Below are positions 1 through 64,000 of a DNA stretch of 64,000 nucleotides, piece by piece; within the stretch, counting starts at the first letter, position 1, and the number at the start of each line of letters is the position of its first letter. The position numbers and the translations under genes were made by a program. Origin of the DNA: Streptomyces liliiviolaceus (lineage in GTDB: Bacteria > Actinomycetota > Actinomycetes > Streptomycetales > Streptomycetaceae); contig NZ_JAGPYQ010000001.1 of the NCBI RefSeq assembly GCF_018070025.1, forward strand, positions 372,001 through 436,000. The letters are read 5' to 3'. The notes under the pieces were generated by a model. It saw only the letters and a list, made by a program, of their open reading frames with translations, was not told the DNA's origin and did no database searches.

Positions 1-1
1 C

Positions 2-448
2 GAGTCCGGTGACGCGCTGGGCACCTCGGTCTCCGTGGGCGACTTCAACGCCGACGGCTTCGCGGACGTCCTCACCGGCGCCCCGAACGAGGACATCACC
101 CGCGGCGGCGCCAACAAGGCCAACGCGGGCGCGGTCTGGCTCCTCAAGGGCGCCTCGACCGGCCTCACCGGCACCGGGTCGCTCTCCTTCTCCCAGGACA
201 CGACCGGTGTCCCCGGGTCCACGGAGAAGGACGACAAGCTGGGTTCGGCCGTCTCGCTGACGGACTTCTCCGGCCACGGCCGCGCGCATCTGCTGATCGG
301 CGCGGAGGGCGAGGACGCGTACAACGGCACGCTGCTGTACCTCCCGAGCACCGCCTCGGGCGTCTCCGTCGCCAAGTCGGCGTACTACGGCGTGACCCAG
401 CTGGGCACGGCGACGGCCACGCGACTGGGCCAGGTCCTGACCCCGTAG
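2..448 (+). CDS. FG-GAP/integrin-alpha-like repeat protein, C-terminal part
   Basis: This is the 3' end of a gene that begins before the window; the frame is open from base 2 to the TAG at 446-448. The visible 148 residues contain two blade-like repeats. The first has the calcium-loop pattern GDFNADGFADV followed by a GAP-type motif (TGAPNEDI). The second is a weaker copy (LTDFSGHGRAHLLIGAEGED). This is the signature of FG-GAP / integrin alpha N-terminal beta-propeller repeats, which in Streptomyces occur mostly in large secreted proteins. No C-terminal membrane anchor or sortase signal is visible. A very strong hairpin follows at 484-532. Function beyond an extracellular beta-propeller cannot be stated. 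Confidence 0.8.
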   Translation, partial: ESGDALGTSVSVGDFNADGFADVLTGAPNEDITRGGANKANAGAVWLLKGASTGLTGTGSLSFSQDTTGVPGSTEKDDKLGSAVSLTDFSGHGRAHLLIGAEGEDAYNGTLLYLPSTASGVSVAKSAYYGVTQLGTATATRLGQVLTP

Positions 449-483
449 GCATCACGTGGCACACGCGAGACATCACGTGGCAC

Positions 484-532
484 ACGCACGAGGCCGGGAC
501 CCTGTACGGAACAGGGTCCCGGCCTCGTGCGT
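484..532 (+). terminator. Long perfect hairpin terminator after the FG-GAP gene
   Basis: Arms at 484-505 and 511-532 pair perfectly over 22 bp around a 5-nt loop. There is no clear T tract, as is common for Streptomyces terminators. It lies 35 bases past the stop of the FG-GAP gene and 33 bases beyond the stop of the convergent gene at 565-1155, so it can serve both. Confidence 0.85.
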
Positions 533-564
533 ACGCGCGGGCGGCCGTGTGCGGGGGCGGGTGC

Positions 565-1155
565 TCAGGCCCGTCCGCGGGCCCGTCGGGAGACCACCGC
601 GCGCAGGACGCGCCGGCCCTCGGTGGTCAGCTCCAGCGCCTGGCGCAGACCCCCCGGACCGTGCGCCGACACCAGTTCCAGCACGCTGACCTGGCGGCGC
701 AGTTCGGCGGCGACGAGCGGCGACATGTCCTGCGTACGCCCCTCGCGCCGGTCCCGTGCCGAGGCCGCGCCGCCGGACTCGGCACGGGCCGTGGCGTCGA
801 GGAGGCCGTGGATCTGCAGCGCGGCGACCGAGCAGGCGTCGGCCCACTCCCGCAGGTTCGCGGCGGTCCGCTCCGCCGGGGCCTCGCCGAGCATGTGGTG
901 GGCCAGCGCGACGGCCTCGCCCTCCGCCGACGCGGCGCTCTGCGGGCCGTCCGCCACATAGAGCTTGGCGCGCACCTGCTCGACGCACTCGCCCCAGTCC
1001 CGGAACCCCTCCTCGGACTCCGCGAGACTCGCCCACAGGGGGCGCAGGATCTCGTCGTCGCCGCCCAACAGGGGCACGCACCTGTCCAGGCACGCCAGAC
1101 CGCCCGCCGCGAGCCCCAGCTCGTCGGCCTGAGCGGTCAGTTCCACCAGGCTCAT
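565..1155 (-). CDS. Conserved hypothetical protein
   Basis: A 196-residue cytoplasmic protein begins MSLVELTAQADELGL. The ATG at 1155 is preceded by GGGAGG about five bases upstream; a GTG one codon earlier would sit too close to that ribosome site. It is acidic and Ala/Leu/Glu-rich and looks entirely helical, with no signal peptide, membrane segment or catalytic motif I recognise. The last 35 residues are basic (RRVLRAVVSRRARGRA). It is convergent with the FG-GAP gene and shares its terminator. The next gene to the right, also minus strand, is another unknown; the gap of about 100 bases leaves room for its own promoter. Codon use matches a genuine Streptomyces gene. I do not recognise the family. 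Confidence 0.65.
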   Translation of the reverse strand: MSLVELTAQADELGLAAGGLACLDRCVPLLGGDDEILRPLWASLAESEEGFRDWGECVEQVRAKLYVADGPQSAASAEGEAVALAHHMLGEAPAERTAANLREWADACSVAALQIHGLLDATARAESGGAASARDRREGRTQDMSPLVAAELRRQVSVLELVSAHGPGGLRQALELTTEGRRVLRAVVSRRARGRA

Positions 1156-1253
1156 CACGCCTCCCTCGGTGGGCCGCCGCTGGTTGCGGAGCCCGCACTT
1201 CCCCTTACTGCGTACACAGTGGCCGGAACGTCACAGTGCGAAGTGGCCGAAAT

Positions 1254-1769
1254 CTACATGGGGATGACGCCCAGTCGGTCCAGGAACCGGAAGAACAGCA
1301 TCTCGGCCGAGGGGTTCGCGTCGGAACTGAGCACGTCGAGGAGACGTTCCTCCGACGCGTCACGGCCCGATTCGCGGGCCCAGGCGAGGGCCCGTACGAC
1401 GGCGTCGCGCGGTTCCAGGAAGAAGTCGTCGACGGCCAGTCCGTCCTCGTTCCCGCCCAGGTACCCGGCCATTGCGTCCCTGGCCAGACAGGTCGTCCAG
1501 GCCCCGCTGTCGGGCGCGGCCGCCTCGACGACCACGCAGTCGCTGTCCATGACATAGCCGAAGAGGGCGGGCGCGCCCGTCTCCTCGGCCAGGTCGTTCA
1601 TGTTCCCCACGTCCGAGGCGCCCCCGTCGGGCGCGTTCGGGTACTCCCAGACCTGCCAGCCGCCGTCCGCCGTCTCGTGCAGCGTCATGCCCGCCGCGCC
1701 GGACAACGCGCGTAGCTCGGCAAGCGGCTGCTCGCTTCTGCCCACGACGAAATACCCCCAGTAGCCCAT
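1254..1769 (-). CDS. Conserved hypothetical protein
   Basis: A 171-residue protein starts MGYWGYFVVGRSEQPLAEL. I chose the ATG at 1769 because GGGGGAG lies seven bases upstream; the frame stays open further upstream (to 1847) but without a ribosome site or typical protein sequence. It is acidic, with no signal peptide or membrane span. The N-terminal half has alternating strands (MGYWGYFVV, ALFGYVMDSDCVVVEAA) and the C-terminal half is helical (DDFFLEPRDAVVRALAWARE), which resembles small Streptomyces alpha/beta proteins of unknown role. It lies between an unknown gene and the secreted hexosaminidase, all on the minus strand, with 130 bases separating it from the hexosaminidase stop. No function can be given. 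Confidence 0.65.
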   Translation of the reverse strand: MGYWGYFVVGRSEQPLAELRALSGAAGMTLHETADGGWQVWEYPNAPDGGASDVGNMNDLAEETGAPALFGYVMDSDCVVVEAAAPDSGAWTTCLARDAMAGYLGGNEDGLAVDDFFLEPRDAVVRALAWARESGRDASEERLLDVLSSDANPSAEMLFFRFLDRLGVIPM

Positions 1770-1899
1770 GCCGCTCCCCCCGGTGTGTCGGTCGGCCAGC
1801 GCCGAATACACCACAGACGCACAGCAGTTCGCCACCGGAACACGCAAGCCGCCAGAAACCCCACAGGCACGGCCGGGGCACCGCCCCGGGTCTTCCCGC

Positions 1900-3531
1900 T
1901 CAGTCCAGCTTCGCCGCCAGCGCCTTGAAGTCGGCCCAGGACGAGCCGGGCTTGCGCGGGTCCCACAGCTTCTGCGTCAGCGCCCGCAGCGGCATCCGGA
2001 CGCCCGCCGCCACCTGGTCCTGGGTCTGGGAGTTCGAGAGGTCGCACCAGACGGCGAAGGACGCGCCGAGGATCTGGTCGTCGTACTCCTTGGACACCGG
2101 GCTCGTGCCGCGGACGACGAGGGGCGTCCACTGCTCGTAGATGCGCTGCCCGGTCGGGTAGACGAAGGTGTTGGGCTGCCCGAGGACGTAGTACAGGTAC
2201 TCGTCGTTGTAGTTCAGCAGCTCGCGCCCGGTCCGCAGGTACTCCGTCGGCTGCCGCGCGCCGATCTCCTTGCCGGTCCAGTACGCGACCTTCAGGTCCT
2301 TGTCGGCCTGGACGGTGCCCCCGGCGAAGATCCCGTCGTTCCAGGCGCGCATGGTCCGGTCGTGGCCGCGCATAGTGTCGGCCCGGTCGTTGAGCCACCC
2401 GGTCGCCAGGTCGGCGATCCCGGCGCCGGATCCGTACGCCTTCGTCGCGGCGGTCGCCAGCTGCGGGTACGAGGCCGCCGGGTTCGCCACCGTCAGCGCC
2501 TGGTACTCGTCTGCGCCGAGGTGCCAGTACGGCCCGGGGAACAGGTCGGCGTACTCGTTCAGCAGCTCGTCGACGATCTTCCCGGCGGCGGGCTTGGAGA
2601 TGTCGAGCGCGCCCTTGGAGGCGACGCCCGCGGTGTTGCGGAGCTGGAGGTCGGGGTGGGCTGCGATCACCGCGCCGAGGTGTCCCGGTGAGTCGATCTC
2701 GGGCACCACGGCTATGTGGCGGCTCTTCGCGAGGGCGAGGATGCGCCGCACCTCGGCCTTGGTCAGGTGTTCCTTCGAGACGATCTCGGGGTGCGAGTCG
2801 GAGGCTATCCGGAAGCCCTGGTCGTCGGAGAAGTGCAGCCCGAGCTGGTTGTACTTCAGATCGCCCAGCTCACGGATGCGGTCCTCGATCCAGGCGGCGG
2901 TGAAATGCTTGCGCGCGATGTCCAGCATGAACCCGCGCTGCGGCTTGGCCGGCGAGTCGCGTACGACCCCCTCGGGCGCCGTGGCGTTCCCGTGGACCTC
3001 CTGCTTGAGCGTGCGGGTGCCGTAGAAGACGCCCGCCTCCTCCGTACCGCTGATCCGCACCCGCCCGTCGGCCACCCGCAGCGTGTACGACTCGGCGTTC
3101 GCGTCCTCGTCCGTGAGGTTCAGCCCGACGTCCCCGGCGCGCGCCTCGCCCCGGCCCGCGTAGGTCAGCCCCAGTTCCTCGGCCAGAAGCCGCCCCTCGT
3201 CGGCGAGCGCGTCGTCGCCCACGACCACGCGGCCGCCCTTCGCGGGCCGCCAGCCGGGTCCACGGGCGGGGGTGTGCTCGCGGACCGCCGGTATCGTCCG
3301 GGGCGTCCGTGACATCGGATACGTCCGATCGGGTGACGGTGTCGGCGAGGCCGCCGGTGCCAGGGCGCTCCTCTCGCCGGAGGGCCGCCCCGTCGAGGGC
3401 CCGTCCGAATCGCCGCTCGGCCAGAGCCCGACGGTCAGCGCGGCGCCCGCCACGACCGCCACCACGCCCGCGCCGACCAGCAGGGGCTTCCGGTGGACCG
3501 ATGCCGACTCTTTGCGCCTACGCCCGTTCAC
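1900..3531 (-). CDS. Secreted beta-N-acetylhexosaminidase (GH20)
   Basis: This enzyme removes terminal N-acetylglucosamine or N-acetylgalactosamine from chitin fragments and glycans outside the cell. The N-terminus is basic, followed by a hydrophobic segment (LLVGAGVVAVVAGAALTVGL) and a Ser/Pro-rich linker, consistent with export and possibly membrane anchoring. A GH20b-type N-terminal domain comes next, then the (beta/alpha)8 catalytic domain with HFSDDQGFR, PEIDSPGHLGA and the catalytic Asp-Glu pair in HLGADEY (about residue 340), used for substrate-assisted catalysis. With a GTG start at 3531 the protein has 543 residues, normal for the family. An adjacent in-frame GTG at 3534 is equally possible; GGGAGAG lies just upstream of both. 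The gene appears monocistronic, with an intergenic region on its 5' side. Confidence 0.9.
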   Translation of the reverse strand: MNGRRRKESASVHRKPLLVGAGVVAVVAGAALTVGLWPSGDSDGPSTGRPSGERSALAPAASPTPSPDRTYPMSRTPRTIPAVREHTPARGPGWRPAKGGRVVVGDDALADEGRLLAEELGLTYAGRGEARAGDVGLNLTDEDANAESYTLRVADGRVRISGTEEAGVFYGTRTLKQEVHGNATAPEGVVRDSPAKPQRGFMLDIARKHFTAAWIEDRIRELGDLKYNQLGLHFSDDQGFRIASDSHPEIVSKEHLTKAEVRRILALAKSRHIAVVPEIDSPGHLGAVIAAHPDLQLRNTAGVASKGALDISKPAAGKIVDELLNEYADLFPGPYWHLGADEYQALTVANPAASYPQLATAATKAYGSGAGIADLATGWLNDRADTMRGHDRTMRAWNDGIFAGGTVQADKDLKVAYWTGKEIGARQPTEYLRTGRELLNYNDEYLYYVLGQPNTFVYPTGQRIYEQWTPLVVRGTSPVSKEYDDQILGASFAVWCDLSNSQTQDQVAAGVRMPLRALTQKLWDPRKPGSSWADFKALAAKLD

Positions 3532-3752
3532 CACAGACCACTCACTCTCCCGATCACTCCCCCGCGTTCGTCCCCGTACGCTGTACCTCCGCTGTGAACC
3601 TAAGCCCCGGCGCCCGGTGCCGCCGTCCACCATCTGTCCTGAAACTCTCCCTTACGGGTGAAGTTCGGGCATCTCTCGGACAGCTACCGCCAAGCCTCGA
3701 TAGCGTGAAACCACACCTCTCACTTCATCCACTTGATCCCCTGCCGAATCCC

Positions 3753-4358
3753 GTGTGGCGCGCATCCCGGCGCCGCCGAACCGCCGAGGACCCCGCCCTG
3801 CCCGCGCACCGTCCTACCCGTCTCCCCGGCCAGGCCGTCGCCACACCGGAGCCGCCCGGACACCGCCCCACCGGCCTGGCCCGGTTCAACGCCATGCCCG
3901 CGGACGAGGCCGAGCGGACCCTCCTGGCCTGCTGCGGCAGCGGCCACTGGGCCCGCCGTGTCGCCGCGCACCGCCCCTATCCCGACCTGGGCGCCCTGCT
4001 GGCCGCGTCCGACGAGGCGGCGTACGACCTGACGTCGGCCGACGTCGCCGAGGCCCTGGCCTGCGAATCCCTCACGCTGCTCCCGGACGGCGCGTACTCC
4101 GCCGCGCACACGGCCCTGAGCGCCGCCCACGCCGCGTACGAGAGCCGTTTCGGCCATGTCTTCGTCATCTGCCTGGACGACACGCCCCCGGACGAATCCC
4201 CCGACCTGGTCCTGACCGAAATCAGCTCCCGCCTGGCCAACGACCCCGACAAAGAACTCACGCTCGCGGCGGATGAACTACGCCGCCTGACCAGGGGCCG
4301 CCTGACAAGATCCCTGGAAGCCGCCCCAAGGGGCGCGGGGAACGGCGCAATCTTTTGA
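3753..4358 (+). CDS. OHCU decarboxylase-like protein lacking the catalytic motifs
   Basis: The sequence LARFNAMPADEAERTLLACC, then HRPYPDLGALLAASDEAAY and YESRFGHVFVICLDD, matches the fold of 2-oxo-4-hydroxy-4-carboxy-5-ureidoimidazoline decarboxylase, the last enzyme of uric acid to S-allantoin conversion. In that family the catalytic His lies in an AHPxIG/AHPDLA motif and a Glu in SxxEQ. Here the corresponding stretch reads ALACESLTLLPDGAYSAAHT, so both motifs are missing and activity is doubtful. The start is uncertain: GTG at 3753 is used, GTG at 3705 is an alternative, and the ATG at 3894 would cut into the conserved domain. The last residues (PRGAGNGAIF) and the stop codon lie inside a copy of the dispersed repeat at 4329-4357. 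About 201 residues. Confidence 0.7.
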   Translation: MWRASRRRRTAEDPALPAHRPTRLPGQAVATPEPPGHRPTGLARFNAMPADEAERTLLACCGSGHWARRVAAHRPYPDLGALLAASDEAAYDLTSADVAEALACESLTLLPDGAYSAAHTALSAAHAAYESRFGHVFVICLDDTPPDESPDLVLTEISSRLANDPDKELTLAADELRRLTRGRLTRSLEAAPRGAGNGAIF

Positions 4359-4442
4359 GGGGCGCGGGGAACGGCGCAGTCTTTTGTCCTTAGGGGCGCG
4401 GGGAACTGCGCAATCCCTGAGGCCGACCACGACGCACCCGCA
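4329..4442 (+). repeat. Dispersed GCGCGGGGAAC repeat, cluster A (3 direct copies)
   Basis: Three direct copies of the GGGGCGCGGGGAAC element lie at 4329-4356, 4358-4385 and 4391-4442. The first two end in GCGCAATCTTTT or GCGCAGTCTTTT; the third has the longer tail running into a CCACGACG-type end. The first copy overlaps the 3' end of the upstream coding region. The same element recurs in clusters at 19235-19580, 28650-28767, 39680-39865, 49598-49640 and 51858-51938. Confidence 0.9.
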
Positions 4443-4628
4443 CCCGACCCCACCCGCAATAGCCCATACGTACCCCTTTGCCTGCCAGTTCGATCACATC
4501 GGTAGGCCCGCCGTAAACGTTCCGACAACACGTCGCTACGATGGCCAGGGCCGGTGGACCGTACCCGGCCGGGCCAGGTCGACATCGAAGCCGGCAGGCC
4601 CCAATCCCCGCTCCCGGAGGGTTCTTCC
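4443..4628 (+). promoter_or_regulatory. Upstream region of sdhCDAB
   Basis: This 186-base stretch between the repeat cluster and the sdhC start has no coding signal and must carry the sdh promoter, because the only upstream plus-strand gene ends before the repeats. TACGAT at about 4536-4541 is a plausible -10 hexamer, but no convincing -35 is visible. The sdhC ribosome site GGAGGG lies at 4617-4622 at the end of this stretch. Assignment of the promoter is inference. Confidence 0.4.
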
Positions 4629-5009
4629 GTGCCGGCTGGAACGCTGTACCGCGGCCGGGAAGGAATGTGGTCCTGGGTGGCTCATCGAGTCACCGGCGTC
4701 CTCATCTTCTTCTTCCTGTTCGTACACGTGCTGGACACCGCTCTTGTCCGTGTCTCTCCCCAGGACTACGACAAGGTCGTAGCCACCTACAAGACGCCGA
4801 TCGTCGCGCTGCTGGAGTACGGCCTCGTCGCCGCCATCCTCTTCCACGCGCTCAACGGCCTGCGGGTGATCGCCGTCGACTTCTGGTCGAAGGGCCCCCG
4901 CTACCAGAAGCAGATGCTCTGGACCGTTGTCGGCATCTGGGTCGTGCTGATGATCGGGGCGCTGTACCCCGTCCTCGGCCACGCCGCTCGTGAAGTCTTC
5001 GGGAGCTGA
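4629..5009 (+). CDS. sdhC: Succinate dehydrogenase cytochrome b subunit SdhC
   Basis: First membrane anchor of respiratory complex II, which binds heme b and helps pass electrons from succinate to menaquinone. The 126-residue product starts with GTG (VPAGTLYRGREGMWSWV), with GGAGGG just upstream. The in-frame ATG at 4554 would add 25 residues of non-conserved sequence. The sequence has the SdhC signature SWVAHRVTGV and three membrane spans: about residues 18-38 (ending in FVHVLD, whose His is a candidate heme ligand), 60-80 (with LFHALNGLRV, a second His candidate) and 95-115. It is the first gene of sdhCDAB; eight bases separate it from sdhD. Confidence 0.95.
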   Translation: MPAGTLYRGREGMWSWVAHRVTGVLIFFFLFVHVLDTALVRVSPQDYDKVVATYKTPIVALLEYGLVAAILFHALNGLRVIAVDFWSKGPRYQKQMLWTVVGIWVVLMIGALYPVLGHAAREVFGS

Positions 5010-5017
5010 CGCGCAAG

Positions 5018-5512
5018 ATGTCGAACAACACAGGCACCACCGAGAAGACCGCGTCCGGCATCGGCCCCGTGGAGGGCGCGTCCCTCTACGACGTCGACAA
5101 CCCGGCGCCCCTCATCGAAGCCCCGCGCAAGCGGACCAGCAAGACCCCGAAGTCCACCCGCGGCAACTTCGAGATGTACGGCTGGCTGTTCATGCGGCTG
5201 TCCGGCGTCGTCCTGGTCGTCCTGGTCCTCGGCCACCTGCTCATCCAGCTCGTCCTCGACGGCGGCGTCTCCAAGATCGGTTTCGCCTTCGTGGCGGGCC
5301 GCTGGGCCTCCCCGTTCTGGCAGGTCTGGGATCTGTTGATGCTGTGGCTGGCGATGCTGCACGGCGCCAACGGCCTGCGCACGGTCATCAACGACTACGC
5401 GGAGCGCGCGGACACCCGGCTGTGGCTCAAGGGCCTGCTCTACACCGCCACGGTGTTCACCATCCTGCTGGGCACGCTGGTGATCTTCACCTTCGACCCG
5501 AACATCCGCTAG
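5018..5512 (+). CDS. sdhD: Succinate dehydrogenase membrane anchor SdhD
   Basis: Second membrane anchor of complex II, 164 residues. The first 50 residues are hydrophilic and cytoplasmic, rich in Lys, Thr and Pro. Three membrane spans follow: around 59-80 ([20 protein letters not shown], with a candidate heme-ligand His), 100-125 ([20 protein letters not shown], with a second conserved His in MLHGANG) and 140-157. The MLHGANGLR motif parallels FHALNGLR of SdhC, reflecting the shared origin of the two anchors. ATG start eight bases after sdhC; the next gene, sdhA, begins 19 bases downstream, so the four genes form one operon. Confidence 0.95.
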
Positions 5513-5531
5513 GCACGGGGCTGCGAGAATC

Positions 5532-7286
5532 ATGAAGATCCACAAGTACGACACCGTCATCGTCGGCGCCGGCGGCGCCGGAATGCGCGCGGCCATCGAG
5601 TCGACGAAGCGCAGCCGGACCGCCGTGCTGACGAAGCTCTACCCCACCCGCTCCCACACGGGCGCCGCGCAGGGCGGTATGGCCGCAGCGCTGGCGAACG
5701 TGGAGGAGGACAACTGGGAGTGGCACACCTTCGACACGATCAAGGGCGGCGACTACCTGGTCGACCAGGACGCCGCCGAGATCCTGGCGAAGGAGGCCAT
5801 CGACGCGGTCCTCGACCTGGAGAAGATGGGCCTGCCGTTCAACCGGACCCCGGACGGCACCATCGACCAGCGCCGGTTCGGCGGGCACTCCCGCAACCAC
5901 GGCGAGGCCCCGGTCCGCCGGTCCTGCTACGCGGCGGACCGCACCGGCCACATGATCCTCCAGACGCTCTACCAGAACTGCGTCAAGGAGGGTGTGGAGT
6001 TCTTCAACGAGTTCTACGTCCTCGACCAGCTGCTCGTGGAGGTCGACGGCGTCAAGAAGTCGGCCGGCGTCGTCGCCTACGAACTGGCGACCGGTGAGAT
6101 CCACGTCTTCCAGGCGAAGGCCGTGATCTACGCGTCCGGCGGCACCGGCAAGTTCTTCAAGGTGACGTCGAACGCGCACACGCTGACCGGTGACGGCCAG
6201 GCCGCGGTCTACCGCCGTGGGCTGCCGCTGGAGGACATGGAGTTCTTCCAGTTCCACCCGACCGGCATCTGGCGCATGGGCATCCTGCTGACGGAGGGCG
6301 CCCGCGGTGAGGGCGGCATCCTCCGCAACAAGGACGGCGAGCGCTTCATGGAGAAGTACGCGCCGGTCATGAAGGACCTCGCGTCCCGTGACGTCGTGTC
6401 CCGCTCCATCTACACGGAGATCCGTGAGGGCCGCGGCTGCGGTCCCGAGGGCGACCACGTCTACCTCGACCTCACCCACCTCCCGCCGGAGCAGCTGGAC
6501 GCCAAGCTCCCGGACATCACGGAGTTCGCGCGGACGTACCTCGGCATCGAGCCGTACACGGACCCGATCCCGATCCAGCCCACCGCGCACTACGCCATGG
6601 GCGGCATCCCGACCAACGTCGAGGGTGAGGTCCTGTCGGACAACACCACCGTCGTCCCGGGCCTGTACGCGGCCGGTGAGGTCGCGTGCGTCTCCGTGCA
6701 CGGCGCGAACCGCCTGGGCACCAACTCGCTGCTCGACATCAACGTCTTCGGGCGTCGTGCGGGCATCGCGGCGGCGGAGTACTCGGCCACCGTCGGCCAC
6801 GTCGAGCTGCCCGAGGACCCGGCCTCGCTGGTCGTCGGACAGATCGAGCGGCTGCGGGCGTCCACGGGCAACGAGCGCGTGGCGGACATCCGCCGCGAGC
6901 TGCAGGAGTGCATGGACGCCAACGTCATGGTGTTCCGCACCGAGCAGACGATCAAGACGGCCGTCGAGAAGATCGCCGAGCTGCGCGAGCGCTACCTGAA
7001 CGTGTCCGTCCAGGACAAGGGCAAGCGGTTCAACACCGACCTCCTCGAAGCCGTCGAGCTGGGCAACCTGCTCGACCTCGCCGAGGTCATGGCCGTGTCC
7101 GCGCTCGCCCGCAAGGAGTCCCGCGGCGGTCACTACCGCGAGGACTACCCCAACCGCGACGACGTCAACTTCATGCGCCACACCATGGCGTACCGCGAGG
7201 TCGGCGACGACGGCACCGAGTCGATCCGTCTCGACTACAAGCCGGTCGTGCAGACCCGCTACCAGCCGATGGAGCGTAAGTACTGA
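5532..7286 (+). CDS. sdhA: Succinate dehydrogenase flavoprotein subunit SdhA
   Basis: The 584-residue catalytic subunit oxidises succinate to fumarate on the cytoplasmic face of complex II, with covalently bound FAD. It shows the N-terminal dinucleotide motif [15 protein letters not shown]. The flavin-linking His is in [16 protein letters not shown] (about residue 40). Substrate-site residues lie in [30 protein letters not shown] and [10 protein letters not shown], and the conserved [20 protein letters not shown] segment is present. Length and motifs are normal for the family. The stop codon shares its last base with the start of sdhB (TGATG), which indicates translational coupling. Confidence 0.98.
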
Positions 7287-8065
7287 TGGCAACCCCGACC
7301 CTGGACAAGGCCGACGCGGCCGGCACGGCCGAGCCCGGCTTCGCCGACTCCCCGTACATCACGGCCACGTTCCGCATCCGCCGCTTCAACCCCGAGAACT
7401 CGGCGGAAGCGGTCTGGGAAGACTTCCAGCTGGAGATCGACCCCAAGGAGCGTGTCCTCGACGCGCTGCACAAGATCAAGTGGGATCTGGACGGCACCCT
7501 GACGTTCCGCCGGTCCTGCGCGCACGGCATCTGCGGCTCGGACGCCATGCGGATCAACGGCAAGAACCGTCTCGCCTGCAAGACCCTGATCAAGGACATC
7601 AACCCGGCCAAGCCCATCACGGTCGAGCCCATCAAGGGCCTCACCGTGCTGAAGGACCTGGTCGTGGACATGGAGCCGTTCTTCCAGGCGTACCGCGACG
7701 TGATGCCGTTCCTGGTCACGAAGGAGACGAACGAGCCGACGCGCGAGCGTCTGCAGACGGCCGAGGACCGGGAGCGCTTCGACGACACGACGAAGTGCAT
7801 CCTCTGCGCCGCGTGCACGTCCTCGTGCCCGGTGTTCTGGAACGACGGGCAGTACTTCGGCCCGGCGGCCATCGTGAACGCCCACCGCTTCATCTTCGAC
7901 TCGCGTGACGACGCCGGAGAGCAGCGCCTGGAGATCCTCAACGACAAGGACGGCGTGTGGCGTTGCCGCACGACGTTCAACTGCACGGACGCCTGCCCGC
8001 GCGGTATCGAGGTCACGAAGGCGATCCAGGAAGTGAAGCGGGCGCTGATCACGCGCCGCTTCTGA
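7286..8065 (+). CDS. sdhB: Succinate dehydrogenase iron-sulfur subunit SdhB
   Basis: The electron-transfer subunit of complex II links SdhA flavin to the membrane anchors. Its 259 residues contain the three expected cluster motifs: the 2Fe-2S site in RSCAHGICGSDAM with the later CKT Cys, the 4Fe-4S site in CILCAACTSSCP, and the 3Fe-4S region in CRTTFNCTDACPRGIE, whose last cysteines complete the 4Fe-4S set. The start overlaps the sdhA stop by one base. The N-terminal 20 residues are an Ala/Thr-rich extension often seen in Streptomyces. A strong hairpin 38 bases past the stop ends the sdhCDAB operon. Confidence 0.98.
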   Translation: MATPTLDKADAAGTAEPGFADSPYITATFRIRRFNPENSAEAVWEDFQLEIDPKERVLDALHKIKWDLDGTLTFRRSCAHGICGSDAMRINGKNRLACKTLIKDINPAKPITVEPIKGLTVLKDLVVDMEPFFQAYRDVMPFLVTKETNEPTRERLQTAEDRERFDDTTKCILCAACTSSCPVFWNDGQYFGPAAIVNAHRFIFDSRDDAGEQRLEILNDKDGVWRCRTTFNCTDACPRGIEVTKAIQEVKRALITRRF

Positions 8066-8103
8066 TCTTCCGGTACGCCGGTACTCGGTACTTCGGTACG
8101 CAT

Positions 8104-8145
8104 GCAAGAGGGGCCCCACTCCCGCCGGTGTGGGGCCCCTCTTGC
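8104..8145 (+). terminator. Terminator of the sdhCDAB operon
   Basis: Perfect 16-bp arms at 8104-8119 and 8130-8145 with a 10-nt loop. It lies between sdhB and the convergent TM2 gene that ends at 8162, so it probably works in both directions. Confidence 0.9.
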
Positions 8146-8161
8146 GGTGCGCCGGCCGGCA

Positions 8162-8422
8162 TCAGCCGCGCAGGACGCGACCCTGCTTGTCCGTGCGGTC
8201 GTTGCTGGTGAGGAACAGGATGCCGTCGATCAGCGCCCAGAAGCCCAGGCCACCGCAGGTGAGGAGCTGGGCGACACCGACGCCGACGGAGCCGACGTAG
8301 AAGCGGCCGATGCCGAGCGTGCCCAGGAAGATCTGCAGGATGCCCGCGACGATCTTCGACTTGTCGGAGTAGGGACGGCCCTGCGGGTCGACGCCGTACG
8401 GGGTGGCAGGGGGGACGGTCAT
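8162..8422 (-). CDS. TM2 domain membrane protein
   Basis: An 86-residue protein with a short Pro-rich N-terminus, the conserved GRPYSDKSKIVAGILQ segment and two membrane spans joined by a short loop: IFLGTLGIGRFYVGSVGVG, then LTCGGLGFWALIDGILFL. GIGRFYVGS and WALIDGI are hallmarks of the TM2 family, found in small bacterial membrane proteins of unknown role. The ATG at 8422 has AGGAG ten bases upstream; the longer open frame to 8581 is not supported. It is a paralogue of the protein at 9084-9638, sharing the PYSDKSKI and GRFY...LIDGI blocks and an identical terminal RG, which suggests local duplication around the DUF2752 gene. Confidence 0.85.
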   Translation of the reverse strand: MTVPPATPYGVDPQGRPYSDKSKIVAGILQIFLGTLGIGRFYVGSVGVGVAQLLTCGGLGFWALIDGILFLTSNDRTDKQGRVLRG

Positions 8423-8680
8423 GAGACGTGCTCCTGGATGACTGGATGAATCCGAATGCTTCATCTGAATGGCTTCGACAGACACCGGAGCGGGGGCGGC
8501 CCGCTCCGGAACATCACCAGGAGGGACCTCCGACGGAGAAAGAGCCCGTCCGAGATCGCATAGCGGCATGGCCGCGTACACGTCATCCCCCCTGTGCCGT
8601 GTGAGCGTACGGAGAAGGGAGGGGCGGTTGGGAGGGTAAACAATCTATTGTTCCCATCCCGTGATCAAGTTATGCCAAAA
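8423..8680 (-). promoter_or_regulatory. Upstream region of the TM2 gene with an AT-rich inverted repeat
   Basis: This gap holds no credible gene. Its right part is unusually AT-rich for this genome and contains the inverted repeat AACAATCTATTGTT at 8639-8652 (6-bp arms, 2-bp centre). It may be part of the promoter of the TM2 gene at 8162-8422 or an operator. The link is inference from position. Confidence 0.4.
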
Positions 8681-9091
8681 TCAGTTCCGAATATTGCGAA
8701 CCACGGTCCATGTCACGGCCAGTGACAGGATCAACACCTGTACGCGGGGGCTGAGTTCGGGCCGCCAGCGCCGCCCGCGCAGCCCTTCCACCATCCAGCG
8801 GGCCAACAGCGCGAGGGCGAAGGGCGAGGCGAGCAGCAGCGCCCGGTTGTCGAGCCAGGCCGCGCCGAACTGACCGTGCATCAGGTCGTACGTCATCCGC
8901 GTGCCGCCGCAGGCCGGGCAGAGCAGCCCGGTGACGAACCGGAACGGGCAGGCGGGCAGGACGTGCCCGGGCTCGTGCGGGTCGGTGCCGTACAGATAGC
9001 CCGCGCCGACGACCCCGGCGACGAGCACCGCGAGGGGTGCCGCCGCCGGGCGCCGCAGCAGGTGCGCGCGCACGGGGGCCGTCTCAGCCAC
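8681..9091 (-). CDS. DUF2752 membrane protein
   Basis: A 136-residue integral membrane protein with three likely spans: about 18-34 (AAPLAVLVAGVVGAGYLYG), about 80-97 (LLLASPFALALLARWMV) and about 115-132 (VQVLILSLAVTWTVV). Between the first two is the family signature CPFRFVTGLLCPACGGTRMTY, a Cys-containing segment diagnostic of DUF2752. The function is unknown; members often sit beside TM2 proteins, as here. The start overlaps the 3' end of the upstream TM2 gene by eight bases, so the two are translated from one message. Confidence 0.85.
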   Translation of the reverse strand: MAETAPVRAHLLRRPAAAPLAVLVAGVVGAGYLYGTDPHEPGHVLPACPFRFVTGLLCPACGGTRMTYDLMHGQFGAAWLDNRALLLASPFALALLARWMVEGLRGRRWRPELSPRVQVLILSLAVTWTVVRNIRN

Positions 9092-9638
9092 GCAGGGGGC
9101 GGCCCTGCGCGTCCGTGGCGTTGTGCCCGGTCAGCAGCATGATCCCGTCGATGAGGGCCCAGATCCCGAGCCCACCGCAGGTGAAGAGCTGGGCGAGCCC
9201 GATGCCGACGCTGCCGATGTAGAAGCGCCCGACACCGAGGCTGCCGAGCACGAGCTGGAGAACACCGGCGATGATCTTCGACTTGTCCGAGTAGGGACGC
9301 CCGTAGGGGTCGTAGCCGTACGGGGCGTTGGGGTCACCGGTGTAGGTACCGGGCGGGTAGGCGCCGGGAGGGTACGCACCGGGCGGGGGATAACCGCCGG
9401 GCTGCTGGTACCCGCCCTGCGGATACCCGTACGGCTGCCCCGGCTGACCGCCCGGCTGACTCGGCTGCTGGTGCTGACCGGAGCCCGGCTGCCCGGCCGC
9501 GTACGGGTTGGCGTCGCTGGGCGGGACGGAGCCCGGGTTCGGATAACCGTAACCGGGAGGCGTCTCCCCGGAGTTCGGATAGCCGTAGCCGGGCGGCTGG
9601 TTCGGGGGCTGCTGCGGCTGAGACGGCTGCTCGCTCAC
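9084..9638 (-). CDS. TM2 domain protein with Pro/Gly/Tyr-rich N-terminus
   Basis: A 184-residue protein in two parts. Residues 1-115 are low-complexity, dominated by Pro, Gly, Gln and Tyr with repeated PGYGYPN and PPGAYPP units. Residues 120-184 form a TM2 domain (RPYSDKSKIIAGVLQ, GVGRFYIGSVGIG, GGLGIWALIDGIMLL). It is a longer paralogue of the protein at 8162-8422. Such flexible Tyr/Pro tails on two-span proteins are common in actinomycetes and may mediate protein contacts at the membrane, though that is not shown here. It is the first gene of a pair with the overlapping DUF2752 gene. Confidence 0.85.
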   Translation of the reverse strand: MSEQPSQPQQPPNQPPGYGYPNSGETPPGYGYPNPGSVPPSDANPYAAGQPGSGQHQQPSQPGGQPGQPYGYPQGGYQQPGGYPPPGAYPPGAYPPGTYTGDPNAPYGYDPYGRPYSDKSKIIAGVLQLVLGSLGVGRFYIGSVGIGLAQLFTCGGLGIWALIDGIMLLTGHNATDAQGRPLRG

Positions 9639-9783
9639 GGTGACTGCTCCTGGGGACGGGGTGACGTATGGAAAGAATCAGGTCAGGTCATCTTGCCGGA
9701 CAGAACAGCCGATAGAGAAGCCGGTTCGGCCGTGGGCTCTTGTGTGGATGCGGCGAGTGCCACGAAGCGGGACCCGGTCGACT

Positions 9784-10239
9784 CTACGCACGAGGGGTGC
9801 GCCACTCGGCCCAAACCTCCTTGCCGCCGCCGTCGCGCCGCCCGTTGATGACGAGGCAGTGGCCCCAGTCGTCGGCGCACGCCCGGGTGAGCCAGAGCCC
9901 GCGCCCGCTCTCGTCATCCGGCCCCGCGACGGCCCCCGGCGGTCGCGGTGGAGGATACGGGCTGCTGTCCCACACGCTGAGCCGCAACCGCCCGTCGGTC
10001 CGCATGAGCCGCACGGCGACGGAATCCCGCGTACAGGAGAGGGAGTTGGTGACCAGCTCCGACGCGACGAGCTGGGCGTTGTCGAGGACGCCGGAGCTCA
10101 CCTGGTAACGGGTGAGCACGGCCCACACGTGGGCGCGGACGATGCCCGGACCCAGGGGCGTGTGGGGGATGCGGAGCGCGTACTCCCAGTCGCCGTCGAG
10201 CGGCGAGTGGGCAGGGTGGTGCAGGGCGAGTTCGGTCAT
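9784..10239 (-). CDS. ATP-binding anti-sigma-like regulator (HATPase_c_2, RsbW/AbaA type)
   Basis: A 151-residue protein with the GHKL ATPase fold used by RsbW/SpoIIAB serine kinases. The N-box is in DNAQLVASELVTNSL, a G1-like segment is WDSSPYPPPRPP (a diverged DxGxG region), and the G2 box is GRGLWLTRACADDWG. The family phosphorylates anti-anti-sigma factors or binds regulators, but many Streptomyces members have no known partner. The gene is divergent from an Scr1-type HTH gene followed by a DUF397 gene, the arrangement seen at the abaA/whiJ-type loci of Streptomyces, so it probably belongs to that regulatory unit. Confidence 0.85.
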   Translation of the reverse strand: MTELALHHPAHSPLDGDWEYALRIPHTPLGPGIVRAHVWAVLTRYQVSSGVLDNAQLVASELVTNSLSCTRDSVAVRLMRTDGRLRLSVWDSSPYPPPRPPGAVAGPDDESGRGLWLTRACADDWGHCLVINGRRDGGGKEVWAEWRTPRA

Positions 10240-10429
10240 GGCCGTAACTCCTCGGTGCGATACAGGGGTTGATGGCTGCAGTCAGGCGACGCGGGCGATG
10301 GCTCTGCCGCTGGTGCGGTGCACTTCCGGAACACCGTCGCCACATTAAGTGACTGACTGCACACTGAAAGTAGAGCAATCGGCTGCAATACTGCTACCGA
10401 ACACGGCAACTTAATGGAGTGAAGCTGCG
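10240..10429. promoter_or_regulatory. Divergent promoter region of the Scr1/DUF397/ATPase trio
   Basis: The 190-base gap between two divergent start codons is the most AT-rich stretch nearby on its right side. It contains TGCAGTCA at 10277-10284 and its reverse complement TGACTGCA at 10354-10361, 69 bases apart, plus an overlapping direct GACTGACTG. These could be sites for the HTH protein encoded to the right. No promoter hexamers are assigned. Confidence 0.45.
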
Positions 10430-11296
10430 ATGCCACCAAGGCCCTCAGCCACCGTCAGGCAGCAGCGCCTAGGCGCTGAACTGCGCAAACTCCGTGAGCG
10501 CGCGGGCCTCAACTCCCGCGAGGCGGGGCAGAAACTGGGCGTCGATCCGGCTCGAATCAGCAACATCGAGTCCGGACGATTCGGTGTCAGCGCGGATCGT
10601 GTTCGAGCATTCGCCCACGGGTACGAATGCTGCGATGAGCCCTACGTCGACGCGCTCGCGGCCATGACGGCTGGACGCTCCCGCAACTGGTGGGACGACT
10701 ACCGGGATCTCCTCCCGCCGGTCCTGCTGGACCTGTCGGAGATGGAGGAGCACGCGAAGGCGCTGCGTACGGTTCAGTTCACGCATCTGCCAGGGCTACT
10801 CCAGACCGCGGACTACGCCCGTCTGGTCTTCCAGCAGAATGTGCCCAGCCTGCCGCCCCCGAAGATCGAGCACCGCCTGTCCCACCGCATCAAGCGCCAG
10901 GGGATTCTCTACGACGACGGCCCGACGCGATACGCCGGAATCATCCACGAGGCGGCTCTGCGTATGCGCTTCGGGGGCCCCGACGTCATGCGCGACCAGT
11001 TGGCGCACATTGCGCAGATGAGTGAACGCGAGAACGTGACCGTCCTCGTGCTTCCCTTCTCGGCCGGAATCTTCCCCGGCGCGGGCCAGACCGTGGTCAT
11101 CGCCGACGGTCCGCACCCACAGCTGGACACCGTGCAGTTGGACACGGAGCACGGCTCGGAGTTCCTGCACGCGGAGGCTCAGCTGGACAAGTACCGAACA
11201 ATCATGAGGCGCATGGAGCAGCTCTCACTCACCGCCGCAGAATCGCGCGACTTCATCCACGGACTGATCGCAGATCTACGAAAGGACCCGTCATGA
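10430..11296 (+). CDS. Scr1/WhiJ-family XRE transcriptional regulator (DUF5753)
   Basis: A 288-residue regulator. Residues about 12-70 form an XRE helix-turn-helix (LGAELRKLRERAGLNSREAG, then ARISNIESGRFGVSADRVRA). Residues about 100-280 are the DUF5753 domain, with the landmarks FTHLPGLLQTADYAR, EHRLSHRIKRQGILY and the late FLHAEAQLDKY segment. This pairing defines the large Streptomyces family that includes WhiJ-like developmental regulators. The stop overlaps the start of a DUF397 gene (ATGA), the usual partner, and an anti-sigma-like ATPase is divergent. It probably binds the intervening promoter region. The specific developmental or stress role is not readable from sequence. Confidence 0.92.
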   Translation: MPPRPSATVRQQRLGAELRKLRERAGLNSREAGQKLGVDPARISNIESGRFGVSADRVRAFAHGYECCDEPYVDALAAMTAGRSRNWWDDYRDLLPPVLLDLSEMEEHAKALRTVQFTHLPGLLQTADYARLVFQQNVPSLPPPKIEHRLSHRIKRQGILYDDGPTRYAGIIHEAALRMRFGGPDVMRDQLAHIAQMSERENVTVLVLPFSAGIFPGAGQTVVIADGPHPQLDTVQLDTEHGSEFLHAEAQLDKYRTIMRRMEQLSLTAAESRDFIHGLIADLRKDPS

Positions 11297-11484
11297 CCGA
11301 ACTCCGCTGGCAGAAGTCCTCGTTCAGCAGCGAGGCCAGCAACTGCCTGGAACTGGCCACCACCCCCGACGGAAGCCTCCACCTCCGCGAATCCGACGAC
11401 CCGGCGACCACGCTCGCCTTCGACCCGGCGGGCCTCCGCTCGCTGCTGGCCGCGGTCCGTCAGGAGATATCCATTCGCTCTTGA
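11293..11484 (+). CDS. DUF397 small partner protein
   Basis: A 63-residue protein with the DUF397 landmarks: N-terminal LRWQKSSFSSEASNCLELA, central LHLRESDDPATTLAFDPAGL and a helical C-terminus. DUF397 proteins are encoded next to Scr1/DUF5753 regulators throughout Streptomyces and act as their small partners or antagonists at some loci. The ATG overlaps the regulator's stop codon by four bases, so translation is coupled. No terminator hairpin is evident before the convergent lipoprotein gene, which ends eight bases further on. Confidence 0.92.
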   Translation: MTELRWQKSSFSSEASNCLELATTPDGSLHLRESDDPATTLAFDPAGLRSLLAAVRQEISIRS

Positions 11485-11492
11485 GCGCGCGG

Positions 11493-11873
11493 CTAGCGCA
11501 TCAGCGTCTCGAAGCCGGCGGCGTCGCAGTACTGAACCAGGCGCCCCTCCGCGTCGGAGTCAGCGTTGTTCATCGCTGCCGCCGTCGCCTCCGCAAGAGT
11601 GCGCCCCTGGCCGACGGTCTCGTCCCGGAGCGGCTCCAACGCGAGGAGGGCGTCCCGCGCGACGGTGTCGGTCCCGTCGTCCCCTGACGCGTCCGTGCGC
11701 GCCGCGTCACGCGCCTTCTGCCATGCCCCCAGCTGCGTGCAGTAGTTCTCCCGCTGCGCGGTGAGCCGCTGCTCGTCCTTGCTCTCGGACGAGGAGCATC
11801 CCGCCATCGCCACTGCCACCGCCACCGCCATCAAGGCGAGGACCGGGAACACCGCTTTCGAGACGCGCACCAC
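11493..11873 (-). CDS. Putative secreted lipoprotein
   Basis: A 126-residue protein with a lipoprotein signal: short basic start (VVRVSK), hydrophobic core (AVFPVLALMAVAVAVAMAG) and a lipobox ending in MAGCSSSES, so Cys is about residue 24. The mature part is small and helical with two further Cys residues (NYCTQLG and VQYCDAAG) that may form a disulfide outside the membrane. The GTG at 11873 is supported by GAGGAGG about 11 bases upstream; an adjacent GTG at 11870 is possible. The frame to 12065 runs through non-coding sequence. It is convergent with the DUF397 gene. Function unknown. Confidence 0.75.
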   Translation of the reverse strand: MVRVSKAVFPVLALMAVAVAVAMAGCSSSESKDEQRLTAQRENYCTQLGAWQKARDAARTDASGDDGTDTVARDALLALEPLRDETVGQGRTLAEATAAAMNNADSDAEGRLVQYCDAAGFETLMR

Positions 11874-12086
11874 GTCGCCCCCGTCCTCCTCGATTCCCGC
11901 AGCAGGGTACCCGCGCGGGAAGCCGAGCGTCGTGGGCGCCGGAGAGATCACGCAGCCCTGTCCGCGGGCCGGTCGACAGCCGTCAAGTTGGGGTGGCCCA
12001 GCTCCCGCGGCGCCACACGGGTGACTCCCCCAGCGCCTCCTCATCACCTCCCCCGCCACCCCCACCCCACCACCTAATCTGACGAC

Positions 12087-12497
12087 ATGTCAGACGAAGA
12101 GTCGTACGAGCTGCTCGGTTTCGACAACGTTCTTCTTCCCGTCGGCAGTCTCGACGAGGCCGTGGACTTCTACCGGCGGGCCGGGTTCACGGTCGGGTTC
12201 CGGCTCGACGAGGCCGGGATCGCCGTGCTGAAGGTCGGCAAGGAGACGCCCGGCGTGCTGCTGCGGCTGGAGCACGAGCTGGGGCATCGGCCGCCGACCT
12301 GGGCCACCCCCCGGATCTGGCTGGAGGTGCGGGACGCCCGAGGTATGGCCGACGCCCTCGCCGCCGCCGGTGTCCAGCCCCTCGACGCACCCCTCTCCGT
12401 GGCCACCGGCTGGACCGTCGAGGTCGCCGACCCCTGGGGCAACGTCATCGGCTTCACCGACTACACCAAGCGGCCGGAGCTGGCCCGCACCGGATGA
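12087..12497 (+). CDS. VOC-superfamily (glyoxalase/bleomycin resistance-like) protein
   Basis: A 136-residue single-domain protein with the paired beta-alpha-beta-beta-beta modules of the vicinal oxygen chelate fold. The first module is LGFDNVLLPVGSLDEAVDFYRRAGFTVGF and the second is PRIWLEVRDARGMADALAAAGV, ending in the typical ADPWGNVIGFTDY. Members bind metals for dioxygenase, isomerase or glyoxalase reactions or sequester antibiotics. The substrate cannot be deduced. The usual first metal ligand (His after the first strand) is replaced by Asn in FDNVLLPV, so a metal site may be incomplete. No strong ribosome site precedes the ATG at 12087; the message may be leaderless. Confidence 0.82.
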   Translation: MSDEESYELLGFDNVLLPVGSLDEAVDFYRRAGFTVGFRLDEAGIAVLKVGKETPGVLLRLEHELGHRPPTWATPRIWLEVRDARGMADALAAAGVQPLDAPLSVATGWTVEVADPWGNVIGFTDYTKRPELARTG

Positions 12498-12548
12498 GCC
12501 CCCCGCACGCCTGAGCCGCACGTCACACCCGTACCGCCGAAGCTCTGC

Positions 12549-12607
12549 TTGAACGTGTTCAAAAACAGGTCTACGTTGTCTCTCGACAGCCTTTTGAACA
12601 TGTTCAA
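12549..12607 (+). promoter_or_regulatory. Twin palindromic operator for the membrane protein-DCC-TetR operon
   Basis: TTGAACGTGTTCAA at 12549-12562 and the perfect palindrome TTGAACATGTTCAA at 12594-12607 differ at one base and are centred 45 bp apart, just upstream of the start at 12622. The operon's third gene is a TetR-family regulator, whose family typically binds such palindromes in its own promoter. Binding by that protein is inference; the repeats themselves are plain. Confidence 0.8.
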
Positions 12608-12621
12608 GAAAGGGTGGGGAC

Positions 12622-13029
12622 ATGGACCTCACGGTCGTTGCGTACGTCATATATCTGCTGATCAGCGTCGCGCTGACGGTCTGGGTGGCACGGACGCTCA
12701 GCCACAACGGGCGGATCTTCCTGGCCGATGTGCTCCAGGGGAACGAAAAACTCGCGGACGCCGTCAACCACCTCCTGGTGGTCGGCTTCTACCTGGTGAA
12801 CCTCGGCTTCGTGGCGCTCTATCTCAACCAGGACGACGAGATCGCCGACGCCCGAGGGATCTTCGAGGCCCTGTCGACCAAGCTCGGCGTGGTGCTCCTG
12901 GTGCTCGGCGCCATGCACCTGGGGAACGTGTACGTGCTCAACAAGATCCGCCGCCGCGGCGTCATGGAGCGCGAGCAGCAGCCGCCCGTGCCGCCGCAGG
13001 GCTGGGTCGCGCCGACGGCCGGTGCGTGA
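12622..13029 (+). CDS. Small integral membrane protein
   Basis: A 135-residue protein with three likely membrane spans: about 5-23 (VVAYVIYLLISVALTVWVA), about 53-71 (HLLVVGFYLVNLGFVALYL) and about 91-110 (KLGVVLLVLGAMHLGNVYV). A basic loop (NKIRRRG) and a Pro-rich tail follow. I do not recognise a named family. It is the first gene after the twin palindromes and is translationally coupled to the DCC-family gene by a TGATG overlap, so the two products may act together in thiol chemistry or membrane homeostasis, but that is speculation from context. A GGTGGGG stretch just before the ATG serves as a weak ribosome site. Confidence 0.8.
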   Translation: MDLTVVAYVIYLLISVALTVWVARTLSHNGRIFLADVLQGNEKLADAVNHLLVVGFYLVNLGFVALYLNQDDEIADARGIFEALSTKLGVVLLVLGAMHLGNVYVLNKIRRRGVMEREQQPPVPPQGWVAPTAGA

Positions 13030-13547
13030 TGACGGTGGCAGCCGCCACAGGCCCGGACCGGGACGCCGCACGCGTCCCGGTCCGCGGGCTCACCGTCCTG
13101 TACGACGCCGAGTGCCGGCTCTGCGCCTTCCTGCGCGACTGGCTCGTACGGCAGCGGCAGTTGGTGCCCCTGGAACTGGTGGCCGCAGGCTCGGCGGAGG
13201 CCACGCGCCGCTACCCCGGGCTCGACCACACCGCGACGCTCGACGAGATCACCGTGATCGGGGACGCGGGCCAGGTCTACCGGGGCACCGCCGCCTGGAT
13301 CGTCACCCTGTGGGCGCTCGCCGACCACCGCCCGACGGCCCACCGGCTCAGCACCCCGGCCGGGGCCCGGCTGGCGCGGGGTGTGGTCCTCGCCGCGGCC
13401 AGGTGGCGCGAGGGGCAGCGGGCCCGCCGGGAGGGCTACTGGGGCGGGGGTGCGTACACCGCGGTCGACGGATGGTCGTACGACCCGGTCGTGGGCTGGA
13501 CCTGGAACCCGCCCGCCTGCGACAGCGGCACCTGTCCGCCTCGTTAG
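13029..13547 (+). CDS. DCC-family thiol-disulfide oxidoreductase-like protein (DUF393)
   Basis: A 172-residue protein with the defining motif of the DCC family, LYDAECRLCAF (Asp, then CxxC, at about residues 29-35), followed by WLVRQRQLVPLELV and the conserved VYRGTAAWIVTLWAL. DUF393 proteins resemble thioredoxin-fold oxidoreductases but few have a proven reaction. An unusual C-terminal extension ends with two more cysteines (PACDSGTCPP) that could interact with the active-site pair. The ATG overlaps the upstream membrane protein stop by one base, and the TetR gene starts 11 bases downstream, giving a three-gene operon. Confidence 0.85.
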   Translation: MTVAAATGPDRDAARVPVRGLTVLYDAECRLCAFLRDWLVRQRQLVPLELVAAGSAEATRRYPGLDHTATLDEITVIGDAGQVYRGTAAWIVTLWALADHRPTAHRLSTPAGARLARGVVLAAARWREGQRARREGYWGGGAYTAVDGWSYDPVVGWTWNPPACDSGTCPPR

Positions 13548-13557
13548 GCTCTGTCCC

Positions 13558-14388
13558 GTGCCAGCAGCGAACGACAGTGCCCCCAGCCCGGACGGTCCCG
13601 CGGTGCCCGAAGGCCACGCCGTGTCCGAGGGCGCCGCGGTGCCCGAAGGCCCCGGCGCCCCGCGGACGCCCGCCAAGAGCGAGCAGACCCGGGCCCTGAT
13701 CCTGGAGACGGCGATGCGCCTGTTCCAGGAGCGGGGTTACGAGAAGACGACGATGCGGGCCATCGCCAAGGAGGCCGGGGTCTCCGTAGGCAACGCGTAC
13801 TACTACTTCGCGGGCAAGGAGCACCTGATCCAGGGCTTCTACGACCGCATGGCCGTGGAGCACCGCGCGGCGGTCCGTGAGGTCCTGGACCACGAGCGTG
13901 ACCTGGAGAAACGGATCGCCGGGGTCCTGAAGGCCTGGCTGGACGTGGCGACGCCGTACCACGAGTTCGCCGTGCAGTTCTTCAAGAACGCCGCCGATCC
14001 GGACAGCCCGCTCAGCCCGTTCTCGCCCGAGTCGGAGCACGCGCGCGTGGAGGCCATCGGCGTCTGCAGCGAGGTGCTGAGCGGTTCGAAGGCGAAGATC
14101 CCCGAGGAGCTGCGGGAGGTGCTTCCCGAACTGCTGTGGCTCTCCCAGATGGGCCTGGTCCTGTACTGGATCTTCGACCGTACGGAGGGCCGCGAGCGCA
14201 GTTACCGGCTCGCCGAACGCGGCGCCCGCCTCACCTCGCTCGGCGTCTCGCTGGCCCGTTTCCGGGTGCTGCGCCCCCTGGTCCGCGAGGTGCACGAACT
14301 GTTCACGGACTTCCTGCCGGGGATGACGAACGCGCTGCCCGATCCCGCCGGAGCCGCCAGGAAGTCCACGAAACAGTCCTCGCGATAG
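13558..14388 (+). CDS. TetR-family transcriptional regulator
   Basis: A 276-residue regulator, long for TetR because of a 40-residue Pro/Gly/Glu-rich N-terminal extension. The DNA-binding domain follows: TRALILETAMRLFQERGYEK, then TTMRAIAKEAGVSVGNAYYY and FAGKEHLIQGFYDRM. The ligand-binding region is helical, with aromatic stretches (YHEFAVQFFKN, LLWLSQMGLVLYWIF) typical of hydrophobic-ligand sensors. It starts at GTG 13558. Its likely targets are the twin TTGAACryGTTCAA palindromes before its operon and perhaps the convergent MMPL gene. The ligand is unknown. Confidence 0.9.
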   Translation: MPAANDSAPSPDGPAVPEGHAVSEGAAVPEGPGAPRTPAKSEQTRALILETAMRLFQERGYEKTTMRAIAKEAGVSVGNAYYYFAGKEHLIQGFYDRMAVEHRAAVREVLDHERDLEKRIAGVLKAWLDVATPYHEFAVQFFKNAADPDSPLSPFSPESEHARVEAIGVCSEVLSGSKAKIPEELREVLPELLWLSQMGLVLYWIFDRTEGRERSYRLAERGARLTSLGVSLARFRVLRPLVREVHELFTDFLPGMTNALPDPAGAARKSTKQSSR

Positions 14389-14412
14389 CGCCCGTACGGC
14401 GCCCGGACGCGG

Positions 14413-16902
14413 TCAGTTCACCGCGTCCACCTCGTCCTCCGCCAGCTCCACGTCGTACACCAGCGGTTCCGCGCCGACCATCACATGGCGGGCCCGGGAG
14501 GGGTGCTCCTGGGCCGTCACGGCCAGCAGGTACGAGCCCGCGGACGGGACCGAGACGATGTACGAGCCGTCGGCCAGCGAGGTCACCCGGTCGAGCTGAC
14601 GGCCGCCCTTGGAGAGCAGGGTCAGCGCGGCGCCCTCGACGGGCGCGCCGTCCGGGGTGCGGACGAAGCCGTGGATCACCGTGGAACCGCCGTCGGTACC
14701 GCTCCCGGTGCCGGTGCCGGTGCCGGTCTCCGCGTCGGGCACGCGCGCGTGGGGGCTGTCGGCCGGCTCCTCGCGGGGCTCCACCGCCAGGTGCGGCAGC
14801 CGCTTCTCCAGGCCCGCGGGCAGCCACCAGTTGGAGTTGCCCAGGAGGTGCATCGCGGCCGGCACCAGGGCCGTACGCAGGATGAACGCGTCCAGGGCGA
14901 CCGCCGCCGCGAGCCCGATGCCCGCCATCGCGCCCTCCATGTCACCGCTGAGCACGAACGCGGAGAACACGCAGATCATGATCAGGGCCGCACAGTTGAT
15001 GACCCGGCTGGTCTCGGCGAGGCCGACCCGGACCGCGCGCGCGTTGTCCTTGGTGTGCACCCACTCCTCGTGCATCCGGCTCACCAGGAACACCTGGTAG
15101 TCCATCGAGAGCCCGAAGAGCAGCGACAGCATGATGACCGGCAGGAAGGCGGTGATCGGCCCCTCCTTGCCGATGCCGAGGAGTTCCGTGCCCCAGCCCC
15201 ACTGGAAGATCGCGACGAGCACTCCGAAGGAGGCGGCTGCCGCGATGAGGTTCATCAGGGCCGCCGTCAGCGGCACCACCAGGGAGCGGAAGGCCACCAT
15301 CAGCAGCAGGAAGCCGAGCGAGATGATCGCCGCGACGAAGTAGGGCAGCCGCTCCCCCGTGACGGCCGCGAAGTCCTTGAAGACGGCGGTCACGCCGCCC
15401 ACATGCGCCTTCGCGCCGGACTCAGGGATCACATCGTCGCGCAGCCGGTCGATCAGCTGGTCCGTCTTCTCGGACTGCGGTGACGTGGTGGGCACCACCT
15501 GGATGACCGTGATGCCCCGCGCGGGCGGCGCGGCGGCGACCTGGGCGACCCCGTCGGTCGAGCGGATGGTGGAGACGAGCGCGTCCACGTCACCGGCCGC
15601 CGCACCACCGGTGGCGCCCCCGCCGTCCACGACCACCTGGAGCGGACCGTTGAAGCCGGGCCCGAACCCTTCGGCGAGCAGGTCGTACGCCTGCCGGGTG
15701 GTCGTGGAGTCCTGGTGGTTGCCCTGGTCGGTGGCGCCGAGCCGGATCGACAGGACGGGCAGCGCCAGGACCATCATCACGAGGAACGCCCCGGCGGCGA
15801 TCGACCGCGGCCGCTTCTGTACGAAGGCGGACCAGCGGGCGGCGAGTCCGCTCGCCTCCTCCGACTCCGGCCCCTCGGCGGCGAGCCGGCGGCGCTGCTT
15901 GCGACTGAGCACCCGCATACCGAGCACTCCCAGGAGCGCGGGCAGCAGGGTGGTCGCGGCGAGCACGCTCAGCACGACCGTCAGCGAGGTGGCGACGACG
16001 ACGCCGTCCAGGAAGCGCATGTTCATCACCAGCATTCCGGCGAGCGCGATGCACACCGTGCCGCCGGCGAACAGGACGGCGCGGCCCGAGGTGTTGAGGG
16101 CCGTGACGGCGGACTCCTCGGGCTCCATGCCGCGCAGGATGCCCCTGCGGTGCCGCGTCACGATGAACAGCGCGTAGTCGATGCCGACGCCCAGACCGAT
16201 CAGCGAGCCGAGCAGCGGCGCCACTTCTGGCACGTCGGTGACATGGCTGAGCAGCGAGGTCGCCATCAGGCCGGTGCCGAGGGCCGCGACCGCGACGACG
16301 AGCGGCAGCAGCATCGCGAAGAGCGAGCCGAAGGCGAGGAAGAGGACAACCGCCGCGGCCAGGATGCCGACCATCTCGGCGATGCCGGTGGGCGGTTCCT
16401 GGGTGCGGGTGATCGCCTGGCCGCCCAGCTCCACCCGGAGCCCGGCGCGTTCGGCGTCCTGCGCGGTGTCGACGACGTCCTCCACGAGCGCCTTCGGCAC
16501 ACCGTTGGCCTGCTCGGTGAAGGTGATCTGGGCGTACGCGATCCGCCCGTTCCCGCTGATCTGCGAGGCCCCCTGGGCGGCGTACGGGCTGCTGACCTCG
16601 CCGACGCCCTTCATGCGCCCGATCTCTTCGAGCGCGGGCTCGATCCGGGAGCGTACGGACGCGTCCCTCGCCGTCCCCCCGTCGACCTTCCACACCACCG
16701 TGTCGGTGTCGCCGGACCGCTCCGGGAAGGCCTTCTCCATCAGGTCGTACGCGCGCGTGGAGTCCGTGTTCGGAAGGGTGAAGGTGTCCGCGTAGTTCGT
16801 GCCCGCGGCGGAGCCCGCGAAGCCCAGCCCCAGCAACGCCCCCACCCACAGAATCAGGACCACCAGCCGGTGCCGATAGCACCACCGTGCCAATGTCGTC
16901 AC
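14413..16902 (-). CDS. MMPL/RND-family exporter with C-terminal carboxypeptidase-regulatory-like domain
   Basis: An 829-residue membrane exporter built as a tandem duplication. Each half has one span, a large external loop and a five-helix bundle (first bundle about 175-340, second about 510-690). Family signatures include GIGVDYALFIVTRHR-like sequence (GLGVGIDYALFIVTR) and its twin LFGLSMDYQVFLVSRMHEE, with the proton-relay Asp-Tyr pairs. Relatives export lipids, siderophores or drugs using the proton gradient. Residues about 739-829 form an extra domain (VIHGFVRTPDGAPVEGAALT, DGSYIVSVPSAGSYLLAV) typical of carboxypeptidase-regulatory-like/transthyretin-type beta folds. The gene is divergent from a two-component system and convergent with a TetR gene. 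Confidence 0.93.
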   Translation of the reverse strand: MTTLARWCYRHRLVVLILWVGALLGLGFAGSAAGTNYADTFTLPNTDSTRAYDLMEKAFPERSGDTDTVVWKVDGGTARDASVRSRIEPALEEIGRMKGVGEVSSPYAAQGASQISGNGRIAYAQITFTEQANGVPKALVEDVVDTAQDAERAGLRVELGGQAITRTQEPPTGIAEMVGILAAAVVLFLAFGSLFAMLLPLVVAVAALGTGLMATSLLSHVTDVPEVAPLLGSLIGLGVGIDYALFIVTRHRRGILRGMEPEESAVTALNTSGRAVLFAGGTVCIALAGMLVMNMRFLDGVVVATSLTVVLSVLAATTLLPALLGVLGMRVLSRKQRRRLAAEGPESEEASGLAARWSAFVQKRPRSIAAGAFLVMMVLALPVLSIRLGATDQGNHQDSTTTRQAYDLLAEGFGPGFNGPLQVVVDGGGATGGAAAGDVDALVSTIRSTDGVAQVAAAPPARGITVIQVVPTTSPQSEKTDQLIDRLRDDVIPESGAKAHVGGVTAVFKDFAAVTGERLPYFVAAIISLGFLLLMVAFRSLVVPLTAALMNLIAAAASFGVLVAIFQWGWGTELLGIGKEGPITAFLPVIMLSLLFGLSMDYQVFLVSRMHEEWVHTKDNARAVRVGLAETSRVINCAALIMICVFSAFVLSGDMEGAMAGIGLAAAVALDAFILRTALVPAAMHLLGNSNWWLPAGLEKRLPHLAVEPREEPADSPHARVPDAETGTGTGTGSGTDGGSTVIHGFVRTPDGAPVEGAALTLLSKGGRQLDRVTSLADGSYIVSVPSAGSYLLAVTAQEHPSRARHVMVGAEPLVYDVELAEDEVDAVN

Positions 16903-17069
16903 GCCTCAACGCCCCTTAGTCGTCCGTCGGTTGTCGGTTGGTCCCCCAGGTCCTGGGCCACAGCATCGGGCGCGGCGCGGGCCGCGGGACATGACCTGGC
17001 CATGACTCACAAGGAACTCCAAAGGGAGAGCCGGGCCCGTTGTCGGTGCTCGCGCCGATACTGGGAGGC
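16903..17069. promoter_or_regulatory. Divergent promoter region between the MMPL exporter and the two-component system
   Basis: The gap contains CATGAC twice in direct orientation, at 16990-16995 and 17001-17006, an 11-base period that matches the direct-repeat style of OmpR/PhoB-type response-regulator sites. The response regulator to the right is of that family. Autoregulation and control of the exporter are inferences. Confidence 0.5.
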
Positions 17070-17759
17070 ATGACCGCTCACGAGGGGGCGACCGTGCTGG
17101 TCGTCGAGGACGAGCCGAGCATCGCGGACGTGCTGAGCATCGCCCTGCGCTACCACCGCTTCGAGGTGATGACGGCCGGGACCGTCCGCCAGGCGCTGAC
17201 GCTGGCCGAGCGCACACGCCCGGACGCGGCGCTCCTCGACGTGATGCTCCCGGACGGCGACGGCCGGGCGCTCGGCCGCGAACTGCGCGTGAAACAGCCC
17301 GACCTGGCGCTGGTGTTCCTCACCGCACGGGACGCGCCGACCGAGATCGTCGGCGCGCTCTCCTTCGGCGACGACTACATCACCAAGCCGTTCAACATCG
17401 ACGAGGTGATCGCCCGGATCACCGCCGTGCTGCGCCGCACCCGCCCCGCCGACGTCCTGCCCGAGCGCCCGCCGCTGCGCTACGGCGACCTGGAGCTGGA
17501 CGAGACGACGTACTCGGTGCACCGCGCCGGCCGCACGGTCGAGCTGACCCCGACCGAGTACGCGCTGCTGCGTTTCCTCGTGCGCAACGGCGGCCGGATC
17601 GTGCCCAAGGAGCAGCTGCTGCGGCACGTCTGGCAGTACGAGCACCCGGCGGAGTCGACCGTCGTGGAGACGTACATCAGCTATCTGCGGCGCAAGCTCG
17701 ACGCCCTCGGCGCCCCGGTGATCACGACCCGGCGCGGTGTCGGATACGGGCTCGCATGA
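17070..17759 (+). CDS. OmpR-family response regulator
   Basis: A 229-residue regulator. The receiver domain (about 1-120) has the acidic pocket in VVEDEPSIAD, the phosphoacceptor Asp in AALLDVMLPDGDG, the switch Thr in VFLTARDA and Lys in YITKPFNIDE. The C-terminal winged helix (about 133-228) has VELTPTEYALLRFLVRNGG and the recognition region ESTVVETYISYLRRKLD. The start is ambiguous. ATG 17070 matches where the family begins, but GGGAGG lies only one base before it, whereas TTG 17040 or GTG 17046 lie after GGGAGAG at a better distance. The stop overlaps the sensor kinase ATG (ATGA). Confidence 0.93.
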   Translation: MTAHEGATVLVVEDEPSIADVLSIALRYHRFEVMTAGTVRQALTLAERTRPDAALLDVMLPDGDGRALGRELRVKQPDLALVFLTARDAPTEIVGALSFGDDYITKPFNIDEVIARITAVLRRTRPADVLPERPPLRYGDLELDETTYSVHRAGRTVELTPTEYALLRFLVRNGGRIVPKEQLLRHVWQYEHPAESTVVETYISYLRRKLDALGAPVITTRRGVGYGLA

Positions 17760-19207
17760 TCCTCAAGCGCTGCCGCGCGCACGGCGTCCACTCCCTGCGC
17801 GGCAAGCTGACGGTGGCCAATGTGGCACTGCTGGCGCTCGGCATCGTCGTGGCGACGGCGGTGAGCCTGATGGGCATGCGGTACTACCTGCTGGACCAGG
17901 TCGACTCGGAACTGCTCAGGATGCGCGACTCCCTGGAGAGTACGCAGCTGACCGCGCGGCAGATCGACTCGCTGAGCGCGCTGGCCTTCGTCCGGGAGGG
18001 GCGGGCGCCGGAGGCGCAGGGGCCTCCGGACGCGGACTCGCTGTTCGCGGTGGTCGACGCCGAGGGCCGGGCCCTCACGCTCGGCACGTTCGAACCGACC
18101 GCGAACCAGCGTGCGCTCGCCGCGGCGGTGGACGATCCCCGCGCGCTCACCGGCGACGCGGACCCGCGCGATGTGACGGTGGACGATTCCCCGTTCCGGG
18201 TGATCGGCGCGTCCCTGCCCGACGGGTCCGTGATCCTGGTCGCCGGCTCGACCGACGCGCTGCACAAGGGAATGGCCAAGGCGCTCAAGCTCGATCTGTT
18301 CTTCGGGGTGCTGCTGCTGGCGCTGCTCGCCGTGCTGACGATGCTGAGCGTGAGGCGGCGGCTGCGGCCGCTGGAGGACATGGTCGAGACGTCGTCGGCG
18401 ATCGCCGAGGGGGATCTGGCCCGCCGGGTGCCGTCCAACCACCATCCGACCCAGGAGGTCGAGCAGTTGCGGCTCGCCCTCAACTCGATGCTCCAGCAGG
18501 TCGAGGTGGCGTACCGGACGCGGGAGCGCAGCGCGGCCCAGCTGCGGCGGTTCGTCGCGGACGCCTCGCACGAGCTGCGTACACCGCTGTCGGCGATACG
18601 GGGCTATCTCCAGCTGTACGACAAGGGCATGCTGCGGGAGCCGGCCGAGCGCAAGCGGGCGTGGGACCGGATGACCGGGGAGGCCGACCGGATGGGGCGC
18701 CTCGTCGACGAGCTGCTCACCCTGGCGCGCCTCGACCAGCAGCCCGAACTGCGGTTCCGGAACGTCGACCTGAGCCGTCTGGTGCGGGACGCGGCGGAGG
18801 ATCTGCGGGCCCAGCAGCCGGGCCGGCCGGTGTCGGTGAGCGCCGAGGGGGCCGTTCTCGTACGGGCGGACGAGTCGGGCCTGCGGCAGGTGCTGGGCAA
18901 CCTCGTGGCGAACGTACGCACGCACACGCCCGCGGATGTCGCGGTCGTCCTCGATCTGGAGCGGGTCGACGGGGTGGTGCGGGTGCGGGTCGCCGACGAG
19001 GGGCCGGGGCTGGCGGAGGAGGACGCCGCCCGCATCTTCGACCGGTTCTTCCGGGCGGGCGGGGGTGCGGGGAGCGGGCTGGGGATGGCGATCGTGCAGG
19101 GGGTTGCGGCGGCGCACGGGGGTGAGGTGACGGTCCGCACGTCACCGGGGTCGGGCTTGACGGTGACGGTGACGCTGCCGGCGGGCTTGTGCGAGGTGTC
19201 ATCCTGA
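17756..19207 (+). CDS. Two-component sensor histidine kinase
   Basis: A 483-residue membrane kinase paired with the preceding response regulator. It has an N-terminal span (about 19-42, LTVANVALLALGIVVATAVS) and an external sensor region of about 130 residues. A second span (about 180-200) leads into a HAMP linker (RRLRPLEDMVETSSAIAEGD). The dimerisation domain has the phosphorylated His in FVADASHELRTPLSAIRGYL. The ATPase domain has an N-box (QVLGNLVANVRTHTP), G1 (VADEGPGLAEED), F box (FDRFFRAG) and G2 (GSGLGMAIV). The signal is unknown. The divergent MMPL exporter is a reasonable target, as sensor-exporter neighbours often are. Confidence 0.95.
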   Translation: MILKRCRAHGVHSLRGKLTVANVALLALGIVVATAVSLMGMRYYLLDQVDSELLRMRDSLESTQLTARQIDSLSALAFVREGRAPEAQGPPDADSLFAVVDAEGRALTLGTFEPTANQRALAAAVDDPRALTGDADPRDVTVDDSPFRVIGASLPDGSVILVAGSTDALHKGMAKALKLDLFFGVLLLALLAVLTMLSVRRRLRPLEDMVETSSAIAEGDLARRVPSNHHPTQEVEQLRLALNSMLQQVEVAYRTRERSAAQLRRFVADASHELRTPLSAIRGYLQLYDKGMLREPAERKRAWDRMTGEADRMGRLVDELLTLARLDQQPELRFRNVDLSRLVRDAAEDLRAQQPGRPVSVSAEGAVLVRADESGLRQVLGNLVANVRTHTPADVAVVLDLERVDGVVRVRVADEGPGLAEEDAARIFDRFFRAGGGAGSGLGMAIVQGVAAAHGGEVTVRTSPGSGLTVTVTLPAGLCEVSS

Positions 19208-19580
19208 CGGGAGGGGGACCGGGGGTTCCCGGGGTGCGGGCCGGTGGGGGTTGCCCGCGCAGTTCCCCGCGCCCCTGACGGGGCCTGCCCCGCTCTTCAT
19301 TGACCTGCGGGCCGGTGGGGGCTGGTCGCGCCGTTCCTCGCGCCCCTGACGGGGCTTGGCCCGCCGGTATGTCGCCTGCGGGTTGGTGGGGGTTGCTCGC
19401 GCCGTTCCTCGCGCCCCTATAGGGCGCCCCCGGGGGGAAAAGCTGGGGCGCAGCCCCGCTTTTGAGGGGCGCGGGGAACTGCGCGACAAGCCCCCACCGA
19501 GCCGCAGATCTCAAAACAACGGGGCCAAGCCCCTTAAGGGGCGCGGGGAACTGCGCGGGCGACCCCCACCGGCCCGCAGG
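19208..19580. repeat. Dispersed GCGCGGGGAAC repeat, cluster B (5 copies, head-to-head array)
   Basis: The whole gap between two convergent genes is repeat sequence; no gene is present. Three copies in reverse orientation (19235-19276, 19305-19347, 19376-19418) are followed by two in forward orientation (19465-19507, 19537-19580). The array is therefore a large inverted repeat centred near 19440, where a separate GCTGGGGCGCAGCCCCG hairpin sits. Each full copy is about 43 bp, running from GGGGCGCGGGG through a CCCCCACCGGCCCGCAG end. The last copy abuts the stop of the ATPase gene. Confidence 0.92.
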
Positions 19581-20015
19581 TCACCCCGTCCACCCCCGCC
19601 CGGAGGGCTCCGGCGTCGGCGCCGGGACCAGCGCCCAGACCGTCTTGCCGTGGCGGCCCCGGCTCCACACCCCCCACGCCGTCGTGAGGCTCTCGACCAG
19701 CCTCAACCCCCGCCCCGACTCCTCCTCGTACTCCCCGATCGACCGCAACCGCGGCTGCACGGCACTCTCGTCGGAGACCTCTATGAGACACGACCCGTCC
19801 GCGAGCGTCGTCACCGCGACCTCGAACTCCCGTTCAAGCAGCGGCGCGTGCCGCACCGCGTTCGTCGCCAGTTCGGACACGAGCAGCACCACGTCCTCGA
19901 ACGCCTGCTCCCCCGAACTGTGCCCCCAGTTCGACAGATGGTCACGCACCCGGCGCCGCGCGAGCCCGACGGAAGCCGGGTGTCTGGGCAACCGGAAGGA
20001 GTTGCGTCTCAACAC
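19581..20015 (-). CDS. ATP-binding anti-sigma-like regulator (RsbW/SpoIIAB fold)
   Basis: A 144-residue protein with the GHKL ATPase boxes of the RsbW/SpoIIAB family: N-box in EDVVLLVSELATNAVRHA, G1 in LIEVSDESAVQPRLR (diverged from DxGxG) and G2 in EESGRGLRLVESLTTAWGV. The protein ends in a Pro-rich tail. Such small ATPases are abundant in Streptomyces; some phosphorylate anti-anti-sigma proteins, others have no known partner. No sigma, anti-anti-sigma or HTH gene is adjacent, unlike the relative at 9784-10239, so this one is an orphan. It converges with the histidine kinase gene across the repeat array. Confidence 0.85.
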   Translation of the reverse strand: MLRRNSFRLPRHPASVGLARRRVRDHLSNWGHSSGEQAFEDVVLLVSELATNAVRHAPLLEREFEVAVTTLADGSCLIEVSDESAVQPRLRSIGEYEEESGRGLRLVESLTTAWGVWSRGRHGKTVWALVPAPTPEPSGRGWTG

Positions 20016-20361
20016 GTTTGCTCCTCACCCCGCGCACGCCTCCGTCACATCATGCTGCGTGACGCGGGCCCGATGCGTCACTCGCGCAATTGCAACCCTG
20101 CATGAACGCGACAGGCACTCGACGGGCCGATCCCGCACCGCGCTCCACAACCGGAAGACCCCCCGCCGCCCGACGGGCACCCCGCCCTCCCCCGTCCGCA
20201 CTGCTCAGCCGGTGGTTCGCCCCCCGGCGCCCCACGCCGGCCGGCGCCCGCACGTGACGGTTCACCGGATCATGTGAAGGTTCCCGGCCGCACGGCCACG
20301 ACCTGCGCCTCACCGACTGGCCAGATTCAGCTGGTCGGCGCCCCGCGTCAGGAGACTCGCG
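20016..20361. other. Intergenic region without a recognisable gene
   Basis: The 346-base stretch upstream of the ATPase gene and downstream of the metallophosphoesterase gene shows no convincing coding frame. An inverted pair, GTGACGC (20057-20063) and GCGTCAC (20074-20080), lies about 50 bases before the ATPase start and may be part of its promoter. Nothing else stands out. Confidence 0.5.
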
Positions 20362-21705
20362 TCAGGCCTGCCTGGAGGCCAGCTCCACGACCGTGATGTC
20401 CGACGGCGCCCCCACCCGCGTGGGCGGCCCCCACGCGCCGGCGCCCCGCGACACGTACAACTGCGTGTCCCCGTAGCGCTCCAGACCCGCGAGGGTCGGA
20501 TTGGCGAGGTCCGCGATGAGGTTGCCGGGCCACAACTGCCCGCCGTGGGTGTGCCCGGAGAGCTGGAGGTCCACCCCGTGGTCCACGGCGTCATGGATCT
20601 GTACGGGCTGGTGGGCGAGCAGGACGCACGTCCGGGCGCGGTCCCGGTCGCCGAGGGCCTTCGTGAAGTCGGGCCCCTGCCCCTCGTCCTCCCCGGCCAC
20701 GTCGTTGACCCCGGCGAGATCGAAGTGGGCCAGTTCGGTGCGGGCGTTCTCCAGCGGGTTCAGCCCCAGTTCGCGTACGCGCGCGACCCACTCCTCGGCG
20801 CCGGAGAAGTACTCGTGATTCCCGGTGACGAAGAACGAGCCGTGCCGTGCCCGCAGTTGCGCGAGCGGCGCGGCGGCGGGCCCGAGGTCCTTCACACTGC
20901 CGTCGACGAGGTCGCCCACGACCGCGATCAGGTCGGGCTGCGTCGAGTTGATCGTGTCGACGACCTTCTGGGCGAAGCCGCGCCCCAGCACGGGCCCGAG
21001 GTGGATGTCGCTGACGACGGCGATCCGGTACCCGTGGGCGGCCCTGGGCAACTTGGCCAGCGGCACGGTGACCCGCTTGACCTTGGGGCCGCTCAGGACG
21101 CCGTACGTCCCGTACCCCACGGTCCCCACGGCGGCGGCCGCCGCGGCCCCGCCCACGACCCGCGAGATGAGCAGCCGACGCGAGGGACCGACGGGCGTCG
21201 GCGCGGGCTCCGGCGCCTCCGCGGGCCGCTCGGTCCCCTTGGGCCGCCCGGTCTCCGTCTGCCGCTCGGTCTCCTTGGCCGGTGCTTCCCCGGCGGCGGA
21301 CGCCCCCGACGGGACGTGCGCGGCCTCGCGCACCTCCGCGGGTTCGGCCGCGGGCTCGGTGACCGGCTCGGCCCCGGGCTCCGTACGCCGGTCCAGGAAC
21401 CTCCGCAGCAGCGGCCGTACCGCCTCGCCGACCAGCAGCGCAAGCAGGAGGTAGATCGACAGCGCCATCCACAGGAAGCCGGGCCAGGCCAGCACCTGCT
21501 GCAGCCAGAACGGCGCGCCCGTCCGCTCGGACGTGACCGCCGCGAACATCAGCAGCGGCCCGCCGACGATCACGACCGTGCCCACACGCCGGGACACCCC
21601 GGGCCGCGCGGTCGTGTCGCGCACCAGCCGGCGCCACAGGTACCAGTGCAGCCCCCCGAACACGGCCAGGGCCAGCACCACGACCACGACGAACACGATG
21701 ACCAC
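20362..21705 (-). CDS. Membrane-anchored metallophosphoesterase
   Basis: A 447-residue protein. Three N-terminal spans (about 2-22, 44-60 and 72-95) are followed by a long Glu/Pro/Ala linker and a fourth hydrophobic segment (about 185-205). A calcineurin-like phosphoesterase domain completes it, with all metal-binding blocks: VVSDIHLGP, VVGDLVDGS, TGNHEYFSG, LAHQP and LSGHTHGGQLWPG. The layout resembles YkuE/YaeI-type membrane phosphodiesterases, some of which act on lipid or UDP-sugar phosphates. The substrate is not known. Short tandem repeats lie just upstream of the start. Confidence 0.92.
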   Translation of the reverse strand: MVIVFVVVVVLALAVFGGLHWYLWRRLVRDTTARPGVSRRVGTVVIVGGPLLMFAAVTSERTGAPFWLQQVLAWPGFLWMALSIYLLLALLVGEAVRPLLRRFLDRRTEPGAEPVTEPAAEPAEVREAAHVPSGASAAGEAPAKETERQTETGRPKGTERPAEAPEPAPTPVGPSRRLLISRVVGGAAAAAAVGTVGYGTYGVLSGPKVKRVTVPLAKLPRAAHGYRIAVVSDIHLGPVLGRGFAQKVVDTINSTQPDLIAVVGDLVDGSVKDLGPAAAPLAQLRARHGSFFVTGNHEYFSGAEEWVARVRELGLNPLENARTELAHFDLAGVNDVAGEDEGQGPDFTKALGDRDRARTCVLLAHQPVQIHDAVDHGVDLQLSGHTHGGQLWPGNLIADLANPTLAGLERYGDTQLYVSRGAGAWGPPTRVGAPSDITVVELASRQA

Positions 21706-21720
21706 GCGACGACTCTCCCG

Positions 21721-21762
21721 TTATGACGTTATGACGTTGTGCGTTACGACGTTGTGCGTTAC
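21721..21762. repeat. Short tandem repeats before the metallophosphoesterase gene
   Basis: GACGTTGTGCGTTAC is repeated exactly at 21733-21747 and 21748-21762, preceded by a shorter TTATGACG/TTATGACG pair. The tract is unusually AT-rich for this genome, lies 16-57 bases upstream of the metallophosphoesterase start (minus strand), and its right end holds the stop codon of the small membrane protein gene. Confidence 0.8.
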
Positions 21763-22007
21763 GACGACGGCGTCCGGCGCAAGGCCCGGACACCGCGCAA
21801 CCCGATGCCCCCGACAACCGTCCCCAAGACAAAGGAGACAACGGCGAGCGTCAGGTGCACCCAGAAGTACCCGGTCGGATCGCCCGCGTCGTCGAAGGCG
21901 AGCCCGCTGCCGTCCTTCCATAGATTTTTGATGAAAGTGACCCAAATGACCCAGCTCCACACCCCGAAGGCGAGCAGGAACCAGGAGACGGGACGGCTGA
22001 GCTTCAT
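21759..22007 (-). CDS. Small two-span membrane protein
   Basis: An 82-residue protein: MKLSRPVSWFLLAFGVWSWV opens the first span (about 7-25), then a loop with FIKNLWKDGSGLAFDDAGD, and a second span (about 48-70, WVHLTLAVVSFVLGTVVGGI) with a basic tail. This resembles the conserved small SCO4848-like membrane proteins of actinomycetes, whose function is unknown; the name is from memory. The ATG at 22007 lacks a clear ribosome site and may be leaderless. The stop codon (TAA, rare here) lies within the tandem repeats. It is divergent from the DD-carboxypeptidase gene. Confidence 0.75.
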   Translation of the reverse strand: MKLSRPVSWFLLAFGVWSWVIWVTFIKNLWKDGSGLAFDDAGDPTGYFWVHLTLAVVSFVLGTVVGGIGLRGVRALRRTPSS

Positions 22008-22167
22008 GGGTTCAGTATCGCCGTCCTCGAACGGAACCGGCGCCCGGGGTGGGTCCGGCCACGGCGCACGGCACGGTGGCGGAAAACCCCCTGCCGGAAA
22101 GGGCCCCGGCGAGGAGGCCCCTGCGACACCCCTTCCCACGCCCTGTACGTTCTCGACCGTGCCCGCC

Positions 22168-23475
22168 ATGAAAAAGACCGCCAAGTCCTCCTTGCTGGTC
22201 ACTTCCGCCACCCTGTTGTCGTTCTCGCTCGCGCTCACGGCGACCGCCACCGCGCCCGCCGCCGCAGCCGCGGCAGCCTTCGCGGCGGACAAGCCGAAGC
22301 CGAGCCCGTCGGCCAGCCCCTCGGCCACCCCACCGGCGGACATGTCGTCCGTGGGCGGCGCCCTGCTCGCGCAGCCCGGGACGCAGGCGAACCTCGGCAC
22401 CGGCGCGCCGGTCCTCCCGAAGGATCTGAGCGCCCGCTCCTGGATCGTCGCGGACGCCGAGTCCGGCGATGTCCTCGCCTCGCACAACGCGCACTGGCGG
22501 CTGCCCCCGGCGAGCACCCTGAAGATGCTGTTCGCCGACACCGTGCTGCCGAAGTTCCCCAAGAAGCAGAAGCACAAGGTCGTCCCGGCGGACCTGGCGG
22601 GCATCGGCGCGGGCTCCAGCATGGTGGGCGTCAAGGAGGACGAGACGTACACGGTCCACGATCTGTGGCTCGGTGTCTTCCTTCGCTCCGGCAACGACGC
22701 CGTGCACGTCCTGTCCGCGATGAACGGCGGCGTCGACCAGACCGTCAAGGACATGAACGCGCGCGCCGAGGAGCTCCAGGCGCTCGACACGAACGTGGTC
22801 AGCCCGGACGGCTACGACGAGAAGCGCCAGGTGTCGTCGGCGTACGACCTGACCCTGTTCGCCCGCTCCGGCCTGCAGAACGAGGACTTCCGGGAGTACT
22901 GCTCGACGGTCCGCGCGAAGTTCCCCGGGGAGACGAAGAAGAACAAGAAGGGCAAGACCACCCGCGGGTCCTTCGAGATCCAGAACACCAACCGGCTGCT
23001 GACCGGCGACTACGGCCTCGACGCCTACCAGGGCATTGCGGGTGTGAAGAACGGCAACACCACGAACGCGGGCGCGACCTTCACCGGGGTCGCCGAGCGC
23101 GACGGCCGCGTGCTGCTCGTCACGGTCATGAACCCGGAGAAGCAGGAGCACGACGAGGTCTACAAGGAGACCGCCAAGCTCCTCGACTGGGGCTTCAAGG
23201 CCTCGGGCAAGGTCACCCCGGTCGGCGAGCTGGTGCCGCCGAAGAGCGCGGACACGGGCGCGCAGCCCGGCGCGAACGCCTCCGGCGAGGCGGGCGGTTC
23301 GGGTGACGGCGCGGGCAGGTCGAAGACGGTGGCCGCCGCGTCGAAGACGGACGGTTCGGGCGGTGTCGGCATCGCCCTGGCGATCACCGGCGGCGTCCTC
23401 GCCCTGCTCGCCGCCGGTGTCTTCCTGATCAACCGCCGCTGGCCGCTGCCGGAGCTGATGCGCCGCCGCCGTTGA
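22168..23475 (+). CDS. D-alanyl-D-alanine carboxypeptidase (S11, PBP5/DacA type)
   Basis: A 435-residue penicillin-binding enzyme that trims the terminal D-Ala of peptidoglycan stem peptides outside the membrane. It has a signal peptide (KKTAKSSLLVTSATLLSFSL, then an Ala-rich region) and a Ser/Pro linker. The three active-site motifs are SxxK in PPASTLKML, SxN in RSGNDAV and the K-T/N-G motif in GVKNGNTTNAG. A Gly/Ser linker leads to a C-terminal membrane anchor (about 405-427) with a basic tail. Start ATG 22168; GTG 22159 is also in frame. The 3' end overlaps the convergent YihY gene by 47 bases. Confidence 0.93.
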   Translation: MKKTAKSSLLVTSATLLSFSLALTATATAPAAAAAAAFAADKPKPSPSASPSATPPADMSSVGGALLAQPGTQANLGTGAPVLPKDLSARSWIVADAESGDVLASHNAHWRLPPASTLKMLFADTVLPKFPKKQKHKVVPADLAGIGAGSSMVGVKEDETYTVHDLWLGVFLRSGNDAVHVLSAMNGGVDQTVKDMNARAEELQALDTNVVSPDGYDEKRQVSSAYDLTLFARSGLQNEDFREYCSTVRAKFPGETKKNKKGKTTRGSFEIQNTNRLLTGDYGLDAYQGIAGVKNGNTTNAGATFTGVAERDGRVLLVTVMNPEKQEHDEVYKETAKLLDWGFKASGKVTPVGELVPPKSADTGAQPGANASGEAGGSGDGAGRSKTVAAASKTDGSGGVGIALAITGGVLALLAAGVFLINRRWPLPELMRRRR

Positions 23476-24361
23476 GGTCCGCGGAGTCGTCCTCTCCGGC
23501 CGGCTCCGCCGTCTCCTTGTGCCCCGTCGCCGTCCAGGACGCGCAGAAGAGCAGCAGCTTGGACGTGAAGTTGATCCACAGCAGCAGCGCGACGGGGACC
23601 CCGAACGCCCCGTACATGCTCTTCGCCGCGACTCCCTGGATATAGCCGCTGAGCAGCAGTTTCAGCAGCTCGAACCCGGCGGCGCCGATCAGTGCGGCGA
23701 CGACGAGACGGCGCCGCTCGGGCTGGACGCCGGGGAGCAGCGTCAGGACGTACAGGAGCAGCAGGAAGGCGGCGAGGACGGCCACGGCGAACGCGGCCAC
23801 CCTCAGCAGCACCCCGCCCCAGCCGCCCTCGTCGACGCCGAGCTGCCGGGTGGTCCAGCCCACAGCGGTCGACGCGAGGGTCGACGCGGCGATCGTGACG
23901 AGGGCGGCGCCGCCGAGGCCGACGAGCACGCCGCCGTCCACGAGCTTGCGCAGGACCGGGTTCTCCTCCTCGTCCGGCAGCTCCCAGACCGCACGCAGGC
24001 ACTCGCGCATCGAGCCGACCCAGCCGATGCCGGTGAAGAGCAGCAGGGCGCCCGCGATCAGTCCGACGGTGCCCGCGTTGTCGACGAGGGCGCCGATGTC
24101 GAGCTGTTCGGCGATGCCGGGGATCTGCTCGGCGATCTTGTCCTCAAGCGTCTTCACCCCCTTCTCGTCGAGGGTCGCGGCGGCGATCGCGGCGGCCACG
24201 GTGATCAGCGGGAAGAGCGCGATGAAGCTGATGAAGGTCATCGCGGCGGCGAGCCGCGTCCACTTCACCCGGTCCAGCCGTTCGTACGAGCGCCAGGCGT
24301 GCGTGAGCATCAGTCGTGCGACCAACGGGCCCACGACGGGGAGCTTTTTCAGCCAGTCCAT
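23429..24361 (-). CDS. YihY/BrkB-family membrane protein
   Basis: A 310-residue membrane protein with about six spans and the family landmarks: the N-terminal RLAAAMTFISFIALFPLITV, a central GALLLFTGIGWVGSMRECLRAVWEL and the late YGAFGVPVALLLWINFTSKLLLF. It was formerly called ribonuclease BN but is not an RNase; members may be transporters or envelope proteins. The ATG at 24361 is 13 bases inside the 3' end of the GtrA gene, making it the last gene of the PAP2-UbiA-GtrA-YihY operon. It overlaps the DD-carboxypeptidase gene tail to tail by 47 bases. Confidence 0.92.
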   Translation of the reverse strand: MDWLKKLPVVGPLVARLMLTHAWRSYERLDRVKWTRLAAAMTFISFIALFPLITVAAAIAAATLDEKGVKTLEDKIAEQIPGIAEQLDIGALVDNAGTVGLIAGALLLFTGIGWVGSMRECLRAVWELPDEEENPVLRKLVDGGVLVGLGGAALVTIAASTLASTAVGWTTRQLGVDEGGWGGVLLRVAAFAVAVLAAFLLLLYVLTLLPGVQPERRRLVVAALIGAAGFELLKLLLSGYIQGVAAKSMYGAFGVPVALLLWINFTSKLLLFCASWTATGHKETAEPAGEDDSADLNGGGASAPAAASGG

Positions 24362-24774
24362 GATCCGACTCTGCCCTCGCCTCGGAAAACCAATGTCCTC
24401 GTACCCCAGAAGCGCAGGACCGTGGCGAGCACTATGCCGATCCCCGCGCCCGACACGGTGTCCGCGCGCGGGGAGGTGAGCCCCAGGCCGTAGTGGCTGA
24501 CGAGGATGCACAGCAGCTGTACCAGGGCTCCAGCGACGTTCACCCCGAAGAAGATCCCGTACTGGAGCAGGCTCGTGTTCGTGTGCCGGTACGTACCCAG
24601 CGCGTTGCCCGCGTACGCGACCGAGCAGCCCGCCACGAACGACAGGGCCTTGGCGGTCAGCGGGTCGAGCCCGGCCGGGCCGCGCAGCCAGAGGAAGAGG
24701 GCCAGGTCGGCGGCGTACGCGAGGAGGCCCACGGCGGCGAAGCCGAGCAGTTCCCGGCGGTGCGGCCGGGTCAC
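24349..24774 (-). CDS. GtrA-family membrane protein
   Basis: A 141-residue protein with four membrane spans and the GtrA signature: ELLGFAAVGLLAYAADLALF at the start, LSFVAGCSVAYAGNALGTYR in the middle and VLRFWGTRTLVFRG near the end. GtrA proteins help move or position lipid-linked sugars; the mycobacterial homologue Rv3789 lies in the decaprenyl-phosphoryl-arabinose locus. Start is GTG 24774, overlapping the upstream UbiA-gene stop as GTGA. Its place between the phosphoribosyltransferase and YihY genes supports a role with the lipid-linked pentose made by this cluster. Confidence 0.9.
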   Translation of the reverse strand: MTRPHRRELLGFAAVGLLAYAADLALFLWLRGPAGLDPLTAKALSFVAGCSVAYAGNALGTYRHTNTSLLQYGIFFGVNVAGALVQLLCILVSHYGLGLTSPRADTVSGAGIGIVLATVLRFWGTRTLVFRGEGRVGSWTG

Positions 24775-25745
24775 CAGTTGGCCACCGCCAGGCCGTACAT
24801 GGCGAGCCAGGCCACGCCGATCAGGGCGAGCGCGCGGTCGCGCAGGACGACGTCCTCCGGTTCGCCCGCGGTGCCCCGGTCGGCGAAGACCGCGTACCGC
24901 AGGACGGCGAGGATGAAGGCGACCATCGACAGCTGCCGCCAGGGCAGCACGCTGGTGTGCGGCAGTCCGCCCTCCTCCAGGGCCCACAGGCAGTAGCCGA
25001 GGACGGCGACGGAGGCGGCGAGCTGCCAGACGAAGCGCAGGTAGCCGACGGTGTACTCGGTGAGCAACGCGCGCGTGGCGCCCGCTTTCCCGGCCATCTG
25101 GACGGCTTCGGAGTAGCGCTTGGCGGACACCATGAACAGCGCGCCGAAGCCGGTGGTGATCAGGAACCAGCGCGACAGCGGGATGCCGAGCGCGAGCCCG
25201 CCGATCATGGCCCGCATCAGGAACCCGGTGGTCACCACGGCGAGATCGACGACCAGGACGTGCTTGAGGCTGACGCAGTACGCGAACTGCATCCCCAGGT
25301 AGGCGGTGAGCAGCGCCGAGGTGAGCGGGGAGCACACGAAGGCGGCCACGGTCGGGGCGACGACGGCGAGAACGATCCCTACGGAGTAGGCGACCGGGAC
25401 GGGCACCACGCCCGCGGCGACCGGCCGGCGGCGCTTGACCGGGTGGGCGCGGTCGGCGTCGGCGTCACGGGCGTCGTTGACCAGGTAGACGCTCGCCGCG
25501 CAGGCCGTGAACAGCACGAAGACCAGGGCGACCTGGACGAGCGCGTGGCGTGAGAAGAGTTCGCCGGCGGCGGCCGGGGCGGCGACGACGAGGACGTTCT
25601 TGACCCACTGTTTCGGACGGGCGGTCCTGACGAGCCCCTTCAGGAGGCCACTTTTCTTCGGGGCGGGCTGCTCTTCCCGTGCTCTCCCAGGACTCTCAGG
25701 GCTCCCAGGACTCCCAGCGCTCTTCAGAAGGACCGTCTCAGCCAT
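24771..25745 (-). CDS. ubiA: Decaprenyl-phosphate phosphoribosyltransferase-like UbiA protein
   Basis: A 324-residue UbiA-superfamily prenyltransferase with eight or nine spans. The first Asp-rich motif, VNDARDADADRAHPVKRRRP, is the variant typical of Rv3806c-type 5-phosphoribosyl-1-pyrophosphate:polyprenyl-phosphate transferases rather than quinone enzymes. The N-terminal RTARPKQWVKNVLVVAAPAA and second-motif SAKRYSEAVQMAG also fit that group. The expected product is polyprenyl-phosphoryl-5-phosphoribose. The ATG at 25745 has AGGAGG eight bases upstream. A PAP2 phosphatase gene overlaps upstream and GtrA downstream. The N-terminal 25 residues (Ser/Pro/Gly repeats) are not conserved. Confidence 0.9.
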   Translation of the reverse strand: MAETVLLKSAGSPGSPESPGRAREEQPAPKKSGLLKGLVRTARPKQWVKNVLVVAAPAAAGELFSRHALVQVALVFVLFTACAASVYLVNDARDADADRAHPVKRRRPVAAGVVPVPVAYSVGIVLAVVAPTVAAFVCSPLTSALLTAYLGMQFAYCVSLKHVLVVDLAVVTTGFLMRAMIGGLALGIPLSRWFLITTGFGALFMVSAKRYSEAVQMAGKAGATRALLTEYTVGYLRFVWQLAASVAVLGYCLWALEEGGLPHTSVLPWRQLSMVAFILAVLRYAVFADRGTAGEPEDVVLRDRALALIGVAWLAMYGLAVANW

Positions 25746-26259
25746 GGTCACGGCCTCCTGTCATCCAGCGGGCGCCGAGGCGGGCCGTCACCGCGCCGAG
25801 GGCGGCGCCGGCGGCGACGTCCGAGGGGTAGTGGACGCCGACGACCACCCGTGACACGCACATCGCGGCGGCCAGCGCGGGCACCACGCGGGCGCCGAGC
25901 GCGCCGAAGGCCACGGCGGCGGCCACCGCGGACGTGGCGTGCGAGCTGGGGAAGGAGTGCCGGCCCGCGGTGCGCACCAGCGGCTCGACATGGCCGGGAC
26001 GCGGACGGCGTACGAGCCGTTTCACGCCCATGCTGGCGAGGTGCGCGCCCGCGGTCAGGGCCGTGCCGCGCAGCCAGGCGCCGCGCCGCTCCCGGTCCGC
26101 GGCGGCTCCCGCGAGGCCCGCCGCGAGCCACAGCGCACCGTGCTCGCCGGCCAGGGACAGGGTCCGCGCGGCGGCGGCGACCGCGGGGCCGGTGCCGCGT
26201 GCGTGGAGGGCCGTGAGGATGCGGTGATCCAGGTCAGGGCGCTCGTCGTGGTGGTCCAT
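25738..26259 (-). CDS. PAP2-family phosphatase (candidate decaprenylphosphoryl-5-phosphoribose phosphatase)
   Basis: A 173-residue membrane phosphatase with all three PAP2 motifs: KRLVRRPRP, the central RHSFPSSHATSAVAA (with His as proton donor) and SRVVVGVHYPSDVAAG (with the nucleophilic His). Its position overlapping the phosphoribosyltransferase gene matches Rv3807c, proposed to remove the 5-phosphate from decaprenyl-phosphoryl-phosphoribose to give decaprenyl-phosphoryl-ribose. It is the first gene of the minus-strand operon and lies 142 bases from the divergent dprE1-like gene. The specific substrate is inferred from neighbours. Confidence 0.9.
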   Translation of the reverse strand: MDHHDERPDLDHRILTALHARGTGPAVAAAARTLSLAGEHGALWLAAGLAGAAADRERRGAWLRGTALTAGAHLASMGVKRLVRRPRPGHVEPLVRTAGRHSFPSSHATSAVAAAVAFGALGARVVPALAAAMCVSRVVVGVHYPSDVAAGAALGAVTARLGARWMTGGRDHG

Positions 26260-26401
26260 GGGAACTCACTGTTCACGTCAACAGGGCTACAGCTCCGGCA
26301 ATATTGAGCGACATCCCATTAATCACCCATTTCGGGGAGGAAAGGGATGTAGAGGGATGTTAGGTAACTAAAGCCAACTTCCGCTCGATACGGTCACCGG
26401 T
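26260..26401. promoter_or_regulatory. Divergent promoter region of the DPA-type cluster
   Basis: This 142-base gap separates the PAP2-UbiA-GtrA-YihY operon from dprE1-dprE2 and must hold both promoters. It is AT-rich for this genome and contains GGGATGT twice in direct orientation (26344-26350 and 26353-26359). No ribosome site is obvious before the dprE1 ATG. Confidence 0.45.
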
Positions 26402-27757
26402 ATGCCTACCGACACGGTTTCCGTCACGGGGTGGGGCCGCACCGCTCCCACCGCAGCCCGCCTGGTGCGCCCCCGTTCGTACGAGGAGGCCGTGGCGGCC
26501 GTCCGGGACTGTGGGGCCCGCGGAGGCATCCCCAGGGGCCTGGGACGGGCGTACGGGGACGCGGCGCAGAACGCGGGCGGGGCCGTGTTCGACATGACGG
26601 GGCTCGACAGCGTCCACGCGGTCGACGTGGACGGCGGGACCGTACTGTGCGGCGCCGGTGTCTCCCTGCACCGGCTCATGGAAGTACTGCTGCCGCTGGG
26701 CTGGTTCGTGCCGGTGACCCCCGGGACCCGCTATGTGACGGTCGGCGGCGCGATCGGCGCGGACATCCACGGCAAGAACCACCATGTGTCCGGCTCGTTC
26801 GCCCGGCACGTCCTGTCCTTCGAACTGCTGACCGCCGACGGGCAGATCCGCATGGTGGACCGGGGGACGCCCCTGTTCGACGCCACGGCGGGCGGCATGG
26901 GCCTGACCGGCGTCATCCTGACGGCCACCGTCCGGCTGCAGCCCGTCGAGACGTCGTTGATGTCCGTCGACACAGAACGCGCCACGGACCTGGACGACTT
27001 GATGGCCCGCCTCACGGCCACCGACCACCGCTACCGCTACTCGGTCGCCTGGATCGACCTGCTGGCCCGCGGCGCGTCCCTGGGCCGCTCGGTGCTGACC
27101 CGGGGCGATCATGCCCCCCTGGAGGCGCTGGACGGCCGCACGCGCGCGCGTAGAGCCCCGTTGGAGTTCCGTCCGGGGCGTCTTCCCGCCGCGCCCTCCT
27201 TCGTCCCCGAGGGTCTGCTGGGCCGTACGACGGTGGGCCTCTTCAACGAGCTCTGGTACCGCAAGGCGCCCCGCGCGCGGGTGGGCGAACTCCAGCGGAT
27301 GTCCACCTTCTTCCACCCCCTCGACGGTGTGCCGCACTGGAACCGCGTCTACGGGCGCGGCGGTTTCGTGCAGTACCAGTTCGCCGTCGGCTACGGACAG
27401 GAGGAGACCCTGCGCCGGATCGTGCGGCGCATCTCGCAGCGCCGCTGCCCCTCGTTCCTCGCCGTCCTGAAGCGGTTCGGCGAGGGCGACCCGGGCTGGC
27501 TGTCCTTCCCGATGCCCGGCTGGACCCTCGCCCTCGACATCCCCGCGAACCTGCCGGGGCTCGGCGGTTTCCTCGACGAACTCGACGAGGAGGTCGCCGC
27601 GGCCGACGGGCGGGTCTACCTCGCCAAGGACTCCCGGCTGCGGCCCGAGCTGCTCACGGCGATGTATCCGCGGCTCGGCGAGTTCCGGGCGCTGCGCGAG
27701 GAGCTGGACCCGCGGTCCGTCTTCACCTCCGACCTGTCCCGGCGCCTCGGGCTCTGA
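26402..27757 (+). CDS. dprE1: DprE1-like FAD-dependent decaprenylphosphoryl-ribose oxidase
   Basis: A 451-residue VAO-family flavoenzyme expected to oxidise C2 of polyprenyl-phosphoryl-ribose to the 2-keto intermediate. It shows the FAD domain with PRGLGRAYGDAAQNAGG (Tyr51) and GGAIGADIHGKNHHVSGSFA (His123), an FAD-fold ATAGGMGLTGVIL, and the C-terminal SFPMPGWTLALDI and VYLAKDSRLRP (Lys409, matching M. tuberculosis Lys418). The cysteine attacked by benzothiazinones (Cys387 in GWNICVDFP) aligns with Ala377 here. Length and motifs match mycobacterial DprE1 closely. It is followed by the DprE2-like reductase gene and faces the UbiA/PAP2/GtrA operon. Confidence 0.93.
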   Translation: MPTDTVSVTGWGRTAPTAARLVRPRSYEEAVAAVRDCGARGGIPRGLGRAYGDAAQNAGGAVFDMTGLDSVHAVDVDGGTVLCGAGVSLHRLMEVLLPLGWFVPVTPGTRYVTVGGAIGADIHGKNHHVSGSFARHVLSFELLTADGQIRMVDRGTPLFDATAGGMGLTGVILTATVRLQPVETSLMSVDTERATDLDDLMARLTATDHRYRYSVAWIDLLARGASLGRSVLTRGDHAPLEALDGRTRARRAPLEFRPGRLPAAPSFVPEGLLGRTTVGLFNELWYRKAPRARVGELQRMSTFFHPLDGVPHWNRVYGRGGFVQYQFAVGYGQEETLRRIVRRISQRRCPSFLAVLKRFGEGDPGWLSFPMPGWTLALDIPANLPGLGGFLDELDEEVAAADGRVYLAKDSRLRPELLTAMYPRLGEFRALREELDPRSVFTSDLSRRLGL

Positions 27758-27805
27758 CCCCGGCCGCCTGCCCTGTCGGCCCTCTCCCCATAGGAGTTCG
27801 GTTCC

Positions 27806-28561
27806 ATGAAGGACGCCTTCGGCATCCCCCAGTCCCTGCTCGTCCTCGGCGGCACGTCCGAGATCGGGCTCGCCACCGCACGCCGGCTGATCGCCCGCCG
27901 CACCCGCACGGTGTGGCTCGCGGGCCGTCCCTCACCCGGCCTGGAATCGGCCGCGTCCGGACTGCGCGAACTCGGCGCGGACGTCCGTACCGTCGACTTC
28001 GACGCGCTCGACCCCGACGCCCACGAGGCGGCCCTCGGCAAGGTCTTCGCCGAGGGCGACATCGACATGGTGCTGCTCGCGTTCGGCGTCCTGGGCGACC
28101 AGTCGCACGACGAGAACGAGCCCGGCGCCGCGGTACGGGTCGCCCAGACCAACTACACGGGCGCCGTGTCGTCGGGCCTGGTGTGCGCACGGGCGCTCCA
28201 GACGCAGGGCCACGGCTCCCTGGTGGTGCTCTCCTCGGTGGCGGGCGAGCGGGCCCGCCGCGCCAACTTCATCTACGGCTCCAGCAAGGCGGGCCTCGAC
28301 GCGTTCACCCAGGGCCTGGGGGACGCGCTGTTCGGCACGGGCGTCCACGTGATGGTCGTACGCCCCGGCTTCGTCCGCTCCAGGATGACGGAGGGCCTGG
28401 AGGAGGCCCCGCTGGCGACAACCCCCGAGGCGGTCGCCACAGCCATCGAAACGGGCCTGCGCCGCCGCTCGGAGACGGTATGGGTACCGGGGGCGCTGAG
28501 GCTGGTCATGTCGGCACTGCGACACGTCCCACGGGGGGTGTTCCGCCGCCTGCCGCTGTAG
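27806..28561 (+). CDS. dprE2: DprE2-like short-chain dehydrogenase
   Basis: A 251-residue short-chain dehydrogenase expected to reduce the 2-keto intermediate to decaprenyl-phosphoryl-arabinose, completing the epimerisation begun by DprE1. The N-terminal VLGGTSEIGLATARRL is the nucleotide-binding motif seen in Rv3791. The sequence also shares LLAFGVLGDQ, INYT-like TNYTGAVSSG, the catalytic Ser in VVLSSVAGERARRANF, YGSSKAGLDAF (Tyr and Lys) and RHVPRGVFRRLPL at the C-terminus, all close to the mycobacterial enzyme. It lies 48 bases after dprE1 with GGAG upstream of the ATG. Convergent with the 2H phosphoesterase gene across repeat cluster C. Confidence 0.93.
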   Translation: MKDAFGIPQSLLVLGGTSEIGLATARRLIARRTRTVWLAGRPSPGLESAASGLRELGADVRTVDFDALDPDAHEAALGKVFAEGDIDMVLLAFGVLGDQSHDENEPGAAVRVAQTNYTGAVSSGLVCARALQTQGHGSLVVLSSVAGERARRANFIYGSSKAGLDAFTQGLGDALFGTGVHVMVVRPGFVRSRMTEGLEEAPLATTPEAVATAIETGLRRRSETVWVPGALRLVMSALRHVPRGVFRRLPL

Positions 28562-28813
28562 GGGGCGGGGCATCGTGGGGGCTGCGCCCCGGTGGGGGTG
28601 CCCCTTCAGGGGCACCGGTTCAGGGTCGCGGGTTCAGGAGCGCCCCTGAAGGGGCGCGGGGAACTGCGCGGCCAACCACGACGGACCCGCGGGCGAGAAC
28701 CCGGCCAAAACCCCCACCCACCCCAGGGGCGCGGGGAACTGCGCGACAAGCCACGACGAACCCGCAGACGAGAACCGAACCTCAGGCCCCCGCCCCGCCC
28801 CCCAAGCGCCCCG
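28562..28813. repeat. Dispersed GCGCGGGGAAC repeat, cluster C (2 forward copies) plus hairpins
   Basis: The gap between convergent genes holds two forward copies at 28650-28692 and 28725-28767. Two short perfect hairpins lie just before them: GGTGCCCC/GGGGCACC (28597-28616) and CGCCCC/GGGGCG (28641-28656). Both repeat copies end in the CCACGACG(A/G)ACCCGC variant tail. No gene is present. Confidence 0.9.
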
Positions 28814-29392
28814 TCAGCACGCCGGAAGCGGCCCCCGCTCAACATGATTCGCCTGCGGCGGCACGACGGCGCCTCCGAAGACGTAGTCGCGCAGCCTGCG
28901 CCACACGCCGTCGGCCCCCTGCTCGTAGAGCGCGAACCCCGTGCACGGCCACTGCGCCTCGTACTCCGCCAGTTCCTCGAAGGCACGATCCATCGCCGCG
29001 TCGTCGATGCCGTGCGCCACCGTCACATGCGGGTGGTACGGGAACTGCAGCTCGCGCGCCACGGGCCCGGACGCGTCCCGGACCTGCTTCTGCAGCCAGG
29101 TGCAGGCCTCGGCTCCCTCGACCACCTGCACGAACACGACCGGGGACAGCGGACGGAACGTTCCGGTGCCGTTCAGCCGCATCGAGAAGGGCCGGCCGGC
29201 CGCCGCGACCTCCACGAGATGCGTCTCGATCGCGGGCAGCGCCGCCCGGTCGACCTCGGTCGGCGGCAGCAGTGTGACGTGGGTGGGAATGCCGGAAGCC
29301 GCGGGGTCGCCGAAGCCCTCGCGCCGCTCCTGGAGCAGGCTGCCGTGTGGCTCCGGGACCGCGATCGACACACCGATCGTTACGGTCCCCAC
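28814..29392 (-). CDS. 2H phosphoesterase (RNA 2',3'-cyclic phosphodiesterase / 2'-5' RNA ligase-like)
   Basis: A 192-residue protein of the 2H phosphoesterase superfamily. The two HxT/S motifs are HVTLLPP (about residue 37) and HPHVTVAHGI (about residue 120), each in the expected symmetrical half. Members hydrolyse 2',3'-cyclic phosphates or join 2'-5' RNA ends in tRNA maturation and RNA repair; the cellular substrate in Streptomyces is not established. GTG 29392 is chosen because AGGAGA lies six bases upstream; the frame extends to 29428 without support. A repeat cluster lies at its 3' end. Confidence 0.85.
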   Translation of the reverse strand: MGTVTIGVSIAVPEPHGSLLQERREGFGDPAASGIPTHVTLLPPTEVDRAALPAIETHLVEVAAAGRPFSMRLNGTGTFRPLSPVVFVQVVEGAEACTWLQKQVRDASGPVARELQFPYHPHVTVAHGIDDAAMDRAFEELAEYEAQWPCTGFALYEQGADGVWRRLRDYVFGGAVVPPQANHVERGPLPAC

Positions 29393-29541
29393 GTCGTCTC
29401 CTGTCGTTGTGCCGGTGTTCTGTCGCACCGTGTCCGCGTTCCGGTCGGGCGAGGGTCGCCGCCGGTTCGGCTATCGACTGTACGGCGGTGCGGGCCCGTT
29501 CCGGATGTCGTGCCGGTGTTGTCCTGGTCTCGTCCAGGCGA

Positions 29542-31350
<1,809 letters not shown>

Positions 31351-31358
<8 letters not shown>

Positions 31359-32298
31359 GCGGTACGAGGACGGGGGCGGCGAGGCCTCCGGTGACGGGGG
31401 GCGGCATGGGCAGGGGCATGGGCATGGGCGGCGCGACGGGTTCGGGAATCGGCCCGGGCTTGAGCGCGAGCGGGTCTCGCGGCTGACGGAGGAGCTGCGG
31501 GCGCTCGGGCGGTCGATGGACCGGCCCGGGGGCCCCGACGGCGAGTCGATGGTCGAGCGGGTGCTGGAGCAGATACTCGCCGAGCGGGTGCCGACCCCGG
31601 TGGCCGAGCCGCCGGCGCCAGCCGAGCGGCTGCGGATGCTGCGCCGCTGGGTGCGGGCGCGGGGGCGCGTACTGACCGCGGGGCTGTGCGGTCTGCTGAC
31701 GGTCCTCGTGCTCACGCCTCCGGTACGGGCCGAGGTCGTCGACTGGTTCGACTTCGGCGGGGTCGAGGTGCGGCACGACCCTTCGGTGAAGCCGTCGCCG
31801 GGCGCCGAGGTGCCCGGCTGCGGAGGCCCCTCCCTCACACTCGCCGAGGCCGGACGGCGGGCCGGGTTCGCACCCCGCACGCCGCCCGCCCTCGGGCCTC
31901 CGGACGCGGTGACGGTGACCCGTGAGCCCAGGGAGCGGTTCCTGATGAGCCTGTGCTGGCGCGAGCGGGGGCACACGGTCCGGCTCGACGAGTATCCGGC
32001 GTCGCTGAGCCCCGGTTTCGCGAAGGTCGTGCCGGAGCCGCCGGAGTACGTCCCGCTGGACGAGGCCGCGGAGTTCGCCGGCGGCCGGGCGCTGTGGTTC
32101 TCCGAGCCGCATCTTCTGCGGCTCTGGCTGGTGGACTCGGACGGCGACTTCACCCGCTCCGTCCGGACCGCCGGACCCACGCTGCTGTGGACGCACCGGG
32201 GCGACACGACGCTCCGGCTGGAGGGCGTGGCGTCCAAGACACGGGCGGTGGAGATCGCGAGGTCGTTGGAACAGGCGCGGGCGGGGGCGCGGGAGTAG
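31351..32298 (+). CDS. Membrane protein, probable anti-sigma partner of the upstream ECF sigma factor
   Basis: A 315-residue protein. The N-terminal 100 residues are cytoplasmic and helical (RVSRLTEELRALGRSMDRP, MVERVLEQILAERV). A single span (about 107-124, VLTAGLCGLLTVLVLTPP) precedes an external domain of about 185 residues with two cysteines. This single-span layout and the eight-base overlap with a sigma gene fit an anti-sigma factor. The zinc-binding HxxxCxxC motif of typical actinomycete ones is absent, so it would be a different type. The ATG at 31351 is supported by AGGAGG eight bases upstream; GTG and ATG at 31342 and 31345 are less well placed. Confidence 0.7.
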
Positions 32299-32370
32299 GG
32301 GACGGTGCGGGAGTACCGGCCAGTGCGGGAGTACCGGCCGGTGCGTGAGTAGGGGCCGGTGCGGTGGCGG
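32287..32370 (+). repeat. 18-bp tandem repeat at the 3' end of the putative anti-sigma gene
   Basis: Units of about 18 bp, GTGCGGGAGTACCGGCC(A/G), occur at 32287-32304 (a variant containing the gene's stop codon), 32305-32322, 32323-32340 and 32341-32358, with a partial fifth unit after. The tract sits across and just after the stop codon of the preceding gene. A run of seven T at 32371-32377 follows. Confidence 0.85.
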
Positions 32371-32594
32371 ATTTTTTTGGTGGCCGCGGAGTGGGAACCC
32401 CGGCGGGTCGGGCGGTGTACCAGAAGTGACGGGCGGTCGCGGACGGACCGGGACCGTCGTGGGCGGACCGCGCCGGGTGTGCGGGGCGCACGCGGGCGCC
32501 AGGGAAACGGCGAAACGGGGAGGGACAGCGATGCGAGGAGGGGTGGGGATGCAAGGAGAAATGGGCGCAGGGTGGCCTCGACAGGAGCCGAGCG

Positions 32595-33365
32595 ATGGCT
32601 GAGGTGGGGGCCCGGCCGGGAGCGGGGGTTGTTGCCGGCGCCACGTTCGGCGGGTTCGGCGTGTTCACGGCGCTCGCCGCTGTCGCCGTGGCCGCCGTGG
32701 TCACCGTCGCCGCCGCGCTCGCCCTGGTCGTCGGGTTCGGGGCGGCTCGGGCTCACGCGGCGGTCCCGGGTCCGGACCGCGGCTCGCCGAATCTCGCGGT
32801 CGTCGTGGCGGGCGACGGTACGGGGCAGACCACGAGCGTGAGTTCCGGGGAGCCGGACTTCGCACGGCTCTGGCAGTTGACGGGACCGACGGCCACCGGC
32901 ACGGAGAAGGTCCCGCAGGACTGGCTCGAAGGCCGTTTCCCTGCCGTGCGGGCCACGGTCATCTGGGGGACGACCGGAGTGGGCGGCTGGCCGGAGACGG
33001 ACAGCGCGCCCGGGGGCGACATCTTCATGGGCCGCCAGGACCAGGTGTTCCTCGCGAAGGACGGCACGCCCTGGATCCGGTCCGACCCGGCACTCGACGT
33101 GAACGACGACGACATCCGCTGGCACCGGGCGCCGCGGTCGGTCTACGACCAGGTGCAGCGAAGGGAGTTGTTCGGTTCCGGACCCGTCGTGGGCGATGGG
33201 TCGCGCTCCGGGGACCGGGCGTGGTGGGCGGCGCCGGGGCTCTCGTCGGGCCTGGCCGCGGGACTCGTTCTCGGCTCGGGCGGCACTCTGCTGATACGCC
33301 GCGCGGCGGCCGGGCGTGAGCCGGGGCCGCCGCGGGAGTCACGACAGGAACTGATCGACTTGTGA
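32595..33365 (+). CDS. Membrane protein of unknown function
   Basis: A 256-residue protein. An N-terminal hydrophobic segment (about 20-52, FGVFTALAAVAVAAVVTVAA) is followed by an external domain rich in Thr, Gly and Trp (EKVPQDWLEGRFPAVRATVI, IWGTTGVGGWPET). A second hydrophobic stretch (about 222-238, SSGLAAGLVLGSGGTLLI) and a basic tail complete it. No family is recognised. The ATG is preceded by AGGAG eight bases upstream. Being downstream of the sigma/anti-sigma pair on the same strand, it could belong to that regulon, but a 296-base gap with tandem repeats separates them. Confidence 0.65.
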   Translation: MAEVGARPGAGVVAGATFGGFGVFTALAAVAVAAVVTVAAALALVVGFGAARAHAAVPGPDRGSPNLAVVVAGDGTGQTTSVSSGEPDFARLWQLTGPTATGTEKVPQDWLEGRFPAVRATVIWGTTGVGGWPETDSAPGGDIFMGRQDQVFLAKDGTPWIRSDPALDVNDDDIRWHRAPRSVYDQVQRRELFGSGPVVGDGSRSGDRAWWAAPGLSSGLAAGLVLGSGGTLLIRRAAAGREPGPPRESRQELIDL

Positions 33366-33397
33366 GACGACCGGCCGGGGCCGGGGTGGCCGGGAAC

Positions 33398-34843
33398 TCA
33401 GCCGAGGTCGATCTCCGGGTACAGCGGGAAGCCGGTGAGGAGGTCGGTCGCACGGTGGGAGATCTCGTCCGCGATCTTCGGGTCGAGGACGTGCTGGGCC
33501 TTGGAAGGGGTGCCCTTCTTGGTGGTGCCCGGTTCCGTGGTGGTCAGGACGCGGTCGATGAGGCCGGCGATCTCGTCCATCTCGGTGGCCCCGAGGCCCC
33601 GGGTGGTCAGCGCGGGCGTGCCGATCCGGATGCCCGAGGTGTACCAGGCGCCGTTCGGGTCGGCGGGGATCGCGTTGCGGTTGGTGACGATGCCCGAGTC
33701 GAGCAGGGCCGACTCGGCCTGGCGGCCGGTGAGGCCGTAGGAGGAGGCGACATCGATGAGGTTGAGGTGATTGTCCGTGCCGCCGGTGACCAGCGTGGCA
33801 CCGCGCCGCATCAGGCCCTCGGCGAGGGAGCGGGCGTTGTCGACGACGGCCTGGGCGTAGTCGCGGAACTCGGGGCGGCGTGCCTCGGCGAGTGCGACCG
33901 CCTTGGCGGCCATGACGTGCGGAAGGGGGCCGCCGAGGACCATCGGGCAGCCGCGGTCGACCTGGTCGGCGAGCGACGAGTCGCACAGGACCATGCCGCC
34001 GCGCGGGCCGCGCAGCGACTTGTGGGTGGTCGTGGTGACGATCTGGGCGTGCGGCACCGGGTCGAAGTCCCCGGTGAGGACCTTGCCGGCGACGAGGCCG
34101 GCGAAGTGCGCCATGTCGACCATGAGCGTGGCACCGACCTCGTCGGCGATCTCGCGCATGATCCGGAAGTTCACGAGACGGGGGTAGGCGGAGTAGCCGG
34201 CGACGATGATCATCGGCTTGAACTCGCGGGCCGTGGCACGCAGGGCCTCGTAGTCGATGAGGCCGGTGGTGGGGTCGGTGCCGTAGGAGCGCTGGTCGAA
34301 CATCTTGCCGGAGATGTTCGGGCGGAAGCCGTGGGTGAGGTGGCCGCCGGCGTCCAGGGACATACCGAGCATGCGCTGGTTGCCGAAGGCCTGGCGCAGT
34401 TCGGCCCAGTCGGCCTCGGAGAGGTCGTTGACGTTGCGGACGCCGGCCCTCTCCAGGGCGGGGGCCTCGACGCGCTGGGCGAGGACGGCCCAGAAGGCGA
34501 CGAGGTTGGCGTCGATGCCGGAGTGCGGCTGGGCGTAGGCGTGCTCGGCGCCGAAGAGCTCGCGGGCGTGCTCGGCGGCGAGGGCCTCGACGGTGTCCAC
34601 GTTGCGACAGCCGGCGTAGAAGCGGCGGCCGACGGTGCCTTCCGCGTACTTGTCGCTGAACCAGTTGCCCATCGCGAGGAGGGTGGCCGGGGAGGCGTAG
34701 TTCTCGGAGGCGATCAGTTTGAGCATCTCGCGCTGGTCGGCGACCTCCTGCCCGATGGCGTCGGCGATCCGGGGTTCGACGGCACGGATCACTTCGAGGG
34801 CACTGCGGAAGGCGGTGGATTCGGTGGAAAGGGGCTCTGGCAT
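33398..34843 (-). CDS. glyA: Serine hydroxymethyltransferase
   Basis: A PLP enzyme converting serine and tetrahydrofolate to glycine and 5,10-methylene-tetrahydrofolate. With the ATG at 34843 (GGAGG upstream) it has 481 residues. The PLP lysine lies in [19 protein letters not shown], the substrate region in [19 protein letters not shown], and the [12 protein letters not shown] and [11 protein letters not shown] blocks are conserved. It is longer than E. coli GlyA (417 residues) because of an insertion around residues 120-175 ([18 protein letters not shown]), seen in a high-GC Gram-positive subgroup. It appears monocistronic. Its product feeds FolD, encoded in the same window at 52768-53622. 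Confidence 0.96.
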
Positions 34844-35072
34844 GACGGCCTCCGGACGTGGCGTTCGGCGTTCACGGTTCGGCCCAGGCGCACGGCACAC
34901 GGTTCCCGGGCCGCTCCCCGATGGTCGATCCCATCCCAGCGCGCCAGTCACGGCCCGTGGATCAGCGTACCGGGAGGGCCCGCGGGAGAGGGCCCGCCGT
35001 CCACCATGCGAGCGACGGCGGGGTCCGGTCGGGAGCGGGCCCCGCCGTGGGTCGGCCGGGCCCTGCCGTGGG

Positions 35073-36260
35073 TCACAGGATCACGTGCGGCAGGAAGCGC
35101 GCGTATTCGTCCGTCACCAGGCCGGACGATTCGCGGATGCCGAGGCCGGCCGATTCGTGTCCGACGACCCAGGCGCCGAGGACGACCCGGTTGCCGTCGA
35201 AGGACGGCAGGGGCGCCAGCTCCTGGTAGCAGCAGGCCTCCTCGCGGACGGCGGCGGGGCCGGAGCCCGGTTCGTGGATGGTGACGCCGGCGCCCTCGCG
35301 GCCGAGGAGGGGCTTGGCCACGTATCCGCTGGTGCCGGCCAGTTCGCGGGGGCCGTCGAGATAGGCGGGGAGGAGGTTCGGGTGGTCCGGGTAGAGCTCC
35401 CAGAGGATCGCGAGGAGGGCTTTGTTGCTGAGGAGCATCTTCCAGGCGGGTTCGATCCACATCGTCGTGCCGGTGCCGCCGCCGTTGTCGAGGGTGGCGA
35501 GGACGTGCGGGGCGAAGCGGTCGGTGGTGAGCCATTCCCAGGGATAGAGCTTGAAGCAGCTGCGGATGAACCGGAGCTGCTTGTCGACGAAGCGTCCGGA
35601 GAGGCGGTCCCAGCCGATCTCCTCCATCGCGATCCAGGCGGTGTCGAGGCCGGCCTGTTCCGCGGTCTCCTTCAGATAGCCGACCGTCATGAGGTCCTCG
35701 CCGAGTTCGTCGGCGGCGGAGTGCGCGAAGTAGAGGGGGCTGCCGGGCGGGAGGAGGGAGGCCTGCTTCCGCCAGGCTTCGACGAGCCGTTCGTGGAGGG
35801 AGTTCCACTGGTCGGCGCCGGGGAAGCGTTCCTCCATCCAGAACCACTGGGGGCTCGCGGCCTCGACGAGCGAGGTCGGGGTGTCGGCGTTGTACTCCAG
35901 GAGCTTCGCCGGTCCCGTGCCGTCGTAGCGGAGGTCGAAACGCCCGTACAGGGAGGGGAGTTCGGCGCGGCGGCGCCAGGCCTCGGCGACCGGTTCCGCC
36001 ACGCGCGGGTCGGTGATCCCGAGGTCGGCGAGGCGGTTCTCGGTGACGATGTGCTCGGCCGCGGCCAGGCACATCGTGTGGAGTTCCTCGACGACCTCTT
36101 CCAGGGCCTCGACCTCGGGCAGGGAGAAGACGTAGTGGGCGGACTCGTCCCAGTAGGGGCGCAGGGAGTCGTCCGGGTAGCGGGTGAGGGGGTAGATGAG
36201 GCCCTGCTCCTCGACCGTTCGCTGCCAGCCGGGGCGGGGTTCGATGGTTCGGCGTTCCAC
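35073..36260 (-). CDS. Glutathionylspermidine synthase-like ATP-grasp protein (YgiC type)
   Basis: A 395-residue protein of the GSP_synth family. It begins with [20 protein letters not shown] and has [31 protein letters not shown], the conserved ATP-grasp substrate segment. It ends with [17 protein letters not shown] (nucleotide-binding loop) and [20 protein letters not shown]. It lacks the amidase domain of bifunctional E. coli Gsp, as do YgiC and YjfC, whose amide-forming substrates are unknown. A lipoprotein gene is 61 bases upstream on the same strand, giving an arrangement like E. coli ygiB-ygiC. Confidence 0.92.
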
Positions 36261-36321
36261 AGTCGTGTGTCCGTAGATCTGTCAGTAGTCCGTAGATCCG
36301 TCGGTGCGTTCCGTGTCCCGG

Positions 36322-36678
36322 TCAGCCGCCGCCGCTGCCGGAGCCCGAGCAGCCGAAGCCGTCCCGGTCGACGGCCTCGCTGCGGCTGAAGGTGCCGTCC
36401 TCGGCGCGGCCTGCGGAGACGTCGGCGTCGTAGTACCAGGCGGCGTCGACCTTGCCGCTCCCGTTCGTCCCGCGTTTCCTGCCCGACGAGGTGGAGCCGG
36501 AGCCGGACGCGCAGTTCTTGTCGACGACGACCTTGTAGCCGCCCGCGTAGTCGTAGCTGTCGCGGTCCACGCAGCGGCGGTCGGGATCGGAACCGCACGA
36601 GGTGAGGGCTGTCGCGAGGATGCCCATGCCACCGAGTACGACCGTGCTGGACCGTAGTCTTCTGCGCTGCTCCGCCAT
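36322..36678 (-). CDS. Small lipoprotein linked to the GSP-synthase-like gene
   Basis: A 118-residue lipoprotein: basic start (MAEQRRRLRSS), hydrophobic core (VVLGGMGILATAL) and lipobox LTSC, so Cys about 28. The mature part has a conserved-looking block, RRCVDRDSYDYAGGYKVVVD, ending KNC, and a long Ser/Gly-rich tail. Four cysteines remain outside the membrane, counting one near the C-terminus. Its coupling to a YgiC-like enzyme gene recalls E. coli YgiB, a lipoprotein of DUF1190, but sequence identity is not evident. Function unknown. Confidence 0.75.
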   Translation of the reverse strand: MAEQRRRLRSSTVVLGGMGILATALTSCGSDPDRRCVDRDSYDYAGGYKVVVDKNCASGSGSTSSGRKRGTNGSGKVDAAWYYDADVSAGRAEDGTFSRSEAVDRDGFGCSGSGSGGG

Positions 36679-36790
36679 GTCTCTCCCCCGTCCGGCCCGT
36701 TCTTCGGGCTCATCAGTCCGACAGCGTAAAGATCACGCGCCCCGGTTGTACAAGCGGCTACCCCAACTCTCCCTCCTCTAATGTCACTTT

Positions 36791-37669
36791 GTGCTCTTTG
36801 GAATGCTGTGTGCCCTTGGTGCGTCGGTGTGCTTCGGGACGGCGACGGTGTTGCAGGCGATCGCCGCGAGGGCGGCCGGGCCGGGCACGGAGCCCTCCGA
36901 GACGGCTTCCGGGGTGGACGCCGCGCTGTTCCTGCGGGCCGTGCGGGAGTGGCGGTATCTCGCCGGGCTCGCGCTCGACGGGGTCGGGTTCGTGCTGCAG
37001 ATCGCGGCCCTGCGGTCGCTGCCGATCTACACGGTCGGGGCGGCGCTCGCCGCGAGTCTCGCGGTGACGGCGGTGGTGGCGGCCTGGCTCCTGGGGGTGC
37101 GGCTGAGCGGGATCGAGTGGGGCGCGGTCGCGGTGGTGTGCGCGGGGCTCGCGATGCTCGGGCTGGCGTCCGGCGAGGAGGGGGACAGGGCCGGTTCGAC
37201 GGCGCTCAAGTACGCGATGCTGGGCACCGCCTTCGCGGTCCTGCTCGTCGGGGCGCTCGCCGGGCGGTTGCCCGGGCGGGGGCGGGCGCTCGCGCTCGGC
37301 CTGGGTGCCGGGTTCGGCTTCGGGGTGGTCGAGGTGTCGGTCCGGCTCATCGACGGCCTCACCCCCTCGGTGCTCCTCACCGGTCCGGCGGTGTACGCGC
37401 TGCTGCTGGGCGGGGGCGCCGCGTTCCTGTTGCTCACCTCGGCGCTCCAGCGCGGCTCGGTGACGACGGCCACGGCGGGGCTGGTCGTCGGCGAGACCGT
37501 CGGGCCGGCCGTGGTGGGCGTGGTCTGGCTGGGCGACCGCACCCGCGAGGGTCTGGCCTGGCTGGCCGTCCTCGGTTTCGCGGTGGCGGTGGCGGGCGCG
37601 CTGGCGCTGGCGCGCTTCGGGGAGGCTCCGGCGGACGACGGGGCGAGGGCGGAACCGGGCACTCTTTAG
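36791..37669 (+). CDS. DMT-superfamily (EamA-like) transporter
   Basis: A 292-residue membrane protein with nine or ten spans and the two-repeat layout of drug/metabolite transporters. The first half contains MLCALGASVCFGTATVLQAI and PIYTVGAALAASLAVTAVVAAWLLG. The second half has VYALLLGGGAAFLLLTSALQ, then TTATAGLVVGETVGPAVVGV. GTG at 36791 is the start, very close to the upstream promoter region, so the message may be leaderless. It converges with the MocR gene (gap of 20 bases). The substrate is not deducible. Confidence 0.88.
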   Translation: MLFGMLCALGASVCFGTATVLQAIAARAAGPGTEPSETASGVDAALFLRAVREWRYLAGLALDGVGFVLQIAALRSLPIYTVGAALAASLAVTAVVAAWLLGVRLSGIEWGAVAVVCAGLAMLGLASGEEGDRAGSTALKYAMLGTAFAVLLVGALAGRLPGRGRALALGLGAGFGFGVVEVSVRLIDGLTPSVLLTGPAVYALLLGGGAAFLLLTSALQRGSVTTATAGLVVGETVGPAVVGVVWLGDRTREGLAWLAVLGFAVAVAGALALARFGEAPADDGARAEPGTL

Positions 37670-37689
37670 CCCCCTGGGTCCCGGCGGGG

Positions 37690-39099
37690 CTAGGGCAGCG
37701 CGCCGCACAGGGTTTCCAGGGCTCCGGGCCAGCCGCTGTCCGACGGGGTTCCGTAGCCGACGACCAGGGCGTCCGTCGGAGGGGGCGTGGCGGCCGGGTG
37801 GCGGTAGCTGGTCAGGCCGTGGACGGCCAGGCCGTGCCAGGCCGCCGCGCGGACCACCGACTGCTCGGTGCCGGGCGGGAGCCGCAGCACGGCGTGGAAG
37901 CCGGCCGCGATACCGGTGGCGGTGACCGACGGGGCGCGGGCCGCCAGGGCCGCGACGAGCTGATCGCGGCGGCGCCGGTAACGGAGACGGGAGGCGCGTA
38001 CATGACGGTCGTACGCGCCCGAGGTGATGAACTCCGCCAGGGTCAGCTGGTCCAGGACCCCGCACGACCAGTCCACGGCGCCCTTCGCCGCCATGACCTC
38101 GGGCGCCACGTCCGGCGGCAGGACCAGCCAGCCGAGGCGCAGGCCGGGCGCGAGCGCCTTGCTGGCGGTGCCGAAATACACCACGCGGTCCGGGTCGAGG
38201 CCCTGGAGCGCGCCCACGGGCTGGCGGTCGTAGCGGAACTCGCCGTCGTAGTCGTCCTCCAGGATCAGCCCGCCCGTGCGCCGCGCCCAGTCGACGGCGG
38301 CGGCACGGCGGTCGGGGCGCAGCGGCACACCCATGGGGAACTGGTGGGCGGGCGTGAGCAGCACCCCGCCCGGGGAGCCGCTCCCGCCTTCGGCCAAGTC
38401 GTCGGTGCGCGTGCCCAGTTCGTCGAACGGGAGCGGCACCGACGCCAGCCCCGCCCGTTCGATCAGGTCCCAGTGCACGTCGAGGCCGTACGACTCCACC
38501 GCGAGGGTCCGTGCGCCCCGGCGCCGCAGCACCTCTCCGAGCAGCATCAGCCCGTGGACGAAACCCGAGCAGACGAGGATGTGGTCGGGGTCGGCGCGTA
38601 CGCCGCGGGCGCGGGCGAGGTAGCCGGCGAGGGCGGTGCGCAGTTCGACCCGGCCGCGCGGATCCCCGTAACCGAGGGCGTCGTTCGGTGCCGCCGTGAA
38701 GGCCCGGCGGTAGGCCCTGAGCCACTCGGCGCGCGGGAAGGAGGCGAGGTCCGGGGTGCCGGGCACCAGGTCGTACGCGGGTCCCTGGCGTGAGCGGGGC
38801 CTGCGCGCGGGAGAGGCCGGGACCGGCACGTCCCGCTGTGCCACGCGCGTGCCCGAGCCCTGGCGTGCGGTGAGCCAGCCCTCGGCGACGAGGTCGGCGT
38901 ACGCGTCGGCGACCGTGTTGCGGGCCATGCCGAGGTCGGTGGCGAGGGAGCGTGAGGACGGCAGTCGGGTGCCCGGTGCGAGCCGTCCGCCCCGCACCGC
39001 CTCCCGCAGTGCGTCCGTGAGGCCTCTGCGCAGGCCGGAGCCGGTACGCGCCACGTCGACATGCAGGTCCACTCCGAAAGTGGCCCAAGATCCAGCCAT
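37690..39099 (-). CDS. MocR/PdxR-family regulator (GntR HTH plus aminotransferase-like domain)
   Basis: A 469-residue regulator. Residues about 18-85 form a GntR winged helix (RLAPGTRLPSSRSLATDLGM and ARNTVADAYADLVAEGWLTA). Residues about 110-465 are a fold-type I aminotransferase domain with the PLP lysine in YFGTASKALAPGLRLGWLVL and an ILEDDYDGEFRYD block. MocR proteins sense PLP or amino acids; some control vitamin B6 genes (PdxR), others transporters or dehydrogenases. No pdx gene is adjacent. It is divergent from an AhpD-like gene with only 47 bases between the starts, so that gene is a probable target. CCATGGAAATGGACCATA at 39096-39113, across its start, is a candidate operator. Confidence 0.92.
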   Translation of the reverse strand: MAGSWATFGVDLHVDVARTGSGLRRGLTDALREAVRGGRLAPGTRLPSSRSLATDLGMARNTVADAYADLVAEGWLTARQGSGTRVAQRDVPVPASPARRPRSRQGPAYDLVPGTPDLASFPRAEWLRAYRRAFTAAPNDALGYGDPRGRVELRTALAGYLARARGVRADPDHILVCSGFVHGLMLLGEVLRRRGARTLAVESYGLDVHWDLIERAGLASVPLPFDELGTRTDDLAEGGSGSPGGVLLTPAHQFPMGVPLRPDRRAAAVDWARRTGGLILEDDYDGEFRYDRQPVGALQGLDPDRVVYFGTASKALAPGLRLGWLVLPPDVAPEVMAAKGAVDWSCGVLDQLTLAEFITSGAYDRHVRASRLRYRRRRDQLVAALAARAPSVTATGIAAGFHAVLRLPPGTEQSVVRAAAWHGLAVHGLTSYRHPAATPPPTDALVVGYGTPSDSGWPGALETLCGALP

Positions 39100-39146
39100 G
39101 GAAATGGACCATACTCCTGGGCTGGTTCACTCGTAGGGTCGACGGT

Positions 39147-39641
39147 ATGACGACGACACAGAGCACCACCGCCCCCGAGGAGAGCCCCCGGCTCCAGTGG
39201 GCCAAGTTCGCCCCCGAGGTCTACAAGGCCATGGTCAAGCTGGACGCGGCGGCCCGGCGGGGCGTCGACCCCGTGCTGCTGGAACTGGTGAAGATCCGCA
39301 CCTCGCAGCTCAACCACTGCGCGTTCTGCCTCGACATGCACACGAAGGACGCGTTCGCGGCGGGTGAGAGCGTGGAGCGGATCGTGCAGCTCAGTGCCTG
39401 GGAGGAGTCCCGGCACTTCTATACGGAGAAGGAGCTTGCGGCGCTCGCGCTGACGGAGGCGGTGACGGTTCTGACGGACGGGTTCGTGCCGGACGAGGTG
39501 TTCGAGGTCGCGGCGCGGCACTTCGACGAGACGGAGCTGTCGCAGTTGCTTGCGTCGATCACGGTGATGAACGCGTGGAATCGGTTCGGGGTGACCTGTC
39601 GTCTTGTGCCGGGGCACTACACGGCCGGTCAGTACAAGTGA
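39147..39641 (+). CDS. Carboxymuconolactone decarboxylase/AhpD-family protein
   Basis: A 164-residue helical protein with the AhpD-type redox motif in SQLNHCAFCLDMHTKDA (CxxC with the downstream His, about residue 57). AhpD-like proteins act as alkylhydroperoxidases or disulfide reductases. The preceding LELVKIRTSQ and following LSAWEESRHFYTEKELAAL are typical of the peroxidase-related subgroup common in actinomycetes. It is divergent from the MocR regulator, a pairing I believe recurs in Streptomyces, and so probably controlled by it. A repeat cluster lies after its stop. Confidence 0.88.
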   Translation: MTTTQSTTAPEESPRLQWAKFAPEVYKAMVKLDAAARRGVDPVLLELVKIRTSQLNHCAFCLDMHTKDAFAAGESVERIVQLSAWEESRHFYTEKELAALALTEAVTVLTDGFVPDEVFEVAARHFDETELSQLLASITVMNAWNRFGVTCRLVPGHYTAGQYK

Positions 39642-39679
39642 CGACCGTCTTCTCGGACGGGTCCACGTGATCGCTTCGG

Positions 39680-39865
39680 CTGCGGGCCGGTGGGGGTTGC
39701 CCGCGCAGTTCCCCGCGCCCCTAAAAGATTGCGCAGTTCCCCGCGCCCCCATGGGGCGCGGGGAACTGCGCAATCTTTTCGCTTTGAGCGGCACGGGGCA
39801 GCGGCGGCCGGCCCGGTCTTTCAGGGGCGCGGGGAACTGCGCGGCACGCCCCCACCGGGCCGCAG
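39680..39865. repeat. Dispersed GCGCGGGGAAC repeat, cluster D (2 reverse + 2 forward copies)
   Basis: Between convergent genes lie reverse copies at 39680-39722 and 39723-39749 and forward copies at 39753-39779 and 39823-39865. The middle two form a perfect palindrome: 27-bp arms around CAT, beginning with AAAAGATT and ending with AATCTTTT. In RNA from either strand this is a near-ideal intrinsic terminator with a U tract. Confidence 0.93.
39723..39779. terminator. Bidirectional terminator made of two repeat copies
   Basis: The 27-bp arms at 39723-39749 and 39753-39779 are perfectly complementary with a 3-nt loop (CAT), and each strand reads TTTT at the 3' end of the stem. It lies between the convergent AhpD-like and proX-like genes. 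Terminator function is inferred from shape. Confidence 0.8.
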
Positions 39866-39879
39866 ACGACGGGTGAACG

Positions 39880-40857
39880 TCAAACACCCTGCCCCAGCCA
39901 CGTCCTCCACGTGCGTTCGTGACCCCGTACCCACTTCTTCGCCGCCTCCTCCGGAGACAGTTTCTGGTCCGCGATCAGGAGGGAGACCTCGTTCTGGTCC
40001 TCGGTCGTCCACTTGAACTTCTTCAGGAACGCGGCGGCCCCGCCCCCCGACTTCGCGAAGTCCGCGTTGAGGTACTTGCGGAGCGGCGTGTGCGGATACG
40101 CGCAGGCGACCGCGTCCGGATCCGCGTCGCAGCCCTCCTTGTACGCGGGCAGTTTCACCTCCGTCATCGGCACCTTCTCGAAGAGCCACTGCGGCGAGTA
40201 CCAGTACGTGAGAAACGGCTTCTTCTCCTTGGCGAACTGCCGCATCTGCGTGATCTGCGCCGCCTCCGAACCGGCGAACACCACCTGGAAGTCGAGGTCC
40301 AGGTTCTTCACCAGCGCCTTGTCGTTCGTGACGTAGGAGGGTGAGCCGTCGAGCAACTGCCCCTTGCCGCCGCTCTCGGCGGTGCGCAACCGGTCGGCGT
40401 ACTTGTTCAGGTTCTTCCAGTTCGTCACGTCGGGGTGCTGCTTCGCGAAGTACGTCGGTACGAACCAGCCGATGTGCCCGGTGACGCCGAGACCGCCGCC
40501 GTCGACGATCGTCTTCTTGTCCTCGACGTACCGCTGTTCCTGCTCGGGGTGGCCCCAGTCCTCCAGGATCGCGTCGACGCGGCCCTGGCTGAGCGCGTCC
40601 CACGCGGGCACCTCGTCGACCTGGACGGTGTCGACGCGATAGCCGAGTTCGTGCTCCAGCAGGTACTGCGCGACGGCCACGTTGGCCTGCGCGCCGACCC
40701 AGGACTGCGTGGAGAGGGTCACGGTTTTCGCGCCCTGCGCGTTGGCGAAGGGCGAGGACTGCTTGGTCATGTCGGCGGCTCCGCAGCCGGTCGTCAGCAC
40801 CAGCAAGGAGCAGCCGACCGCGAGCACCCCGGTCGTACGTGTCACACGTGTACGCAT
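39880..40857 (-). CDS. proX: Glycine betaine/choline ABC transporter substrate-binding lipoprotein
   Basis: A 325-residue binding protein. The signal peptide runs GVLAVGCSLLVLTTGCGAAD, with the lipobox LTTGC (Cys about 25). The mature protein is an OpuAC/ProX domain with conserved aromatic residues likely to form the quaternary-ammonium cage: STQSWVGAQANV, AILEDWGHPEQEQ, TGHIGWFVPTYF, LTYWYSPQW. It is the last gene of the five-gene betaine operon, starting two bases after the permease stop with GGGAG upstream. The dispersed repeats and the perfect palindrome terminator follow it. Confidence 0.93.
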   Translation of the reverse strand: MRTRVTRTTGVLAVGCSLLVLTTGCGAADMTKQSSPFANAQGAKTVTLSTQSWVGAQANVAVAQYLLEHELGYRVDTVQVDEVPAWDALSQGRVDAILEDWGHPEQEQRYVEDKKTIVDGGGLGVTGHIGWFVPTYFAKQHPDVTNWKNLNKYADRLRTAESGGKGQLLDGSPSYVTNDKALVKNLDLDFQVVFAGSEAAQITQMRQFAKEKKPFLTYWYSPQWLFEKVPMTEVKLPAYKEGCDADPDAVACAYPHTPLRKYLNADFAKSGGGAAAFLKKFKWTTEDQNEVSLLIADQKLSPEEAAKKWVRGHERTWRTWLGQGV

Positions 40858-40858
40858 C

Positions 40859-42856
40859 TCAGGCTCCCTTCTTCGTACGGCGCCGCGTCGGTTGCGTGAC
40901 CCGGTCGAGCATCAGGCCGAGGCAGACGATCGCCGCGCCGGCCACCAGACCCGTGGCCAGGTCGCCCTGGGCAAGCCCGAACACGACGTCGTAACCGAGC
41001 GCGCCGCCGCCGACCAGGCCGCCGATGATGACGACGGCGAGGACGAGGACGACGCCCTGGTTCACGGCGAGCAGCAGGGCGGGGCGGGCCAGCGGCAGCT
41101 GGACCTGGCGCAGTTGCTGCCAGCCGGTCGCGCCCATGGAGCGCGAGGACTCCATGGCCGCCGGGTCCACGTTGCGCAGGCCCTGCGTGGTGATGCGGAC
41201 GACGGCGGGCAGGGCGTAGACGACCGCGGCGGCGACCGCGGGGGCACGGCCGACGCCGAAGAGCGCCACGACGGGTATGAGGTAGACGAACTGCGGCATC
41301 GTCTGGAAGACGTCGAGGACGGGGCGCAGGAGGCGTTCGCAGCGCTCGCTGCGGGCCGCCGCGACGGCCGTGCCGAAGCCGAGAACCAGCGTGACCGCGA
41401 CCGCCGCGAGGACCTGCGAGAGCGTGTCGAGGGACGGCTGCCACACGCCGAGCACTCCGATCGCGGCCATCGCGAGGACGGCGGTCAGGGCGGTGCGCCA
41501 GGTGCCGATCAGCCAGGCGAGCGCGGCGACGGTCAGCAGGACCGCCCACCAGGGCAGCCACTGGAGGCCGTCGCGCACCGGGTTGAGGACGCCGGTGGTG
41601 AAGTGGGCCGCCCAGTCGGCGGTGCCGCCCACGTAGGGGACGCCGGAGTAGAGGTGGGCGGTCATCCAGTCGACGGCGCGGTTCACCGGCTCGGCGATGT
41701 CCACGATCCATGTCTCGGGCCAGTCGAGCCGGCCGGCCAGACGCCCGGCGACCGCGACGGCCACCGCGGCGACGGCGGCCAGCGCCCAGCCGCGCCGGCC
41801 GGTCCAGAGGGAGCCGGTCCCTTCGGACCCCTCCCCCGCCGAAGCCGCCGAGCCCGCCGATCCCTCCGATCCCGCCGCTCCGGTCACCCGGTCCAGGACG
41901 ACCGCGAGCAGCACGATCGGGATACCGGCGGCGAGCGCGGCGCCCACGTCGACCGAGGCGAGTGCCTGGTAGACGCGGTCGCCGAGGCCGCCCGCGCCGA
42001 TGACGGACGCGATGACGGCCATCGACAGGGCCATCATGATGGTCTGGTTGAGTCCGAGCAGGAGTTCCTTGCGGGCGAGCGGCAGCCGGGCCGTGAACAG
42101 CCGCTGCCGTGCGGTGGTGCCCAGGGACTCGACGGCCTCCATCACCCCGGCGTCGGCGCCGCGCAGCCCGAGGGCGGTGAGGCGGGCCATGGGCGGGGCC
42201 GCGTACACGACGGTGGCGAGCACCGCGGCCGGGACGCCGATGCCGAAGACGAGGACGACCGGCAGGAGGTACGCGAAGGCCGGGAGCACCTGCATGGTGT
42301 CGAGGACGGGCCGCAGGGCGCGGTACGTGCGGTCGGAGAGTCCGGCGGCGAGGCCCAGCAGCGCGCCCAGGGCGACGGACGCGAGGACCGCGACCACCAT
42401 GAGCGCGAGGGTCTGCATGGTGGGCACCCACATACCGAGCAGCCCGCAGGTCAGGACCGCGGCGGCCGTGCCGAGCGCGAGCCGTACCCCGGCGACCCGC
42501 CAGGCGACCAGGGCCGCCGCGGCCGTGACGCCCGCCCAGCCCGCGGCGAGCAGGACGAGGTAGACGGCGCGTACGGCGAGGACGACCGCGTTCGAGACGT
42601 GCCCGAAGAAGTAGAGGAACAGCGGGTGGCTGTCGCGGTTGTCGATGATCCAGGTGCTGGCCCTGCCGAGGGGTTCGGTGAGGTCGACGGTGAGGGCGCC
42701 CGGCCAACTGCCGCTCGCCCAGCGGGAGTCGGCGAGCGGGACGAGGACGGCCGCGGCGACGGCGAGCAGGAGGAGCTTGCCGACGGCCGGGCGCCGGAGG
42801 ACGCCGAGGAAGCCGGGCAGGGCCGTACGGGGAGCGGGCGCGGTGGCAGTGGCCAT
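40859..42856 (-). CDS. proW: Glycine betaine ABC transporter permease, tandem-fused (double ProW/OpuAB)
   Basis: A 665-residue protein, about twice the usual permease length, made of two complete binding-protein-dependent permease domains. The first (about 60-325) has the EAA loop MEAVESLGTTARQRLFTARL; the second (about 395-640) has MESSRSMGATGWQQLRQVQL. Each is preceded by a similar external segment (STWIIDNRDSHPLF and ETWIVDIAEPVNRAV). A Gly/Ser/Glu linker (about 330-350) joins them. Both membrane halves of the transporter thus come from one polypeptide. The ATG overlaps the ATPase gene stop (TGATG). Confidence 0.92.
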   Translation of the reverse strand: MATATAPAPRTALPGFLGVLRRPAVGKLLLLAVAAAVLVPLADSRWASGSWPGALTVDLTEPLGRASTWIIDNRDSHPLFLYFFGHVSNAVVLAVRAVYLVLLAAGWAGVTAAAALVAWRVAGVRLALGTAAAVLTCGLLGMWVPTMQTLALMVVAVLASVALGALLGLAAGLSDRTYRALRPVLDTMQVLPAFAYLLPVVLVFGIGVPAAVLATVVYAAPPMARLTALGLRGADAGVMEAVESLGTTARQRLFTARLPLARKELLLGLNQTIMMALSMAVIASVIGAGGLGDRVYQALASVDVGAALAAGIPIVLLAVVLDRVTGAAGSEGSAGSAASAGEGSEGTGSLWTGRRGWALAAVAAVAVAVAGRLAGRLDWPETWIVDIAEPVNRAVDWMTAHLYSGVPYVGGTADWAAHFTTGVLNPVRDGLQWLPWWAVLLTVAALAWLIGTWRTALTAVLAMAAIGVLGVWQPSLDTLSQVLAAVAVTLVLGFGTAVAAARSERCERLLRPVLDVFQTMPQFVYLIPVVALFGVGRAPAVAAAVVYALPAVVRITTQGLRNVDPAAMESSRSMGATGWQQLRQVQLPLARPALLLAVNQGVVLVLAVVIIGGLVGGGALGYDVVFGLAQGDLATGLVAGAAIVCLGLMLDRVTQPTRRRTKKGA

Positions 42857-44016
42857 CAGGCCACCCCTTCGCGAGCCAGCCCGGCGGACCCGGCCGAACC
42901 GGCGGACCCGGCCGACCCCGCCGACCCGTTGGCCGTCCCCGCCACCACCTCCAGCAGCGCGTCCGAGTCCACGACTCCGAGGCAGCGCCCCTGGTCGACC
43001 ACGCGGGCGGTCTGTCCGGAGCGCGCGACCGCCTCGATGGCCTGCGAGACCGTGGCCTCCGGCGACAGCGCCGGACCCTCGCCGGCCTCCTGCGCCGACG
43101 CGGCCCGCATGGCTCTGCGGACCGTCATGACCTGCTCGCGCGGCACGTCCCGGACGAACTCGCGTACGTAGTCGTCGGCCGGCGAGCCCACGATCTCCTC
43201 GGGCGTGCCCAGCTGGACGATACGGCCGTCGCGCATGAGGGCGATCCGGTCGCCCAGGCGCAGCGCCTCGTTCAGGTCGTGCGTGATGAACACCATCGTG
43301 CGGCCCTCCTCGCCGTGCAACCGGATCACCTCCTCCTGCATGTCTCGTCGAATCATCGGATCGAGAGCACTGAACGGTTCATCGAAGAGCAGGACCTCGG
43401 GATCCACCGCCAGCGCCCGCGCGAGACCCACCCGCTGCTGCTGGCCGCCGGAGAGCTGACCGGGCCTGCGCTGCTCCATGCCTTCGAGGCCGACCTTGGC
43501 GACGACCTCCTGCGCCTTCGCCCGCCGTTCGCGCTTCGGCACGCCCTGGACCTCAAGCCCGTACGCGACGTTGTCGAGGACGGAGCGGTGCGGGAGCAGG
43601 CCGAAGTGCTGGAAGACCATGGCGGCACGGTGGCGGCGCAGGGCGCGCAGCCGCGCCCGGTCCATCGCGCGCACGTCCTCGCCGTCGATGGCGATCGTGC
43701 CGGCGGTCGGCTCGATGAGCCGGGTCAGACAGCGGACGAGAGTCGACTTGCCCGAGCCGGACAGGCCCATGACGACGAAGACCTCGCCCTTGCGCACATC
43801 GAAGCTCACATCCCGTACGGCGGCCGTGCAGCCGGTGCGGGAGCGGAGTTCGGCGGCGGAGAGTGCGGCGAGTTCGGGGTCGGCGGGGACCCGGTCGGCC
43901 TTGGGGCCGAAGACCTTCCACAGGCCGTCGACGGAGAAGACGGGCTCGGCACCCTTGGCGTCCTCGGCACCCGCGCGCTCGGCGGCGGCTTCCTGAACAG
44001 TGGTCGTCGTACTCAT
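42856..44016 (-). CDS. proV: Glycine betaine ABC transporter ATP-binding protein with CBS domain
   Basis: A 386-residue ProV/OpuAA-type ATPase. It has Walker A ([17 protein letters not shown]), Q-loop ([18 protein letters not shown]), ABC signature ([15 protein letters not shown]) and Walker B ([13 protein letters not shown]). An N-terminal family extension ([18 protein letters not shown]) precedes them. The C-terminus has a partial CBS region ([33 protein letters not shown]), which in relatives senses ionic strength. It then ends in a low-complexity [10 protein letters not shown] tail encoded by 9-base repeats. Start ATG 44016, overlapping the dehydrogenase stop as TGATG. Confidence 0.95.
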
Positions 44017-45593
44017 CACGCACCGCCTCCCAGCAGGTCCACGCACTTCTCGCCGACCATGAGGACCCCGATCATCGGGTTCACGGCGGGCATGGTCGGA
44101 AAGACGGACGCGTCGGCGATCCGGAGGCCGTCGAGGCCGCGGACCCGCAGTTCGGGGTTCACGACGGCGAGTCGGTCGTCGGCCGCGCCCATCCGGCAGG
44201 TGCCCGCCGGGTGGTACACGGTGTGGGCGACCTTGCGCGCGTACTCGCCCAGTTCCTCGTCGCCGGTGACGTCGGGGCCGGGGCACACCTCGCGGGTGAG
44301 CCAGTGCGCGAGCGGTTCGCTCTTCGCGATCTCGCGGGCGATCTTGATGCCGTCGACGAGGGTGCGGCCGTCGTAGTCGTCCTCGTCCGTGAAGTAGCGG
44401 AAGTCGAGGGCGGGCTTCTGGGCCGGGTCGGCGCTGGTCAGGTAGAGCCGGCCGCGGCTGCGCGGCTTGGGGATGTTGGGGGTCATCGAGACGCCGTGCG
44501 CGGGGCGTTCGTAGCCGAGGCGCTCCGGATTGTCCGTGAACGGGATCTGGTAGAAGTGGAACATCAGGTCGGGGCCCGCCCGTTCGGGGTCCCGCCGGAC
44601 GAACAGGCCCGCGTCGGAGTCCATCGCGGAGTTCTCGGGGATCGGCCCGTCCGTCTCCCAGACGATGACCGACTCGGGGTGGTCGAGCAGGTTCTCGCCG
44701 ACGCCCGGCAGGTCGTGGGCCACGGGTATGCCGAGCTGTTCGAGGTCCGCGCGCGGCCCGACGCCGGAGTGCAGCAGCAGCCGGGGCGAGTCGACGGCGC
44801 CGGCGCACAGCAGGACCTCCCGACGGGCCCGTACGAGGAGTTCGTCGCCGTCCTTCGTCGTCACGTGGACCCCGCGGGCCCGGGTGCCGTCCAGCTCCAG
44901 CTTGTTCGCCCAGGTCTCCAGATACAGGTGGAGGTTGGGCCGCTCGTCCATGAAGGGGTGCAGATAGGCGACGGACGCGCTGGAGCGCTTGTTGGTCTCC
45001 GGGTGGTACGCGAGGTCGAAGAAGCCGACGCCCTCGGTGAACGGCTTCTTGTTGAAGCCCTCCACGCGCGGCACGCCGAGCGTCGACTGCGCCGCGTCCA
45101 CGAAGTCGCGGGCGATGGCGTTCCGGTCCTTCTCGTCGACCGGCACGATGTTGTTGCGCAGCCGCGGGAAGTACGCCTCCATCGGGACCGAACCCCAGCC
45201 CTCGGCGCCCGCCGCCTCCCACTCGTCCCAGTCGGACGGCAGCGGCTTGAACGCGATGAGGGTGTTGTGCGAGGAGCAGCCGCCGAGGACCCGGGCGCGG
45301 CTGTGCCGGATGTGCGAGTTGCCGCGCGGCTGCTCGGTCGTCGGGTAGTCGTAGTCCAGCTCGCCGCCGAGCAGGCCCATCCAGCGGCGCAGGGTCAGGA
45401 CGTCGTCCCGGTCCACGTCGCTGGGGCCGCCCTCGATGACGGCGACGGTGACCTCGGGGTTCTCGGTGAGACGGGAGGCGATGACGGATCCCGCGGTGCC
45501 GCCGCCGATGACGACGTAGTCGTACGTGTGCTCGTGCTCGGGCTCATACGTGTGCGTGTACGTGCTGTCGGGCTCGCGCTTGTTTTCGGGCAT
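44016..45593 (-). CDS. betA: GMC-family choline dehydrogenase-like oxidoreductase
   Basis: A 525-residue flavoprotein of the glucose-methanol-choline family. It has FAD-binding [17 protein letters not shown], the GMC signature region [20 protein letters not shown], a second signature [20 protein letters not shown] and the catalytic His region [19 protein letters not shown]. In this operon its likely reaction is choline to betaine aldehyde, supplying the neighbouring aldehyde dehydrogenase. Substrate assignment rests on context, as GMC enzymes are diverse. The N-terminal 25 residues (His/Tyr/Glu-rich) are unusual. It lies between betB and proV. Confidence 0.9.
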
Positions 45594-45662
45594 GCGGTGG
45601 CGCTCCAGGGGGCCTTGTGAGGTGGGGGGGCGGCGTGAGGGCCGTTGAAGAGGTGCCGGGCG

Positions 45663-47174
45663 TCAGCCCGCGAACCAGCGGACCGGCTTCGGCGCGAGGT
45701 TCTGGTAGACGTGCTTCGTCTCGCGGTACTCGGCGAGCCCCGCGGGACCCAGCTCGCGGCCGACGCCGCTCTTGCCGAAGCCGCCCCACTCCGCCTGCGG
45801 GAGGTAGGGGTGGAAGTCGTTGATCCAGACGGTGCCGTGCCGCAGCCGTCCTGCCACGCGCCGGGCGCGCCCCGCGTCGGCGGTCCAGACGCCTCCCGCG
45901 AGTCCGTACTCCGTGTCGTTGGCGAGCGCCACGGCCTCGTCCTCCGTACGGAAGGTCTCCACCGTCAGGACGGGCCCGAAGACCTCCTCCCGTACGACGC
46001 GCATCTCGCGGTGGCACTGGTCGAGGACGGTCGGCTCGTAGAAGTAGCCGGTCGCGGGGAGCCGGTCGGAGGGGTCGGGGCGGGCGCCGCCGGTCCGCAG
46101 CACCGCGCCCTCGGCCAGGGCGGCGGCCACGTACCCCTCGGTCTTCTCGCGCTGTTCGGCGGAGACGAGCGGGCCGCACTCGACGCCCTCCTCGGTGCCG
46201 CGGCCGAGCCGGATCAGCTCGGCGCGGCGCACCAGTTCGGCGACGAACCGGTCGCGGACCGACTCCTCGATGATCAGCCGGGAGCCCGCCGAGCAGACCT
46301 GGCCGCTGTGGATGAACGCGGCGTTCAGGGCCTGGTCGACGGCGGTGTCGAAGCCCTCCTCGGTGGCGCAGGAGTCGGCGAAGACGACGTTGGGGTTCTT
46401 GCCGCCGAGTTCGAGGGCGACCTTCTTCACGGTGAGGGCGGCGGCCTGCGCGACCTTCGTACCGCTGGCGAGGCCGCCGGTGAAGGAGACGAGGTCGACG
46501 CCGGGGTGCTCGGCGAGCCGGGCGCCGACGCTGTGTCCGGGGCCGGTGACGAGGTTGGCCACTCCGGCGGGCAGCCCGGCCTCGACGAGCAGTTCGATGA
46601 GGGCGACGGTGGTCAGCGGGGTGATCTCGCTGGGTTTGAGGACGAAGGTGTTCCCCGCGGCGAGGGCCGGAGCCACCTTCCAGCTGGCCTGCAGCAGCGG
46701 GTAGTTCCAGGGCGTGATCATCGCGCAGACGCCGACGGGCTCGTGCACGACGACGCTGTGGATGTCGTCCGAACCGGCGTCGACGACCCGGCCGCCGCCC
46801 TCTGCGACGACGAGATCGGCGAAGTACCGGAAGGCGTCGGCGACGCAGTCGATGTCGACCCGCCCCTCCTCCAGCGTCTTGCCCGCGTCCCGGCTCTCCA
46901 GGAGCCCGAGCTTCTCGCGGTCGCGGACGAGGAGGTCGGCGACGCGGCGCAGGAGGGCGGCCCGCTCGGTGACGGGCGTGCGGGGCCACTGTCCGTGGTC
47001 GAAGGCGTGCCGGGCGGCCTCGACGGCGGCGTCCGTGTCGGGCACCCCGCCCTCGGCGACCTGGGCGAACGGCTTCGCGTCCGCCGGGTCGAGGATGTCC
47101 CGTAGGGCTCCCGAGGCGGCCGCGCGCCACTCGCCGTCCACGTGAATCGTCTGCTGCGCCTGGTGTCCCGACAT
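45663..47174 (-). CDS. betB: Betaine aldehyde dehydrogenase
   Basis: A 503-residue NAD(P)-dependent aldehyde dehydrogenase expected to oxidise betaine aldehyde to glycine betaine. It has the catalytic Glu motif LELGGKNPNVVFADSC, the nucleophilic Cys in HSGQVCSAGSRLIIEESV and the cofactor region ITPWNYPLLQASWKVAPALA. It is the first gene of the minus-strand operon, 69 bases from the dehydrogenase. Its promoter must lie in the 170-base gap that also carries the MarR-type palindrome. GGAAGG is 11 bases before the ATG at 47174. Confidence 0.93.
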   Translation of the reverse strand: MSGHQAQQTIHVDGEWRAAASGALRDILDPADAKPFAQVAEGGVPDTDAAVEAARHAFDHGQWPRTPVTERAALLRRVADLLVRDREKLGLLESRDAGKTLEEGRVDIDCVADAFRYFADLVVAEGGGRVVDAGSDDIHSVVVHEPVGVCAMITPWNYPLLQASWKVAPALAAGNTFVLKPSEITPLTTVALIELLVEAGLPAGVANLVTGPGHSVGARLAEHPGVDLVSFTGGLASGTKVAQAAALTVKKVALELGGKNPNVVFADSCATEEGFDTAVDQALNAAFIHSGQVCSAGSRLIIEESVRDRFVAELVRRAELIRLGRGTEEGVECGPLVSAEQREKTEGYVAAALAEGAVLRTGGARPDPSDRLPATGYFYEPTVLDQCHREMRVVREEVFGPVLTVETFRTEDEAVALANDTEYGLAGGVWTADAGRARRVAGRLRHGTVWINDFHPYLPQAEWGGFGKSGVGRELGPAGLAEYRETKHVYQNLAPKPVRWFAG

Positions 47175-47344
47175 GATCCGGTGCTGCCTTCCGTTCCTGT
47201 TCCGTGCCCGTCACTCTCGGGGCCGGGTGCACCTGCCCCTCGGCCCGGATGTCATGCGCGCCCTGTCTCCGAAGTGCGCGGGGTCACTGACAAGCCGCCC
47301 GAAACATGGACACCCTCATCGTTCTTTGACTAAAGTCAAAGATT
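47175..47344. promoter_or_regulatory. Divergent betaine-operon promoter region with an 18-bp palindrome
   Basis: CTTTGACTAAAGTCAAAG at 47324-47341 is a perfect 8+8 palindrome with an AA centre, ending three bases before the ATG of the MarR-GNAT regulator. Binding there would block that gene directly and could affect the divergent betB promoter. Binding by the MarR domain is inference, but position and symmetry fit autoregulation. Confidence 0.75.
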
Positions 47345-48271
47345 ATGGAGCCGGTATCAGCGCCCGTCCCCGGACCCGGGGTGTCCGCGGCCCACGTGAC
47401 CGCCCTGCGTAGCTTCAACCGCTACTTCACGCGCCGGATCGGTGTGCTCGACGACCACTACCTCGGGCAGGACCGGCCCCTCGGCGAGGCCCGGCTGCTG
47501 TACGAGATCGGAGCCGGCGCGTCCCTGCGGGAGCTGCGGACCCGGCTCGGCCTCGACGCCGGCTACCTGAGCCGGATGGTGCGCGCGCTGGAGAAACAGG
47601 GGCTCGTACGGGTCACCGTGCACCCGGCGGACAGCAGACTGCGCCTCGCGGAGCCGACCCCGGCCGGGCGGGCGGAGCTGGCGGAGCAGAACCGCCGCGC
47701 GGACGACCTCGCCGAGGGGCTGCTGCGCGGGCTGACCGAGACCCAGCGGGGCCGGCTGACCGAGGCGGTCGCGGTCACCGAGCGGCTGCTGCGGCTGGCC
47801 GCGATCACGGTACGGCCCGTCGGGGCGGCCTCGCCCGACGCCCGCGCCTGCCTCGCCGCCTACGCCGCCGAACTCGACGGACGGTTCCCCGAGGGGTACG
47901 CCGCCACCGACCTCGTACCGCCGGAGCGGATCGCCGCGCTCCTCGTCGCGTACGAGGAGGAACGTGCCGTCGGCTGCGGGGCGCTGTGCGCGCTCGACGC
48001 GGGGACGGCCGAGATCCGGCATCTGTGGGTGCACCCGCAGGCGCGCGGGCTGGGCCTCGGACACCGGCTGCTGACGGGGCTGGAGCAGGTGGCGGCCGAG
48101 CGCGGCCATCGCGTCGTACGCCTGGACACGCACAAGGTGCTCAAGGAGGCGGCGGCGATGTACCGGAGCGGCGGATACACCGAGATCCCGGCGTACGACG
48201 ACAACCCGCACGCCGGGTACTGGTTCGAGAAGCCGCTCACCCCTGTCGGCGAGGGGCCCGGAACGCACTGA
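47345..48271 (+). CDS. MarR-GNAT fusion regulator of the betaine operon
   Basis: A 308-residue two-domain protein. The N-terminal MarR winged helix (about 10-150) has LGEARLLYEIGAGASLRELR, LDAGYLSRMVRALEKQGLVR and PADSRLRLAEPTPAG. The C-terminal GNAT acetyltransferase (about 155-300) has VGCGALCALDAGTAEIRHLW, then VHPQARGLGLGHRLLTGLE (the acetyl-CoA loop) and YRSGGYTEIPAYDDNPHAGY. MarR-GNAT fusions are known, but their acetylation targets mostly are not. It is divergent from betB, like the GbsR-type MarR control of choline genes in Bacillus. A perfect palindrome overlaps its leader. Confidence 0.88.
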   Translation: MEPVSAPVPGPGVSAAHVTALRSFNRYFTRRIGVLDDHYLGQDRPLGEARLLYEIGAGASLRELRTRLGLDAGYLSRMVRALEKQGLVRVTVHPADSRLRLAEPTPAGRAELAEQNRRADDLAEGLLRGLTETQRGRLTEAVAVTERLLRLAAITVRPVGAASPDARACLAAYAAELDGRFPEGYAATDLVPPERIAALLVAYEEERAVGCGALCALDAGTAEIRHLWVHPQARGLGLGHRLLTGLEQVAAERGHRVVRLDTHKVLKEAAAMYRSGGYTEIPAYDDNPHAGYWFEKPLTPVGEGPGTH

Positions 48272-48299
48272 TCCCCGGGCGGGCGCCCGGGGATCAGTG
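48266..48299. terminator. Hairpin terminator between the MarR-GNAT gene and mdh
   Basis: Perfect 15-bp arms at 48266-48280 and 48285-48299 with a 4-nt loop. The left arm includes the stop codon of the MarR-GNAT gene, and the structure lies 26 bases beyond the mdh stop on the other strand, so it can serve both convergent genes. Confidence 0.85.
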
Positions 48300-48325
48300 G
48301 TGGAACGGCTCAGAGGTGAGCGGCC

Positions 48326-49396
<1,071 letters not shown>

Positions 49397-49509
49397 TCAC
49401 CGGTGCCGATGATCGATCTCTCGGCGTCAAGAGAGATCCAGCGGTCAGGCTATCGCGCATCCGGGATCCCGGACGGCCGGGGCCGATGTGGGGCGTCCCA
49501 CAGGGCCGT

Positions 49510-49585
49510 GCCCGGCGGGTGGCGGAGCGGTGTGGGCTGCGCCCGGCGGGTGGCGGAGCCGTGTGGGCTGCGCCCGGCTGGTTTG
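49510..49585. repeat. 31-bp tandem repeat upstream of mdh
   Basis: A 31-bp unit beginning GCCCGGCGGGTGGCGGAGC occurs at 49510-49540 and 49541-49571, differing at one base, with about 14 bases of a third unit after. It lies between mdh and the dispersed-repeat copy at 49598-49640, in sequence with no gene. Confidence 0.85.
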
Positions 49586-49597
49586 GTGCGTTGTCGG

Positions 49598-49640
49598 GTG
49601 CGGGGCGGTGGGGGCTGGTCGCGCCGTTCCCCGCGCCCCT
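49598..49640 (-). repeat. Dispersed GCGCGGGGAAC repeat, cluster E (1 copy)
   Basis: One reverse-orientation copy, from GTGCGGGGCGGTGGGGG to the GTTCCCCGCGCCCCT end. It lies about 270 bases past the stop of the DUF2690 gene (minus strand) and about 280 upstream of mdh. It is the only single-copy site among the six locations. Confidence 0.88.
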
Positions 49641-49909
49641 GAAGGGGCTGCGCCCCTCCGAAGACACCCCCGCGCCCTTGAGAGGGAGGTGGCGGCCGTT
49701 GATCCGGGAGAGTGGGCCAACGACCGCCACCAGGTGGGGGTGCCGGTCGGCAGCGCGGGGGCTGCCACCTTGCCGAAATAACGCCGGACTCCCGTGGGGG
49801 TACGGTCCGCCTGCCCCGAAGCACGCCGCCCATTCCTCCCTCACGGCAACGGGCGCCCGGCTCAAGGGAGTCGGGCGCCCGTCCTGGTCGCGTCCGGTGA
49901 CGCGTCCGC

Positions 49910-51106
49910 CTACTTCGTGCAGCCCTCCACGCCCGACGCGAGCGTCGCGCAGGCCTTCGCCCCGGTGGCGCTCTTCACCGCGACCATCGGCGTGTAGGCG
50001 TCGGTGTCCGTCTCGACCTCGGCGGTCTGCGCGGCGGCCGACCCGGCCGATATCCGGACCGTGTCCCCCGCTCCGGCCGCGGTGATACGGGCCCAGGCGG
50101 CGCCGCACGTCTCGCTGTACCGGACCTCGACCTGGGCGGTGCCGACGACGGCCTTCTCCACGGTCTGCGCCAGCGTCCCGCCGCAGCCCATGTTCTCCGG
50201 GTCCTTGCCCGCGCAGTCCGTGCCGCTGCACTCGACACCGGCCGGCAGTTCCTTGCTCACCGTCGGACTCGGGCTCGGCTTGGCCTCGTTCTTGCCCTCG
50301 TCACCGCCGGAGCTCGTGAGGTACACGGCCGCGGCCACCACCACGAGCGCGCCCACGACGCCGGCGAGGAACATGGTGAGCCGCCGCTTGCGCCCCTGCC
50401 CGTCGGGCGAACCGCCGGTTCTCCGCCCCGCGGCCGGGGGCGCGCCCCCGGCCGGACCGCCGGGTCCCGCAGGACCGCCGGATCCCACAGGACCGGCCGA
50501 GCCGGACGGCCCGTACGCTCCCGGGGGCGAGGCGACGACTCCCCAACCGCCGCCCCGCGCATCCGCACCGGTCCTCGCGCCGGCACCCTCGCCGGCACCG
50601 GCCCCGGCGCCGTACGACGGCCTGCGCTCGTCCCCCTGCGCCGGGCTCTGCGGGGGCACGGTGGGTGACACTCCGGCCGGGCCCGCGATACCCGGCTTGG
50701 GCGCGGTCGTGCTTCCCCCGGCGCGCGCCTGCTTCCCGCTCTTTCCCCCCTTGGCCGGAGTCGGCCCGAACTCCCCCAGCGCGGCGCGCGCCTGGGAGAT
50801 CCGGATCGCCTCCATGGTCATGTCGTGGCGCATCTCCGAACGGCTCCAGGCGCGCTCGGCGAGCTCCCACATCGTCGTCAGATGGACGGGATTGGTCCCG
50901 GTCACCTCGGCCAACGCCACGATCGCGCCCTTGGGCGCGAGCAGGCGGCCGTTCAGATACCGCTCCCAGGACGTCTTGCTGTATCCCGTGCGGTCGGCCA
51001 CGGCGGCGATGCTCAGCCCACCGCGGTCGACAAGTCGGCGCAACTGACTGGCGAACTCCCTTACCTGCGGATCGAGTTCATCCGGCAAGGGCCTCCAACG
51101 AGGCAT
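49910..51106 (-). CDS. XRE helix-turn-helix membrane protein with DUF2690 domain
   Basis: A 398-residue protein in three parts. An N-terminal XRE-type helix-turn-helix (about 15-90: LRRLVDRGGLSIAAVADRTG, YSKTSWERYLNGRLLAPKGA) is followed by a long disordered linker of Gly, Pro, Ala and Thr (about 125-255). A single span (about 262-282, MFLAGVVGALVVVAAAVYLT) leads to an external DUF2690 domain. That domain has cysteines in VECSGTDCAGKDPENMGCGG, SETCGAAWARI and CATLASGVEGC. This is an inside-out arrangement: DNA-binding-like domain in the cytoplasm and Cys-rich domain outside, suggesting signalling or wall sensing. The family is common in Streptomyces, with no known function. Confidence 0.88.
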   Translation of the reverse strand: MPRWRPLPDELDPQVREFASQLRRLVDRGGLSIAAVADRTGYSKTSWERYLNGRLLAPKGAIVALAEVTGTNPVHLTTMWELAERAWSRSEMRHDMTMEAIRISQARAALGEFGPTPAKGGKSGKQARAGGSTTAPKPGIAGPAGVSPTVPPQSPAQGDERRPSYGAGAGAGEGAGARTGADARGGGWGVVASPPGAYGPSGSAGPVGSGGPAGPGGPAGGAPPAAGRRTGGSPDGQGRKRRLTMFLAGVVGALVVVAAAVYLTSSGGDEGKNEAKPSPSPTVSKELPAGVECSGTDCAGKDPENMGCGGTLAQTVEKAVVGTAQVEVRYSETCGAAWARITAAGAGDTVRISAGSAAAQTAEVETDTDAYTPMVAVKSATGAKACATLASGVEGCTK

Positions 51107-51986
51107 TGGTACCCCCCTCTTCCCCCCGTACGTGCTGGTCTTTTCCCGCGTGTGAAGCCCTTGCCGAGTCCCCGTTCCGGCTACCCACAGGGATGCGTTC
51201 GGTCAGGATCTCAGTTCCCGGGAGGGGGGCGCACGGGAGCATTCGGGCCTGTGGGCATGCACCGTCGCATGCCCCCTGGTCTGCGGTCCAGTGTCCCACC
51301 GACTTGTCCCCCGGCTGACGGGTCGGCCGGGCCACTGGACCGGCCGCTGGACGGGGGCATGCGCGGGATCGTGCACGCAGACGTGCACGGGGACGTCCGA
51401 GAGCATCCCGCTTGCCCATGTTGTCCACGGTATCCATGGACTTGGCAGTGATCGCGACCCTTCCCCGAACTTGTCAACATATCGACACGCAGGGAACACA
51501 TGCACGTTCTCGTGCGTCACTCGCGGCTTCAGGGGGATCACACGCACACCAGGGGCAGATCGGATCGTCGACCGCTCGCCGCCGTCACGATGAGGCGACG
51601 GCCGCGGTCGGTCCGCCAGGCTATCGACGGAACCGGTGGCGCGTACGGCGTCCTGGGCGACCGGTACCGGCGAGGACACGTTTTGCGCGCCCCGCGCGCG
51701 GGAGGTGCCGGAACGGTCACCGCCCTGCCACAGGCGACTGACAGGTATTGAACGGCCGTTGGCACGTCCATGACCCTTGACCCAGGCGGCGCCCCTCCGC
51801 GCTTCGGGGGAGCGGACGGGCGCCGCCGCTCCAAACGCCCGAAGCCGGACGCCCCGAAGGGACGCGAGGATTTGCGCGCTCAGCCGGACGCCCCGAAGGG
51901 GCGCGGGGAACCGCGCGCTCAGCCACGACGAACGGTCAGATCCCCACGACGCTCAACCCCGAAGGCACCAAGCGGAGCGCACCCGT
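51107..51986. other. Long intergenic region without a convincing gene
   Basis: About 880 bases separate two minus-strand genes. Frames here lack the codon bias and domain content of real genes. Visible features are an inverted pair GTGCAC at 51371-51376 and 51383-51388 (also a 12-base direct spacing of CGTGCACG) about 270 bases upstream of the DUF2690 gene, and the degenerate repeat copies at its right end. An unannotated small RNA or promoter is possible but not shown. Confidence 0.5.
51858..51938 (+). repeat. Dispersed GCGCGGGGAAC repeat, cluster F (2 copies, one degenerate)
   Basis: A forward copy at 51897-51938 (AAGGGGCGCGGGGAACCGCG) is preceded by a decayed copy at 51858-51890 (GGGACGCGAGGATTTGCGCG). 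Both follow GCCCCGAAGG, and GCTCAGCC(A/G) recurs after each core, so the pair looks like an old tandem duplication. They lie beyond the 3' end of the DUF3017 gene (minus strand). Confidence 0.8.
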
Positions 51987-52778
51987 TCACGTCCTGATCG
52001 TGAAGTGCAGCGTGTCGTCCAGGAACGGAAGCTCCAGCCAGGGATTCGGCTGCGCCATCATCGCGAGCAGTGCGATGGTCGCTCCCAGGACGCCGTACGT
52101 GACAAGGTCCGTGAACCGGGAGCGGACGGCGAGCATGCCCACGTCGGGCAGCACCCAGCGCATGGCGGCGCCCGCGAGCAGCGCGACGCCGATCAGCAGG
52201 GTCCCCGCCTTGAACGCGTCGAGCGCGGTCAGCAGCAGTCCGAGTCCGACCAGGCCGGTGACCGCGAGGATGGGCCACTGCCGTGCGGGCGCGGGCGCGT
52301 CGCGGGGGGCCGCCCTGCCGCCGCCCTCGGGCCGTGCGGTGTCCCGGGTGAACAGGGGGAACCGCCGCGTGACCCGCCGGGGCTCCCCGTCGGGCCCGGG
52401 CGCACTGACGGCATCGCGAACGGTCAGGTCATCACCCTGCTCGCCCCCGGCGCCCGCTTCCGACGCCCCCTCCGAAGCCGAACCGGCTCCCGCATCCGCC
52501 CCGGAGGCCGCTTCCGACTCCGAGTCGGGCGCCGTAGCCGGGGCCGCATCCGGAGCCGTAGCCGTTTTCGAGACCGATCCCGCAGCCGGGGCCGGGTCCG
52601 AGGCCGCTCCCGGAGCCGGGACCGACGCCGACGCCTCGGCCGGAACCGGGGCCGACGTCGTGGCCGGGGCCGGGGCGTCGTCCTGCCCCCGGGCCCCGTT
52701 CTCCGCCGGGGTCACGGTCTTCTGCGTCGAGGGCACGGTCTTCTCCGCCGGGATCGCCGGCTCGCGGTCAGCCGGCAC
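51987..52778 (-). CDS. DUF3017 membrane protein
   Basis: A 263-residue protein. The N-terminal 150 residues are low-complexity Ala/Pro/Thr/Glu (AETEAA-like runs), probably disordered. The C-terminal 100 residues are the DUF3017 domain, with three spans: [40 protein letters not shown] and [19 protein letters not shown]. The family is found in actinomycetes beside folD, as here. The gene overlaps the folD 3' end by 11 bases, so the two are coupled. No role in folate metabolism is known. Confidence 0.85.
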
Positions 52779-53622
52779 TGCGTTCCGCCGCCTCGACCAC
52801 GTTGACGAGCAGCTGGGCGCGGGTCATCGGGCCCACTCCGCCCGGGTTCGGCGAGATCCACGCGGCGACCTCGGCCACCCCGGGGTGCACGTCGCCCACG
52901 ATCTTGCCCTCGGCGTTGCGGGAGACGCCGACGTCGAGGACGGCCGCCCCCGGCTTCACGTCCTCGGGGCGGATCAGGTGCGCGGACCCCGCCGCGGCCA
53001 CGATGATGTCGGCCTGACGCAGATGCGCGGCCAGATCACGCGTACCGGTGTGGCACTGCGTGACCGTCGCGTTCTCCGAGCGCCGCGTGAGCAGCAGCGG
53101 CATCGACCGGCCGATGGTCACACCACGGCCGACGACCACGACCTCCGCGCCCTTGATCTCCACTCCGTACTGCCGGAGCAGGGTGAGGACGCCGTTCGGG
53201 GTGCAGGGCAGCGGGGCCGGCTCGTTCAGGACGAGACGGCCGAGGTTCATCGGGTGGAGCCCGTCCGCGTCCTTGTCCGGGTCCATCAGTTCGAGGATGC
53301 GGTTCTCGTCGATGCCCTTGGGAAGCGGCAACTGGACGATGTACCCGGTGCAGGCCGGGTCCTCGTTGAGCTCGCGGACGACCGCCTCGATCTCCTCCTG
53401 CGTGGCGGTCGCGGGCAGTTCACGCTGGATGGAGGCGATACCGACCTGCGCGCAGTCGCGGTGCTTGCCCGCGACGTACTTCTGGCTGCCGGGGTCCTCA
53501 CCGACCAGGACGGTCCCGAGTCCGGGCGTGATGCCCCTCTCCTTCAGGGCCGCCACGCGGACGGTCAGATCGGACTTGATCGCGGCTGCGGTGGCCTTGC
53601 CATCGAGAATCTGGGCGGTCAT
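52768..53622 (-). CDS. folD: Methylenetetrahydrofolate dehydrogenase/cyclohydrolase FolD
   Basis: A 284-residue bifunctional enzyme converting 5,10-methylene-THF to 10-formyl-THF, used for purine and formyl-Met synthesis. It has the catalytic Lys in [18 protein letters not shown] and the [15 protein letters not shown] loop. NADP-binding [18 protein letters not shown] and the C-terminal [16 protein letters not shown] are conserved. It starts at ATG 53622; the frame further upstream is not coding. It heads a two-gene unit with DUF3017. Its substrate comes from GlyA and its product is used by PurN and PurH, all encoded in this window. Confidence 0.97.
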
Positions 53623-53919
53623 GGGCCCATCCTCGCGGATGACGGGGCCCCGGTTCCAATCCGGCCCCCCGCCCACGCTCCCCGGCCTCCCCCGACACCC
53701 CGTCCCGCCCCGTCGCTGTCCCGCTTCGCCCCATGATCGACGAGGTTGCACTTGCACAACACAGCCGGTATCCGGCTGGACAAATAAGTGACGCGTTAAG
53801 GACGATGAATGACACAGTGCCGCGGACAGTACCGGGGGGACGAACCGCATCTGTAGAACTTTCCTCCGAAATGTGCCGCGTCGTCCCCGCACTTGACGCA
53901 ACGACGGAGGAAAGACGCC
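53623..53919. promoter_or_regulatory. Divergent promoter region between folD and the Pro/Gln/Gly membrane protein
   Basis: About 297 bases separate two divergent starts. The right part (53740-53880) is less GC-rich and likely carries the promoter of the plus-strand gene, whose GGAGGAAAG ribosome site lies just before 53920. No operator or terminator symmetry stands out. Confidence 0.4.
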
Positions 53920-54564
53920 ATGAGTTTCGGCGATCCGAACAACCCCTACGGCCCGCCTCCCCAGGGCCAGCAGCCCGGATATCCGCCGCAGCAGCCGCAG
54001 GGCCAGCCCGGCTACCCGCCCCAGGGCCAGCCCGGTTACGGCTACCCGCAGGGCGCCCCGCAGCAGCCCGGCTACAACTACGGCTACCCGCAGCAGCAGG
54101 CGTACCCCGGTTACCCGGGCGGGAACTACATGCCGATGGAGATGCCGGGTCTGATGAAGACCGCGCGCGTCCTGCTGTTCATCCTGGCGGGCCTGCAGAT
54201 CCTGTTCGGGATCATCGCCGGCATAGCCGTCGGCGCCGCGCAGGACGCGTCGAACGGCTTCGGCAGCGGTGACGACACCGACACCCTCGCGGGCCTGGGC
54301 TTCGTGCTCGCGGTGTTCCTGGTCGGTGTCGGCGCCCTGTCGATCTTCCTGGGCGTGAAGTTCAAGACCGGCGGCACCGGCATCCGCGTCACGACGATCG
54401 TGTACGCGTCGCTGATGATCCTCGGCGGTCTCAGCAACCTCGTGCAGGGCGGCGGCGGTTCCGTCACCTTCGGCGGGATCATCTCGCTGGCCATCGCAGG
54501 CATCATCCTCGCCTCGATGGTGAACGGCGCCGCCTCGGCCTGGTTCAAGCGCCCACGGTACTGA
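53920..54564 (+). CDS. Pro/Gln/Gly/Tyr-tailed four-span membrane protein
   Basis: A 214-residue protein. Residues 1-75 are low-complexity [11 protein letters not shown] repeats, followed by four spans: about 85-105 ([20 protein letters not shown]), 125-148, 158-175 and 185-205. The ATG at 53920 is preceded by GGAGGAAAG; nine codons upstream in frame lack support. The layout (Tyr/Pro-rich cytoplasmic tail and small membrane domain) resembles the TM2 protein at 9084-9638 but lacks the TM2 motifs. Family not recognised; such proteins are common in Streptomyces and unstudied. Confidence 0.75.
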
Positions 54565-54596
54565 CCTGGGGAAACGGCGCGTCCACGCCGTACACA

Positions 54597-54643
54597 CGCC
54601 AAGGGCCGTGCTCCGCCTCGCGAGGGGGAACACGGCCCTGGCG
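54597..54643. terminator. Bidirectional terminator between the membrane protein gene and purH
   Basis: Arms at 54597-54610 and 54631-54643 pair over 13 bp with one bulged A. The structure is 32 bases past the plus-strand stop and 24 beyond the purH stop, so it serves both convergent genes. Confidence 0.8.
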
Positions 54644-54666
54644 CGTACCGGGGTCCTGCCGGAGTC

Positions 54667-56274
54667 CTAGTGGAAGAAGTGGCGCGTCCCCGTGAAGTAC
54701 ATGGTCACGCCGGCCTTCTTGGCCGCCTCGACGACCAGTTCGTCGCGGACCGAACCGCCGGGCTGGACCACCGCCCTGACGCCGGCCGCGGTCAGGATCT
54801 CCAGGCCGTCGGGGAACGGGAAGAAGGCGTCCGAGGCGGCGAAGGAGCCCCGGGCCCGCTCGGCGCCCGCGCGCTCGACCGCGAGCTTGGCGGAGTCGAC
54901 GCGGTTGACCTGGCCCATGCCGACGCCGACGGAGGCGCCGTCCTTGGCGAGGAGGATCGCGTTGGACTTGACGGCCCGGCAGGCGCGCCAGGCGAAGGCC
55001 AGTTCGTCCAGCTCGCCCTGGGAGAGGGCGTCGCCGGTCGCCAGGGTCCAGGAGGACGGGTCGTCGCCGTCGGCCTGGAGACGGTCGGTGACCTGCAGGA
55101 GCCGGCCGCCGTCGATCTGCTTGACCTCGACCTGCGCGGACGGGGCCTGGTGGGCGCGCAGCACGCGGATGTTCTTCTTCTTGGCGAGGGCCTCCAGCGC
55201 GCCGTCCTCGTACTCGGGCGCGACGATGACCTCGGTGAAGATCTCCGCGACCTGCTCCGCCATCTCCTTGGAGACCGGGCGGTTGACGGCGATGACGCCG
55301 CCGAACGCGGAGAGCGGGTCGCAGGCGTGCGCCTTGCGGTGCGCCTCGGCGACGTTCGCGCCGATCGCGATGCCGCACGGGTTGGCGTGCTTGATGATCG
55401 CGACGCACGGGTCGTCGTGGTCGTACGCGGCACGGCGCGCGGCGTCCGTGTCCGTGTAGTTGTTGAAGGACATCTCCTTGCCGTGCAGCTGCTCCGCGTC
55501 GGCCAGGCCGCCTGTGCCGTCGACGTAGAGCGCGGCGCCCTGGTGCGGGTTCTCGCCGTAGCGCAGGGTGTTGCGCTTCTCGAAGGTCGAGCCGATGAAC
55601 TCGGGGAAGCCCGAGTCGTCGGCGGGCGCGTACTCGCTCGCGAACCAGGAGGCGACGGTGACGTCGTACGCGGCGGTGTGCTGGAAGGCCTCGGCGGCGA
55701 GCCGCTTGCGGGCGTGCAGGTCGAAGCCGCCGTCGCGGACCGCGGACAGCACGTCGGCGTACCGCTCGGGGCTGGTGACCACGGAGACGGACGGGTGGTT
55801 CTTGGCGGCGGCGCGGACCATCGAGGGGCCGCCGATGTCGATCTGCTCGACGCACTCGTCGGGGGTGGCGCCCGAGGCGACGGTCTCCCGGAACGGGTAG
55901 AGGTTCACGACGACCAGCTGGAACGGCTCGACGCCCAGCTCGGCGAGCTGCTCCCGGTGGGACTCAAGGCGCAGGTCGGCGAGGATGCCCGCGTGCACGC
56001 GCGGGTGCAGCGTCTTGACCCGGCCGTCCAGGCACTCGGGGAAGCCGGTGAGCTCCTCGACCTTGGTGACGGGCACCCCGGCGGCGGCGATCTTCGCGGC
56101 GGTGGATCCGGTGGAGACCAGCTCCACGCCGGCCGCGTGCAGGCCCTGGGCGAGCTCTTCGAGTCCGGTCTTGTCGTAGACGCTGACGAGCGCGCGCCGG
56201 ATGACGCGCTTGCTGCCCTCGGCCGTGTCTGTGCTGCCGGCGCTGCCTGCGCTGCCTGTGCTCTCGGCGGTCAC
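54667..56274 (-). CDS. purH: Bifunctional AICAR transformylase/IMP cyclohydrolase PurH
   Basis: A 535-residue enzyme for the last two steps of IMP synthesis. The N-terminal IMP cyclohydrolase domain (about 20-160) has [20 protein letters not shown] and [20 protein letters not shown]. The C-terminal AICAR transformylase has [14 protein letters not shown], the formyl-transfer Lys-His region IIKHANPCG and [19 protein letters not shown]. It starts at GTG 56274, overlapping the purN stop as GTGA, so purN and purH form one operon. It needs 10-formyl-THF from FolD. The first 20 residues (Ser/Gly/Thr-rich) are a Streptomyces-style extension. Confidence 0.97.
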
Positions 56275-56900
56275 TGGATAACTACCTTTCGTCCCTCGAT
56301 GCGATAGCCGTTGCGGGCGAGCCGCCCCACGACATCGACGAGCAGCCTTCGCTCGACTTCCTTGATGCGCTCATGGAGAGCGGATCCATCGTCTTCGTAG
56401 TCCTCGTTGCGGACCTCGACCACGCCCTGGGCGATGATCGGGCCGGTGTCGACGCCGTCGTCGACGAAGTGGACGGTGCACCCGGTGACCTTCGCGCCGT
56501 AGGCGAGGGCGTCACGGACGCCGTGCGCCCCCGGGAAGCTGGGCAGCAGGGCGGGGTGGGTGTTCACGCACCGGCCGCCGAAGCGGGCCAGGAACTCCTT
56601 GCCCACGATCTTCATGAACCCGGCGGAGACGACGAGATCCGGTGCGTACGACCCGGTGGCCTCGGCCAGGGCCGCGTCCCACTCGTCACGGGTCCCGTAG
56701 TCCTTCACCCGGTGGACGAAGGTCGGCAGCCCGGCACGCTCGGCGCGCTCAAGCCCCGCGATGTTCTCGCGGTCCGCGCCGACCGCGACGATCTCGGCTC
56801 CGTAGCCGGCCGCTCCCTGCGACGCGATCGCGTCGAGGAGGGCCTGCAGATTCGTACCTGATCCGGAGACCAGCACGACGACGCGCTTGGCCTTGGCCAC
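56271..56900 (-). CDS. purN: Phosphoribosylglycinamide formyltransferase PurN
   Basis: A 209-residue folate-dependent GAR transformylase that adds the third atom group of the purine ring. It has the N-terminal [19 protein letters not shown], the catalytic Asn-His-Asp region in [19 protein letters not shown] and [17 protein letters not shown], then [19 protein letters not shown]. Start GTG 56900. It is the first gene of purN-purH; the overlap with purH ensures coupled translation. Length and motifs are normal. Confidence 0.96.
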
Positions 56901-57338
56901 GGCGGGGCCCTTTCTCGGGGAGTGCCTTTGTACGGTCGTACGAATGCTTCGCGCCCCCGGATACGGGGAAGTCTACGAAGCGGCCGACCGCCAGCAACGA
57001 TACCGGCACACCGGGCGGCCCCCACGGGACGGGGGCGTGGCCGGAAGGTAGCGTCTGGGGAGGAACCACCCCGGGAAGACGGTCCGAGCAGGGGAACGCC
57101 TTTTGCACACGGGACGTTGACCGGGGAGAGGTACAGGTACGAATGTCCGGGAAGTGAGCCCCCGGAGGCGTAGCCGACTCCGTGGCCGGTTGCCCGCCGG
57201 TCACCAGCACCGATCACCACCGCCCGACACCACCAAGGGGAAGACGCACACCTGATGCCGGACCGAAGTCTCCGACGCCCTCCGCTCCTGCTGCGCGAGC
57301 GGCGCTCCTCTCCCACTCCGCCGCGGGAGAGCGACGAC
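56901..57338. other. Intergenic region between purN and the next plus-strand gene
   Basis: About 350-440 bases, depending on the start chosen for the next gene, separate divergent genes. No coding frame, hairpin or repeat is convincing. An in-frame ATG at 57255 would extend the right-hand gene; the sequence between it and 57339 has a mixed signal. Promoters for both genes must lie here. Confidence 0.45.
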
Positions 57339-58046
57339 GTGCCCGAGAGCGGGCAGGGCTCCGGCGCACCGGGAAACCCCTCGGACGACAACCCCTTCGC
57401 CCCGCCGCCGGAGGGGACCCCCGACCGGCCGTGGCAGCCGCGGCGTCCCGCGGGCGGCCAGGGCCAGGACGGCAGGGGCGGCCAGGACGACGGCAGCTCC
57501 CCCTGGGGCAGCCAGTGGAGCGACCGGCAGCCGGGCCCCGCGCAGGGCGGCCGTTTCGGTGACAGGCCGGGCTCCGGCAACTCGGGCCCCGGTGGCGGCC
57601 AGGGCGGTCCTGACGGCTCCGGCGGACCGGGCGCGGGGATGCGCTGGGACCCGACCGACCCGGCACAGCGGCGCGCACGGTACTCGCTGCTGTCCGGCAT
57701 GTGGGCGTTCTTCTTCGCCCTCTTCAGCTGGCCGTACGTGGCGTTGCTGCTCGGCGCGCTGGCCCTGTACTGGTCGATCAGCGCCCTGCGCGCCAAGCCG
57801 CGCGCGGCGGACCCGGACGCCCCGGCGCCGTCCGGCCGGGACTCGAAGCCCCAGACCACCGCGGCGATCAGCGGCCTCGTCACGGCGTCCCTGGCGCTCG
57901 CCCTGGTCGCGACGACGTTCACGGCCCAGCTGGTGTACCGCGACTACTACACCTGTGTGAACGACTCCCTCACCAACACGGCGAAGAAGTCCTGCGACTC
58001 GCTGCTGCCGGACGAGCTGCAGGGCTTCTTGGGCACCCAGGACTGA
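57339..58046 (+). CDS. Gly/Pro-rich small membrane protein
   Basis: About 235 residues. The first 100 are Gly/Gln/Pro/Asp-rich and probably disordered. Two spans follow: about 115-145 ([35 protein letters not shown]) and about 178-198 ([20 protein letters not shown]). A short external tail has two cysteines (YYTCVNDS and [11 protein letters not shown]). The start is uncertain: GTG 57339 has GGGAG nine bases upstream, while ATG 57255 would add 28 Arg/Pro-rich residues. Family not recognised. It is convergent with the PerM gene and divergent from purN. Confidence 0.7.
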
Positions 58047-58068
58047 CCCGGGGCGGGCGCACCTGCCG

Positions 58069-60234
58069 TCAGTCCGGGGGGTCGACGGGGGCGGACGCCT
58101 TCTTCAGTGCCGCCCAGCGGGTCTCGCGTGAGACGTCGTCGTGCCAGTCGTCGTTCCAGAGGGACCCGTAGAGGTCGGAGGGCGGCAGGAAGTCGTACGG
58201 CTCGAAGTCGGGATCGGGAGTCGTACGGCTGGTACGGCTCGTACCGCTCCCACGGCTCCCACGGCTGCCGGTGGCTTCACCGGGTTCCCCCTCCGCCCGC
58301 CGCCCGGGCCGGAACCGCGAGAACCACCGGGTGCGCGGGGGCGGTGGCGGTGTCGGTGCTTGGGCGGGTGGCATCTGGGCGGACGGTGCCTGGGCGGACG
58401 GTGCCTGGCCGGACGGTGCCTGGGCCGACGGCTCGTGCGCCGGAGAGTCGGGGGGCGAAGACTCGCGTGCCGGGGGCGCGGGGGTCGCAGACCCGTTCTC
58501 CGGGGACGCCGGGCCCGGGGACCCGTTCGTCGGGGGCTCGTTCGTCGGGGGCTCGGGGCTCGGAGTCCTCACCGGAGCCGCGGAAGGCTCGTGGACCAGG
58601 AACTCGTAGATCGAGTGCTCCCCGGTCGGCCGCTTCCCGGTCGGCTGCCCCTCGGACGCCTGCTCCTCGGCGGACCCCTCGGCATCCCGTGCGCGCCGAA
58701 CCCGAAGGCCCCGTACGCCGAGACCCCGTACCCCACGCCCGCGTACCCGGAACCCCGCTGCCCGGCGCGCCCAGCCGCCCCGCAGGCCACCCGGGTCCGC
58801 GGAACGTACGCGAGGGGTCCGGGGCTCGCGCAGGCGCCAGGAGCGCAGGGCCAGGCCCGTCGGCAGGCCCACCGCCGCGATCCAGAGCGCCGCGGCCGGG
58901 CCCGTCTGCCACCAGACAGGGCCGAAGTCGGCGAGCGCGGCCACACCGAGGGGGCCGCCCGCCAGGGCCGCGAGGACCGCGAGGGCCAGGCCGCACAGGG
59001 CCGCCGCGAGCGCCAGGGCCCCGGCGGTACGTCCGGCGGACCAGGCCGCCGCGCGCCGGGCCGCCGCCGAGGCCGCGTCCTCTCCCCCGCCCGCACGCGT
59101 GCGCCCCGGCACCCCCGCCTTGAGCGTGAACCACGCCACCACCACGCCGGCCACCACGGGGACGGCTCCCGCCGCCCAGTTCAGCTCCGTCCCCCGGCCG
59201 GCGTCCGGAAGGGCCGCCAGCAGGGGGAAGGGGGGCAGCCGCGAGCCGGGGTCGGACAGCAACGGACCCGCCGTATGCCCGGCCCCGAGCGTGAAACCGG
59301 GGCCGAGCGCGTACGCGGCCCCCCACACCGCCGCGTTCGGGATGAGCGCCAGCGCCAGCAGCAGCACCGCGAACCGGCCCGACCAGCTGTCCGTGAGCTG
59401 CAGGAACGACAGCCGCGCCGGGCCTCCGTGCCACACCAGCGAGACACCGACGAGGACGACCCCGCCGCCCACGAGCACCGCGGCCCCGGCGGCGGCGGCG
59501 CGTACGGCGGTCAGGAGCCGCGCCCCGGCGTCCGAAGGCAGGACGGACCCGAGCTGAAGAATGTCGAGGGCCTGGCGCAGAGCCCGTGGCAGCGGCCCGG
59601 GCAGCCGCCCGTACGCCGTCCAGACGCCCGCTCCGGCCGCGGTCACCACGAGCAGCGGCGGCCACAGGACGACGGACGTCCACGACGGGCTCGGTTCGCC
59701 GCCCGCGGCGTACACCGCGGCGGCGGCGCCGACCGCCAGATAGCCCACGACGGTTCCGGCCCACGCCGCGCGAACGGCGGGCGACCGCGCCCCGGACCCG
59801 TCACCGTCACCGACGCCATCGCCGTCGTTGTCACCGTCGCCGTCGTCGGCCTTGCCGTCCGCCGCGTCGCGCGCCGCGCGGTGCAGCAGCCACACGGGCA
59901 GGGCGACGAGGAGCAACGGAGTCACACCAATGGGTGCGGGTACGCCGGACAGCGTGTCCGTGCGGACGAGTTCGGCGCCGTGCGCCAGCAGCCACAGCGC
60001 GGCGGCGACGTGCAGGGCCCCGTCGGGACCGCTGTCCGGGTAGGGCGAACTGATCCACAGGACCGTCACGAGGACGGCGAGCGCCGCCAGTCCGAGGCCC
60101 GCCGCGAGCACGCCGCCGGCCAGGCCCGCGGCCAGCCCGGGCGACCGTTCGCGCAGCCGGGTGAGCGGCGGCGGCAACGACGGGCTGCGGTCCGAGCTAC
60201 GGTCCGGGCTGCGATCGGGGCTGCGATCGGTCAT
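58069..60234 (-). CDS. perM: DUF6350/PerM-like cell-division membrane protein
   Basis: A 721-residue multispan protein. The first 480 residues have about ten spans, starting with [20 protein letters not shown] and [20 protein letters not shown], then [20 protein letters not shown]. The C-terminal 220 residues are a charged, repetitive Pro/Ser/Glu tail ([15 protein letters not shown]), ending with a conserved [17 protein letters not shown]. The family includes mycobacterial PerM (Rv0955), which stabilises divisome protein FtsB and lies in the same sucCD-purNH neighbourhood. Start ATG 60234 (MTDRSPD), with an upstream GTG-type extension possible. The repeated DRSPDRS at the N-terminus is unusual. 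Confidence 0.85.
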
Positions 60235-60252
60235 CTGGGTCACGCCCGCCAT

Positions 60253-60349
60253 GCTCCCAACGACACGCGCTTTCCCGTCGTAACAGGCGAACCTCGGATG
60301 TGTCGCTCAATATACGTTTTATGTACTTTTACGTACGGAAGGGCGCCCG
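60253..60349. promoter_or_regulatory. AT-rich divergent promoter region
   Basis: The short gap contains the most AT-rich run in the window's right third, with ATACGTTTT, ATGTACTTTT and ACGTACGG in succession at about 60312-60338, a quasi-direct repeat of about 10 bases. It probably holds the promoter of the sigma-like gene at 60350; TATGTA at 60320 is a possible -10. Confidence 0.45.
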
Positions 60350-61234
60350 GTGACGCAGACCGCTGCCCCCACCGACGCCGATACGGACACCGATACCGAT
60401 ACCGGCGGCACCGACACCGACGGCGCCGCCACCGGCCTGACGCCCGCCGAGGCCTTCGACGCCCTCTACGCCTACGCCGCCCCCGCCCTCGTACGGCAGG
60501 CGTATCTGCTCACCGGGCGGCGTGAGCTGGCGCGGGAGTCCGTGGAGCGGGCCTTCCAGTTGGCCTGGCAGCGCTGGCCCGAGGTGGCGGTCGACCGGGA
60601 TCCGGCGGGCTGGGTGCGGGCGGCGGCGTACGAGTACGCGATGTCGCCCTGGCACCGGCTGCGGCTGCGCCACCGGGCCCCGGAGCCGCCGCCTGCCGCT
60701 CTGGACGACCGCCGGCTGCTGTCCATACTGCTGGGCCTGCCGCCCGTGTACCGGCGGACCCTGCTCCTCTACGACGGGGTCGGGATCGGGCTGGCGGAGA
60801 CCGCGGCCGAGACGGAGGCGAGCACTCCGGCGGCGGCGAACCGGCTGCTGTACGCGCGCGCGACCGTCGCCCGGCGGCTGCCCGAGCTGGCGGAGAAGGA
60901 GGAGCTGCGGCGGCGGCTCGCCGAGCTGGGCGGCACGGAACGGCTGCGGACCGCTCCGAAGCCCGTCGTCGTGCGCTCCGGCAGCGAGCGCCGGGCCCGC
61001 CGCTGGACCCGCGCGGCCATCGCCTTCACGGTCCTGATCATCGGCTCCACCGCGTTCACGCTGCACACGGCCCCCGATCATTACGAGGCCCCGCAGGCCC
61101 CGGCCACGAAGGTGCCCGGGGTTCCGCCTCGGTCCGGCCCGGGCCCGCTGTCCGAGGAGGACCTGGAACTGCGGGCCACCCTGCGCGACATGGTCGGCAA
61201 GGGTCCGCACAGACTCGTACCGCAGCTGCGCTGA
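60350..61234 (+). CDS. Sigma-factor-like protein with C-terminal membrane span
   Basis: A 294-residue protein starting at GTG 60350. The N-terminal 28 residues are Asp/Thr repeats (DTDTDTDTGGTDTD). Residues about 30-215 resemble an ECF sigma layout. The region-2-like part is LYAYAAPALVRQAYLLTGRR, ELARESVERAFQLAWQRWPE, DPAGWVRAAAYEYAMSPWHR. The region-4-like part is PPVYRRTLLLYDGVGIGLAE, TPAAANRLLYARATVARRLP. The usual acidic DAEDV motif and promoter-contact residues are poorly kept. A span (about 220-238, RAAIAFTVLIIGSTAFTLHT) and a 50-residue external tail follow. So it is a membrane-tied, probably degenerate sigma relative. A terminator lies between it and sucD. Confidence 0.75.
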   Translation: MTQTAAPTDADTDTDTDTGGTDTDGAATGLTPAEAFDALYAYAAPALVRQAYLLTGRRELARESVERAFQLAWQRWPEVAVDRDPAGWVRAAAYEYAMSPWHRLRLRHRAPEPPPAALDDRRLLSILLGLPPVYRRTLLLYDGVGIGLAETAAETEASTPAAANRLLYARATVARRLPELAEKEELRRRLAELGGTERLRTAPKPVVVRSGSERRARRWTRAAIAFTVLIIGSTAFTLHTAPDHYEAPQAPATKVPGVPPRSGPGPLSEEDLELRATLRDMVGKGPHRLVPQLR

Positions 61235-61255
61235 GAGCCGCCGCCCGGCGACGCG

Positions 61256-61292
61256 GACGGGCCCGCACCCCCGGTGAGGGTGCGGGCCCGTC
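61256..61292. terminator. Terminator between the sigma-like gene and sucD
   Basis: Perfect 15-bp arms at 61256-61270 and 61278-61292 around a 7-nt loop. It is 22 bases past the plus-strand stop and 30 beyond the sucD stop, so it can serve both convergent genes. Confidence 0.88.
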
Positions 61293-61321
61293 GGCGTACC
61301 GTCGAACGGTGAACCGGCCGG

Positions 61322-62206
61322 TCAGCCGGCGAGGATGGCGCGGGCCAGCTTCGCCGTCTCGGTCGGCGTCTTGCCGACCTTGACGCCGGCGGCCTCAAGG
61401 GCCTCCTTCTTCGCGGCGGCCGTGCCGGAGGAGCCGGAGACGATGGCGCCGGCGTGGCCCATGGTCTTGCCCTCGGGCGCGGTGAAGCCCGCGACGTAGC
61501 CGACGACCGGCTTCGTCACGTTCTTCGCGATGTAGTCCGCCGCACGCTCCTCGGCGTCGCCGCCGATCTCACCGATCATGACGATCAGGTCGGTGTCGGG
61601 GTCGGCCTCGAACGCGGCGAGCGCGTCGATGTGCGTCGTACCGATGACCGGGTCGCCACCGATGCCGACGGCCGACGAGAAGCCGATGTCACGGAGCTCG
61701 TACATCATCTGGTACGTCAGCGTGCCGGACTTCGAGACCAGGCCGATACGGCCCGGCTTCGTGATGTCGCCCGGGATGATGCCGGCGTTGGACTGGCCCG
61801 GGGTGATGAGTCCGGGGCAGTTCGGGCCGATGATGCGGGTCTTGTTGCCCTTCGACTTCGCGTACGCCCAGAAGGCGGCGGAGTCGTGGACGGCGATGCC
61901 CTCGGTGATGACGACCGCGAGGGGGATCTCGGCGTCGATGGCCTCGACGACGGCGGCCTTGGAGAAGGCCGGCGGCACGAAGAGGACGGACACGTTGGCG
62001 CCCGTCTTCTCGATGGCCTCGGCGACCGTGCCGAAGACGGGGATGTCGGTGCCGTCGAAGTCGACCGACGTGCCGGCCTTGCGCGGGTTCACACCGCCGA
62101 CGATGTTCGTGCCGTCGGCGAGCATGAGCTTGGTGTGCTTCATGCCCGTGGCACCGGTCATGCCCTGGACGATGACCTTGCTGTCCTTGTTGAGGAAGAT
62201 AGCCAT
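61322..62206 (-). CDS. sucD: Succinyl-CoA synthetase alpha subunit
   Basis: A 294-residue subunit of the TCA-cycle enzyme that converts succinyl-CoA and ADP or GDP to succinate, CoA and NTP. It has the CoA-binding [34 protein letters not shown] and the phosphohistidine loop [20 protein letters not shown]. It lies 21 bases after sucC on the same strand; ATG 62206. A convergent terminator follows. Together with sdhCDAB and mdh it makes this window rich in TCA-cycle genes. Confidence 0.98.
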
Positions 62207-62227
62207 GGCTGTTCTGTCCCTCGTCCC

Positions 62228-63406
62228 TTACTTCGCGGCCGCGAGCTCGGCGGCCTTGTCGGCCGCGCCGTCCATGGTGTCCACGCGCTGGACCAGCGGG
62301 TGGTTGGCGTCGGAGAGGATCTTGCGACCCAGCTCGGCGTTGTTGCCGTCGAGACGCACGACCAGCGGCTTGCTGACCTCCTCGCCCTTGTCGGCGAGCA
62401 GCTGCAGCGCCTGGACGATGCCGTTGGCGACCTCGTCACAGGCGGTGATGCCACCGAAGACGTTGACGAAGACGGACTTGACGTCCGGGTCGCCGAGGAT
62501 GATCTCCAGGCCGTTCGCCATGACCGCGGCGGAGGCGCCGCCGCCGATGTCGAGGAAGTTGGCCGGCTTCACGCCGCCGTGGTTCTCACCGGCGTACGCG
62601 ACGACGTCGAGGGTGCTCATGACGAGACCCGCGCCGTTGCCGATGATGCCGACCTCGCCGTCGAGCTTGACGTAGTTGAGGTTCTTCGCCTTGGCGGCGG
62701 CCTCCAGCGGGTTGGCCGACTCCTTGTCCTCAAGAGCGGCGTGGTCCGCCTGGCGGAACTCGGCGTTCTCGTCCAGGGAGACCTTCCCGTCCAGCGCCAG
62801 CACGGCGCCGGAGGCGACCTTGGCGAGGGGGTTGACCTCCAGGAGGAGCGCGTCCTCCGCGACGAAGGTCTCCCACAGGGTCACGAGGATCTCGGCGACC
62901 TTCTCGGCCACCTCGGCCGGGAACTTCGCCAGCGCCACGATCTCGCGGGCCTTCTCGATCGAAACGCCCTCGACGGCGTCGACCGGGACCTTCGCGAGGG
63001 CCTCGGGGGTCTTCTCCGCGACCTCCTCGATGTCCATGCCGCCCTGGACGGACGCCATGGCGAGGAAGGTGCGGTTCGTGCGGTCGAGGAGGTACGAGAC
63101 GTAGTACTCCTCAAGGATCTCCGGGGCCGTCTCGGCGATCATCACCTTGTGGACCGTGTGGCCCTTGATGTCCATGCCGAGGATGTCCGTCGCGCGGGCG
63201 ACGGCCTCGTCCGGGGTGGCGGCCAGCTTCACGCCGCCGGCCTTGCCGCGGCCACCGACCTTGACCTGCGCCTTGACGACGGACTTGCCGCCAAGTCGCT
63301 CGGTCGCCGCGCGCGCCCCTTCAGGCGTGTCGATGACTTCACCGGCCAGCACCGGTACACCGTGCTTGGCGAAGAGGTCCCTCGCCTGGTACTCGAACAG
63401 GTCCAC
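62228..63406 (-). CDS. sucC: Succinyl-CoA synthetase beta subunit
   Basis: A 392-residue ATP-grasp subunit. The N-terminal [38 protein letters not shown] (nucleotide-binding Lys region), [20 protein letters not shown] (Mg site) and [19 protein letters not shown] match the family. The start is GTG 63406 with AGGGACG upstream; sucC is the first gene of sucCD. Upstream at 63585-63598 is GTGATTACGGTCAC, which fits the Streptomyces Crp consensus. This would tie the operon to cAMP/Crp control, if functional. Confidence 0.98.
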
Positions 63407-63614
63407 GCGCGTCCGTCCCTATCAGGTATTTCGCGGTTCGTTGTCTGCGTGGGCGTGCCGCGAGGGCAACGTGACTGCGCGGTCACAAGGAGGGCGTGAG
63501 CACGGTGGCCGGCACGCGGCATGTCCGCCTCGCAGGTTATCTCCGCCGACCGTGGGGTCGTAAATCGCAGATCACACCTGGGCGGTGATTACGGTCACAG
63601 ATTGCCAGAGTAAA
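63407..63614 (-). promoter_or_regulatory. sucCD promoter region with a Crp-like site
   Basis: GTGATTACGGTCAC at 63585-63598 matches GTG(N)6GNCAC, the Streptomyces Crp consensus, and also the E. coli GTGA-N6-TCAC core. It is 179 bases upstream of the sucC start. A second symmetrical element, GTGAC-N6-GTCAC at 63471-63486, is nearer the gene. No promoter hexamers are assigned with confidence. Confidence 0.55.
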
Positions 63615-63650
63615 GGGCCTCACCAGGCTGGGGTTTGCCTGGTGAGGCCC
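63615..63650. terminator. Hairpin between sucC and the gene at the right edge
   Basis: Perfect 14-bp arms at 63615-63628 and 63637-63650 with an 8-nt loop. It is the second of two hairpins downstream of the minus-strand gene ending at 63864 and upstream of sucC. Confidence 0.8.
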
Positions 63651-63686
63651 CGCGAACAGCCCCTGAATGTGGCCCCAGGGGCGTGA

Positions 63687-63720
63687 GCCGGCGGTCCTCA
63701 CCCCAATGAGGACCGCCGGC
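63687..63720. terminator. First hairpin after the right-edge minus-strand gene
   Basis: Perfect 14-bp arms at 63687-63700 and 63707-63720 with a 6-nt loop, 144 bases past the stop codon at 63864. With the hairpin at 63615-63650 it makes a double terminator separating that gene from sucCD. Confidence 0.8.
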
Positions 63721-63863
63721 CCGGACCGCGGGGTCGTGCCCGGACGGACCGAACGGATTTCGGCCGTACGGGCCTGCGCCCCGCGGAGTCGGAGGTGGTG
63801 CTGAGGTCTTCCGGAGGGGTGCCGCACGGCCGGCCGGCGGGCTCGGCCGTGCGACGGAGGTGG

Positions 63864-64000
63864 TCAGACGCCGTACGCGGAACCGCCCCGGACGGGCGGC
63901 AGCCAGCTCGGCGTGACGGACTCGGCCACGTCCTGGACGCCGCCGACCGCGTCGGCGGCCAGGGGGACGGCACCGGACCCGACGGCTCCGGTCAGTTCGC
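63864..64000 (-). CDS. 3' end of an unidentified gene
   Basis: The last 45 codons of a minus-strand gene that continues past the window; the stop codon is TGA at 63866-63864. The visible residues read ELTGAVGSGAVPLAADAVGG and VQDVAESVTPSWLPPVRGGS, ending AYGV. This is Ala/Gly/Val-rich sequence with typical third-position GC, consistent with the tail of a secreted or surface-associated protein. No domain is identifiable. Two hairpins downstream support it as a genuine transcribed gene rather than a chance frame. Confidence 0.6.
   Translation of the reverse strand, partial: ELTGAVGSGAVPLAADAVGGVQDVAESVTPSWLPPVRGGSAYGV

Follow-up and report, generated by a model that had tools for sequence, protein, structure and literature searches.

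The DPA-type gene cluster

Six genes lie together at positions 23429-28561 of the window, the whole 64,000-nucleotide stretch of Streptomyces DNA that we analysed. They encode a PAP2-family phosphatase, a UbiA-family decaprenyl-phosphate 5-phosphoribosyltransferase, a GtrA-family protein, a YihY/BrkB-family membrane protein, the decaprenylphosphoryl-beta-D-ribose oxidase DprE1 and the decaprenylphosphoryl-2-keto-pentose reductase DprE2. A first-pass annotation had named these genes, and we confirm their identities and order.

The first four genes are transcribed from the minus strand in the order PAP2, UbiA, GtrA, YihY. PAP2 (25738-26259) scores 60.7 bits against PF01569 (cut-off 27.2). This is a domain match only, with no specific NCBIfam equivalog above its cut-off; the protein is probably the polyprenyl-phosphoryl-5-phosphoribose phosphatase. 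UbiA (24771-25751) scores 434.2 bits against NF008978 (equivalog cut-off 207) and matches the solved decaprenyl-phosphate phosphoribosyltransferase 8j8j (E=1.8e-81). The Rv3806c-type Asp-rich motif claimed for it is present as NDxxDxxxDxxHPxKxxRP. GtrA (24349-24774), a putative helper that moves the lipid-linked pentose across the membrane, reaches 72.1 bits against PF04138 (cut-off 26.1) when scanned within the longer open reading frame 24349-25335. YihY (23429-24361), the final gene of the unit, matches PF03631 with 159 bits, above the Pfam cut-off; its start at 24361 is the gene caller's choice, and the longest open reading frame starts at 24511.

The plus-strand unit begins after a 142-bp divergent intergenic region (26260-26401), which presumably holds both promoters. 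DprE1 (26402-27757) scores 673.9 bits against NF053785 (equivalog cut-off 500) and matches solved DprE1 with E=8.3e-120. By alignment columns it retains the equivalents of K418 and Q336, and the equivalent of Cys387, which we take to be the target of covalent benzothiazinones, is Ala377. DprE2 (27806-28561) follows with 380 bits against NF053786 (equivalog cut-off 250). The cluster had been described as two divergent operons with overlapping genes. The divergence holds, and so do the overlaps on the minus strand (PAP2/UbiA 14 bp, UbiA/GtrA 4 bp, GtrA/YihY 13 bp). DprE1 and DprE2 are 48 bp apart, hence overlaps are confined to the minus-strand genes.

With UbiA, DprE1 and DprE2 all above their equivalog cut-offs, the sequence supports the prediction that the window encodes a complete pathway of the decaprenyl-phosphoryl-arabinose (DPA) type. 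We take the mycobacterial counterparts to be Rv3806c, Rv3807c, Rv3790 (DprE1), Rv3791 (DprE2) and Rv3789 (GtrA-type). Among the 61 genes called in the window, with family-library scans of the cluster and its near flanks, no user of the lipid-linked product was recognised. Nor was a GT-C candidate seen in the upstream flank at 352-361 kb of the contig, presumably a sialic/Kdn-type cluster.

Conservation and distribution

In 65 of 80 related loci the cluster sits between dacA and trpS, as in the window, and the gene grouping thus exceeds chance. Seven loci lie elsewhere; in the other eight a contig end truncates the locus or DprE1 was not called. The UbiA motif is kept in 67 of the 69 UbiA proteins called at these loci. 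Among 79 called DprE1 relatives, 78 keep the K418 and Q336 equivalents and 78 have Ala at the Cys387-aligned position.

DprE1 is above the NF053785 cut-off, our definition of DprE1-positive, in 82 of 200 Streptomycetaceae genomes. It is therefore a patchy, family-wide trait, and the pathway is less unusual in Streptomyces than the first-pass annotation implied. Counted as negative are G136 (497 bits), G194 (477 bits) and G162 (475 bits), as well as about 20 genomes with only weaker full-length relatives. Canonical UbiA accompanies DprE1 in 69 of the 82 positive genomes, the window genome included.

Candidate transferases

The first-pass annotation had suggested searching the genome for EmbA-like and AftB-like arabinosyltransferases. 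No Emb protein was found in the window genome (no PF04602 match in a search for that family, with a positive Corynebacterium glutamicum control). An AftB-like GT-C protein is encoded at C1:2705224-2706981. It matches the solved AftB 9dlf with E=4.2e-70; residues 39-580 of 585 align to 31-644 of 669, so that the homology is full-length and includes the RRWxxDD region. Its score against NF041481 is 270.9 bits, below the equivalog cut-off of 1050, and hence we call it AftB-like, not AftB. None of the AftB-like proteins scanned reaches that cut-off.

AftB-like proteins occur in 26 of the 200 genomes, and all 26 are DprE1-positive (Fisher p=5e-12, with genomes treated as independent and relatedness uncorrected). 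Within the window's own genus the association is 9/9 against 32/63 (p=1e-3, genomes again treated as independent); within genus g7 it is not significant (p=0.2).

A second candidate, T30 (C1:2382931-2384271), is a protein with a predicted GT-C fold that is encoded in a TagF-type cluster; its gene and a TagF-like one share 4 bp. The structure model resembles GT-C enzymes. Foldseek returned nothing at E<=0.001, the best match being AftA (E=0.039). T30 is not exclusive to DprE1-positive genomes: 8 of the 28 genomes with at least 100 bits, among 30 listed (G002 and G064 left out), fall below the DprE1 cut-off. The AftB-like protein and T30 are the candidate transferases for the DPA lipid in this genome, both encoded outside the window.

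Other genomes carry other candidates. The GT-C gene c132 lies immediately 3' of DprE2 at two loci (L078 and L118), and its 11 strong matches, among 13 listed, are all in DprE1-positive genomes; left out of the count were G110 (DprE1-positive, E=1.8e-6) and G125 (negative, E=7.8e-14). For neither c132 (from L078) nor the GT-C protein of locus L130 did a sequence search of solved structures give anything useful, and neither has a match in the window genome. A profile built from both, A2, found nothing there at E<=10. Since A2 also missed the AftB-like protein, absences of this type in the window genome carry little weight. A further candidate, M520, has no match there either. At 70% identity or more it occurs in 17 genomes, all DprE1-positive. 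It was rejected as DPA-specific, as the form at 45-53% identity occurs in 17 genomes with DprE1 and 12 without; more distant forms were left out of both counts. Overall, 53 of the 82 DprE1-positive genomes have at least one candidate transferase, and in 29 none was found.

Linkage to teichoic-type clusters

We read the AftB-like neighbourhoods of 21 of the 26 genomes (G158, G020, G038, G075 and G138 were left out). The gene lies in an ABC/TagF-type cluster or near DPA genes in 13, and outside both in 8. The ABC, tagG, tagH, FHA and PK labels are our presumptive readings of the sequences. At loci L095 and L100 a TagF/teichoic-type cluster encloses the DPA genes. TagF-like genes also adjoin DprE genes or complete DPA sets at L055, L062, L078, L091 and L099. 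The region downstream of the DPA genes in S. cacaoi (L095) encodes a UDP-sugar dehydrogenase and a GT2 protein that has a TarS-linker domain. This gene linkage points to teichoic-acid-type wall glycopolymers as the predicted acceptors. PF04464 is not specific to the pathway: every one of the 14 DprE1-negative genomes searched contains it, and it is missing from 3 of 20 DprE1-positive genomes (G012, G018, G121).

Interpretation

Our proposal builds on gene identities, AftB homology, co-occurrence, neighbourhoods and the predicted fold of T30. We infer that UbiA would join PRPP and polyprenyl phosphate, and that PAP2 would take the 5-phosphate off the phosphoribosyl lipid. DprE1 and DprE2 would convert the lipid-linked ribose to arabinose, giving polyprenyl-phosphoryl-beta-D-arabinofuranose. 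GtrA would aid the passage of the lipid to the outer leaflet, and GT-C transferases, in this genome perhaps the AftB-like protein and T30, would add arabinofuranose to teichoic-acid-type secondary wall glycopolymers. Together these proteins would form a GtrA/GT-C multi-component transmembrane glycosylation system with a donor made by the mycobacterial DPA route and not by a GT-A enzyme. That the cluster supplies polyprenyl-phosphoryl-arabinose to such a system, decorating secondary wall glycopolymers and not arabinogalactan, we hold to be somewhat the better bet. The arabinofuranosyl acceptor suggested by the first-pass annotation gains support from the AftB-like protein in the window genome and from the restriction of such proteins to DprE1-positive genomes; the linkage refines it to teichoic-acid-type polymers.

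Several observations count against the proposal. For the S. antibioticus wall polymer, published NMR gives ribitol phosphate, GlcNAc3NAcA chains, glucose, lysine and phosphoethanolamine, and a word search of the main text found no "arabin", "Araf" or "furanos". That polymer was prepared with trichloroacetic acid; arabinofuranosides are acid-labile. Yet the cluster is present in an S. antibioticus genome (L049, where GtrA was not called), in which no AftB-like match was found. The AftB-like gene of the window genome is among the eight outside TagF-type clusters. The DprE1-positive genomes without a candidate transferase, the lack of significance in g7, the T30 proteins below the DprE1 cut-off, the non-specificity of PF04464 and the scores of all AftB-like proteins under the AftB cut-off also speak against the proposal.

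Some of these observations fit a different acceptor. The cells may make DPA, with the AftB-like protein using it not on a wall teichoic or teichuronic polymer but on lipoteichoic acid, a glycolipid, a lipoglycan or a glycoprotein, perhaps at one developmental stage only. The surroundings of the AftB-like gene are of another kind in the window genome and in G040, where its neighbours encode small secreted proteins, presumably rodlin- and chaplin-like. The S. antibioticus polymer and the three DprE1-positive genomes without PF04464 agree with such an acceptor. The 13 of 21 AftB-like genes in ABC/TagF-type clusters or near DPA genes do not, and S. hygroscopicus lipoteichoic acid is described, in the accessible text, with GlcN and GlcNAc substituents, not pentose (PMC3196553). 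We regard this explanation as unlikely, albeit worth keeping in view.

Alternatively, the useful product may not be arabinose. Lipid-linked ribose could be the donor in some species, and DprE1 and DprE2 may use another lipid-linked sugar. Two genomes (G036 and G143) have GtrA-UbiA-PAP2 without DprE1 above its cut-off, and eight have DprE1-DprE2 between dacA and trpS without the GtrA-UbiA-PAP2 block or UbiA above its cut-off. Against this, canonical UbiA and DprE1 co-occur in the window and in most positive genomes, DprE1 and DprE2 exceed their equivalog cut-offs, and AftB-like proteins track DprE1, which makes such a product improbable. Very improbable is a relict pathway that persists in many species after its acceptor system decayed: the patchy presence, the partial clusters, a shortened M520-type gene in DprE1-negative G009 and the positive genomes without a candidate would fit, but the K418 and Q336 equivalents and the synteny are largely retained and most positive genomes have a candidate transferase.

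Beyond the single locus, it is quite possible, though somewhat less likely than not, that about two in five streptomycetes put D-arabinofuranose (or ribofuranose) on teichoic or teichuronic polymers via the DPA route and interchangeable GT-C enzymes (AftB-like, c132, T30, M520). This would be one axis of a species-variable coat, which umbrella toxins and phages could recognise. For a tuberculosis drug-target pathway that was an anomaly in Streptomyces, there are now a donor module, named transferase candidates and a predicted class of acceptor that can be put to the test. If the proposal is true, D-arabinofuranose joins Streptomyces wall chemistry, a surface-coat arabinose so far unreported, and the DPA/DprE1/AftB set has a second setting, in laboratory strains that are not pathogens. 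It would also add a modification to the variable wall polymers, whose role as toxin receptors was recently demonstrated. From the Ala at the position of the benzothiazinone-reactive cysteine, covalent DprE1 inhibitors are predicted not to label these enzymes.

Comparison with known systems

To our knowledge, arabinan is not known in the genus. We found no papers tying DprE1, DPA or AftB to Streptomyces in a search of mostly non-subscription literature, preprints excluded. The enzyme families are those of the mycobacterial and corynebacterial DPA pathway, and UbiA, DprE1 and DprE2 also match solved enzymes. In contrast to that pathway, the window genome has no Emb match, its DprE1 carries Ala for Cys387, some relatives of the cluster are linked to TagF-type clusters and the window unit includes YihY. 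The AftB-like protein shares full-length homology with AftB, the terminal beta-(1->2)-arabinofuranosyltransferase, but falls below its equivalog cut-off, and an arabinogalactan pathway is not expected in the host.

Streptomyces teichuronic-wall teichoic hybrid polymers serve as the umbrella-toxin receptor (PMC13274773). As described in the accessible text, they are likewise polyol-phosphate wall polymers with decoration varying by species, and the GT2/TarS-linker and UDP-sugar dehydrogenase of the S. cacaoi locus are protein types named there; a word search of that main text found no arabinose, DprE or decaprenyl.

The closest framework is given by the GtrA/GT-C multi-component transmembrane glycosylation systems of Gram-positive walls (PMC8035078). 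According to the accessible text, these share with our proposal a polyprenyl-phosphate sugar, a GtrA-type protein, a GT-C enzyme and wall polymers as acceptors. Enzymes for a polyprenyl-phosphate sugar, by family membership, and a GtrA-type protein are both present in the window. The donor here, however, would come from PRPP via UbiA, PAP2, DprE1 and DprE2, and not from a GT-A enzyme as in the systems described in that text.

Gene cluster of the window

The cluster at 23429-28561 comprises six genes in two divergent units. On the minus strand, PAP2, UbiA, GtrA and YihY overlap by 14, 4 and 13 bp. The first-pass annotation had described two divergent operons with overlapping genes; this holds for the divergence and the minus strand, but on the plus strand DprE1 and DprE2 lie 48 bp apart. 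Its central claim, a decaprenyl-phosphoryl-arabinose (DPA)-type cluster, is borne out: for the committed steps of DPA synthesis, UbiA, DprE1 and DprE2 all score above the respective NCBIfam equivalog cut-offs, and they match the solved enzymes in sequence comparisons. The window's DprE1 and 78 of 79 called relatives retain the equivalents of K418 and Q336; at the position equivalent to Cys387, the window and again 78 of the 79 have alanine.

A cluster that we take to be of sialic-acid/Kdn type lies 11-20 kb ahead of the window start (C1:352056-360793, L138). It is perhaps the counterpart of SCO4873-SCO4882, called teichulosonic acid genes in PMC13011467.

Proposed route and distribution

By analogy with established mycobacterial enzymes, UbiA would use PRPP to form polyprenyl-phosphoryl-5-phosphoribose, PAP2 would convert this to the riboside, and C2 oxidation by DprE1 followed by reduction by DprE2 would yield the arabinoside. 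Family, neighbourhood and co-occurrence suggest two last steps: GtrA would aid membrane crossing of the lipid-linked arabinoside, and a GT-C enzyme would attach the arabinose to a glycopolymer of the wall.

The DPA trait is patchy and family-wide in Streptomycetaceae. DprE1 exceeds the cut-off in 82 of 200 genomes. Canonical UbiA (at least 377 bits) accompanies it in 69, occurs without it in 2 and is missing from 13 DprE1-positive genomes. Scanning genome contigs for DprE1 gave at least 565 confirmed candidate stretches; among the best 80, 65 share the window's dacA-trpS placement, 7 are placed elsewhere, and in the other 8 either a contig end truncates the locus or no DprE1 was called.

Some genomes speak against the proposed route. 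In eight (L125, L126, L132, L222-L226), dacA, YihY, DprE1, DprE2 and trpS are all retained, yet the GtrA-UbiA-PAP2 block is missing and no UbiA exceeds the cut-off anywhere in the genome. Conversely, G036 and G143 (L227, L228) have the block without DprE1 over the cut-off, among TagF-like and multi-membrane-span proteins; there, lipid-linked ribose is possibly the end product.

A second, distant UbiA-DprE1(-DprE2) set, 33-50% identical to the window proteins, occurs in L113-L117 and L120-L124, with no PAP2 called beside it. In most of these loci it adjoins a protein of about 360-400 aa; in L113 this protein scores 35.9 bits against NAGPA phosphodiester glycosidase, above the cut-off of 25.

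TagF-type clusters

In the search for a user of the lipid, the seven relatives placed elsewhere than dacA-trpS pointed to TagF-type clusters. TagF-like GT2-glycerophosphotransferase fusions adjoin the DPA set in L078 and L091 (PF04464 shown for three fusion proteins from these two) and DprE genes in L055, L062 and L099. The DPA set of L095 (S. cacaoi) and L100 is bordered on one side by an ABC-transporter-like trio and on the other by TagF-like genes. The window's genome has such a trio with four PF04464 proteins in one region (C1:2368-2396 kb). TagF-like genes are not DprE1-specific: PF04464 occurs in 14/14 DprE1-negative genomes searched and is absent from 3/20 DprE1-positive ones.

The GT-C-like protein c132 immediately follows DprE2 in L078 and L118. 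L131 reads TagF-like, membrane protein, c132 and UbiA, then DprE1, DprE2, YihY and dacA. In L168 (G012), the gene after DprE2 resembles that of T30, the GT-C-fold protein of the TagF-type cluster in the window's genome; it may be broken or mis-sequenced, since it is divided between two open frames. In DprE1-negative G009, a shortened gene (207 aa; L171:12434-13057) of the M520 type, a candidate membrane transferase, follows the TagF-like gene tagF31 and looks like a remnant.

AftB-like proteins

The first-pass annotation had proposed searching the genome for EmbA-like and AftB-like arabinosyltransferases. No Emb match was found in the window's genome, with a positive control in Corynebacterium glutamicum; an AftB-like gene was (C1:2705224-2706981, E=4.2e-70 to AftB). 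In four DprE1-positive genomes (L151-L154), a membrane protein of about 600 aa adjoins tagF31; that of L151 matches solved AftB (E=2.4e-69) and scores 280.7 bits against NF041481, under the cut-off of 1050.

AftB-like proteins occur in 26 of the 200 genomes, the window's included, and all 26 are DprE1-positive (Fisher p=5e-12). The association is 9/9 vs 32/63 within the window's own genus (p=1e-3) and 9/9 vs 30/35 within a genus labelled g7 (p=0.2); all three values are uncorrected for relatedness. Among 30 named genomes, all picked as cluster carriers, four are positive (L065, L091, L095, L100). Neighbourhoods were inspected in 21 of the 26: in 13 the gene lies inside an ABC/TagF-type cluster or near DPA genes, and in 8, including the window's genome, it does neither. 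In the window's genome (C1:2705224-2711424; L220, L194, L195), as in G040 (L199), only a few genes separate it from small secreted proteins presumably resembling rodlins and chaplins.

The S. antibioticus DSM 40234 genome carries the cluster (L049; GtrA not called) and gave no AftB-like match. We assume that DSM 40234 and NRRL B-1701 are the same type strain. The polymer described for NRRL B-1701 in the main text of PMC13274773 consists of ribitol phosphate and GlcNAc3NAcA chains, glucose, lysine and phosphoethanolamine, and 'arabin' is absent from that text, which argues against the proposed route. Acid extraction may have stripped arabinofuranose.

Comparison with known systems

The gene families themselves are already known. 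Our open-access literature search found no paper connecting them in Streptomyces. Here, neighbourhood and co-occurrence link the DPA module to AftB-like GT-Cs and teichoic-type clusters. The proposed scheme would share the logic of the GtrA/GT-C systems set out in PMC8035078, but would differ from them in its donor module.
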